37,098 nucleotides of DNA. Source: Archangiaceae bacterium. GTDB taxonomy: Bacteria > Myxococcota > Myxococcia > Myxococcales > Myxococcaceae. The position numbers and the translations under genes are program-made. The stretch spans positions 1 through 37,098 of the forward strand of contig JAACJQ010000305.1 of the NCBI GenBank assembly GCA_016879935.1, read 5' to 3'. Numbering within the stretch: the first letter of the stretch is position 1; each line of letters starts with the position of its first letter. Under the pieces are notes generated by a model. It was given only the letters and a program-made list of their open reading frames with translations, had not been told where the DNA came from and searched no databases. Shown piece after piece: positions 1-37,098 of the stretch.

Positions 1-201
1 CCAGCGTCGATGCCTGCGTCCACGCCAGCGTCGATGCCTGCGTCCACGCCAGCGTCGAGGCCTGCGTCCACTCCAGCGTCGATGCCTGCGTCCACGCCCG
101 CGTCGACACCTGCGTCCACGCCCGCGTCGATGCCTGCGTCCACGCCCGCGTCGACACCTGCGTCCACGCCCGCGTCGACACCTGCATCCACGCCCGCGTC
201 G
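1..201. repeat. 12-bp tandem repeat encoding (DAGV)n
   Basis: Read on the plus strand, the units alternate between forms such as CCTGCGTCCACG and CCCGCGTCGACA, giving a 12-bp unit and a 24-bp higher-order unit. About 17 units are visible and the array continues past the left edge. Differences between units are mostly synonymous or V/I/L swaps, so it encodes a DAGV-type stalk. Such arrays can vary in length by slippage. Confidence 0.9.
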
Positions 202-1121
202 TACGGAGTGAAGCCGCCATCGAGCACCGGGTTGGTGGAAGTGCCCGGCGCGAGTGTGATGTCGCGGAGCGTGACGACCGGCGCTCCGATGACGATGTTG
301 ACCAGCTCGGCCGTCTTGTAGCCCTGCTTCACGAACCCGACCGAGTACACGCCGTGTGGAACGCGCGAGAACGAGTAGGCGCCCTGGGCATCGGTCGTCG
401 TCGTGCGCCCGCCCGACATCGTCACCGTCACGTCGGCGGCCGAACCACCTTCAGGCAGCAGCACGCGCCCGCGAACGTCGGCCGTGGCCGGGCCCGTCTC
501 GCGAATCAGCGACAGCTCATGCAGCGGGAAGATCTCGGCCGCTCGAAGCTCGATGCTCTCGGAGATGGCGCGATACCCATCGCGAAACACCGCCACCGTC
601 ACGCGCCCCTCGGGCAGGTTCTCGAACAGGAACGAGCCGTCGTCGGCCGTGTACGAGAAGAAGGGGCCCTCGGGCACGAACACCGCAGTGCCGCCGTGAC
701 CGGTCGTCGCCGGAGCGAGGTCTGCCCGAAGCGCCTTGCCCTTCACCGTCGCGTTGCTGCCCACCACCACCTGCCCGACGTTCACGACCTTTCCGCGGCC
801 CGTGTGCAGCGGCTCGAGCTGCAGGAGTCGTTGACGGTCGGGTGTGCCATCGCCGTTGGAGTCGAAGCGGATCAGCACTGCGCCGACGTTCGTGTCGACG
901 GGAGACAAGGTGAAGAAGCCGGTGTCGCTCGTCGAGACCGTGAGAACCCCTGCGCCGACGAGCTCGACGGTGGCTCCAACGGCAGGCCGCAGCGTCGACT
1001 GCCCCGGCTCGGAGTAGACGAGTGAGCCCTGCAGCGTGCCCGGGCCTGGATCAGGTGGCGGCTGCGGCAGCACGAGATCGAGACAACCCGACAACAGCAC
1101 CAGCGGTAGCAGCTTCTTCAT
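1..1121 (-). CDS. Carboxypeptidase-regulatory-like lipoprotein with DAGV-repeat tail (3' end outside window)
   Basis: The frame runs open from the ATG at 1121 to the left edge (373 codons seen), so the C-terminus is missing. The N-terminus MKKLLPLVLLSGC is a short lipoprotein signal with lipobox LSGC (Cys13). The body holds about three beta-sandwich segments of the carboxypeptidase-regulatory-like (CarboxypepD_reg/SdrD-B) kind: each has a variable start, then a turn such as DDGSF-F-NLPEG or DAQGAYSFSRVPHG, then a V-x-GY/GF strand. From about residue 307 the protein becomes a run of the tetrapeptide D-A-G-(V/I/L), about 17 units up to the edge. It is predicted to be anchored in the envelope and displayed outside. 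Nothing suggests an enzyme. It is divergent from the gene starting at 1181. The lipoprotein call is strong; the biological role is unknown. Confidence 0.85.
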   Translation of the reverse strand, partial: MKKLLPLVLLSGCLDLVLPQPPPDPGPGTLQGSLVYSEPGQSTLRPAVGATVELVGAGVLTVSTSDTGFFTLSPVDTNVGAVLIRFDSNGDGTPDRQRLLQLEPLHTGRGKVVNVGQVVVGSNATVKGKALRADLAPATTGHGGTAVFVPEGPFFSYTADDGSFLFENLPEGRVTVAVFRDGYRAISESIELRAAEIFPLHELSLIRETGPATADVRGRVLLPEGGSAADVTVTMSGGRTTTTDAQGAYSFSRVPHGVYSVGFVKQGYKTAELVNIVIGAPVVTLRDITLAPGTSTNPVLDGGFTPYDAGVDAGVDAGVDAGVDAGVDAGIDAGVDAGVDAGVDAGIDAGVDAGLDAGVDAGIDAGVDAGIDA

Positions 1122-1180
1122 CGGCGACGCCCCCGAGCGGTGAAGCGCAGCATACTTTCTCTCGTGCTACGACCAGTCTG

Positions 1181-1744
1181 GTGAACGACTACGAATTCGC
1201 CTCGGCGTACGTCGAATCCATCGTGCGCGGGCTGCGACGAACCGGCCACCAGGACGAGATTCTGTCGAAGGTCTCTCCTGCCGCGCAGACCCTCTGGAAG
1301 GACCCGTTCGGCGAGACGTGGCAACCGGCGAAGCTGCTCGAAGAGATTGGAGAAGCCGCCGTCGCCATCATGGGCGAGCAGGCGTTCGACAACCTCACCT
1401 ACGGCGCCATGAAGGAGCGCTTCGGCCCCATCGTGCTCCCGATGATCAAGAGCTCGCTCGCGAAGCACAACCCGGGCGCGGTGCTGCGAAAGCTGAACGA
1501 CCTCGTGAAGGTCGCCATTCGCGGCACCGAGCTGTTCTTCCAACCCGAAGGCACGACCGGCGGCATTCTGCAGGTCAGCTACCCGCGGCCCGTCGCCGCG
1601 CACGTCATCAAGTCATGGCAGGGCGTGCTGCGCTTCGTGTTCGAGGTCACGGCGCCGGGAGAGATCGTGCAGACCTTTCACTCGCCGCACGGCGCGACCC
1701 TTCAATACAAGGTGGCGTGGAAAGAGCCCGCGCCCGCGAGCTGA
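1181..1744 (+). CDS. DUF2378-like (TIGR02265-type) cytoplasmic protein
   Basis: This 187-residue protein begins VNDYEFASAYVESIVRGL. I placed the start at GTG 1181 because the same frame upstream runs into the divergent lipoprotein gene and has no protein-like composition. There is no signal peptide or membrane segment. Length and pattern (alpha-helical first half, then a region near residues 105-165 with aromatic and beta-rich character ending in LRFVFEVTAPGE) resemble the Myxococcales-restricted DUF2378/TIGR02265 proteins of about 180 residues. That assignment is from memory of the family and is only moderately sure. Function is unknown. The TGA stop at 1742-1744 abuts the stop of the convergent acyltransferase gene within the palindrome TGATCA. 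No clear Shine-Dalgarno site is visible. Confidence 0.72.
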   Translation: MNDYEFASAYVESIVRGLRRTGHQDEILSKVSPAAQTLWKDPFGETWQPAKLLEEIGEAAVAIMGEQAFDNLTYGAMKERFGPIVLPMIKSSLAKHNPGAVLRKLNDLVKVAIRGTELFFQPEGTTGGILQVSYPRPVAAHVIKSWQGVLRFVFEVTAPGEIVQTFHSPHGATLQYKVAWKEPAPAS

Positions 1745-2887
1745 TCAGCCCAGCGCGTCGAGTCGTTTGCCGTAGATGCGGTAGCGCTTGGTGCGCGTGC
1801 AGCCGAAGAGCTCGATGGGCCGGTTCACCAGGTCGTTGTCTTCGAGCGTCCACCCGATTTCGCCGTGGGTCCACCCGAGGCGTTTGCCCACCTCGAACGT
1901 CTCTTTCATCAGCACCGAGTCGAGGCCGCGTTTGCGGTACTCCTTCTTGATGCCGAGCGCGATGAGCCGGCCCTGCTTGATGCGCTTGAGCTCGAGCATC
2001 ATCTTCACGAGGCCGATGGGCAGCCCGAAGGTGGTGAGGCGGCCGTTGGCTTTCTTGATGGCCTGATTCGCGTCGGGCACCGTGATGCAGAAGGCGACGG
2101 GCTCTTTGTTCACCTCGGCGAAGAGCACGAGGTCGGTGTTCAGAATCATCTTCAGGTCTTTGCCGAGCTGGTCGAACTCGGCGTCGGTCATCGGCACGAA
2201 GCCCCAGTTGCGCTCGAAGGCCGAGTTGTAGATGTCTTTGATGATGCGCACCTCGCGGTCCCACTGCTTGAGGTCGGCTGGGCGCATCGTGATGCCCTCA
2301 CGCTGCTTCACCTTCTCGGCGACGCGCGCGACCTTCGGTGGAAGCTCGCCTGCGAGGTCGATTCGCCACGCGTAGAGGTCTTTCGCCTTCGTGTAGCCGA
2401 CGGCCTCGGTGAGCGTGAGGTAGTGCTTCGGCGTCCACGGCATGAGGATGGCGGGGGGCAGCTCGAAGCCCTCGAGCAGAAACCCCCACTCGCTGTTCGA
2501 CGAGGGGCTTGCGGGCCCGAGAATCTCGGCGAGGCCGCGCGCCTTCACCCACGCCTCGGCTGCCGCGTACAGCGCTTTGGCCACCTCGACGTCGTCGAGG
2601 CACTCGAAGAAGCCGAACCAGCCCACGCGGGTGCCGTGAAACTCGTTGTAGCGGGGGTCGTCGATGGCGGCGATGCGGCCGACGACCTTGCCTTCCCGGC
2701 GCGCGAGGAAGAGCTGCATGGTGCCGAACTGGAACCAGGGGTTCTTCTTCGGGTCGAGCACCAGCTCGCGCTCCATCACGAGCGGCGGCACGAAGTTCGG
2801 CTCATTCCGGTACAGCTCGTACTGAAACAGAATGAACGCGTGCTTCTCGGAGGTGGTGGTGACGGGCGTGACGGCGAGCGTCGTCAT
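1745..2887 (-). CDS. GNAT-like N-acyltransferase, about 380 aa
   Basis: The 380-residue protein from ATG 2887 (MTTLAVTPVTTTSEKHAF) belongs by pattern to a widespread uncharacterised GNAT-fold family. It has a segment near residues 15-45 (FQYELYRNEPNFVPPL), then LFLARREGKVVGRIAAIDD typical of GNAT beta-strands, GPASPSSNSEWGFLLEGF near 130, and a C-terminal GNAT-like half with RLIALGIKKEYRKRGLDSVL, where the K-x-x-R-x-R-G-L part resembles an acetyl-CoA pyrophosphate loop. The substrate is unknown. An upstream in-frame extension lacks this character and would reach into the next gene, so I prefer 2887. It lies 40 bp downstream of the RCC1-like lipoprotein gene on the same strand, so co-transcription is possible. 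Confidence 0.85.
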   Translation of the reverse strand: MTTLAVTPVTTTSEKHAFILFQYELYRNEPNFVPPLVMERELVLDPKKNPWFQFGTMQLFLARREGKVVGRIAAIDDPRYNEFHGTRVGWFGFFECLDDVEVAKALYAAAEAWVKARGLAEILGPASPSSNSEWGFLLEGFELPPAILMPWTPKHYLTLTEAVGYTKAKDLYAWRIDLAGELPPKVARVAEKVKQREGITMRPADLKQWDREVRIIKDIYNSAFERNWGFVPMTDAEFDQLGKDLKMILNTDLVLFAEVNKEPVAFCITVPDANQAIKKANGRLTTFGLPIGLVKMMLELKRIKQGRLIALGIKKEYRKRGLDSVLMKETFEVGKRLGWTHGEIGWTLEDNDLVNRPIELFGCTRTKRYRIYGKRLDALG

Positions 2888-2927
2888 GGGCGCGGAATAG
2901 AAGTGACGCGCCGACGAGTCAAAGCGT

Positions 2928-3890
2928 TCAGGGCAGCCCACGCACGAGGTGCCCGCCAGCATCGGGCACATCGATGCTGAAGCAGTACACGGAGCCATCG
3001 CGCTGGAGCGCGCAGCCGTGTGGTTCGGTCGCTGGCCGGGCGAGCGCCGGGTAGGGCGAGACCGCCAGCTCGACCGGGTCGTTCAGCGCTGCGATGCGAA
3101 CCCGCCCTTCCAGTTCTTCCTGGAAGTCCCAGCACTCGACGCCTCCGTCGTTCAGCACGAGGCAGTTGCCACTGTTGAAGGCGCCGTCGCGGCGGCCGAG
3201 GCGCTTCACGCCTTCGAGCCTGTGGTTGGAACCGCACCGCAGCGAGCCCGCGTGATTGAGTCTGCAGTTGTTCGAGTAGAACGCGATGTCGGTGAAGGGG
3301 TCCAACGGCTGGCCTCCGCCTCCACCCCAGCAGCTGAGTGTGCCGTCTTTCAGCGTCGCGCAGGCGAGGCCGTAGTTCATGGAGATGTCGACGGCGCCGG
3401 AGCGAATGCGGCGTGGCGGAAGCACCACGAAGCCTGCATCAGCCTCGACCACGTCGTAGGTGTTCAAACCCCAACACCAGACCTCGTCACCGATGAGCCC
3501 GCACGCAGTCTCGGCAGAGGCCGCGAGCGCCGAGACACTGCCGATGCCCTCGAGCTGCTTTGGCTCGGGGTTCTTCTCCAAGCCCCACCAGAAGATGCCT
3601 GCATCGAGGGTCGAGGCCCAGATGCGGTCCTGGCCGGAACGAACGATGGCGACAGGTGGCAGGCCCTCGACCCGCGCTGCCGTGTCGAGGCCCAGCTTCG
3701 GAGCGCTCCTTCCCGCGACCTCGGGTGCTCCTGTGGCCGACCAGCAATAGACCTCGCCATCGCTCACGACACAGCCGTTGGCGTTGATGCCGTTGGTGCC
3801 GAAGGTGAGGCTGCTCCGGTGGGCCGGGGGAGCGGAGGCTCCCCCGCAGGCGAGGAACGACATCATCGCCGTCAGAAAGCGCCTGTGCAT
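2928..3890 (-). CDS. RCC1-like repeat lipoprotein
   Basis: This is a 320-residue protein with a lipoprotein signal (MMSFLACGG, lipid-accepting Cys15 from ATG 3890; Met9 or Met10 are possible alternative starts). The body is built of repeats with the signature C-x(n)-DG-x-(V/L)-x-CWG/CWS, for example CVVSDGEVYCWS, CGLIGDEVWCWGLN, CATLKDGTLSCWGGG, CLVLNDGGVECWD and CALQRDGSVYCFS. These are RCC1-type beta-propeller blades of the Cys-paired form common in myxobacterial surface lipoproteins. Paired Cys residues in each blade suggest disulfides outside the cytoplasm. It probably mediates binding rather than catalysis. It is divergent from the cytochrome-like lipoprotein at 3956. Confidence 0.85.
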   Translation of the reverse strand: MHRRFLTAMMSFLACGGASAPPAHRSSLTFGTNGINANGCVVSDGEVYCWSATGAPEVAGRSAPKLGLDTAARVEGLPPVAIVRSGQDRIWASTLDAGIFWWGLEKNPEPKQLEGIGSVSALAASAETACGLIGDEVWCWGLNTYDVVEADAGFVVLPPRRIRSGAVDISMNYGLACATLKDGTLSCWGGGGGQPLDPFTDIAFYSNNCRLNHAGSLRCGSNHRLEGVKRLGRRDGAFNSGNCLVLNDGGVECWDFQEELEGRVRIAALNDPVELAVSPYPALARPATEPHGCALQRDGSVYCFSIDVPDAGGHLVRGLP

Positions 3891-3939
3891 TCGAAGACCC
3901 TATCGCGGACACGGCGCGCAACGCTGCCACACGAGGGAG

Positions 3940-3945
3940 TAGGCT
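3940..3945 (+). promoter_or_regulatory. Candidate -10 element TAGGCT just before GTG 3956
   Basis: TAGGCT ends 10 bases before the GTG at 3956, so a transcript starting about 7 bases after it would be almost leaderless. No convincing -35 box is seen. The same hexamer precedes the 12916 gene. Confidence 0.35.
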
Positions 3946-3955
3946 GTGCTTCGAC

Positions 3956-4804
3956 GTGCTCCCCCGCCTGGTCGTTGTCGTGCTGCTGTCGTCTTTCGCG
4001 TGTGGCGAGCTGCCGCCCTCGATGCCGACCATCGACGGGGGGCGCACCGACGCGGGTGTGGTGCGACGCGACTCGGGCGTGGCCGATGCGGGTCGTGGAG
4101 GCGGAGGCGCGGGTGGCGGCTCCACGGGTGGCGGCATTCCGGGGCCCAACGTTCCACCCGTCGTCGGAGCCGCCATCATCGCGCCCATGCTCTCGGGTTG
4201 GGCGGGTCAGCTCTTTCCCCTGAGCATCTCGGCCACCGACGCCAACCAGGACCTGCTCTCGTTCACCTGGTCGCAGGTCTCTCCCGCGGGTGAGCAGGGC
4301 TCCTTCATCGAGAACGGGAGCGCGAACGCGCAGCGCTGGTTCGCTCCCGAGACGCTGACGCCGACGACGTTCGTGCTGCGCGTGAGCGTGACCGATGGGC
4401 GCTCGCCACCCGAGGTGCGTGAGGTGACGGTGATGGTGCGGCCGCCGCGCTTCTCGGAAATCTACTCGTCGATGCTGGGCCTCGACGTGCTGCAGGGCGG
4501 CCAGTGCACCGGCTGTCACGGCTCGATGGGCAGCTACACCGTCGGCGCGAGCTCGAACTCGGCGTGGTCGCGGCTGGTGAACGTCGCGCACAACCACGGC
4601 GCCGCGTGCCGCAACGCCGGAGTGCCTTCGCTCGTGGTGCCGAACGACAAGATGCGCTCGCTGCTCTACCTGAAGATGGCGGGCCTTCAGCCGACCGCCT
4701 GTGGCGACGTGATGCCGAGAGGCACGGCGGCGATTCCACCGTCTCCGCCGAATCAGGTCGTCGCCATCGGCACGTGGATTCGGCTCGGTGCGCCGAACGA
4801 TTGA
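3956..4804 (+). CDS. PKD-like plus cytochrome-c-like lipoprotein
   Basis: The 282-residue protein starts at GTG 3956 (MLPRLVVVVLLSSFACGE; Cys16 lipobox). After a Asp/Gly-rich linker with DGG, DAG and GGGAGGG runs (about 26-62) comes an Ig/PKD-like domain (about 68-160: SISATDANQDLLSFTWSQ, FVLRVSVTDG). The C-terminal domain begins FSEIYSSML and has one canonical heme-c site, CTGCH (184-188). It ends in the pattern of planctomycete/myxobacterial cytochrome-like lipoproteins: a serine-rich S-LLYLKMAG stretch, CGDVMPRG (a candidate axial Met) and IGTWIRLGAP. It is likely an envelope electron carrier or a heme-bearing sensor. Its stop is fused to that of the next, convergent gene in TGATCA. TAGGCT at 3940-3945 lies just before the GTG. 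Confidence 0.85.
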   Translation: MLPRLVVVVLLSSFACGELPPSMPTIDGGRTDAGVVRRDSGVADAGRGGGGAGGGSTGGGIPGPNVPPVVGAAIIAPMLSGWAGQLFPLSISATDANQDLLSFTWSQVSPAGEQGSFIENGSANAQRWFAPETLTPTTFVLRVSVTDGRSPPEVREVTVMVRPPRFSEIYSSMLGLDVLQGGQCTGCHGSMGSYTVGASSNSAWSRLVNVAHNHGAACRNAGVPSLVVPNDKMRSLLYLKMAGLQPTACGDVMPRGTAAIPPSPPNQVVAIGTWIRLGAPND

Positions 4805-5311
4805 TCAGCGCTCCGCCCGGCGCTTGAGCTCATCATTCATCTTCACGAAGCCCTTCGGCGCGCCCTGCATCATCGGTTGCCGCTGAATGATGGGCGCGAG
4901 CAGGCCCGAGTAGTGCTCGCGGTTCACGAGGCGGGTCTTCCCACCGGGGAGCGACTCGAGCTCGAAGAAGTGTTCCCCATCGAACACGCGCGGCGCACCG
5001 GTTCTGGCGAGCCAGGCGAACCGAACGTTCGGCTCGAAGTGACTCACCACCGGTTGAAACTCGTACGGCTCGGCGCCGTCGGCCGAGAGACGCAGCTTCA
5101 ACGTCGCGTCGGGAGCGGCGGTGCCACCCAGCCACGCGAGCTGGCTGTTCCACTCGGCGTACGAGGGGAAGTCGATGATGACCGCCCACACGCGCTCGGG
5201 CGGAGCGTCGATGACGACCTCTTCGCGAACCTCGAATGACGAGAAGCTCGACCCCGCGAGGCCCGCCACGAGCACGGCCACCACCGCGAGCGCGATGCGG
5301 CGCCGGTTCAC
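4805..5311 (-). CDS. SRPBCC (START-like) domain protein with N-terminal membrane anchor
   Basis: The 168-residue protein begins MNRRRIALAVVAVLVAGLAGSS, one basic-flanked hydrophobic segment (about 6-23) that is an anchor or uncleaved signal. The rest fits the SRPBCC/polyketide-cyclase fold: EEVVIDAPPERVWAVIIDFPSYAEWN (I-x-APxxxVWxxixDxxxYxxWN signature), central strands, and a long C-terminal amphipathic helix ending FVKMNDELKRRAER. This fold binds hydrophobic ligands in a cavity, but the ligand is unknown. The GTG start at 5309-5311 overlaps the TGA of the upstream NmrA gene (5308-5310) as GTGA, which indicates translational coupling. The stop abuts that of the 3956 gene. Confidence 0.88.
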   Translation of the reverse strand: MNRRRIALAVVAVLVAGLAGSSFSSFEVREEVVIDAPPERVWAVIIDFPSYAEWNSQLAWLGGTAAPDATLKLRLSADGAEPYEFQPVVSHFEPNVRFAWLARTGAPRVFDGEHFFELESLPGGKTRLVNREHYSGLLAPIIQRQPMMQGAPKGFVKMNDELKRRAER

Positions 5312-6192
5312 GTCGCCCAGCCCGTGCGACGCAGGAAGGTCTCGAGGTTCTCGAGCGCCGGGTGCAGCGCGCGCAGCCCCGGAATGAAGGCGTCACCGCC
5401 GAGCGTGTCGAATGCCTCCCACATCAGGCCGAACTCGGCGCTGTACTGCTTGATGGCAGGAATCGCCTTCTCGTCGGCGACCGACTTCACGGCCTTGCCC
5501 GTCACGCGGGAGAACACCGCCGCCACGTCACCGGGCGTGAGCGCGTCTCCGGCGAGGTCGAAGGCTGCTCCGACGAACGCGTCGGGCCGCTCGAACGCCA
5601 GCGCCGCGAAGTGCCCGATGTCGGTGGTGCTCACCATCTGCAGCCGCTGGTGCGCGCGAATCGGCAGCTCGATGGTGCCGGCGCGGGCCTTTGGGCCGAA
5701 GTCCATCATCGGCGAGTTGTAGTTCTCCATGAAGAAGGCGGGCCGAAGCACGGTCGCCGGCAGCTTCGCGTCGAGGAGGTAGCGCTCGACTTCCTGCTTC
5801 GAGCGCGCGTGCGGCACGGGGCTCGGGTACGCGAAGCTCTGGCCTGACGACGAGAAGACGAAGTGCTTCACCTTCGCCGCCTTCGCCGCGTCGACCAGGT
5901 TCCGGCCCTGCTTCACCTCGCCGTCGGCACCAAGCGGCTTGCCGCTGGCCATGCCGTCCCAGAAGTTGGTGACCGCGAACACGCCGTGGGCTCCCGCGAA
6001 CGCGCGCTCGAGCGAAGCCTTGTCGAGCAGGTCTGCCGCGATGACCTCCACGCCCTGCGCCGCCAGCACCCTGGCTTCAGGCTTGTTCGGGTCGCGGGTG
6101 ACGGCCTTCACGTGGAACTGGCGCGGCAGGTGGCTGATGACGGCGCTGCCCTGCTGTCCGGTGGCGCCAGTGACGACGATGGTGGGCTTCAT
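5308..6192 (-). CDS. NmrA-family NAD(P)-binding oxidoreductase
   Basis: The 294-residue protein starts at ATG 6192, preceded by a good GGAGG ribosome site 9 nt upstream. It opens MKPTIVVTGATGQQGSAV with the Rossmann GxxGxxG at 9-15. Further atypical-SDR marks are VKAVTRDPN, ADLLDKASLERAF, the GVFAVTNFW strand, KHFVFSSSG and LPATVLRPAFFMENY. It therefore binds NAD(P) as a reductase or redox sensor of the NmrA/HSCARG type. The substrate cannot be inferred. It is divergent from a LysR regulator whose presumed binding sites lie between the two genes, so it is the likely LysR target. It is coupled by a GTGA overlap to the SRPBCC gene downstream. Confidence 0.9.
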   Translation of the reverse strand: MKPTIVVTGATGQQGSAVISHLPRQFHVKAVTRDPNKPEARVLAAQGVEVIAADLLDKASLERAFAGAHGVFAVTNFWDGMASGKPLGADGEVKQGRNLVDAAKAAKVKHFVFSSSGQSFAYPSPVPHARSKQEVERYLLDAKLPATVLRPAFFMENYNSPMMDFGPKARAGTIELPIRAHQRLQMVSTTDIGHFAALAFERPDAFVGAAFDLAGDALTPGDVAAVFSRVTGKAVKSVADEKAIPAIKQYSAEFGLMWEAFDTLGGDAFIPGLRALHPALENLETFLRRTGWAT

Positions 6193-6251
6193 GGTGGGTT
6201 CCTCCAGGGGTGAGGCCCACTCGTAGTGTCGGTGCGCTGGTGCAACAATCT

Positions 6252-6285
6252 GGTGAAACGAAACGAATCGTTCCACCATTGGAAC
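6252..6285. promoter_or_regulatory. Overlapping inverted repeats in the NmrA/LysR divergent spacer (candidate LysR operator)
   Basis: Within the 94-bp spacer, GGTGAAACGA (6252-6261) and TCGTTCCACC (6268-6277) form a 10-bp inverted repeat with one mismatch around a 6-bp spacer. GTTCCA (6270-6275) and TGGAAC (6280-6285) form a perfect inverted repeat around CCAT, ending one base before the LysR start codon. The shared GTTCCA half-site could allow alternative occupancy. LysR proteins usually bind T-N11-A dyads in such divergent spacers. Its closeness to the lysR start suggests autorepression. Confidence 0.6.
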
Positions 6286-6286
6286 C

Positions 6287-7168
6287 ATGAACGATTTGAA
6301 CGAGGTCGCCGTCTTTGCGGCCGTGGTTCGGCACCGTGGGTTCACGCCGGCGGCGAAGGCGCTCGGCATGCAGAAGTCGACGGTGAGCCGCATGGTGGCG
6401 CGGCTGGAAGACCGGCTCGGGGTGCGGCTGCTGGTGCGCACGAGCCGGCAGTTGTCGGTGACCGAGAGCGGGCGGGCCTTTCACGAGCGCTGCGCCGAAG
6501 GCCTGCGGTTGCTCGAGGCCGCCGAAGGCGACGTCGCGCCCGTGGAGCAGCCGGCCGGGCTCGTGCGGCTGACGGCCATGCCCGACTTCGCGCAGGTGTA
6601 CCTCGCGCCCCTCATCGGCCAGTTCGCGAAGGTGTTTCCGCTCGTCCACGTCGAGCTCGTGCTCACCACGCGCCTCGTCGACCTCATCGACGAACGGGTC
6701 GACCTCGCCATCCGCTCCGGGCCGTTGCCTGACTCGTCACTCGTCTCGAGGCGGGTGGGTACGGGCGCGAGGCGGTTGGTGGCGAGCCCAGGCTACCTCT
6801 CGGCGCACGGCCGGCCTCGCACCCTCGACGACCTCGAGCGACACACGTGCCTCGGCTACCGCACCACCGACGGCGTCGCGACGTGGCGGCTGGCGAGCGC
6901 GAAGGGCGCGCGGAACGTCAAGGTGAAGGCGCGCCTCGCGGCCGACGACTTCAAGGTGCTCGAGGCGTGGGCCATCGACGGCCTCGGCATCGCGATGCTG
7001 CCCGGCTTCGTCTGCGACGCGGCCATCGCCGAAGGAAAGCTCGTGCCGGTGCTCAAGCAGTCGCTCGACGACGCGGTGCCCATCTTCCTCGTACACCCCG
7101 CGGGGCGGCACCTGCCCGCGCGCGTGAGAGCGCTGAGGGACTTTCTCTCGCAGCGCCTGCACTCGTGA
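6287..7168 (+). CDS. LysR-family transcriptional regulator
   Basis: This 293-residue protein has normal LTTR length. The N-terminal winged helix-turn-helix spans about residues 1-60 (FAAVVRHRGFTPAAKALGMQKSTVSRMVARLEDRLGVRLLVRTSRQLSVTESG). The effector-binding periplasmic-protein-like domain spans about 90-290 (LVRLTAMPDF, HVELVLTTRLVDLIDERVDLAIRSG, GLGIAMLPGFV). The pattern is that of the AaeR/DmlR-like group that often controls an adjacent divergent oxidoreductase. The neighbour is the NmrA/SRPBCC pair, with palindromic DNA between. The inducer is unknown. Confidence 0.95.
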   Translation: MNDLNEVAVFAAVVRHRGFTPAAKALGMQKSTVSRMVARLEDRLGVRLLVRTSRQLSVTESGRAFHERCAEGLRLLEAAEGDVAPVEQPAGLVRLTAMPDFAQVYLAPLIGQFAKVFPLVHVELVLTTRLVDLIDERVDLAIRSGPLPDSSLVSRRVGTGARRLVASPGYLSAHGRPRTLDDLERHTCLGYRTTDGVATWRLASAKGARNVKVKARLAADDFKVLEAWAIDGLGIAMLPGFVCDAAIAEGKLVPVLKQSLDDAVPIFLVHPAGRHLPARVRALRDFLSQRLHS

Positions 7169-7171
7169 GCG

Positions 7172-8488
7172 TCAGCGCTTCGACTTCGGAGCCGTCGTCG
7201 TCTTCTTCTTCGCGGCGGGGGCCTTCTTCTGCTGCGCCGCCTTCTTCGTGGGAGCCGCCTTCTTCGCGTTCGCCGACTTCTTCGCGTTCGCCGACTTCTT
7301 CGGAGGAGCCGACTTCGCCGAGCCGGGAGTCGCAGGTGTCTGCAGTTCGAACACCGAGGTGACGACCAGCCCGTGCTCCTCGTCGGCTTCACTCTCGATT
7401 CGCACCATCGCACCGTCGTACGAGCCGCTGAGCGCGGGAGCTTTCGTTCGACGAAGCGTGAGCCGCGAGCCCACGAGCTCGAGCCTTCCCTTTCCCGAGA
7501 GGCCACACCCGAGCACGCCAGAGACCGACCACGTTCCGTCCTTCGACCATTCGAACGTGCCGCCTTTCACCGCCTGCGAGCTGCGGCCGTCCTCCTCATC
7601 GGCGGTGACGGACTCGCGTTTGACCTCGACCCACGTTCCGAACGGGCTCGTGGGAACGGTTGGAGCGTCGAGGCCCAGCGCGGTGAGCGTCTGGTCGAGC
7701 CGTTTGCTCCGCTCGGGGTGCGGGTGCCGGCGCAGGTCCGCCGCCTCCTTCTTGTAGAGGTCGCTGAAGAAGGCGCGCACGGTGGCTCCGACAGGAGCGA
7801 TGAGGTCTTCGCCTTCGTCGGAGGGCTCGGACCATGTCACGGCCAGTGGGTCGTCGACCGAGGCTCCAGCGGCGATGAGGGCGCGCACGGCGTGGGCGTT
7901 GGTGCCGCGCGCTGCCAGGTGGAGCGGCGACACGTCGTTGGTCGGCCGCAGGGTCGCGCCCTTGTCGACGAGCTGCTTCATCCACTCCGACAGACGCGGA
8001 GAGGACGAGGCCACCAGCGCCCTGAGCAGCGTCGTCGGGTCGGTGGTGCGCTCGATGGCGAGGGTGATGAGGCGCTCCTTCTCGGCGGCGGAGCCTTCGA
8101 CGCCCACCGCCCACGGAGCGAGGTCGCCAGGCAGGGTCGCGCCGTGCTCGAGCAGGGAGAGCACCATCGGCGCCGACCAGCGCAGCGCCCACCGCATCGG
8201 CAGCAAGTCAGGGTGGTTCGTGTGATTGGGGTCGACCTTGCGCGCCAACAGCAGCGCCACCATCTTCGCCATGCGCCGGCGAAGGGCCGTGCCGAGCACC
8301 GAGAGCCTGGCGCGGTGTGGGTCTGCTCCTGCGTCGAGCAACACCTCGAGCATCTCGTCGGTGCCCACGCCTGCGGCCTTCTCGAGCGCGGTGAAGCCTG
8401 CCGCGTCGAGTTCGTTCGGGTCGGCGCCTGTCGCGAGCGCGGCCTTCAGCGCTCCCAGGTCCTTCTGCTCGAGGGCTGCGTGAATCAT
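7172..8488 (-). CDS. Ankyrin-repeat protein with Lys/Ala-rich histone-H1-like tail
   Basis: The 438-residue protein starts at ATG 8488 (MIHAALEQKDLGALKAALATGADPNEL); a longer form would need a TTG at 8524. Ankyrin repeats are clear at about 1-90 and 185-225 (GFTALEKAAGVGTDEMLEVLLDAGADPH; SPLHLAARGTNAHAVRALIAAGASVD), with degenerate repeats between. A beta-rich domain follows at about 290-385 (FGTWVEVKRESV to TSVFELQTP). The last 49 residues are a basic tail of KKSANAK, KKAAPT and KKAPAAKKK units like histone H1 or bacterial nucleoid-protein tails. It is probably cytoplasmic and protein-binding, and the tail may contact nucleic acid. It is divergent from lgt. I see no Shine-Dalgarno site. Confidence 0.87.
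   Translation of the reverse strand: MIHAALEQKDLGALKAALATGADPNELDAAGFTALEKAAGVGTDEMLEVLLDAGADPHRARLSVLGTALRRRMAKMVALLLARKVDPNHTNHPDLLPMRWALRWSAPMVLSLLEHGATLPGDLAPWAVGVEGSAAEKERLITLAIERTTDPTTLLRALVASSSPRLSEWMKQLVDKGATLRPTNDVSPLHLAARGTNAHAVRALIAAGASVDDPLAVTWSEPSDEGEDLIAPVGATVRAFFSDLYKKEAADLRRHPHPERSKRLDQTLTALGLDAPTVPTSPFGTWVEVKRESVTADEEDGRSSQAVKGGTFEWSKDGTWSVSGVLGCGLSGKGRLELVGSRLTLRRTKAPALSGSYDGAMVRIESEADEEHGLVVTSVFELQTPATPGSAKSAPPKKSANAKKSANAKKAAPTKKAAQQKKAPAAKKKTTTAPKSKR
7263..7298. repeat. Two perfect 18-bp tandem copies in the basic tail
   Basis: TTCGCGTTCGCCGACTTC occurs twice head to tail, encoding the repeated KSANAK unit of the ankyrin protein's basic tail on the minus strand. Exact identity at DNA level points to a recent slippage duplication. 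Confidence 0.85.
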
Positions 8489-8575
8489 GAGGGGAGTGAC
8501 CCGCTGGGGCAGTCCGGGGTGCAAACGGGCCGACCCGACCGGCCGGGGGGACTTCCTCGTCTCGCCGCAAGGCTG

Positions 8576-10060
8576 ATGCTACGCACCGCCGTCATGCTGC
8601 CCGTTCTCTACAAGTTCCGCTTCGACGGCGACGGTTCGCGCCCGCTGCTGTACCTCGTCGCCCTCGCGCTCGTCGCGTACGCCGCCTGGTCTGGTTACCG
8701 CAACGCCGATGGCGTCGACGACAAGGGCAAGATCATTCCCGCGACGGCGCAGCAGAAGCGTGACCGCGCCGTCATGTACGGCGTGATCGGCGTCATCCTC
8801 GCGGCCTTCGGCGTCTATTACGCGACCGACCTCACCGTTCCCTTCCTCGGCAAGGGCAAGAACGAAGGTGTGCCGCTGCACACGTACGGCATTCTGCTCG
8901 GCGCGGGCTTTCTCTCGGCCGTGACGGTGGCCGCCTTCCTCGCGCGGCGGGAGTGGCCCGGTGAGCTCGGCCTCAAGCGGCGCGATCAGATCATGGATCT
9001 CGCGTTCTCGGTCTTCGTCGGCGGCATCGTCGGCAGCCGAGAGCTCTTCGTGCTCGTGAACTGGAAGGACTACATCGCGCGCAAGCCGGCCGAGGCGTAC
9101 TCGACGGTGATCGACCTCATCGCGCTGGCCGGTCTCGCGCTCGCCATCGCGTTTCGCAGCAGGCTCTCGAAGGACCTCGCCACGAAGGTGGTCGAGAACG
9201 CGGGCCAGTGGTTCGTCTACGTGATGGTGGGCGGCCGCGTGCTGATGCTCGGCATGACGGGCGGTGGGCTCACGGGCCTCACCGACATGCTCGGCGGCGG
9301 CCTCGTCTTCTACGGCGGCCTCATCGGCGCGTCGCTCGCGTCGGTCTGGTACTGCGTGAAGAACGACATTCAGTTCATGCGGCTGGCCGACCTGGCGATT
9401 CCCACGGTGTCGCTCGGTCAGGCCTTCGGCCGCCTCGGCTGCTTCTCGGCCGGGTGTTGTTGGGGCAAGCCGACGGGTCCCGATGCTCCGTTCCAGGCGC
9501 ACTTCCCCGGCGCGCACTCGACGCAGACGCTCTTCGGCACGCACAGCGACACCGCCAGCCTCGCGTGGAGCTCGATGGCCGATGACACCCGCTACGTCGT
9601 CGAGCGCACCGGAGAGGTCTTTCAGCAGATGGTGCCCGACTCGGTGCAGATCAGCGAGTGGGTGCGCGGTCACGACCACACGCTGGGCCTGCACCCGACG
9701 CAGCTCTACGAGTCGTTCGGTCAGATGATCATGTTCGCGCTGCTGCTGACGGCGCGCCGGTGGCGCAAGTTCCACGGGCAGATCTTCGGCATGTGGCTGA
9801 TGGGCTACGCGGTGCTGCGCACGTCGGTCGAGCTCTTCCGTGGTGACCGCGAACGCGGCACGTTGAACGGCCTGCTCAAGTCGAACGGCCTCGACGCCCT
9901 GGCGAGCGTGGTGCCCGACACGGCCTGGTACAACATCTCCATCAGCCAGTTCATCTCCATCGTCATGTTCTCGCTGGGCGCGAGCATCATCATCATCGGG
10001 CTTCGGTATCGCGCGGCGCAGCCGAAGGCCGACCTCACGGCGCTGACCGCCGCGGCCTGA
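8576..10060 (+). CDS. lgt: Prolipoprotein diacylglyceryl transferase, long form
   Basis: This 494-residue polytopic membrane enzyme transfers diacylglycerol from phosphatidylglycerol to the lipobox Cys of prolipoproteins, the first step of lipoprotein maturation in the inner membrane. Recognised Lgt features are PLHTYGILLGAG (about 100-111, the catalytic-His region), GGLVFYGGLIGA (241-252), GRLGCFSAGCCWG (285-297, the signature that in E. coli reads GRxGNF), HPTQLYE (373-379) and RTSVELFRGD near 420. Typical Lgt has 260-300 residues; here about 95 extra N-terminal residues with two membrane segments and internal insertions lengthen it. ATG 8576 is taken as the start; ATG 8594 is possible. The many lipoproteins in this window are its substrates. 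Confidence 0.93.
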   Translation: MLRTAVMLPVLYKFRFDGDGSRPLLYLVALALVAYAAWSGYRNADGVDDKGKIIPATAQQKRDRAVMYGVIGVILAAFGVYYATDLTVPFLGKGKNEGVPLHTYGILLGAGFLSAVTVAAFLARREWPGELGLKRRDQIMDLAFSVFVGGIVGSRELFVLVNWKDYIARKPAEAYSTVIDLIALAGLALAIAFRSRLSKDLATKVVENAGQWFVYVMVGGRVLMLGMTGGGLTGLTDMLGGGLVFYGGLIGASLASVWYCVKNDIQFMRLADLAIPTVSLGQAFGRLGCFSAGCCWGKPTGPDAPFQAHFPGAHSTQTLFGTHSDTASLAWSSMADDTRYVVERTGEVFQQMVPDSVQISEWVRGHDHTLGLHPTQLYESFGQMIMFALLLTARRWRKFHGQIFGMWLMGYAVLRTSVELFRGDRERGTLNGLLKSNGLDALASVVPDTAWYNISISQFISIVMFSLGASIIIIGLRYRAAQPKADLTALTAAA

Positions 10061-10108
10061 GTCACGGCCGCGTCCGTCCGTTGACGCGATCGGTGGGGCG
10101 CCGTCTGC

Positions 10109-10401
10109 TGAACGCGTCTCGGCTTTGTGAATCGACTCACTCTCGCCAGACACGTCGCGCGCCGGAGCCTCCACGTGCCGATGAAGGCGTTTCGGCTGCT
10201 GGCCCGCGTGAATCGATTCACTCTCGCGCAGACACGTCGCGCGCCGGAGTCTCGACGGGCCGATGAACGCGTCTCGTGAATCGACTCACTTTCGCGCAGA
10301 CACGTTGCGAGCCGAAGCCTCCACGATCCGATGAACGCGTCTCGGCTGCTGGCCCGCGTGATTCGGTTCACTCTCGTGCAGACACGTCGCGCGCCGGAGC
10401 C
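10109..10401. repeat. Four-copy palindromic repeat array between lgt and the next gene
   Basis: Four units lie head to tail: 10109-10181 (73 bp), 10182-10263 (82 bp), 10264-10331 (68 bp) and 10332-10401 (70 bp). Each begins TGAA(C/G)GCGT(C/T)TC, carries a GTGAATCGATTCAC-like dyad, then CTCTCGCGCAGACACGT, CGCGCCGGAG and CCGA. The dyads are at 10127-10140, 10208-10221 (a perfect 14-bp palindrome), 10276-10289 and 10358-10371. Units 2 and 4 also carry GGCTGCTGGCCCGC, which units 1 and 3 largely lack. Unit 4 contains the stop and last codons of the minus-strand gene at 10368. The array accounts for nearly all of the 307-bp space. Confidence 0.85.
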
Positions 10402-10970
10402 TTCGTCTCACCCCGGCTCTTCTCGGCGTGCGCGGCGAGGCCGTCGACGAGCGGCGCGAGCTCCTTCACGAAGGTGCGGGCCGAGGCGTCGGTGATGCCG
10501 GTGGTGGAGCAGAACGCGGCGTAGCGCTTCATCAGCCCCGCGTACTCGACCATGCCGCCGCGGTAGTCCTCGATGGCGGCCGCGACCGTGGCCATGGGCG
10601 TCTCGTATTCCTCCACCAGGCGCGTCGCGTAGCGGGCCTCGGCGGCTTCCCTTTCGGCGACGCTCCCGTGCTTCGCGCTGCGGGCGGCTTCGATGCGACG
10701 GCGGGTGGCCTCGAGGTCTTGCCGCGCTCGCTCGGCCTGTTTGCGGCTCTTCTCGAAGTTGCGACGCGCGCCCTCGAGCCTGGGCAACGAGGTGGCGAAG
10801 GCGAGCTGCAGCCTGCCGTTCTTGCAGGTGGCGAACTCCGACTGGGCTGACTGCACCGCGGCCTTCGCGTCGGTGAGCGACGAAGCCGCGGCGCGGTACT
10901 GGGCGAGTGGAGACGTCTGGGCAACGGCGATGGAGGCGAGAAAGAGGAGAGGCAGGGCGATGCGCATCAT
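10368..10970 (-). CDS. Secreted periplasmic coiled-coil protein
   Basis: The 200-residue protein begins at ATG 10970 (MMRIALPLLFLASIAVAQ), with GGGAG about 9 nt upstream. It has a clear signal peptide with a likely signal-peptidase I site after AVA. The mature part is strongly helical and charged (RNFEKSRKQAERARQDLEATRRRIEAARSAK), predicting a coiled coil at about 50-130, followed by a helix-rich end. I recognise no family. The last dozen residues (KAPARDVSARE) and the stop codon are encoded by the last unit of the palindromic array, so the repeat has been taken into, or has arisen from, the gene's 3' end. Confidence 0.8.
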   Translation of the reverse strand: MMRIALPLLFLASIAVAQTSPLAQYRAAASSLTDAKAAVQSAQSEFATCKNGRLQLAFATSLPRLEGARRNFEKSRKQAERARQDLEATRRRIEAARSAKHGSVAEREAAEARYATRLVEEYETPMATVAAAIEDYRGGMVEYAGLMKRYAAFCSTTGITDASARTFVKELAPLVDGLAAHAEKSRGETKAPARDVSARE

Positions 10971-11082
10971 GAGTGTGGGCTCCCGAGAGGTGCCGCGCGA
11001 ACGGCGGCGGCGCGCGGGAGTGCAGCCGCGGTGCCACAAAGCGCTTCCCTCTGCGGTGCTGATCAGCCGAGGCCGCGAACCC

Positions 11083-11130
11083 TCACCGTGTGTGTCGACG
11101 CGGAGTCATCACCGTGTCCGCGCGGAGTCA
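11083..11130. repeat. Imperfect tandem direct repeat at the 3' end of the HEAT gene
   Basis: Two adjacent units share TCACCGTGT and GCGGAGTCA: 11083-11108 (26 bp) and 11109-11130 (22 bp), differing by a 4-bp spacer change. The last TCA is the stop codon (minus strand) of the HEAT-repeat gene. The rest of the 10971-11127 spacer shows no gene; it contains one further TGATCA at 11060. Confidence 0.7.
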
Positions 11131-12813
11131 GAGAAAGAGCGCGAGCAGCTCCTTCTCTCGTTTGTCCTTCGAGGCCGCGTGACGCTGCTTCACGAGCGCC
11201 CTCACGTTCTTCACGCCCTGGCCCTTCAGCGCCTCGACGACCGCCAGGGGTGACTGCTTCCCGCTCGCGAGCAGCGCGACGAGCCGTTTCTGGAGCGCCG
11301 GCGACCGCTTCGTCTTCCCCAGCAGGCCCAGCGCGCGGTGGGCGAGGAAGAAGTCCTTCAGCTCGATGAAGGCGAGACACGCGTCGACCCAGCGTGAGTC
11401 GATGAGCATCAAGGCCTGCCGGTTCTTCGACCGAAGCTGCTGCTCGAGGGCCTCCATCACGTCGCCGACAATGCGGTCATCGACCGAGCTGCGCTTCTTG
11501 CGTGTGCCGACCGTCTTCACGAACTTCAGCGCCGCCTCAGGGTCGATGAGCAGCCACGCCTTGGCGGCTGGAACGCCGATGCCGTACTCCTCTTTCAACT
11601 TCGTCAGCAGCAACCGGCGCTGCTCCTCGTCTCCGTGGGCCACGACCGCTTCGGCGGCCGCGATGCGAGCCTGGGCAGGCGCTTTCGACACCGCGAACCG
11701 GGCGAGTGCGCCGATGGCCAGGTGTTTCTGGGCCGCGAAGGTCACCACGCTGAAGCCGGGGTCGAGCATGCCGGGCCGCGTCTTCTTGCTCAGCGCCTGG
11801 AGCGCCTGCTCCACCTTCGACTCGAGCCCTGGAAGCTTCAGGCTGCGGAGCGCGTCGACGGCCGCGAACAGCAGGGCCGGCTCGGCGTCCTCCGTCCACC
11901 CAATGAGGACCTGCAAGACGGCATCGGCGTCGTTCATCAGCCCCAGCACCCGCACGGCTCCCGCGCGGAGCTGATCAGCCGACTTCGGGTCACTCATCAC
12001 CCGGCTCACGAGCGGCCGCGCAGCGGTGAGGTCGAGTTTGCCCAGCACCCAGAGCGCGACACCCCGCAGCTCTTCGTTGCTCGCCTGCCCGAGCTGCGCC
12101 CGAACCTTCGCCTTCGTGAACAGCTTCGACGCCGGCACCTGCCCTTTTCCGTCTGGCAGGTACGAAGGGAACGAGGTGGCGGCCTTCAGCAGCTGCGCGT
12201 CGTCGAAGCGCTTCAGCTGCAACATCACCTCGTCGTGCACGCTCGCGCCGGCTTCGTTCGTCGGTGCGCCCTCGCGGATCCGCGTCATCTGCCGCTTGAG
12301 GACGGGGTTCGCCTCTTCGATTTCGGCGAAGTTCCGCTCCATGAACGAGCGGTAGCCATCGCCGGCGTACACCGCGGCTCTGGCCTTTCGGTCGAGCTCC
12401 TTGACGGTCGACGGCTTCGTTCCGTTCAGCGCGAGCTCGTAGGTGAAGTCACCCTCGGCGCCGGCCGTTCCGAGGAACCAGAAGCGGCCGGTCGCGCCAA
12501 CGGACTCGGCGCAGCGGAAGAGGGCGGCGAAGTCTCCCGCGCTGTCGCGAAAGCCGTCTTCCCCGACGTCCCACCGGAGTGAGACCTCGAGCCCGTCGAC
12601 CGTCACCTGTTGCAGGCAGTAGCTGGCCGGGTCGTGCCCTTTGGCGATGCGGGCCAGGCGCTCCTCCACTCGCTCGTCAGCTGCCCATGCGCCTTCGAGC
12701 TCGTTGAACCAGTCGCTCCACGCGGTGTGTGAGACGGTCGTCTCGAGCCAGGCCTCGCGTGCGGCGCCATCGGGAAAGCGCATCGAGCCGAAGGCCCCTG
12801 CATTCCACCCCAT
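11128..12813 (-). CDS. HEAT-repeat protein
   Basis: The 561-residue protein starts at ATG 12813 (MGWNAGAFGSMRFPDG). The first 150 residues form an acidic mixed domain with many Trp/Phe residues (SHTAWSDWFNELEGAW, GLEVSLRWDVGEDGF). From about 230 to 530 it is a series of helical HEAT-like repeats (LRGVALWVLGKLDLTAARPLVSRVM, LRAGAVRVLGLMNDADAVLQVL, ARIAAAEAVVAHGDEEQRRLLLTKL). The C-terminus is Lys/Arg-rich. There is no signal or membrane segment, so it is a cytoplasmic scaffold or binding protein. The same frame extends far upstream but that part is antisense to the gene at 12916 and is rejected. It is divergent from that gene. Confidence 0.87.
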   Translation of the reverse strand: MGWNAGAFGSMRFPDGAAREAWLETTVSHTAWSDWFNELEGAWAADERVEERLARIAKGHDPASYCLQQVTVDGLEVSLRWDVGEDGFRDSAGDFAALFRCAESVGATGRFWFLGTAGAEGDFTYELALNGTKPSTVKELDRKARAAVYAGDGYRSFMERNFAEIEEANPVLKRQMTRIREGAPTNEAGASVHDEVMLQLKRFDDAQLLKAATSFPSYLPDGKGQVPASKLFTKAKVRAQLGQASNEELRGVALWVLGKLDLTAARPLVSRVMSDPKSADQLRAGAVRVLGLMNDADAVLQVLIGWTEDAEPALLFAAVDALRSLKLPGLESKVEQALQALSKKTRPGMLDPGFSVVTFAAQKHLAIGALARFAVSKAPAQARIAAAEAVVAHGDEEQRRLLLTKLKEEYGIGVPAAKAWLLIDPEAALKFVKTVGTRKKRSSVDDRIVGDVMEALEQQLRSKNRQALMLIDSRWVDACLAFIELKDFFLAHRALGLLGKTKRSPALQKRLVALLASGKQSPLAVVEALKGQGVKNVRALVKQRHAASKDKREKELLALFL

Positions 12814-12903
12814 GAGTCCTCCCCCGTCGGGCGGTAGTCGCCGACCCCACCGACATACCGTGCCGGCCACGGTTGATCTCGCGTGAAGCGGCTCGCCTTG
12901 GGT

Positions 12904-12909
12904 TAGGCT
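12904..12909 (+). promoter_or_regulatory. Candidate -10 element TAGGCT just before GTG 12916
   Basis: TAGGCT ends 6 bases before the GTG at 12916, implying a leaderless mRNA if used. TTGATC at 12873-12878 lies too far upstream to serve as its -35. Confidence 0.35.
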
Positions 12910-12915
12910 TGTGAC

Positions 12916-13953
12916 GTGCCGGCTGCGTTGAACAACGGTGGCCCGGGAGGGCGCACTTCTGGAACGAAGCTGGGCGATGCCGAGAGCGCCGCCAAGGAGT
13001 GCACGCTCGTCGAAGCCGACCTCATGGAGCTCAAGGCGGCCTACGAGCAGTACTTCCTCGGTCAGGAGCGCCGCCCGCCCGCCCAGCTGCACGCCGACCT
13101 GAAGAAGCGAGTGCAGGCGCTGCGGAACACCTTCGTGAACTCCACGCCGGTGAAGTTCCGCATTCAGAACCTGCAGCAGCGCGTGACGACCTTCGAGCGG
13201 CTGTGGGAGCGCTCGCTGCAGGAGATGGAGAACGGCACCTATCGCCGTGACCTCTTCAAGGCGAAGCGTCACCTCGAGCAGCGGCAGAAGAAGAAGAACG
13301 GCACGGCGTCTGACGGGCTCGATGATCTGCACATCGACGAAGACCTCGACCTGTCCGACCTCGACAGTGACGGAGACTCGCTCGACAGCGCCATGGCCGC
13401 GGCGGCCGAGGCGGTCGCGAAGCCGAAGGTGCCGGCCATCGCGCCGCTCGTGCCTGCAATCGCGCCGACGGTTCCCACGATTGCGCCGCTCGTTCCGGGT
13501 GTGGCGCCCGTCGCGCGCCCGGTGACTTCCTCCGGCATTCCCGCCATCACGGCGGTGCACCCCGGCGCGACCGGCTCGAACCCTGCGCTCAAGCCGGCCG
13601 GCTCGACTGGCGCGAACCCGGCGCTGCAGCGGCCCGTCACCAACCCAGCCATCAAGCCGCCTGCCGTCACCGGCACCAACCCCGCACTCAAGGCGCCTCC
13701 GTCTCGGCCCGCTGCACCCGTCGGCTCCGACGGCGGGCTCAACGAGCAGAAGATTAAAGCCATCTACGACGCGTACGTGATGGCCAAGCGGCGGTGCGGC
13801 GAAGACACCTCGAAGCTGTCGCTCGACTCGGTGGCGACGACGCTGCGCTCGCAAGTGCCGACGCTCATGAAGCAGCACAACGCGAAGAGCGTCGAGTTCA
13901 AGGTCGTCATCAAAGACGGCAAAGCGGTGCTGCGCGCGCTCCCGAAGGAGTGA
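12916..13953 (+). CDS. MXAN_5187-like protein: helical domain, Ala/Pro linker, small C-terminal domain
   Basis: This 345-residue cytoplasmic protein starts at GTG 12916. The N-terminal helical domain (about 30-125: LMELKAAYEQYFLG, KFRIQNLQQRVTTFERLWERSLQEME) is basic. It is followed by an acidic patch (DDLHIDEDLDLSDLDSDGDS), a long linker of PAIAPLVPAIAP and GTNPAL-type repeats (170-275), and a compact C-terminal domain (about 282-345: KIKAIYDAYVMAKRRCGEDTSKLSLDSVATTLRSQ, then VEFKVVIKDGKAVLRALPK). That C-terminal pattern is, from memory, the one named after Myxococcus MXAN_5187; function is unknown. TAGGCT at 12904-12909 ends 6 nt before the GTG, suggesting a leaderless or near-leaderless transcript. 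Confidence 0.8.
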   Translation: MPAALNNGGPGGRTSGTKLGDAESAAKECTLVEADLMELKAAYEQYFLGQERRPPAQLHADLKKRVQALRNTFVNSTPVKFRIQNLQQRVTTFERLWERSLQEMENGTYRRDLFKAKRHLEQRQKKKNGTASDGLDDLHIDEDLDLSDLDSDGDSLDSAMAAAAEAVAKPKVPAIAPLVPAIAPTVPTIAPLVPGVAPVARPVTSSGIPAITAVHPGATGSNPALKPAGSTGANPALQRPVTNPAIKPPAVTGTNPALKAPPSRPAAPVGSDGGLNEQKIKAIYDAYVMAKRRCGEDTSKLSLDSVATTLRSQVPTLMKQHNAKSVEFKVVIKDGKAVLRALPKE

Positions 13954-13957
13954 GTGC

Positions 13958-14767
13958 TCAGTAGATGAACGACACGCCGGCCCACGCGCCGAGTGAGTTC
14001 AGCACTTCGGAGGAGCGCTGGTTGATGAGCCCGCGCGCGAGCAATGCGTCGCTCGGGCTGAGCTCGCTCGCCCTGCAGCCAGGCGACATGGGCTGCGCGC
14101 CGCGGTTGAGTGAGAAGTCGGGCAGCTCGGCCGCGGAGCACCCGTTCACCTGGTCGACCCGCGCCGTGTAGACGACATCGCGCACCTCGAGTCGGAGGGC
14201 GACGTGCTGGCCGAGTGTCAGCCGAAAGCCAGCACCGATGGAGCCCATGAACCGAACACCTGTGTCGCCATACGTCGCCGGAGTGCTCGTCTCGGGCTTG
14301 AGCAGGTGTCGGGTGCCGCCGAGCCCAGCGCCCGCGTTGATGACGACGCTGAACTGCGCGAGCTGAGAGTCGAAGAGGGCGACCTTTCCGTAGAATGGCG
14401 CGACCTCGACGCCCGCCATGGCCGTCCACGTCCACAACAGCGACGCCGCCGACTGTGCCTCGATGCGCGCCTTGTCGATGAGCTCACCGTTGAAACGCGA
14501 CTCCTGGTTGTGCCAGTTGCCGCCACCCGAGAGCGTGAGCCCGAAGTGTTCGCGCAGGTGCCAGGTGAGCTGGCCCATGGTGCCGACGTGCTGCGTGTAC
14601 AGCCCGTTGAGCTGAGGCACCGCGGGGTACAGCGTGAACTCGAGTCGGCCCGCGTCGCTTACCGGCTTCTGCTCGACGACGTGCAGACCGACGTCGGGGT
14701 TCTTCAGTGGTGCGCCGTTGACGACCTGAGCCTGCGCGACGACGAGGGGAAGAATGAGTGCGAGCAT
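13958..14767 (-). CDS. Outer-membrane beta-barrel protein (TIGR04565-like)
   Basis: The 269-residue protein has a short hydrophobic signal (MLALILPLVVAQAQ) and a body of alternating amphipathic strands. The segment VEVAPFYGKVALFDSQLAQFSVVINAGAGLG matches what I remember of the myxobacterial outer-membrane barrel family TIGR04565 (a P-x-YGK...FD...G-G core). Other strands include LTWHLREHFGLTLSGGG and LTLGQHVALRLEVRDVVY. It ends in GAWAGVSFIY, an aromatic C-terminal residue as is usual for barrels recognised by BAM. It is convergent with the MXAN_5187-like gene, with four bases between stops. Confidence 0.83.
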   Translation of the reverse strand: MLALILPLVVAQAQVVNGAPLKNPDVGLHVVEQKPVSDAGRLEFTLYPAVPQLNGLYTQHVGTMGQLTWHLREHFGLTLSGGGNWHNQESRFNGELIDKARIEAQSAASLLWTWTAMAGVEVAPFYGKVALFDSQLAQFSVVINAGAGLGGTRHLLKPETSTPATYGDTGVRFMGSIGAGFRLTLGQHVALRLEVRDVVYTARVDQVNGCSAAELPDFSLNRGAQPMSPGCRASELSPSDALLARGLINQRSSEVLNSLGAWAGVSFIY

Positions 14768-14836
14768 GCGGTCTCCCTGAGTGGCCGGCGAACGGTAGGT
14801 CCGTTGGTCGGCTCGAGGGAAGACCCCGTCTGCGAA

Positions 14837-15820
14837 TCAGTCGGAGCAGCCGATGCCGATGTCGGAGACGTCGACGTTGGGCGTGAGCACGCTGATCAAC
14901 GCTCCATCGCGGCCGGCCAGGGTCAGCTCATGTTTGCCAGCGGCGTTGCCCATGCGGCCGAGCCACAACATGCCGAAGCGGCCGTCACGCAGCCCGCAGG
15001 GAGAGACGGCGTTCTCGAAAGTGCGCGCGACGGGCGTGGGGGCTCCGGTGGCGGGCAACAGCCAGATGGTCTCGGGAGAGTTGCCCATGATGGGCCAGCT
15101 GCCCTGCAGCAACACGCCGTCGAGCGAGTCGTGGGGGAACTGCACGAAGTTCTCGCGCGTGTTCGGCAACGTCGAGGGCCGCGCCAGCACGCGGAAGCCC
15201 GTGCCGTCGAGCTTCACCTCGCACGCGTCGTTGTTGCCCGACTCCGGGTACGTGTCGGCGCCGCAATCGAAGAACACCCGCTGCTGGTCGAACGAGAGCG
15301 CGGGCATGTTGTTCCACTGCGCAGTGGAGCTTCCGGTGATCAACACCGGCGCGCCCCACGTCGAGCCCGTCTTCCGCGTCACCCACAGGTCGTTCTCGTG
15401 CGGCCCTTCGCGCGACGGGTAGACGACGATGGAGCCAGTGGTGTCGACGGCGGGCGTGCCCTCGATGGACTGCTCCATGCCGCCGGGCGAGACGAGTGAC
15501 AGCGACGAGAGGTCGCGCGGAGCGATGGCCAGACACTCTCCGAGCGAGCACGAGAGCCGGTCGGTCGAGAGCACCAGCCACGCGCCATCGAGCGAAGGAA
15601 TCAACCAGCGGTCACGCGTGCCGGTGCCGAAGCGGGCGAGCGCGGTGCTGACGTTCTCGGGCGTCGCTCCGGCGCGGGCGTCGATGCGGAACACCTTGTC
15701 GTCGAAGCTGTAGGTGAAGTGCCCGGCGCCCGTGCTGACGATGGGCCCGGCATCAGAAGAAGAAGAGGTGCCACCACAGCCGACCAGCAGCACGAGGAAC
15801 GACGCTCGAAGACCACGCAT
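14837..15820 (-). CDS. Beta-propeller (PD40/TolB-like) lipoprotein
   Basis: The 327-residue protein from ATG 15820 has a lipoprotein signal (LVLLVGCGG, lipobox Cys at about 15) followed by a short Ser/Asp linker. The body shows repeats of the PD40 type, with motifs such as RWLIPSLDGAWLVLS, GTPAVDTTGSIVVYPSREG, NDLWVT, MPALSFDQQRVFFDCGAD and NFVQFPHDSLDG, each a strand-turn unit with D/S-x-D-G. It is predicted to be an envelope-anchored propeller. AAGG lies 6 nt before the start. It ends with a DIGIGCSD tail. The function is unknown. Confidence 0.83.
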   Translation of the reverse strand: MRGLRASFLVLLVGCGGTSSSSDAGPIVSTGAGHFTYSFDDKVFRIDARAGATPENVSTALARFGTGTRDRWLIPSLDGAWLVLSTDRLSCSLGECLAIAPRDLSSLSLVSPGGMEQSIEGTPAVDTTGSIVVYPSREGPHENDLWVTRKTGSTWGAPVLITGSSTAQWNNMPALSFDQQRVFFDCGADTYPESGNNDACEVKLDGTGFRVLARPSTLPNTRENFVQFPHDSLDGVLLQGSWPIMGNSPETIWLLPATGAPTPVARTFENAVSPCGLRDGRFGMLWLGRMGNAAGKHELTLAGRDGALISVLTPNVDVSDIGIGCSD

Positions 15821-15867
15821 CGAGCCTTCATGCCTCAAATGCCGGGGAACGGCTGTGGTGAATGCGC

Positions 15868-18453
15868 TCAGTACAGCAGCTGCGTGCTCGACGGACCGGC
15901 CTGACCCGCGTTTCCGGGAGACGTCCCCGCGACACCGCCAGTGCCCGTGGTGATGAGCGACGAGCCGGTCGACGTCCACGACGAGCCGTTCATGTTGCGA
16001 ACGAGGCCGTACGAAGGGCCGCCCGAGCCACCGCCACCATGGCCACCGGGGCCGCCGTTGCCGCCATTACCTCCGGTACCGCCGCGGCAGGCCGTGCCCT
16101 GACCCGTGCCGTCTCCGAGTGGGTCGTTGCCGCCGTAGAGCGACGAGCCGCCCATGCCACCCATGCCGCCGCCGCCGCCCGAGCTCCCCGTGCCGCCGCG
16201 GCCGCCCGTGCCCGCCGTCACCGAGACGTTGCGAGCCGAGACCTGCGAGTTCGAGAGGAAGACGCCGATGGAGGCGCCGCCGCCGAGGCCAGGCTGGCCT
16301 GCCGAGCCACCGCAGCCGCCGCCGCCACCACCACCGCCCGCGCTCCCGTAGCTGATGCAGCCCGAGACGGCCTCGATGCCTCCGCAGCCGCCACCGCCAC
16401 CTCCACCACCGCGCCCATTCGTGCCCGCCATGCCCGCCTGCCCGTTCGCGGGCGTGAAGCCAGGCGACGAGAACATGCCCATGCCGCCGCCGTTGCCGTT
16501 GGAGCCGCCCATGCCGTCACCGCCGTTCTGTCCGTTGGCGGCCGCAGAAGGCGTGATGGAGCCCGTCTGGCCTCCGACGCCCTGGCCAGCGGCCGCTCCG
16601 CCTGGAGCTGCCTGCCCTGCGGAACCAGGCCCGCTCGTCGCGCCGTACGTCGCCGCGCCGCCCTGCCCGCCGTTGTTCGCCGTGCCGCCACAGCCCGCGG
16701 GGCCGGGCGAGCCGGGTGAGGGCAACGAGCACGACCAGATGGCGCAGCTGAGCGAGTTGCCGGGAACGCCGTTGTCTCCGCAGCCGACACCACCAGCGCC
16801 GCCCGGGCTGCCCGGCGTGGCGGGGTTCTGCGTCGCGCCATTCGCTCCGGGAGCGCCGTTGCCTGCGCGCACGTCGAGCGCCTGCAGCTGCACGTTCGAC
16901 GAGTCCTTGATGAAGGCGCCGTACGCGTTGGGCGTGCCGAGGCCACCCTCGAAACGAATCGACTGCACCAGCACGTCGTTGGCGAAGTCGAGGTCGAGCG
17001 CCTTCGCGCCACCCTGCACGATGACCTGGTTCGTCGTCGCGCGCTGCCACGTCATGGGGTGATAGCCGCCCGCGACGTTGAGGCCCGAGGCGCCAGCGAT
17101 GGTGAGCGAGCCCGTGTACGTGCCCGCGGCGATGTAGATGTCACGCTTGCCGCTGGTGGTCGCCGCGGTGACGGCCGCTGCCAGCGTGCGCTTCGGTGCC
17201 GCCCTCGTTCCCGCCGCCGTGTCGAGGCCGTTGGGCGAGACGAAGACGCCGTTGGTGAGCTCTCCGTCGATGCCGTCGCAGTTCGCGTCGGTGAAGGCGA
17301 GGTCGGGAATGTCGGTGCTCGACGTCGCGGTGCACGCGTACTCGCAGCCGTCGCTCGGGTCGTTGTTCAAGTCGATGAAGCCGGCCGCGCACTGGAACTG
17401 GCACATGCCGGCCACGCACGTCGCGGTCGAGTTCGGCCGCATGCACGAGTTGCCGCAGCGCCCGCAGTTCATCGCGTTGGTGGCCGTCTCGACTTCACAG
17501 CCGTTGGGGTGGAGCGTGTCGCAGTTCTCCCAGCCCGGGTCGCACGAGGCCACCTGGCACATGCGCGAGCTGCACGTCGGCGTCGCGTGCGGGAGCATGC
17601 AGCGCACGCCACAGCCACCACAGTTGTCGCGGTCGTTGTCGATGGGGAAGCCGTTGTCGATGGTGCCGTCGCAGTCGTCGTCGACGTTGTTGCAGAGCTC
17701 GGTGATGGGCATGCCCGGGTTGCACAGCGCGATGCCGCCGTCGGCGCAGGCGTTCACCGTGCGCATGCAGGCGCCGACGCCGCACGAGACCATCATGCCG
17801 TCTTCGTCGATGCGCCCGTCGCAGTCGTCGTCTTCACCGTTGCACGTCTCGAGCTTCGGCGTCTTCGCGTTGCAGGTGACGCCGTTGTTCACGAGGTCGC
17901 ACGTCTTCTGGCCCATGCAGGTGCCAGCGTCGTTCGAGACCGAGCAGCCCTGGAGCAGGTCTCCACGCGCGAGGCACGCGCAGCTCGCCACCATCGGAGA
18001 GCACTGCTGCACCTTCGTCATGCCGTCGGAGCCGCGGCCGTTCACGCAGACGTAGCCAGTGGGGCACGACTGGTCGAAGGCGCAGTCGCGGCCGCACACC
18101 TTCTCGCCGTTCACCACGATGCACTTGTCGGCCGGGTACGGGCAGTCGCTGTCGAGCTGGCAGGCCTGGCAGAGGCGGCGTTGATCAGGCTGGCAGCTGA
18201 AGCGGCCGGGCGTGAGCTGCGTGCAGACCTCTTCGGTCTTGCAGCCGACGGAGCACTTGCGCACGCAGAGCGGCGGGCTGCCGTCACAGAGGCCCGTCTC
18301 GCAGCGGTCATCGGCCATGTAGGCCTCGCCCTCTTTCTTGAGGGTCTCCATGACCGGCTTCTTCGGAGTGCAGGTGCAGGCGCCTCCGACGATGGCGACG
18401 AGCAGCGCGACACCGATGGCGTGAACGCGGAAGGGGCGGGGGTGGAAACGCAT
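15868..18453 (-). CDS. MopE-like Cys-rich, Gly-rich surface lipoprotein
   Basis: The 861-residue protein starts at ATG 18453 (GAGG 6 nt upstream). The signal ends in a lipobox-like VGGACTC (Cys26). Residues 50-200 are very Cys-rich and EGF/DUF-like. Two MopE-type metal-binding motifs follow: CNGEDDDCDGRIDEDG (204-219) and CNNVDDDCDGTIDNG (254-268), plus a degenerate DANCDGIDGE near 389-398. More Cys-rich modules lie between (about 275-370). A DUF1565-like beta-helix start (VFVSPNGLDTAAGTRAAPKRTL) is near 404, with further helix rungs to about 510. From about 520 to 840 the chain is dominated by GG-rich, collagen-like tracts (GSPGGAGG, GGGGGGGGCGG). MopE motifs bind Cu or Ca in Methylococcus-type proteins; here that is inference. 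It is likely exported to the cell surface. Confidence 0.87.
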   Translation of the reverse strand: MRFHPRPFRVHAIGVALLVAIVGGACTCTPKKPVMETLKKEGEAYMADDRCETGLCDGSPPLCVRKCSVGCKTEEVCTQLTPGRFSCQPDQRRLCQACQLDSDCPYPADKCIVVNGEKVCGRDCAFDQSCPTGYVCVNGRGSDGMTKVQQCSPMVASCACLARGDLLQGCSVSNDAGTCMGQKTCDLVNNGVTCNAKTPKLETCNGEDDDCDGRIDEDGMMVSCGVGACMRTVNACADGGIALCNPGMPITELCNNVDDDCDGTIDNGFPIDNDRDNCGGCGVRCMLPHATPTCSSRMCQVASCDPGWENCDTLHPNGCEVETATNAMNCGRCGNSCMRPNSTATCVAGMCQFQCAAGFIDLNNDPSDGCEYACTATSSTDIPDLAFTDANCDGIDGELTNGVFVSPNGLDTAAGTRAAPKRTLAAAVTAATTSGKRDIYIAAGTYTGSLTIAGASGLNVAGGYHPMTWQRATTNQVIVQGGAKALDLDFANDVLVQSIRFEGGLGTPNAYGAFIKDSSNVQLQALDVRAGNGAPGANGATQNPATPGSPGGAGGVGCGDNGVPGNSLSCAIWSCSLPSPGSPGPAGCGGTANNGGQGGAATYGATSGPGSAGQAAPGGAAAGQGVGGQTGSITPSAAANGQNGGDGMGGSNGNGGGMGMFSSPGFTPANGQAGMAGTNGRGGGGGGGGCGGIEAVSGCISYGSAGGGGGGGGCGGSAGQPGLGGGASIGVFLSNSQVSARNVSVTAGTGGRGGTGSSGGGGGMGGMGGSSLYGGNDPLGDGTGQGTACRGGTGGNGGNGGPGGHGGGGSGGPSYGLVRNMNGSSWTSTGSSLITTGTGGVAGTSPGNAGQAGPSSTQLLY

Positions 18454-18559
18454 CAGGTCCTCATGACGGAAATTCCGGCCGTGGGGAATGTTCCTGCGAG
18501 GAGACACAGGAGACGTGCCATCTGTGCAGACCAGCCCGCTCCCGCGCAATCCCCGGGGT

Positions 18560-19690
18560 ATGTCGGCAGGCATGACGACGCTCGCGGCCGTTCAGCTCGG
18601 GGCAGACGAGGCGCGGCTGGGCCGGCGGCCAGAGCTGCTCGAGCGGAAGTGGCAGCGCATGGCGAGGTCTCCGTTCGCGTTCCTGCGTGGGGCGTCGGCG
18701 CTGTGGGCAAAGGCGCTCTCGCGGGAGCCGAAGCTGCTGCGGGGGCTGCCGGGCGTCGCTTCGCTCGTCGGAGACCTGCACCTCGAGAACGTCGGCGTCT
18801 TCCGGGCGGCGCGCGGGGTGACGTTTCACGTGAACGACTTCGACGAGACGTTCGACGGGCCCATCGCCTTCGACGTGGTGCGGCTGCTGACGTCGACGCT
18901 GCTGGCGCGCGCAGAGCTTCAGGTGTCGGGCGTGAAGGTGCTCGAGCTGGGCTGGGCGATGCTCGATGGGCACGACGTGGGGTTGCGCAACGGGCTGGTG
19001 CGGCCGCCGGCGTTCGTGAAGCAGCTGGTGAACGAGGTGAACGCGCTGCCTGCGGCGGCGGTGCTGAAGAAGAAGGTCGACGAAGCAGGGCGGCTGGTTC
19101 GCAACCCCGAGAAGACGCCCGAGGCTCCGGTGGCGGTGCGCCAGCAGGTGGGCGCGGCGTTGAAGGGGTGGAAGCCGTCGAGGCCGAGTCCCGAAGGGGC
19201 GCTCGAGGTGCTCGACGTCACGCGGCGCATCGCAGGCACCGGCTCGCTGGGCGTGGAGCGGTTGCTGGTGCTGGTGAAGGGCGACGGGACGCCCTGGCTG
19301 CTCGAAGTGAAGGAGGTTCGCGGCTCGGCGTTCTCGCCGAAGACGGCGTCGGCTGATCAACTCGTCTCGGTGATGCAGCGGGTGTTGCCGAAGCCGCCCG
19401 CGTGTTTTGGCGCCTCCCGATTGGGGCGGTTGCCGGTCGTCATCACGAAGCTCGGCGCGAAGGAGGACAAGCTGGGCGTCGACGAGCTGCCGCCCGAGGC
19501 GCTGTCGTCGTACGCGCGCTACCTCGGCTTTCTCGTCGGAGAGATTCACCGGCGCGGCGGCGCGTCGACGAAGTGGAGCGCGGCGCATCGCGCGCGGGCC
19601 CTCGATGGGGCGCAACACCTGGCCGGGTTGCACGAGACGGCCTTCCTTCGGTTCTGCGACGTCGTCTTCGACCGGTTCGGCGCGCAATAG
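18560..19690 (+). CDS. DUF2252 family protein (kinase-like fold)
   Basis: The 376-residue protein fits DUF2252. It has RMARSPFAFLRGA (34-46), GDLHLENVG (71-79) and VNDFDETFDGPIAFDVVRL (91-109). The spaced H-x-x-N and D-F-D-E motifs resemble the catalytic and metal-binding residues of aminoglycoside-phosphotransferase/protein-kinase-like folds, so phosphotransfer is plausible but unproven for this family. The C-terminal part contains TPWLLEVKEVRGSAFSP and YLGFLVGEIHRRGGAS. There is no signal peptide. ATG 18560 is preferred (GGGGT just upstream); ATG 18572 is possible. The stop lies 10 bp before the next gene, so the two are probably one operon. Confidence 0.88.
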   Translation: MSAGMTTLAAVQLGADEARLGRRPELLERKWQRMARSPFAFLRGASALWAKALSREPKLLRGLPGVASLVGDLHLENVGVFRAARGVTFHVNDFDETFDGPIAFDVVRLLTSTLLARAELQVSGVKVLELGWAMLDGHDVGLRNGLVRPPAFVKQLVNEVNALPAAAVLKKKVDEAGRLVRNPEKTPEAPVAVRQQVGAALKGWKPSRPSPEGALEVLDVTRRIAGTGSLGVERLLVLVKGDGTPWLLEVKEVRGSAFSPKTASADQLVSVMQRVLPKPPACFGASRLGRLPVVITKLGAKEDKLGVDELPPEALSSYARYLGFLVGEIHRRGGASTKWSAAHRARALDGAQHLAGLHETAFLRFCDVVFDRFGAQ

Positions 19691-19700
19691 GAGAGACGGA

Positions 19701-21455
19701 ATGGGGTTCTTCGACTTCCTGAAGAAGAAGCAGGCTCCGGCGCCTCCACGGTCGTTGCCCTTTCGCGCCATGGTGACGGCGCTCACGCCTGATGGTGTCG
19801 GCACGCTCACCCATGCAGATGGCGCCACGTATCGATTTGGCGCGACCGCGTGCCGCGGGTGGCAGCCGGCGATTGGCGTCGAGGTCGAAGTGAACGGGCT
19901 CGACCCGCACCCGCTCGGTGGGCTGCGCGCGCTCAACATCAGCCTCGTGTCGGATGCGCAGACCTATGCCGCCCGGTTCGCCGAGACCCAGGCGGAGTTC
20001 GCGCGACAACGGCCTGCCACGAGTCCGGTAGGGGCACCCGTCACCAGACCGCCGCCTCCTCCGCCGCCCGTGCCGCTGAAGGTGCGCGAGCTCGACGCGC
20101 CGGTGCCGGCCCGTCAGCGCAAGGTGGTGACGACGCGCTTCGAGAACACACGTGATGGGCTCATCTTCTTCCGCGAAGTCAGCTGGGACGGCCGCGTGGT
20201 GCGCATCGTCGCGGGGCGCTCGTCGCAGAAGACGCCGCAGCTGGTCGACCACGTCTTTCAGAAGCACGGCGAGAAGCACGCCACGCCGGAAGAAGCTCGC
20301 ACTGCGTTCGAGCGGCACGTCACCGACGACCAGCGCAACTTCAAGACTCACACGACCGCGGTGACGTTCCTGTCGCAGCTCGATGGGCCACCGAAGTTCG
20401 TGAGCAACCCCGAGCTCGAAGCGGCGTTCGAGCGCGCGAGCCCCGAGTCACGCGGCGCGGCCGCGCAGGTGTACGCCGACTGGTTGCTCGGCCAGGGCGA
20501 CCTCCGCGGAGAACTCGCAGCCCAGGGCCCGGTCTTCCTGGAAACCAACGCGAGCGCGTTGCTGGGCGAGGTCGACTACACGCTCGGCTCCGAGCTGTTG
20601 GACCTGAAGTGGTCGCACGGCTTGCTCGTCGGGGCGACGCTGAAACGAACACACCTCGACTCGAGCACCAACCTCGCGACCTTCACGGCTCAGTTCCTCG
20701 AGTTGCCGCTCGCGCGCTTCGTCACCGAGCTGCGTTTCGGTCTGGCCAGCTTCGAGAGTGACAATGATTGGACCAAGACGCTCGCGGCCGTCGTGAACTC
20801 ACCGCGCGGGTCGAGCATCACGCGACTGTGCTTCGACGACTACACGCGAGAGGAATGTGAAATCTCGTGGACGCCGTTCGGTGACTTCTCGCCGTACTGG
20901 TCGAAGCTGCCGTCGCTCGAATGGCTGCACATTCGCTCCGGGGCAGGCGGTACGCTGGGCGCCATCGACCTGCCGAACCTGAAGACGTTCATTCGAGAGT
21001 CCGGTGGCCTGTCGGAGGGGGAAATCGAGAGCATCGTTCGCGCGAAGTGGCCGAAGCTCGAGCGGCTCGATGTCTGGTTTGGCAGTGATGGTTATGGGGC
21101 CGAGGGCAACGTCTCGCTGGTGCAGCCGTTGCTCGACGGCGTGGGCATCGAGCGCGTCACGCACCTGGGGTTCGTGAACTGCGAGTTCTCGAGTGAGCTG
21201 CTGGCGGCGACGCTGCAGTCGAAGGTGCTCCCGAGGCTGAAGGTGCTCGACCTCTCGAAGGGCATTCTGGGCGACGCCGACGTCGAGGTGATGCTGAAGA
21301 ACGTCGACCGGCTGAAGCACCTCGAGCGCCTCGACGTTTCGGAGAACCTCATCGACGACGTCGACAGGCTGAAGGCTGCGCTCCCCAACGTGGTGGCCGA
21401 TGACCAGCGCGACGACGACGACGGGGAGTATCGCTACTGCGCCGTCGGCGAGTGA
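19701..21455 (+). CDS. WGR-like, TIGR02996 and leucine-rich-repeat protein
   Basis: This 584-residue cytoplasmic protein has a strong start (AGGAG about 8 nt before ATG 19701). Residues 1-85 look like an OB/cold-shock-like fold (FRAMVTALTPDGVGTLTHADG). A Pro-rich linker follows (about 105-125). Next is a WGR-like domain (about 140-215: FREVSWDGRVVRIVAGRSSQ) and a TIGR02996 repeat-companion domain (about 235-275: AAQVYADWLLGQGDLRGELAAQ, with the YADWL core). Leucine-rich repeats occupy about 300-565 (LPSLEWLHIRS, RLKVLDLSKGILGDADVEVML, HLERLDVSENLIDD). TIGR02996 domains typically precede LRRs in myxobacteria and planctomycetes. It is likely co-transcribed with the DUF2252 gene; the roles are unknown. 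Confidence 0.87.
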   Translation: MGFFDFLKKKQAPAPPRSLPFRAMVTALTPDGVGTLTHADGATYRFGATACRGWQPAIGVEVEVNGLDPHPLGGLRALNISLVSDAQTYAARFAETQAEFARQRPATSPVGAPVTRPPPPPPPVPLKVRELDAPVPARQRKVVTTRFENTRDGLIFFREVSWDGRVVRIVAGRSSQKTPQLVDHVFQKHGEKHATPEEARTAFERHVTDDQRNFKTHTTAVTFLSQLDGPPKFVSNPELEAAFERASPESRGAAAQVYADWLLGQGDLRGELAAQGPVFLETNASALLGEVDYTLGSELLDLKWSHGLLVGATLKRTHLDSSTNLATFTAQFLELPLARFVTELRFGLASFESDNDWTKTLAAVVNSPRGSSITRLCFDDYTREECEISWTPFGDFSPYWSKLPSLEWLHIRSGAGGTLGAIDLPNLKTFIRESGGLSEGEIESIVRAKWPKLERLDVWFGSDGYGAEGNVSLVQPLLDGVGIERVTHLGFVNCEFSSELLAATLQSKVLPRLKVLDLSKGILGDADVEVMLKNVDRLKHLERLDVSENLIDDVDRLKAALPNVVADDQRDDDDGEYRYCAVGE

Positions 21456-21473
21456 CGCGAGGGCAAGGTCGCT

Positions 21474-22634
21474 TCACCCCCGAAGGTGATGGGTCTCACC
21501 ATCGTGTTCGGCGATGACGGTGGTGACCGAGGACGGAATCAGCTCGACGACGTCTGGTTGCTCGTTGAAGTCGGCGAGGTGCAGGGTCGAGCAGGCTTCC
21601 ATCAGCCGCGACTTCGCGAGCTGCCCGAGCGCCTCGCGAAGGTTCAGGAACCGAGTGAGCCGAAGCGTCGCCACCGAACGCTTCACGCTCGCCAGGTCTT
21701 GCTCCCACGCTTGAGAAGGGTCGTAGCCATCGAGCTCGAGGTCCTTGAGGCGTGGCGCGAGCGTCGTCACCACCAGAAGACTCCGCTTTGGCAGCCGCTC
21801 GACGACCTCGAGCGAATCGAAGGCGACTGGCGTGGGGTCTCGCGGCAGCCACACGAGCGCGTTGAGCTTCTTGATGAGCCTCGTCAACGGGTGATGCGGA
21901 ACGTGCTTGGGCCGCATCGCGCTCACGAAGCCTCGTGAGAACCGCAACCCAGACGACTGTGCATGGCCCGCGAAGGGGCCGAGAAGCTCTGCCAGGTGGG
22001 CCACGAGCAGTTGCTTCTCTCGCGCCTTCTCGGTGGCCGAGAGCTTCGTCGTGGCCGCCTTGAGCTGGAGCGAGATGAACTCACCTTGAACCCGCCCGCG
22101 CTCGGAGAGCCAGTCGGCAAACACGTGCCTCACCGAGTCGTCGTCAGGGTTGGAGACGATGGCGTCGATGAACTCGTCTTCACTCTTGTCCGGAGCCGGC
22201 TCGCGAGCTCGAACGGCCGGTCTGTCTGCGTTGGGGTGAAGCAGGTGACTGACACCGCCAAACCGCTTGAGCCCTGAAGGCCAGCCCTCGACGCCGTGCT
22301 TCGCGATCCACCTCGCGAGCTCTGCGCCGAGGCGTGGGTGATGGTGAACTTCGAGGGCCGCGAACAGCACCTTGCGGAGCGACGCTGACAGCTGCGGCAC
22401 GCGCATGAGCTCGAAGACGGCGTCGCCGACCATCGGCTCGCTCGGCAGCTTCGCCCATGCCTCGACCACCGGGCACAATACGTGTGGCTGCACGCTCGGG
22501 AACCAGGCCAGGGTCTCGCGAATCGCTTCGCTTCGGGTCTGTGGGTCGAGACTTGCGCGCGCGAGGGCCGCGACACGCTCTGTCTGCTTCAGCGGAAGGT
22601 CGAGCGCCATGAGGGTCGCACCGTAGCGCTCCAC
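21474..22634 (-). CDS. TIGR02996-domain protein with HEAT-like N-terminus
   Basis: The 386-residue protein starts at GTG 22634 or, equally plausibly, ATG 22610; neither has a clear ribosome site. Residues 1-115 are helical and HEAT-like (RVAALARASLDPQTRSEAIRE, LSASLRKVLFAALEVHHHPRLGAELARWI). A TIGR02996 domain follows at about 152-192 (DEFIDAIVSNPDDDS and HVFADWLSERGRVQGEFISL, core ADWL). The C-terminal 200 residues are LRR-like but degenerate (APRLKDLELDGYD, STLHLADFNEQPD). It is convergent with the other TIGR02996/LRR protein, 18 bp apart at the stops, and probably related by ancient duplication. Confidence 0.85.
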   Translation of the reverse strand: MERYGATLMALDLPLKQTERVAALARASLDPQTRSEAIRETLAWFPSVQPHVLCPVVEAWAKLPSEPMVGDAVFELMRVPQLSASLRKVLFAALEVHHHPRLGAELARWIAKHGVEGWPSGLKRFGGVSHLLHPNADRPAVRAREPAPDKSEDEFIDAIVSNPDDDSVRHVFADWLSERGRVQGEFISLQLKAATTKLSATEKAREKQLLVAHLAELLGPFAGHAQSSGLRFSRGFVSAMRPKHVPHHPLTRLIKKLNALVWLPRDPTPVAFDSLEVVERLPKRSLLVVTTLAPRLKDLELDGYDPSQAWEQDLASVKRSVATLRLTRFLNLREALGQLAKSRLMEACSTLHLADFNEQPDVVELIPSSVTTVIAEHDGETHHLRG

Positions 22635-22651
22635 TCGACTCGGAGGTCAGC

Positions 22652-23542
22652 TCAGGGCGACACGACCTGATTCGTGTGACTGAACGCGCGGTGCAACGCG
22701 CCCCGCAAATCGAAGCTGAACGCACCCAGCAGATACACGAACTGCTGCACCAACCCCGCGCGGTCGACGGGCATGTCGCGCTCGTACGCCAGGTGCACCT
22801 CGAACGGCCCCTTGTGGAAAATCAGCTCGGCCGTGAAGTCGAGCTCGGTCGGAGCCACCGCGCTCACCATGCGGTCCGTGAAGAACGTGCCGTCGAGCCC
22901 GAGGCTCACCAGGTCCGAGAACATCGACAGCTCCGAGTGCAGCGCATAACGAAGCAACGCATTGCCCGTGTTGTCCGGGCGCGCGGCATACGTCGGGTTC
23001 ACGACGAACCAGCCCAGCGTCGCCCAGCCGGTGATGTCACCTTCCTGCAGCGCATCGGCGAGCTTCGGCGCAATCGCTGCCATCGAATACAGAAACCGCG
23101 CGCGTGCATCGACATACGTCTGCGTGAACGTGCCGCGGTCGACGGGCCGGTCGTGCTCGACGCGGGCTCCGAACTCGAGCCCACCCGGGCCCACCGGAAA
23201 CGACGACGTGAGCCCCGCGATGACGTCGAACTCCGAGGGAGCGAGCACCAGCGCTCCCGGCCGCTCGCGGTCGCTGAAGAAGCTCACGTCGATGGGAATC
23301 GAGAGCAGTGGCCCGAACAAATCGACGTCGAGGTGCGCGCCGTACCGCAGCAACGTCAGCCCCGTGTTGTCGGGCCGCGCCGCGTAGCTTGGGTTGTACG
23401 GCGCCACGCCCAACAACACCGTGCCCGACACGTTGAACTCACGGCTCGTGCTCACGAGCTGGCCCGCGTGTGCCGAACCCTGCTTGTCGAGCGCGAACGC
23501 TGACGATGTGCAGAGCAGAAGGAGACAGCCAATCAATCGCAT
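22652..23542 (-). CDS. Outer-membrane protein made of two tandem homologous halves
   Basis: The 296-residue protein from ATG 23542 has a signal peptide (MRLIGCLLLLCTSSAFA). The mature chain is an evident internal duplication: about 40-155 and about 172-280 share YAARPDNTG (53-61 and 185-193), LLRY-x-x-H, FF(S/T)DR, AP(S/T)E-x-D and D-x-PVDR. Each half has alternating strands suggesting a barrel or half-barrel (for example LSIPIDVSFFSDR and VSLGLDGTFFTDR). I cannot name the family. The gene sits 17 bp upstream-to-downstream from the TIGR02996 gene on the same strand, and is divergent from an SDR gene. Confidence 0.83.
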   Translation of the reverse strand: MRLIGCLLLLCTSSAFALDKQGSAHAGQLVSTSREFNVSGTVLLGVAPYNPSYAARPDNTGLTLLRYGAHLDVDLFGPLLSIPIDVSFFSDRERPGALVLAPSEFDVIAGLTSSFPVGPGGLEFGARVEHDRPVDRGTFTQTYVDARARFLYSMAAIAPKLADALQEGDITGWATLGWFVVNPTYAARPDNTGNALLRYALHSELSMFSDLVSLGLDGTFFTDRMVSAVAPTELDFTAELIFHKGPFEVHLAYERDMPVDRAGLVQQFVYLLGAFSFDLRGALHRAFSHTNQVVSP

Positions 23543-23621
23543 GATGTGCGGGGCACGCTGCCTCTTGATGCAGCGACCGGCAGTGTAGCCCGCGGCACGG
23601 CGCAGGCATGGTCTGCATCGC

Positions 23622-24503
23622 ATGGCGCAACACCAGACGAAGACCGTGCTCGTCACGGGCGGAGGCCGCGGCCTCGGCAAAGGTGTGGTGCTCTCGCTGG
23701 CCGCGCGGGGACATCACGTCGTTCTGACGACTCGAGACGCGCCGTCGGCCGAGGTGACGGTGCGTGAAGCGCGAGCGGCGTCCCTCGCTCCCAACCTCGA
23801 GTGCTTCGAGGCCGACCTCTCGTCCTTCGCGTCCATCGAACGGTGCCTCGCGTCGCTCCCACCAGCGTTGCGCTTCGACGTCGTGATGCACGTCGCGGGC
23901 GTGATGCAGCAGAGCCCCACCCGCCGCCTCAGCGCCGACGGCTTCGAAGAGACACTCGCCGTGAACGTGCTCGCGCCGTTCCTGCTGACGAAAGGTCTGT
24001 TGCCGCGGCTCAACCCGGGCGGGCGCATCGTCTGCGTCTCATCGCGCCTGCACCTGCCAGATTCGCGCGGAGCGCCCGTTCACTTCGACTTCGACGACCC
24101 GAACCTCGAGCGCGGCTACCACCCCGAGCGGGCGTACAAGAACTCGAAGCTCGCCCTCGTGTGGTTCGTGAACGAGCTCGCGCGCCGCGTTCCGAAAGCG
24201 CGTGCCACCGTGCACGCCGTGTGTCCCGGCTTCGTGCCCGAGACGGCGCAGGCGTCGACGACTGGCGTGATGCACTTCGTGATGGCGCACGTGATGCCGC
24301 ACATGCCCTTCGCGACACGGCTCGACGACGCCATCGACGCGTTGTGCTTCACCGCGCTCGACCCCTCACTCGACCAGACGACGGGAGACTTCTGGGCCGA
24401 GAAGAAGCCGTTCGACTCGAGCCCGCAGTCGAGGCGCGTGGAAGACGCGAGGCGCTTCTGGGCGTGGTGTGAGGCGGTGACGAAGTCTGGCGCCTGGCCC
24501 TGA
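23622..24503 (+). CDS. Short-chain dehydrogenase/reductase
   Basis: The 293-residue protein has the classical SDR pattern. The cofactor loop TGGGRGLG is at about 12-19, the acidic D-L strand is ECFEADLSSF, the N-A-G motif is replaced by HVAGV, VNVLAPF lies at about 114-120, and the catalytic Ser is in CVSSR. The Y-x-x-x-K motif is in AYKNSK. After the active site, CPGFVPET is typical of classical SDRs. It is cytoplasmic and NAD(P)-dependent, and the pattern resembles retinol dehydrogenase/WWOX-type SDRs. The substrate is unknown. It is followed by a GST gene 70 bp downstream on the same strand, possibly co-transcribed. Confidence 0.92.
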   Translation: MAQHQTKTVLVTGGGRGLGKGVVLSLAARGHHVVLTTRDAPSAEVTVREARAASLAPNLECFEADLSSFASIERCLASLPPALRFDVVMHVAGVMQQSPTRRLSADGFEETLAVNVLAPFLLTKGLLPRLNPGGRIVCVSSRLHLPDSRGAPVHFDFDDPNLERGYHPERAYKNSKLALVWFVNELARRVPKARATVHAVCPGFVPETAQASTTGVMHFVMAHVMPHMPFATRLDDAIDALCFTALDPSLDQTTGDFWAEKKPFDSSPQSRRVEDARRFWAWCEAVTKSGAWP

Positions 24504-24573
24504 GCCCACCTCTTCGTGCGGGCGTCCACAAACGCGCCACTCGACTTCACGCCGGGTGCGCTACTCAGCGCGC

Positions 24574-25179
24574 ATGACCAAGCCCACGCTCACGTACTTC
24601 GACATTCCCACCAGCCGCGGCGAGGAGTGCCGTCTCGCGCTCTTCATCGCCGGCGTTCCGTTCACCGACGAGCGGCTGAATCGAGAGCAGTGGGAGGCCC
24701 ACAAGGCCTCGGCTCCGTACGGCGCGCTGCCCACCTTCTCGATGGAGGGCAAGCCGGTGCTCGCGCAGTCGAACGCGATTCTGCGAATGATTGGTGGCCA
24801 GCACGGGCTGCTCCCTGCCGACCCCTGGGAGTCGGCGCGGCACGAAGGCGTGATGTGCTCGGTCGAAGAGCTGCGCGCGAAGCTCGGGCCGACCCTGCGC
24901 ATCAAGGACGAGGCCGAGAAGAAGGCCGCACGTACGGCGCTGGCGACCGGCTTCCTTCCCGAGTGGGCGGGGCAGATGGAGAAGCAGATCGTCGGCCCGT
25001 TCGTCGGAGGCACCGCCCTGAGCGTCGCCGACCTCAAGCTCTTCGTGGCGACCTCGTCGATTCTGAAGGGCGTCGTCGACTTCATTCCGCCGTCGACCTT
25101 CGAGCCGTTCCCGAAGCTGCTCGCGCTCGTCGCCGCGGTGAAGGCGCACCCGAAGGTCGTCGCCTGGTACGCGCGCTGA
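24574..25179 (+). CDS. Glutathione S-transferase family protein
   Basis: The 201-residue protein from ATG 24574 shows the two-domain GST layout. The thioredoxin-like N-terminus has TLTYFDIPTSRGEECRLAL (Tyr8 is a candidate for the thiol-activating Tyr), the cis-Pro region GALPTF, and the glutathione-binding QSNAIL motif near 65-70. The helical C-terminal domain (about 85-200) includes the conserved LSVADLKLF motif near 150. This resembles the sigma/alpha-type arrangement. It acts in the cytoplasm in conjugation or peroxide detoxification. A longer GTG start at 24556 is less likely. Its TGA abuts the stop of the convergent small lipoprotein in TGATCA. Confidence 0.92.
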   Translation: MTKPTLTYFDIPTSRGEECRLALFIAGVPFTDERLNREQWEAHKASAPYGALPTFSMEGKPVLAQSNAILRMIGGQHGLLPADPWESARHEGVMCSVEELRAKLGPTLRIKDEAEKKAARTALATGFLPEWAGQMEKQIVGPFVGGTALSVADLKLFVATSSILKGVVDFIPPSTFEPFPKLLALVAAVKAHPKVVAWYAR

Positions 25180-25356
25180 TCAGTGGCAGGTCGAACACGA
25201 CTGCGTGCAGCGCGTGTCCTTGTGCACGCACGAGGTGAGTGACGACGACGTGGTGCCGCCATCGGCGGTGCTGACGTCGACCCCGCCACACGCAGAGAAG
25301 GCGGTCGCGAGCGCGGTGAAGAGGACCACGAGGACGAGGCGGTTCGTTCGGTTCAT
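25180..25356 (-). CDS. Small Cys-rich lipoprotein, 58 aa
   Basis: The frame from ATG 25356 encodes a 58-residue protein with a complete lipoprotein signal (NRLVLVVLFTALATAFSAC, lipobox FSAC at about 19-22). It is followed by GGVDVSTADGG, a Ser-rich linker, and a C-terminal Cys cluster C-VHKDTR-C-TQS-C-ST-CH*. The last five Cys-containing positions, ending in Cys-His, could bind metal or form disulfides. The codon pattern and lipobox make it a credible gene. Its stop (TCA at 25180-25182) is back to back with the GST stop. No relative is known to me. Confidence 0.8.
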   Translation of the reverse strand: MNRTNRLVLVVLFTALATAFSACGGVDVSTADGGTTSSSLTSCVHKDTRCTQSCSTCH

Positions 25357-25385
25357 GCCGCTCTCGTGAGCCGCCCGGCGCCCAA

Positions 25386-25449
25386 GCGATCAACGCGCGG
25401 TTTCGTGTCGACCGGGTGATCGACTTCGCCCGCTCGCGCACACACGAGG
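25386..25449. repeat. Possible diverged copy of the palindromic repeat
   Basis: The spacer between the 25356 start and the 25460 start contains GCGATCAACGCG at 25386, then GTGATCGACTTCGCCC, then CTCGCGCACACACG up to 25446, matching in order the (C)GATGAACGCG, GTGAATCGACT and CTCGCGCAGACACG blocks of the array at 10109-10401. The match was made by eye and is imperfect. Confidence 0.45.
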
Positions 25450-25459
25450 GCGGTGCCCC

Positions 25460-26164
25460 GTGAATCGACTCCTCTGCGTCTGTTGTCTGATGGTCGCCTG
25501 CTCCGCTCCCGAATCGCCTGCCGCCGCAGTGGTGGTGACGCCGGCCGTGCCCCAGCCCACACTCGCCGCGATGCTCATCGCGGTGAACTGGCCCGCGGCA
25601 AAGCCCGTGCGCTCGTCGCTCACCGCGACCGGCGGCACGCTCACGCTCCTCACCTCGAGCGCGGCCGCGACGGCTGAACGCCGTCAGGTGTCGTGGCTCA
25701 CGCAGCGCTCGGCGGGAACGCTCGTGGTCGCGTGGGATCCGCCGGAGCTGGCGACCCAACTCACTCTCGATGGCGCGACCGTGACGGCCGGTGAGCTGCT
25801 CAGCGCGGGTCGTGCAGCAGGTCTGCTCGCCGTGCCCGTCACCGACGACACCTGCGGCTTTCTCACGGGCACGGCGCGCCTCGTCGAGGGCCAGCTGCGG
25901 GTGAAGACGTTGCTGCGTGACGCGCAGGGCGAGCGCATGGGCCTGCTGCGCTTCTCGTCACCCGAGTCGTCGCTCGAGTGGATGGATGGCGAAGGCAACG
26001 TCGTGCAGACGCAGGGCGACGTCACCATCGAGGGCGCGCACTTTCTCGTTCGCACCCGAGAGCGCCGCGTCTCGGGGCACCTCGTCGGCTCGGGTACGAC
26101 GCGAACGGTCTTCGGCTCGGTGTCGTGCCCGAAGGAGCTCGGGGTCAGCACCGCGGCGAAGTGA
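25460..26164 (+). CDS. Lipoprotein of unknown function
   Basis: The 234-residue protein starts at GTG 25460 (GAGGGCGG about 10 nt upstream). It has a lipoprotein signal (MNRLLCVCCLMVACSAP, lipobox MVAC at about 11-14). The mature part is a beta-rich, small-residue chain (ATGGTLTLLTSSAAATAERRQVSWL, LVVAWDPPELATQLTLDGATV, RRVSGHLVGSG) with only two well-spaced Cys in the later part (CGFLTG and VSCPKEL). I recognise no family. It is divergent from the 58-aa lipoprotein and convergent, with no gap, with the TPR membrane protein (TGATCA). Confidence 0.82.
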   Translation: MNRLLCVCCLMVACSAPESPAAAVVVTPAVPQPTLAAMLIAVNWPAAKPVRSSLTATGGTLTLLTSSAAATAERRQVSWLTQRSAGTLVVAWDPPELATQLTLDGATVTAGELLSAGRAAGLLAVPVTDDTCGFLTGTARLVEGQLRVKTLLRDAQGERMGLLRFSSPESSLEWMDGEGNVVQTQGDVTIEGAHFLVRTRERRVSGHLVGSGTTRTVFGSVSCPKELGVSTAAK

Positions 26165-26962
26165 TCAGACCTCTGGCGCGCGGGTGACGAACTCCACCAG
26201 CTCGGGCCACACCTTCCGCAGGGCATCGGGGCCGGCTTCACCGAAGAGCGCGACGCGGTCGACCGGCCGGGCCTGCCCGAGAAACTGCTCCGCCGCCCAC
26301 GCGGTGAGTGCGTCGGCGAGGCCGCGGGTCGGGCCTCCGAGCAGCTTCACCTCGTACGAGGCGAGCAGCTCCCTGGCGCTCTTCAGCTCGTTCGAGCGCA
26401 GCGCGACGACGGCCTTCGCGATGGTGAGGTGCGCCGAGCGGTCGAGCTTCAGCTGGTCGGCCTGGGTGATGCGCTGGCGGGCTTCGTCGAGCCGGCCCAG
26501 CAGCGCCGCCGTGAGCGCCAGGTACGGCACCACCATGCGCTCGAGGTCGAAGCTGAAGTTCGCCACCTTCATGCGCGACGCCTGAAGGAACGACGCCTCG
26601 GCTTCGGCCACGCGCCACAACGAGAACAGCGCGATGCCACGATTGAAGATGAACACGTGCGAGCGTGGGTACCGTTTGTGGCTGCGCTCGAACGCAGCGA
26701 CCGCTTCGGTGAAGCGGCCTTGATTCAAGAAGGTGATGCCCTCCACCGACTCGGCGTTCGCGCGTTTCATGCGAAAGAGGAAGAACGCGAAGGTGACGAG
26801 GCCGACGAGAATCGGAAACCACGCACCCAGCTGAACCAGGCCGTACGCCTGCGCGAGGCCGGCGAGGGCTCCGAAGAGAATGATGCCGACGATGAAGGCG
26901 ATTCGCTCCACGCGCGGAACAGAGCCGACGAGGCGCCAGCTGTCGACGCGCGTGTTCGCCAC
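26165..26962 (-). CDS. TPR-like membrane protein
   Basis: The 265-residue protein starts at GTG 26962. It has two adjacent membrane segments near the N-terminus (about 18-38 and 46-64: IAFIVGIILFGALAGLAQAYG and LGAWFPILVGLVTFAFFLF), then a soluble helical part with tetratricopeptide-like pairs (GITFLNQGRFTEAVAAFERSHKRYPRS, FNRGIALFSLWRVAEAEASFLQAS, KAVVALRSNELKSARELLASYE). It is therefore probably an inner-membrane adaptor with a cytoplasmic TPR domain. It is divergent from the redox operon across a 201-bp spacer, which holds one TGATCA at 26990 and no evident gene. Confidence 0.85.
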   Translation of the reverse strand: MANTRVDSWRLVGSVPRVERIAFIVGIILFGALAGLAQAYGLVQLGAWFPILVGLVTFAFFLFRMKRANAESVEGITFLNQGRFTEAVAAFERSHKRYPRSHVFIFNRGIALFSLWRVAEAEASFLQASRMKVANFSFDLERMVVPYLALTAALLGRLDEARQRITQADQLKLDRSAHLTIAKAVVALRSNELKSARELLASYEVKLLGGPTRGLADALTAWAAEQFLGQARPVDRVALFGEAGPDALRKVWPELVEFVTRAPEV

Positions 26963-27163
26963 GCGTGGCCCGCGGCGAAGAAGAAGGGCTGATCAACCCG
27001 GCTGCACACTTTCGTTCACGCCTCGCAAAGAAGGTGAGCCGGGGCCTGTAAAAGATGCGGGCTGAGGGCTCCCGTCCCCTCGAGCTGACACGTGCCACCA
27101 CCCTGGCTCCCCGCTGATCCACAGGCCTCGGGCGTGGGCACGGGCCGTGCTACCGGGCCGCAC

Positions 27164-27682
27164 ATGCACGCACGCATCGTCGGTCTGACCCTGCTCTGCA
27201 TCGCCAGTCTTGCGTGCACGAAGGCAGCGCCGTCGACCCAGTTTCGAGAAGGGCCGCTCGACCTCACGCTGCCGTCGTACCCCGACCGAACCAGCTTCAC
27301 GCTCTCGTCGCGCAAGGGCCGCGTGGTGCTGCTCGACGTGTGGGCGACCTGGTGTGAGCCGTGCCGCGAGTCGTTGCCGAAGTACCAGGCGCTGGCGGCG
27401 AAGCATGGCGGCAAGGGCCTCGACGTCGTCACCATCAACGTCGACGGCGAAGCGGCCGTGCCGAAGGCGATTCCCACCTTCGTGACCGAGACGAAGCTCT
27501 CGCTGCCCATCCTCCTCGACACCGACGCGAAGCTCTCGGAAGAGCAGCTGCGCGTGAAGGTGATGCCCACCGCCTTCCTCGTCGACCGCAAAGGTGTCGT
27601 TCGGCACGTGCACGAAGGCTTCGAGGGCGAGACGTTCGCGCAGCTCGAGCATCAGCTCGAAGGTCTGCTGGCGGAGCCATGA
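27164..27682 (+). CDS. TlpA/ResA-like thioredoxin-fold lipoprotein (first gene of redox operon)
   Basis: The 172-residue protein begins at ATG 27164 with a lipoprotein signal (IASLACTK, Cys18). It has a thioredoxin fold: RVVLLDVWATWCEPCRES with redox-active Cys64 and Cys67, DVVTINVDG, the AhpC/TSA-like PILLDTDAKLSEEQLRVK stretch, and VMPTAFLVDRKG holding the cis-Pro. Extracytoplasmic members of this family reduce disulfides, classically in cytochrome-c maturation. Here that role suits the operon's many Cys-rich heme-like proteins, but this is inference. It overlaps the next gene by ATGA (27679-27682). Confidence 0.92.
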   Translation: MHARIVGLTLLCIASLACTKAAPSTQFREGPLDLTLPSYPDRTSFTLSSRKGRVVLLDVWATWCEPCRESLPKYQALAAKHGGKGLDVVTINVDGEAAVPKAIPTFVTETKLSLPILLDTDAKLSEEQLRVKVMPTAFLVDRKGVVRHVHEGFEGETFAQLEHQLEGLLAEP

Positions 27683-27885
27683 TGCGAGTGTTCGTCGTCG
27701 TGCTGGTGACCGCGCTCTCTGGCTGCAGCTTCGTGTCTCCCGCGAAGCGCGCCACGCTCTCGAAGCGCTGCATGCAGTTTCAGGAAGACGGTGACGAGCT
27801 CGTGCTCGAGAACCACCTCATCGACAGCCGAGAAGGATCGTCAGGCGCACGCGGAGCCCGGGGCGGTGGATGCGGCTGCAACTGA
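27679..27885 (+). CDS. DUF4266 small lipoprotein
   Basis: The 68-residue protein (ATG 27679, or ATG 27682) has the lipobox LSGC (Cys16), then FVSPAKRATLSKRCMQF and HLIDSREGS, and ends in GGGCGCN. That ending, together with the SREGS-x-G pattern, is the signature I recall for DUF4266, a short lipoprotein usually next to DUF3570 and ApbE genes. It is anchored in the envelope, and the C-terminal CGCN could bind metal or form a thioether. It overlaps TlpA by four bases and the DUF3570 start by 16 bp (27870-27885), which indicates strong coupling. Confidence 0.9.
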   Translation: MMRVFVVVLVTALSGCSFVSPAKRATLSKRCMQFQEDGDELVLENHLIDSREGSSGARGARGGGCGCN

Positions 27886-28949
27886 CGCTCGCCGCGTTGC
27901 TGTCGGGCTCCGTCTCCTCCGCCGAGGTGGAGGTGTCGTCGAAGGTGCAGGTGTACGCCGACACCGGCCAGACGGTCGTCATCTCGCCGCACGTCACCGG
28001 CACCGTGACGCTGCCGTCGAAGACCTCGCTCTCGGCCACGTACACGGAGGACATCGTCTCGAGCGCGTCGGTCGACGTGCGCACCACCGCGAGCCCACGC
28101 ATCTTCGACCGCCGGCAGGAGGTCGACTTCGGGCTCGGCCAGCTCGTGGGCGGCTTTCAGCTCGGCGCCAGCTACGTGCACGCGCGCGAACGCGACTATC
28201 TCTCGAACGGTGGCTCCTTCTCGGCGTCGCGTGAGCTCTTCCAGAAGAACACCACGCTCTCGCTGCGGGCGGGCGTCATGAGCAACCTCGTGGGCCGCGC
28301 CGACGACCCGCTCTTTCAGGCGCCGATGACCGACTGGAGCGCCGACCTCGCCGTCACTCAAATCTTCACGCCCACCACCATCATGCAGGTGAACGCCACC
28401 GTCGCGCGCAGCAACGGCATGATGGCGAGCCCCTATCGCAAGGTGCGCGTGCCCATGCCCGACAGCGGCGCGGGTTCACTCGTGCTCTTCATGCCCGAGA
28501 ACGAGCCCTCGGAGCGGCTGCGCTTCGCCGGTGCGGTCGGCCTCAAGCAGGCGCTTGGTGACGTGGTGGTGCTGCACGGCGAGTACCGGCTCTATCGCGA
28601 CTCGTGGAGCGTGCTCTCGCACACCGTCGACGCGCGCGTGGTGTTCGACCTCTCTCCCATCACGGTGCGGCTGCGCTATCGCGGCTACACGCAGAGCCGC
28701 GCCTCGTTCTACCAGCCGGCCTACGACACGCTCCGGCTCTACCTCTCGAGCGACCGAGAGCTCTCGGCGTTCTCGTCGCACCTCTTCGGCGCGAAGGTCG
28801 AGTGGCAGCCGCTGCGCACCGAAGGCGCCGGCGCGCGCTTTCGTTTCGACGTGAAAGTCGAGGGCATGTACTTCCGCTACCCCGAGTTCCTGCGGCTCGA
28901 CCAGCGGTGGGCGCTCATCACCCAGGCCGGCATGGCGGTGGACTTCTGA
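27870..28949 (+). CDS. DUF3570 outer-membrane beta-barrel-like protein
   Basis: The 359-residue protein has a signal peptide (MRLQLTLAALLSGSVSSA). The start of the mature chain matches DUF3570: VQVYADTGQTVVISP and SLSATYTEDIVSSASVDVRTTASP, then DRRQEVDFG. The rest is strand-rich with aromatic ends of strands (YRLYRDSWSVLSHTVDARVVFD, YRGYTQSRASFYQP, GMYFRYPEF), ending GMAVDF with a C-terminal Phe, as in outer-membrane barrels. The family pattern near residue 64, which I remember as (S/T)GAS, reads SSAS here. The family's function is unknown; it travels with ApbE and DUF4266. The stop overlaps the next ATG (TGATG). Confidence 0.9.
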   Translation: MRLQLTLAALLSGSVSSAEVEVSSKVQVYADTGQTVVISPHVTGTVTLPSKTSLSATYTEDIVSSASVDVRTTASPRIFDRRQEVDFGLGQLVGGFQLGASYVHARERDYLSNGGSFSASRELFQKNTTLSLRAGVMSNLVGRADDPLFQAPMTDWSADLAVTQIFTPTTIMQVNATVARSNGMMASPYRKVRVPMPDSGAGSLVLFMPENEPSERLRFAGAVGLKQALGDVVVLHGEYRLYRDSWSVLSHTVDARVVFDLSPITVRLRYRGYTQSRASFYQPAYDTLRLYLSSDRELSAFSSHLFGAKVEWQPLRTEGAGARFRFDVKVEGMYFRYPEFLRLDQRWALITQAGMAVDF

Positions 28950-29872
28950 TGCGTGCGCTCGGCGTCGTCCTCGTCGCGGCCTCGGCGTTTCCCTGCGGCA
29001 CGCCTCCGCCTGCGACCCAGATTCCGTCACTCGACCAGGCCGCGTTCGAAGCGCAGGTCGAGCCCGAGCTGCTGGCGAGCTGTGCGTACAGCGGCTGTCA
29101 CGGTGCGCCGCTGCGACCGCTACGCCTGTACTCGCCCGCGGGTGAGCGCATCGCCGCGGGCCTGTCGAGCAACACGCCGCTGACGCCCGAGGAGCACCGC
29201 GCGAACTTCCTCGCGGCCTCGGCCGCTGCTGCTCCGTCGAGCGCGCCGTTGCCCGACCTCTTGCGCAAGCCGCTCCAGGAGGAGGCGGGCGGCGCAGGGC
29301 ACGGTGGCGTCGACCGCTACGGCCACAACGTCTACGCGAAGAAGGACGACGCGCGGTGGCGGCTGCTCGAGGCGTGGGTCGGTGGTGCGGCCTTCGATGG
29401 GGGCCTCGGCTCCGGTGGGGGTTCGGCAGGAGGAGACGCGAGCGGCGGTGGGGCGGGCGGCGGAGGCGCGGGTGGTGGCGAGCCGATGGCGGGTGGGGCG
29501 GCTTCGGGTGGTGGCGGCGTTGGTGGAGGCGCTGCAGTCGCCGCCTGTCTGCCCGCAGCGGGCGTCAGCTACGACCGCGTCGGCGCCATCGTCACAAAAG
29601 AGACCTGCGCGAAGGAGTCGGGCTGTCACACCCCCGAGAACGCGCCAGACGCAGGCTGCTTCGTGGCCGACACCTGCGAGACGTTGCGCAACGCCGGCTG
29701 TCTGCAGCGCGCGGTGCAGCCGTGCAATGCGAGAGGCTCGACGCTCGTTCGGTACACCGGCGCGCCGCCCTACGGCTTCAAGTCGCATCAGGGCGTGCTG
29801 TTGCCGATTCACCTGCGCGCCATCGTCGAGTGGATCGACGGCGGAGCGAGCTGCGACGGCGGTGGGCCATGA
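28949..29872 (+). CDS. Two-domain envelope protein with CX4CH and CX5CH motifs
   Basis: The 307-residue protein starts at ATG 28949, whose A is the last base of the previous stop. Its signal (MRALGVVLVAASAFPC) has an atypical lipobox AFPC. Domain one (about 28-148) carries C45-AYSG-C50-H51, domain two (about 205-307) C220-AKESG-C226-H227. A Gly-rich linker (about 151-196) separates them. The N-terminal part reads QVEPELLASCAYSGCHG, like the start of myxobacterial cytochrome-like lipoproteins where CX4CH replaces CxxCH. Heme attachment to CX4CH is known in multiheme cytochromes c3, but unproven here. The C-terminal part ends LRAIVEWIDGGASC, similar to other cytochrome-like proteins. The stop overlaps the next start (ATGA). 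Confidence 0.85.
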   Translation: MRALGVVLVAASAFPCGTPPPATQIPSLDQAAFEAQVEPELLASCAYSGCHGAPLRPLRLYSPAGERIAAGLSSNTPLTPEEHRANFLAASAAAAPSSAPLPDLLRKPLQEEAGGAGHGGVDRYGHNVYAKKDDARWRLLEAWVGGAAFDGGLGSGGGSAGGDASGGGAGGGGAGGGEPMAGGAASGGGGVGGGAAVAACLPAAGVSYDRVGAIVTKETCAKESGCHTPENAPDAGCFVADTCETLRNAGCLQRAVQPCNARGSTLVRYTGAPPYGFKSHQGVLLPIHLRAIVEWIDGGASCDGGGP

Positions 29873-31380
29873 CGGGTCTCGCGCTCTCGCTGGTGCTCGC
29901 CTTCGGCAGCCCCGGAGACTTCGCCGCGCCCGCGACGCTCGGTGGTGGCAGCGGCGGCCGCTTCACCGGCTCGCCCAACGAGAAGTGGGACTGCAGCGTC
30001 TGCCACGTCACCCCGAGCCCCAGCACCTTCACGCTCACCGCCCAGGGCCGAGACCTCGTCGCGCAGGGCTACGTCCCGGGAGAAACGTACGACCTCGAGC
30101 TGCAGTCGGCCGCGCCCGGCAAACGAAACGCGTTCGCCCTCGAGTTCGTCACCCGCACGGGCGTTCGTGCGGGCACCGTCAGCAACGCGCTCCCCCTGAT
30201 GGACGCGGCGCAGCGCGAGTACGAGTGCTCGGGCGTCGACCCGGTCGAGGTCTTCGAGGAGCGCGTCGCGCAGAGCTACGCCTGTGCGGTGTCGAAGTGG
30301 CGCCTGCGGTGGACGGCGCCTTCGGAAGACGTCGGCGGCGTCTCGCTCTTCGTGAGCGTCGTCGACGGTGACAGTGACTCCACCAACCACGGTGACGTCA
30401 CCACCAACCGGCTGCTCGGCATTCCCTCTCCGTCGACGGTGGGACAACGCGCGGCGAGCTGCTCGGCGGTGCCGGGAAACCTGCTCGCGGTGTTGCTGGT
30501 GCTGCTCGCCGGGCCGTCGTTCGCGAAGAAGAAGAAGGTGGCTGCGCCGCCTGCGCCCGTCGAAGTGCCGGCCGAACCGAGTGCACCGCCGCCCGCTCCA
30601 GCGCTTGCGCCAGCCGTCGAGCCCGCGCCACCGACTCCGACTCCACCTCCTCCACCGATGGCCGCCGTCGCCGCACCTGCTCCGGAGACCGACGTTCCCG
30701 CGGCCCTCGAGCTCGAAGCACGCCTCGGGTTTGGCTACCGCTCGTTCTCGTTGTCGTCAGCGAGCTACGCGACGCCGTTTCGAGTCGGCTTCGCGTCATT
30801 CGGTGGTGCGGTGAGCCTGACTGCCTTCCCCATGCGGCTCCTGAGAACGTCGGTGCTCGAAGGCCTGCACGCGCAGGCCACCTACGCCGTCGGGTGGGCG
30901 CCGCAGAACCTCGGTCTGGGCAGCGCGCAGGTGCTGCCCTCCGACTTCGTGCTCGCGCTCGGGTACCGCTTTGGTGGTGCGGTAGTGCAGGTCGCGCCGC
31001 GCGCGACGTGGCGAATGCTCATCGGTGGCGTCGAACGCCACGCGCTCTTCGACGACGCCTTCTTCCAGAGCGTCGGAGGCGAGCTCGTCGCGTCGCTTCA
31101 GCTCGGTGCCGTGCGGCTCATGGTGGCGCCCCAGGCGGGCGCGGTGCTCGACGCTGGAGAGCAGGCGACGCGGGCGTACGGCCGCAACCTGGGCGGGTTG
31201 ACCTTCGGGGGGCGTGCGGGCGCCAGCCTGGCGTTGTCGAAGTCGGTGACGCTCTCACTGGCGTACCAGTTGACCGTGACGCGCGCGTCGCTCGCCGGCC
31301 GGGGGACGCGAAACCTCGAGGCGCTCTCGTTCTCCGACACGATTCACGGCGCGACCCTCTCGGTGGGGCTGGAGCAGTGA
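29869..31380 (+). CDS. Reeler-like CxxCH domain fused to an outer-membrane beta-barrel
   Basis: The 503-residue protein starts at ATG 29869 with a signal peptide (MTGLALSLVLAFGSPG). Domain one contains a canonical heme-c site CSVCH (42-46) and a Reeler-like beta-sandwich (about 52-185: GYVPGETYDLELQS, FALEFVTRTGVRAGTVS, WRLRWTAPSEDVGGVSLFVSVVD). Residues 198-223 are Cys, a hydrophobic stretch (204-219) and KKKK, resembling either a MYXO-CTERM-like anchor or an internal signal peptide. A Pro/Ala-rich linker (224-275) leads to a strand-rich barrel (280-503: LEARLGFGYRSFSLS to GATLSVGLEQ). An in-frame GTG at 30469 could start a separate barrel protein. The single uninterrupted frame argues for a fusion. 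Confidence 0.85.
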   Translation: MTGLALSLVLAFGSPGDFAAPATLGGGSGGRFTGSPNEKWDCSVCHVTPSPSTFTLTAQGRDLVAQGYVPGETYDLELQSAAPGKRNAFALEFVTRTGVRAGTVSNALPLMDAAQREYECSGVDPVEVFEERVAQSYACAVSKWRLRWTAPSEDVGGVSLFVSVVDGDSDSTNHGDVTTNRLLGIPSPSTVGQRAASCSAVPGNLLAVLLVLLAGPSFAKKKKVAAPPAPVEVPAEPSAPPPAPALAPAVEPAPPTPTPPPPPMAAVAAPAPETDVPAALELEARLGFGYRSFSLSSASYATPFRVGFASFGGAVSLTAFPMRLLRTSVLEGLHAQATYAVGWAPQNLGLGSAQVLPSDFVLALGYRFGGAVVQVAPRATWRMLIGGVERHALFDDAFFQSVGGELVASLQLGAVRLMVAPQAGAVLDAGEQATRAYGRNLGGLTFGGRAGASLALSKSVTLSLAYQLTVTRASLAGRGTRNLEALSFSDTIHGATLSVGLEQ

Positions 31381-31382
31381 CG

Positions 31383-32390
31383 ATGACCTTCACCTCGAAG
31401 AACAGGACTTCCATCATGCGTACGTCACTCGTGATTGCGGCGTTGGGTGCGTTGCAGGCGTGCTCGTCCATCGACAACCCCACGCTCTGCACCCCGGGGA
31501 ACTGCGGGGGAGGCGCTGGGGGCGGTGCGTCGGCGACGGGTGGTGGCTCGAGCAGCGCAGGCGGTACGGCCTCGGCGGGCGGCGGGAGTGGAGGCGGCTC
31601 CGTGACGGCAGGGGGAGCCGCGACGGCGGGCGGCGCCAGTGGAGGAGGTCTCGCGACGGGTGGCGGCACCGCAAGCGCAGGTGGAGCGGCCACTGCGGGC
31701 GGAACCGCAGCGGCTGGAGGAGCCTCGTCAGCCGGCGGAGCGGCGTCGGCGGGTGGCACTGCCTCGGCCGGCGGGGCTGCGACGGGCGGAGGCTCGGCGT
31801 GCGCCGAGGCCTGGCAGTGCGGCGCGTGGCAGCCCTCGACCGCGGGCATGGCGACTCGCACCTGCATCGACACCAACTTCTGCGGCTCCACCGCCACCAA
31901 GCCGAGCGAGGGGCCCACGGCCCTGCCGCCACTCAATGACAACTATTTCCGCTGTAACGTGCAGCCGATTCTGGCGAAATCGTGTGCAATGATTGGCTGT
32001 CACGGCACCCTCGACACCTCGCGGCCCTTCCGGGTCTTCGCGCGCGGCCGGGAGCGAAACGCAGAGACCGTCACGGCCACCCATGCCTGCCCGCCCACCC
32101 AGGGGCAGTCGTTTCAGCTCTATCTGCCCACCGTCGCGGCCACGGCGAGCTGTGATGCTGCGACCCCGTTGTCGGCCAACGAGCGCCAGCTGAACTTCGA
32201 CAACGCGCGCTGTTTTGCACTCGGCGTCGCCGCCGCGCAGAGCGAGCTGCTCCAGCAGCCCTTGCGCGGCAACGCCACCTTCACCCATCGCCAAATCAAG
32301 CCGTGGACGACGTCGAACGCCGACTACCAGGTCGTTCTCAACTGGTTGAATGGCATGACGCTGGCGACCTGCAACAGCGGCACGAACTGA
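31383..32390 (+). CDS. Gly/Ala-rich lipoprotein with CX4CH cytochrome-like domain
   Basis: The protein starts at ATG 31383 (GGAG 8 nt upstream, 2 bp after the previous stop) or ATG 31416. The signal ends LGALQAC (Cys27 from 31383). Residues about 42-138 are a low-complexity GGA/SAGG linker. The C-terminal domain (about 140-335) starts with a Cys-rich SACAEAWQCGAWQ module, then YFRCNVQPILAKSC-AMIG-CH (201-207), a CX4CH heme-like site, and continues to the pattern VVLNWLNGM typical of cytochrome-like lipoproteins. It shares the CX4CH and long Gly linker with the gene two positions upstream. It is predicted to be anchored in the envelope. The heme content is inference. Confidence 0.84.
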   Translation: MTFTSKNRTSIMRTSLVIAALGALQACSSIDNPTLCTPGNCGGGAGGGASATGGGSSSAGGTASAGGGSGGGSVTAGGAATAGGASGGGLATGGGTASAGGAATAGGTAAAGGASSAGGAASAGGTASAGGAATGGGSACAEAWQCGAWQPSTAGMATRTCIDTNFCGSTATKPSEGPTALPPLNDNYFRCNVQPILAKSCAMIGCHGTLDTSRPFRVFARGRERNAETVTATHACPPTQGQSFQLYLPTVAATASCDAATPLSANERQLNFDNARCFALGVAAAQSELLQQPLRGNATFTHRQIKPWTTSNADYQVVLNWLNGMTLATCNSGTN

Positions 32391-32399
32391 GGAGCGACC

Positions 32400-33119
32400 A
32401 TGAAGACCCGACTCACCGTGCTCAGCGCCGTCGTTCTCGCCACCACGGCCCTCGCCTGGAACCACGAATACGCGTGGCATGACGCCGCTGCGCCCACCGT
32501 CGCCGGAAAGCCCGGCGGTGGCAGCCTCTTCGGCACCGGAGGCCAGTCGGAGGGCGGCGTGCAGTGCGCCCACTGTCACACCCCGAAGGGCACCAACCCG
32601 GCCAACCCGCTCAAGGTGCTCGTCACCTTCAACCCCGCGCTCACCGGCGCTCCTGCGTGGACTGGCAGCGTCGACGGCTTCACGCAGCAGGCTGGCCGCT
32701 ATGCGCCAGCGACCAACTACACGGTGAACGTGGCGCTGCTGAACGAGCACTTCACCTGGCCCGACGGCGGCCCGCAGGACAACAACTTCGCGGCGGTCTT
32801 CGAAGACGCCAGCGGCAACCGGGTCGGCACCCTCACCACCGACACCAGCATCACCACCTCGAACTGCCCCACGACGAGGCCAGTGCCCGGCCCCACGACG
32901 GGCACGACGCACATGTACAAGAATTGCGACCTCATCTTCAGCCGGTTTCCGGCGACAGGCCTGAGCGGGTGGTCGTTCACCTGGCGTTCACCGGCTGACG
33001 CCGGCGTGGTGACGATGTTCCTCGGTGCCGTCGACGGAAATGGAAACGACCGCACGCGCGGCCGTGACGGCGGGCCCGACGACGACGTGGTGATGGGGAA
33101 GGTCGTGCTGGCGCCGTGA
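32400..33119 (+). CDS. Reeler-like exported protein with CxxCH heme site
   Basis: The 239-residue protein has GGAG 5 nt before ATG 32400 and a cleavable signal (MKTRLTVLSAVVLATTALA). The heme-c site CAHCH (56-60) follows GGSLFGTGGQSEGGVQ, then a Reeler/choice-of-anchor-V-like beta-sandwich (about 70-235: LKVLVTFNPALTG, YAPATNYTVNVALLNEHFTWPDGGPQ, GWSFTWRSPADAGVVTMFLGAVDGNGND). The layout matches the first domain of the 29869 fusion, so two Reeler-like cytochromes exist in one operon. The end GRDGGPDDDVVMGKVVL has acidic residues that could bind metal. Its stop TGA overlaps the ApbE start as GTGA. Confidence 0.85.
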   Translation: MKTRLTVLSAVVLATTALAWNHEYAWHDAAAPTVAGKPGGGSLFGTGGQSEGGVQCAHCHTPKGTNPANPLKVLVTFNPALTGAPAWTGSVDGFTQQAGRYAPATNYTVNVALLNEHFTWPDGGPQDNNFAAVFEDASGNRVGTLTTDTSITTSNCPTTRPVPGPTTGTTHMYKNCDLIFSRFPATGLSGWSFTWRSPADAGVVTMFLGAVDGNGNDRTRGRDGGPDDDVVMGKVVLAP

Positions 33120-34135
33120 CGTGGCTGGTCGCGCTGGTGTTGGCGCAGGCGGGGGCCACCGATGGCGGCCTCGACCGCCGCACCCGCACGCTCATGCACA
33201 CTGAGGTGACGCTCGCGCTGCCCCGCTCGGTCGAGGCCGGGGTTCGTGAAGCAGCGTTCTCCGAGGGTTTCGGCGTCTTCGAGCACATCGACGCAGAGCT
33301 GAACGAATGGCGGCCGGGCTCGGCGCTGGCTCGCATCAACGGCGCAGATGGTGGAACGCCGGTCGAGGCGAGCGCCGAGGTTTGTGAAGTCGTCTCCCTC
33401 GCGCTCGAAGGCGCGCGCCGAACGAACGGCTTGTTCGACCCGACGTGGGCCGCGCTGCGCGACGTGTGGCGGTTCGGCTCGGCCGAGAACGGCGTGGTGC
33501 CGACCGACGCCCAGGTGAAGGCCGTGTGTCCCCTCGTCGGGTGGAAGCGGGTGACGGTGACTCCACGAGGTGATGGTGGCTGCGCCATCACGCTCGCGCC
33601 GGGCACGACGCTTGGGCTCGGTGGCGTGGTGAAGGGGTGGGGCGTCGACCGGGTGGTGGCGGCGTTTCGTGCGCGCGGCTTGAAGGACTTCTTCGTGCAG
33701 GCCGGCGGCGACTTGTACGTGGGCGGGCTGCTCGAGGGGCGGCCGTGGCGCGTCGGCATTCGCGACCCGCGTGGCCCGAAGTCGTCGTCGTTCGCGCGCC
33801 TCGAGCTCACCGACGCGGCCTTCTCGACGAGCGGTGACTACGAGCACTTCTTCGTGCGTGACGGCGTGCGGTACCACCACCTCATCGACCCACGCACCTG
33901 TCGGCCTGCGCGCGCCTCGGTGAGCACCACCGTGCTGGCGAAGCGCGCCACCGACGCAGAGTTCCTCACCAAGGCCGGCTTCATTCTCGGCCCGAAGGAC
34001 GGGCAGCCGCTCGCTCGCACGTTCGGTGCCGCGGCGGTGTGGGTGACGCCCGATGGCCGTGTGCACGCGACGAAGGGGCTCGAGACGAAGCTCGAGGTGT
34101 GGCCCCTCAGCGGCTTCGACGGCGGAGCGCCCTGA
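33116..34135 (+). CDS. apbE: FAD:protein FMN transferase (ApbE family)
   Basis: This 339-residue protein starts at GTG 33116 with a short signal-like N-terminus (MTWLVALVLAQAGA). ApbE hallmarks are RTLMHTEVTLALP (M-x-T near the start), GLFDPTWAALRDVW (G-x-FDPT, 105-118), GLGGVVKGWGVDRV (167-180, FAD-binding Gly loop), VQAGGDLYVGG (194-204), FSTSGDYE (236-243) and YHHLIDPRT (253-261). ApbE transfers FMN from FAD to a Thr/Ser on exported proteins by a Mg-dependent reaction. It likely acts on a protein of this operon or elsewhere in the envelope; no clear SGATxT target site is evident in its neighbours. It is the last gene; its stop abuts the convergent lipoprotein's in TGATCA. Confidence 0.95.
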   Translation: MTWLVALVLAQAGATDGGLDRRTRTLMHTEVTLALPRSVEAGVREAAFSEGFGVFEHIDAELNEWRPGSALARINGADGGTPVEASAEVCEVVSLALEGARRTNGLFDPTWAALRDVWRFGSAENGVVPTDAQVKAVCPLVGWKRVTVTPRGDGGCAITLAPGTTLGLGGVVKGWGVDRVVAAFRARGLKDFFVQAGGDLYVGGLLEGRPWRVGIRDPRGPKSSSFARLELTDAAFSTSGDYEHFFVRDGVRYHHLIDPRTCRPARASVSTTVLAKRATDAEFLTKAGFILGPKDGQPLARTFGAAAVWVTPDGRVHATKGLETKLEVWPLSGFDGGAP

Positions 34136-34735
34136 TCAGGGGCAGTCGCCGCCGAGCTGCGCGACGACGTTCTTCGTCTGCACCCCGAACAGCACGTTTG
34201 CCGTGAAGCAGAGGTCGGCCGAGCAGCTGCCCTCGGCGACGAGCTTCAGCTTCGTCGGCTTGCAGGTGTTGATGAGCTTTCGAAACGGCTCGACCTGCGT
34301 GCGCTCCACCTCGTCGAGGCAGGCGTTGAGCGCGAGGAAGACCTGCGTGCCGTCGGCGACCTCGAGGCGGTTCGACGTGCACGAGGTGCGCAGCGACTGC
34401 TTCTCGAGACCGACCGTGCAGGTGGCTTCGACGGTGAGGCCGCTGAGCGTGACGGTGCCCCTCGGCATGCTGCACCCCGCGCCCGGCAGCACGTCGCCGT
34501 ACTCGGCCACCAGCTCGAACGTGCCCGACCGAATGCAGCCCTGCGACAGGTCGATGCCGGCCTCCTTCAGGTCTTTGCCGAAGTCGATGACGCCAGCGCC
34601 GAAGGGTTCGCCGTTGCAGAGCTTCGTCGAGTCGATGCCGACGGGCGTGGTGGTGGCCAGCTTTCGGTCTTTCACCTCGATGGTGGTGGGACCGCAGCTC
34701 GCGAGGGCGAGAAGGAGCGGGAGAAGTCGACGCAT
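34136..34735 (-). CDS. Lipoprotein of unknown function
   Basis: The 199-residue protein from ATG 34735 has a lipoprotein signal (MRRLLPLLLALASC, lipobox LASC at 11-14). The mature chain carries many Cys residues (at LCNGE, GCIRS, GCSMP, TCTVG, TSCTS, NACLD, NTCKP, SCSADLC and DCP), so several disulfides outside the cytoplasm are likely. It is beta-strand rich in the middle (TVTLSGLTVEATCTVG) with a helical later segment (ACLDEVERTQVEPFRKLINTC). I recognise no family. It is divergent from the DUF4124 gene. Confidence 0.82.
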   Translation of the reverse strand: MRRLLPLLLALASCGPTTIEVKDRKLATTTPVGIDSTKLCNGEPFGAGVIDFGKDLKEAGIDLSQGCIRSGTFELVAEYGDVLPGAGCSMPRGTVTLSGLTVEATCTVGLEKQSLRTSCTSNRLEVADGTQVFLALNACLDEVERTQVEPFRKLINTCKPTKLKLVAEGSCSADLCFTANVLFGVQTKNVVAQLGGDCP

Positions 34736-34816
34736 CAGGTCAGCAAACCCGGAAATGCCGCGCGGCGCGAGGTGGAGCGTGAATATCGTGAGAGTCGTTT
34801 CGTCACGGGCCCACCC

Positions 34817-35380
34817 ATGCGCCACCTCGTACTCGCCGTGTTCATCAGCGCTCCCGCCTTCGCCCAGGTCTTCTCGTGGGAAGACAAAGACGGGGTTCAC
34901 TACACGAACGACGCCGCGTCGGTGCCGAAGGGCGCGAAGGTGAAGAAGCTCGAGACCGATGACCGGCCGTCGAGCGCGCAGCCGGCGCCGCAGGTCGAGG
35001 TCGCGGCGGCTCCAGCGCCTTCTGCCGCGCCCCCCTCGCCTGCGAACCCGAGCGTGGAACGTGAGTGGAGAGACCGCTTCATCGCGCTCAACCGCGCCAT
35101 CGCGACGAAGAAGCAGGAGCTGAACGCGCTCGAGGTGAGCCTGCCGAACAAGGTCGACTGCGTGCCGCAGCAGCGGGCGGTACAGCCGGCACCGGGCACC
35201 GCTGCGCAGCCCTTCGCCGCCACCACGACCCGCTGCGTGCCCAACTCGATGTACGACCGCATCAAGCTGCAGATTGAACAGAAGCGCGTCGAGGTGAAAG
35301 ACGCCGAGAACGACCTCGAGCAGCTCGACCGCCGCGCCTCCTTCGAGGGCGTGCCGCGGGAGTGGCGCCGCGGCTGGTGA
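34817..35380 (+). CDS. DUF4124-domain exported protein with coiled coil
   Basis: The 187-residue protein from ATG 34817 has a signal peptide (MRHLVLAVFISAPAFA) and an N-terminal DUF4124 motif (QVFSWEDKDGVHYTND, about 17-32). This is followed by an Ala/Pro-rich linker (about 50-78) and a helical, charged C-terminal half (REWRDRFIALNRAIATKKQELNALE, MYDRIKLQIEQKRVEVKDAENDLEQLDRR) predicting a coiled coil. Two Cys flank a spacer in VDCVPQQ and TRCVPNS. DUF4124 proteins are periplasmic or envelope proteins of unknown role. Repeats rich in GAGTC begin directly after the stop codon. Confidence 0.85.
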   Translation: MRHLVLAVFISAPAFAQVFSWEDKDGVHYTNDAASVPKGAKVKKLETDDRPSSAQPAPQVEVAAAPAPSAAPPSPANPSVEREWRDRFIALNRAIATKKQELNALEVSLPNKVDCVPQQRAVQPAPGTAAQPFAATTTRCVPNSMYDRIKLQIEQKRVEVKDAENDLEQLDRRASFEGVPREWRRGW

Positions 35381-35571
35381 CCCGAGTCGTCGTGACGGAG
35401 TCGTCGTGGCGGAGTCGAACTGGGGAAACGTGAGACGAAGCCCCGAGCGAGGCAGAGGAGCGGTGGCTCCTGAATGACGGCTTGAACTGAGCCACGGCGA
35501 CGTTGCCTCGCGACGGCGGAGTCGAACTGGGGAAGTCGACATCGTGCGCTGACTGCGGTTTACGCGCGTGC
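35381..35571. repeat. Intergenic GAGTCG repeats, 20-bp direct repeat and a hairpin
   Basis: Directly after the DUF4124 stop come CCGAGTCGTCG, ACGGAGTCGTCG and GCGGAGTCGAAC. The 20-mer GGCGGAGTCGAACTGGGGAA occurs exactly at 35408-35427 and 35515-35534, 107 bp apart. Between them, GTGGCTC (35463-35469) and GAGCCAC (35489-35495) form a perfect 7-bp stem with a 19-nt loop. The block lies between two co-directional genes and holds no gene. It could be a terminator or attenuator region or a small repeat element. Confidence 0.65.
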
Positions 35572-36456
35572 ATGGCCATTCGACTCGTCGTCACCGACAT
35601 GGACAACACGCTGTACTCGTGGATCGACTACGTCGTTCCTGCGGTGGAGGCGATGGTCGATGCGGTGGTGCGTGCGACGAGCCTGCCCCGCCTGCGGGTC
35701 GTGCAGTCGCTCAAGGCCGTGTACACGAAGTACGAGTCGAACGAGTACCCGTTCGCGCTGCAGGAGTCGTCGCTCTTCCAGGAGTTTCCCGACTTCGGCA
35801 GCTTCGACAAACTGGTCATCGAGCCCGCGCGCGCGGCGTTCTCGGAGGCGCGGCGGAAGTACTTGAAGCCGTACAAGGGTGTCACCGAGACGCTGACGAC
35901 GCTGAAGGAGCGCCGCATTCCCGTGGTGGCGTTGACCGACGCGCCGAAGAACCCGGCGGAGCAGCGCGCCAAGCGGCTGGGTTTCGATGTGCTGCTGACG
36001 TCGATGTACACGATGCCGGGCTTCACGTTTCCCGCCGGGCCCGATGGCTCGGCGCTGGTGGCTCCCGACATTCTGCAGAAGCAGGAGAAGGGCGCGTACA
36101 AACCGGCGTGCCCCGTCGTCGAGCTGCCGCGTGAGTATGAGAAGCCGAACGCCGCAGGCTTGAAGAAGATTCTGTCGACCTACGGCATGCGGCCCGACGA
36201 GGTGCTGGTGGTGGGCGACTCGGTGAAGAAAGACATCGCCATCGCGAAGGAACTCGGCTGCCACGACGCGTGGGCCGAGTATGGAACCTACGTGCCGACC
36301 GAGTACCGCGAGCGGCTCGACATCGTGTCGTCGAACGCGATTACGCGACGGCACGCGGCGTCGGTGTTCGAGCAGGGCGCGCAGGCGGTGACGCCCACCC
36401 GCAGCTTGTCGAACTACGCGCAGGTGCTCGACATCGTCGACGCGCTGTCACGCTGA
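35572..36456 (+). CDS. HAD-superfamily hydrolase
   Basis: The 294-residue protein from ATG 35572 shows the HAD signature: motif I DMDNTL (about 9-14, nucleophile Asp and acid/base Asp in DxDxT), motif II in VALTDAPKN (Thr in the beta-strand end), motif III Lys in the KPNAAGLKKIL helix region, and motif IV VVGDSVKKD with the metal-binding Asp. The alpha-helical cap lies at about 20-100 (VEAMVDAVVRATSLPRLRVVQSLKAVY). It is a cytoplasmic phosphatase or dehalogenase-like enzyme with unknown substrate. The next gene begins 10 bp downstream, so they may be co-transcribed. Confidence 0.9.
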   Translation: MAIRLVVTDMDNTLYSWIDYVVPAVEAMVDAVVRATSLPRLRVVQSLKAVYTKYESNEYPFALQESSLFQEFPDFGSFDKLVIEPARAAFSEARRKYLKPYKGVTETLTTLKERRIPVVALTDAPKNPAEQRAKRLGFDVLLTSMYTMPGFTFPAGPDGSALVAPDILQKQEKGAYKPACPVVELPREYEKPNAAGLKKILSTYGMRPDEVLVVGDSVKKDIAIAKELGCHDAWAEYGTYVPTEYRERLDIVSSNAITRRHAASVFEQGAQAVTPTRSLSNYAQVLDIVDALSR

Positions 36457-36466
36457 GCTGCGCGAC

Positions 36467-37098
36467 ATGCTGAACCGCCGCTGGCTCGGCATCGCGGTGT
36501 TCCTCGTCGCGGCAGGTGTCGCGGCCATCGTGTTGTTCGAGTCGACGACGCCGAAGCCCGAGCTGCCACGACTCCGGGTTCCTGATGCGGGCGTCGTCGC
36601 CATCGTTCCTCCGCGGTCGAGCTTCATGACGGCGGGCGCTCCGTTTCCCACGGCCGTCGTCACGCCCACGCTCGGCCAGGCGTGTGTCACGGGAACCGTC
36701 GTCGACGCGTCGACCGGCCTCGCCGTCGCCAACGCTGTCGTCACGCTCCAGACGTTCGCGGGTCAACGGCAGGCGACGACGGATGACTTCGGGACGTTCG
36801 AGTTTCGAAAGTTGACCGAGGGCACCGTGCGCGTCGTCGCGCTCGAGGCCGAGGGCTACCTCGAGCACGCGCCCAACACCGAGCTGCACCTCGTCGATGG
36901 CGTCTGTGTCTCCACCCTCACGCTCTCGCTCGTGCCCCGCGTCGAGTACCTCGGAGAAGTGGTCGGCCCCGACGACGGGCCCATCGCCGGCGCGCACGTC
37001 GTGCTCGCCACCGAGCGCGAGCCTGCGGGAGCGCCGCTCGTCACCGACGCTCACGGCCAGTTCCGCTTCTTCGCGCCCGAAGACGCCATCGTCACCGC
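36467..37098 (+). CDS. Carboxypeptidase-regulatory-like membrane-anchored protein (3' end outside window)
   Basis: The frame from ATG 36467 stays open to the right edge (210 codons seen). The N-terminus MLNRRWLGIAVFLVAAGVAAIVLF is one membrane anchor with basic residues before it. A Pro-rich spacer follows (about 27-70), then two carboxypeptidase-regulatory-like beta-sandwich repeats: CVTGTVVDASTGLAVANAVV with FGTFEFRKLTEG (about 73-125), and YLGEVVGPDDGPIAGAHVV with HGQFRFFAPE (about 155-208). This is the same fold type as the lipoprotein at the other edge, but anchored by a helix rather than lipid. It is probably displayed outside the inner membrane. The function is unknown. Confidence 0.85.
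   Translation, partial: MLNRRWLGIAVFLVAAGVAAIVLFESTTPKPELPRLRVPDAGVVAIVPPRSSFMTAGAPFPTAVVTPTLGQACVTGTVVDASTGLAVANAVVTLQTFAGQRQATTDDFGTFEFRKLTEGTVRVVALEAEGYLEHAPNTELHLVDGVCVSTLTLSLVPRVEYLGEVVGPDDGPIAGAHVVLATEREPAGAPLVTDAHGQFRFFAPEDAIVT

Follow-up and report, generated by a model that had tools for sequence, protein, structure and literature searches.

The window, a stretch of 37,098 nucleotides from an Archangiaceae bacterium, carries at positions 27164-34135 an operon composed of four published core genes (TlpA-like, DUF4266, DUF3570 and ApbE) and four genes that form two copies of an undescribed pair. The core was already known; the heme-equipped version of this flavinylation system appears to be new. 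The operon probably encodes an outer-membrane flavin/heme redox module that would move electrons between the envelope and the outside. Known outer-membrane electron conduits consist of hemes strung through a barrel. Here, by contrast, the barrel chain itself is predicted to bear flavins, which a thiol relay apparently supplies with electrons, and a pair of small heme proteins, apparently new and present in two copies, joins them.

All eight genes lie on the plus strand, overlapping or no more than 9 nt apart, and the nearest large ORFs on either side run on the opposite strand (26238-27122 and 34136-35542, both minus). TlpA and DUF4266 overlap by ATGA, DUF4266 and DUF3570 by 16 nt, and DUF3570 and the fourth gene (g4) by TGATG, with the ATG of g4 at 28949. 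The remaining junctions are ATGA (g4/g5), gaps of 2 nt (g5/g6) and 9 nt (g6/g7), and GTGA (g7/ApbE). Export signals, either signal peptides or lipoboxes, are apparent by eye in all eight products. The original prediction of eight tightly packed one-strand genes with apparently exported products is thus upheld by the ORF coordinates and translations, and the association of DUF3570 and DUF4266 with ApbE, which it had also put forward, is correct and published (PMC8238504). Families were assigned by Pfam and NCBIfam profile matches, and the features are as follows.

27164..27682, plus strand: TlpA/ResA-like thioredoxin lipoprotein, CEPC active site at 27353-27364, lipobox SLAC (PF08534 Redoxin, 4e-20; best NCBIfam relative ResA; CxxC and lipobox from the translation)
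27682..27885 (alternative start 27679), plus strand: DUF4266 small lipoprotein, lipobox LSGC (PF14086, 3e-15)
27870..28949, plus strand: DUF3570, modelled 16-strand outer-membrane beta-barrel and predicted ApbE substrate (PF12094, 1e-40; AlphaFold2; Foldseek)
28059..28070, plus strand: predicted flavin site 1, SSAS within DIVSSAS, acceptor Ser67 (aligned with the sites of relatives)
28083..28094, plus strand: predicted flavin site 2, TTAS within DVRTTAS, acceptor Ser75 (aligned with the sites of relatives)
28949..29872, plus strand: g4, predicted diheme protein, CX4CH at 29081-29101, CX5CH at 29606-29629, Gly-rich linker (family alignment)
29869..31380, plus strand: g5, choice-of-anchor V (Reeler-like) protein, CSVCH at 29992-30006 (NF041895, 1e-11)
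30460-30525, plus strand: Cys and hydrophobic stretch of g5 beyond the Reeler-like domain, followed by a Lys/Pro-rich linker and, from about 30706, a putative beta-barrel
31383..32390, plus strand: g6, Gly-rich lipoprotein-like protein, CX4CH at 31983-32003 (paralogue of the first domain of g4)
32400..33119, plus strand: g7, Reeler-like protein, CAHCH at 32565-32579 (NF041895, 3e-6, sub-threshold; aligned with the N-terminal part of g5)
33116..34135, plus strand: ApbE, FAD:protein FMN transferase, GTG start (PF02424, 1e-70)

The core has been described by Méheust et al. 2021 (PMC8238504), who reported DsbD clusters with ApbE together with DUF3570 (227), thioredoxin-like (183) and DUF4266 (221) genes, and 316 further clusters with ApbE, DUF3570, thioredoxin-like and DUF4266 genes but no DsbD. 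The window resembles these clusters in having the four core genes in one operon, two acceptor positions in DUF3570, a CXC end on DUF4266 and DsbD elsewhere in the genome; it differs in that glycine is missing at both sites, four heme-type genes are inserted and DsbD is not at the locus. The presence of DsbD and cytochrome-assembly genes elsewhere in the genome makes a thiol source and heme attachment possible. ApbE scores 238.7 bits against PF02424, including the catalytic region, matches solved ApbE structures (4e-40) and keeps the TSG-YE and YHH-IDP motifs. DUF4266 ends in a GGGCGCN dithiol tail (27871-27882) with the CXC ending, whose codons overlap the DUF3570 start codon; this tail is conserved in relatives. 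The window genome also encodes a second ApbE (G000 contig C177, L047:9440-10468), 57% identical, with neither a DUF3570 nor a recognised acceptor gene adjoining at its locus.

The original prediction had seen no obvious flavin acceptor. This is not borne out, since ApbE is known to act on DUF3570, whose two sites are both present here; they were overlooked because glycine is replaced in each. In Chlorobium luteolum, DUF3570 is flavinylated by its own ApbE at two [S/T]GA[S/T] sites (PMC8238504), and the ApbE substrate motif has been given as D-x-x-[S/T]-G-A-[S/T] (PMC12052999). The two sites of the window, DIVSSAS (Ser64-Ser67) and DVRTTAS (Thr72-Ser75), fit this motif except at the glycine, so that the [S/T]GA[S/T] positions are occupied as SSAS and TTAS. 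Among 40 aligned DUF3570s outside the Myxococcota family f11 (see below), all have at least one [S/T]-x-A-[S/T] site in this region and 30 have two, the glycine position being occupied in most cases by G, S, T or A; the 31 sequences aligned for modelling show no variation in the Ala and Ser of the first site. That both window acceptors are serines and that glycine is absent at both sites counts against flavinylation. A Gly-to-Ala change in another ApbE substrate left about 50% flavinylation, and serine acceptors were served less well by ApbE than threonine (PMC12052999). We predict from these alignments that DUF3570 of the window is an ApbE substrate at Ser67 and Ser75.

A natural comparison for the function of the flavin part is provided by family f11, where the flavin sites, the CGC tail and usually ApbE are gone and the barrel and a monoheme gene are kept. 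In all eight f11 genomes the DUF3570 lacks both flavin sites and has no CXC anywhere in frame, and its N-terminus carries what is left of a DUF4266 head (8/8, domain E 6e-6 to 1.5e-3). We found no comparable match to the DUF4266 head in the other 42 DUF3570 entries, and no separate DUF4266 gene in any of the eight f11 genomes searched. ApbE is absent from six of these eight genomes, as against its presence in 9/9 Myxococcota genomes with a site-bearing DUF3570 and in 15/15 other site-bearing genomes that lack a visible ApbE at the locus (Fisher p 0.002 and 3e-5 for ApbE versus site retention, relatedness not corrected for). As f11 is one lineage, this co-loss may be a single event. The co-loss argues that the glycine-less sites are in use and that the thiol tail, the flavin sites and ApbE work together, and the fusion suggests that DUF4266 and DUF3570 touch.

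Structure prediction of DUF3570, proposed beforehand as a check, yielded a barrel with 16 strands by hand count (AlphaFold2 with the 31-sequence alignment; pLDDT 90.1, pTM 0.83). Its Foldseek matches are outer-membrane barrels, namely OmpG, BamA, BtuB and MtrB of the Mtr complex. Both flavin sites fall in the loop that connects strands 3 and 4, which is modelled with low confidence. On the flavin side of the model the loops measure about 3, 12, 2, 2, 31, 4, 25 and 8 residues, and those on the opposite side about 4, 2, 4, 2, 3, 2 and 10. With periplasmic termini, the strand order (rather than the coordinates) would place the flavin loop outside. The operon resembles porin-cytochrome conduits of the MtrCAB type, which also combine an outer-membrane barrel with heme proteins and whose MtrB is among the fold matches. 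It differs from them in having flavin sites on the barrel chain and single-heme domains, with one or two heme motifs per operon protein in place of a multiheme cytochrome, and we claim no sequence homology.

All four inserted genes carry heme-type motifs: CAYSGCH and CAKESGCH in g4, CSVCH in g5, CAMIGCH in g6 and CAHCH in g7. The first domain of g4 is homologous to g6, and neither protein has a family match in Pfam or NCBIfam. All 28 of 28 sequences of this protein family, drawn from several families, keep the two Cys, the motif His, a further His distal to it and a Trp, so the motifs are not there by chance. A Cys pair with its His and a second conserved His is the pattern of a c-type cytochrome, and the conserved residues fit bis-His heme binding. 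At eight loci of the Polyangiaceae/Labilithrix type the motif is widened, reading CX10-13CH in place of CX4CH, and the other invariant residues stay; these widened g4-like genes lie upstream of DUF4266 (L053, L059, L060, L062, L064, L065, L072 and L073). Strong matches to the g4/g6 domain (>100 bits) occur in 7 of 17 DUF3570-bearing genomes and in 0 of 178 others (p 1e-8), a strong result though not an unbiased one, as the profile was built from DUF3570-linked loci and 21 candidates were scored per genome.

Near DUF3570, a CX4CH gene is followed by a Reeler-type CxxCH gene twice in the window, twice in L028 and once each in L029, L031 and L034. Such pairs also occur where the core is missing, at five loci of G068 and one of G106, and in L088 a pair has DUF4266 fused behind it. 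This recurrence indicates that the window carries two copies of a repeated two-gene module, of which we found no description in the literature searched.

Gene order was compared across 195 genomes, whose contigs were scanned for loci with the DUF4266 profile, the eight-member DUF3570 alignment being too variable for scanning. The exact single-strand order of eight genes was found in the window genome only. The possibility that the order is shared with no relative, which would have weakened the original prediction, nevertheless does not hold: DUF4266-DUF3570-g4-g5 is conserved in G106 and G068 of the same family, with ApbE downstream and convergent, and two genomes from a different family have CX4CH/Reeler pairs next to DUF3570. 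The choice-of-anchor V domain is present in 96 of the 195 genomes, and we considered that its adjacency to DUF3570 might be due to chance. We set this aside, as in five genomes only a few kb separate the domain from a DUF3570 that bears sites; our own rough estimate of the chance of such adjacency is about 1% (20-kb neighbourhood, 9-Mb genome, four copies).

The core is found with other redox partners elsewhere. A match to a cytochrome-copper type II monooxygenase protein precedes tlpA at six loci from Gammaproteobacteria, of which three are truncated by the end of the contig. A protein combining a cytochrome with a copper type II monooxygenase C-domain stands directly before the core tlpA at L067:5011-7764, L070:358-2640 and L075:6864-9455. 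In L032, L037, L054-L056 and L058 the core occurs together with HzsA-like multiheme genes. TlpA-like and ApbE matches share one open frame at L035:5606-6985, L036:6560-8026 and L089:11-1405 (all minus strand), the last with the same HzsA-like multiheme set. That one core is combined with varying redox ends speaks for a role in electron supply.

A flavin/heme electron path at the envelope, as originally predicted, remains the best reading; the link within the core is published, and the view that the acceptor is not obvious has had to be dropped. In the scheme that we infer for covalent flavin and heme in the window strain, for surface exposure and for the order and direction of electron flow, periplasmic ApbE would attach FMN to Ser67 and Ser75 before DUF3570 folds into the outer membrane, as judged from the family. 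After insertion, the model and topology would put both flavins on the outer face or at the mouth of the 16-strand barrel. A thiol relay may feed them, from inner-membrane DsbD to the TlpA-like thioredoxin and on to DUF4266 with its CGC tail. This lipoprotein probably docks onto the barrel or inside it, given its fusion to DUF3570 in a sister family. Electron transfer between the flavins and some partner outside the cell would fall to the two heme pairs, in each of which a CX4CH lipoprotein-like protein is combined with a Reeler-type CxxCH protein. The core may thus supply electrons in a general way, with surface ends that can be exchanged, such as the cytochrome-copper monooxygenase or HzsA-like multiheme proteins found elsewhere. 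At the locus itself we found no partner substrate and no inner-membrane link. More tentatively, the Gly-rich CGCN tail of DUF4266 could reach through the DUF3570 barrel and reduce two FMNs on its outer face, which would pass electrons to interchangeable redox proteins at the surface, in this operon the heme pairs and elsewhere copper or HzsA-like enzymes; we regard this detailed version as possible though doubtful.

Other explanations were weighed against the redox module. The operon might serve a dedicated cytochrome maturation, in which TlpA, being ResA/CcmG-like, keeps the CX4CH apocytochromes reduced at their cysteines, with ApbE/DUF3570 having a separate function on the same transcript. 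ResA is indeed the best NCBIfam relative of TlpA, and CX4CH and CX5CH sites may need special handling. TlpA, however, also adjoins DUF4266-DUF3570 at loci whose surroundings yielded no heme gene (e.g., L050, L057 and L066), it is fused to ApbE in L035 and L036, and the genome has a general assembly system at another place, so that we hold dedicated maturation to be unlikely. We give a similarly low probability to the glycine-less sites being no longer flavinylated and the barrel serving hemes alone, as presumably in f11. The absence of glycine from both window sites would agree with this, as would the retention of DUF3570 and the monoheme gene in f11 without flavin sites or DUF4266. Yet the window retains the sites, the CGCN tail of DUF4266 and ApbE; many ApbE-linked relatives also have the glycine replaced, and Gly-to-Ala is tolerated in another substrate (PMC12052999).

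An inward or metal role, with the module oxidising or binding an outside metal or electron donor (e.g., iron or copper) for uptake or detoxification, also seems improbable to us. CXC tails are able to bind metals, and several gammaproteobacterial cores adjoin a cytochrome-copper monooxygenase. The VIT1 iron transporter occurs in 25 DUF3570 clusters (PMC8238504). Against this, Pfam and NCBIfam identified no metal transporter or regulator in the operon, and the partner enzymes elsewhere vary.

Some of the pair proteins are apparently displayed on the cell surface. Against the choice-of-anchor V family (NF041895), g5 narrowly passes the cut-off of 42 with a score of 45.2 and g7 falls below it with 27.6. 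The window proteins share with this family a CxxCH near the N-terminus and a Reeler-like body, and differ from it in the sub-threshold score of g7 and the fusion of g5 to a putative barrel. This barrel is read from the sequence pattern alone, the whole-protein model of g5 being unusable (pLDDT 40); the same Reeler-barrel fusion is found in L028 and L029. In myxobacteria, the MYXO-CTERM tag sorts proteins to the cell surface (PMC11980579). The Reeler relatives in L034, L028 and L029 have the domain followed by a Cys, a membrane helix and Arg, as in MYXO-CTERM; g5 of the window has the Cys and helix and no Arg cluster, and g7 also lacks a complete tail. At L028:6815-8629 and L029:5936-7570 (both minus strand), a MYXO-CTERM-like tail, a second signal peptide, a Lys/Pro-rich linker and a putative barrel follow with no stop between, possibly as a polyprotein; g5 has one hydrophobic stretch where these relatives have two. 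One internal MYXO-CTERM case, MXAN_5598, has been noted (PMC11980579). L028 and L029 resemble such internal fusions (MXAN_5598, TraA/TraB gene pair) in having a surface-tag protein in frame with a barrel. They differ in their cargo, a CxxCH Reeler-like domain, and the window copy in lacking the Arg cluster and second signal peptide. At L088:720-2024 (minus strand), a choice-of-anchor V protein with a C-terminal membrane helix and Arg cluster is continued, in the same reading frame, by a DUF4266 lipoprotein that has a GGCACN tail.

At loci of the Polyangia type and of f11, SH3-barrel genes separate DUF3570 from the monoheme gene. A region at 14156-14566 (minus strand) of the window, not linked to the operon, weakly matches an accessory outer-membrane barrel that lies next to DUF3570 in f11 (27% identity, 1e-6).
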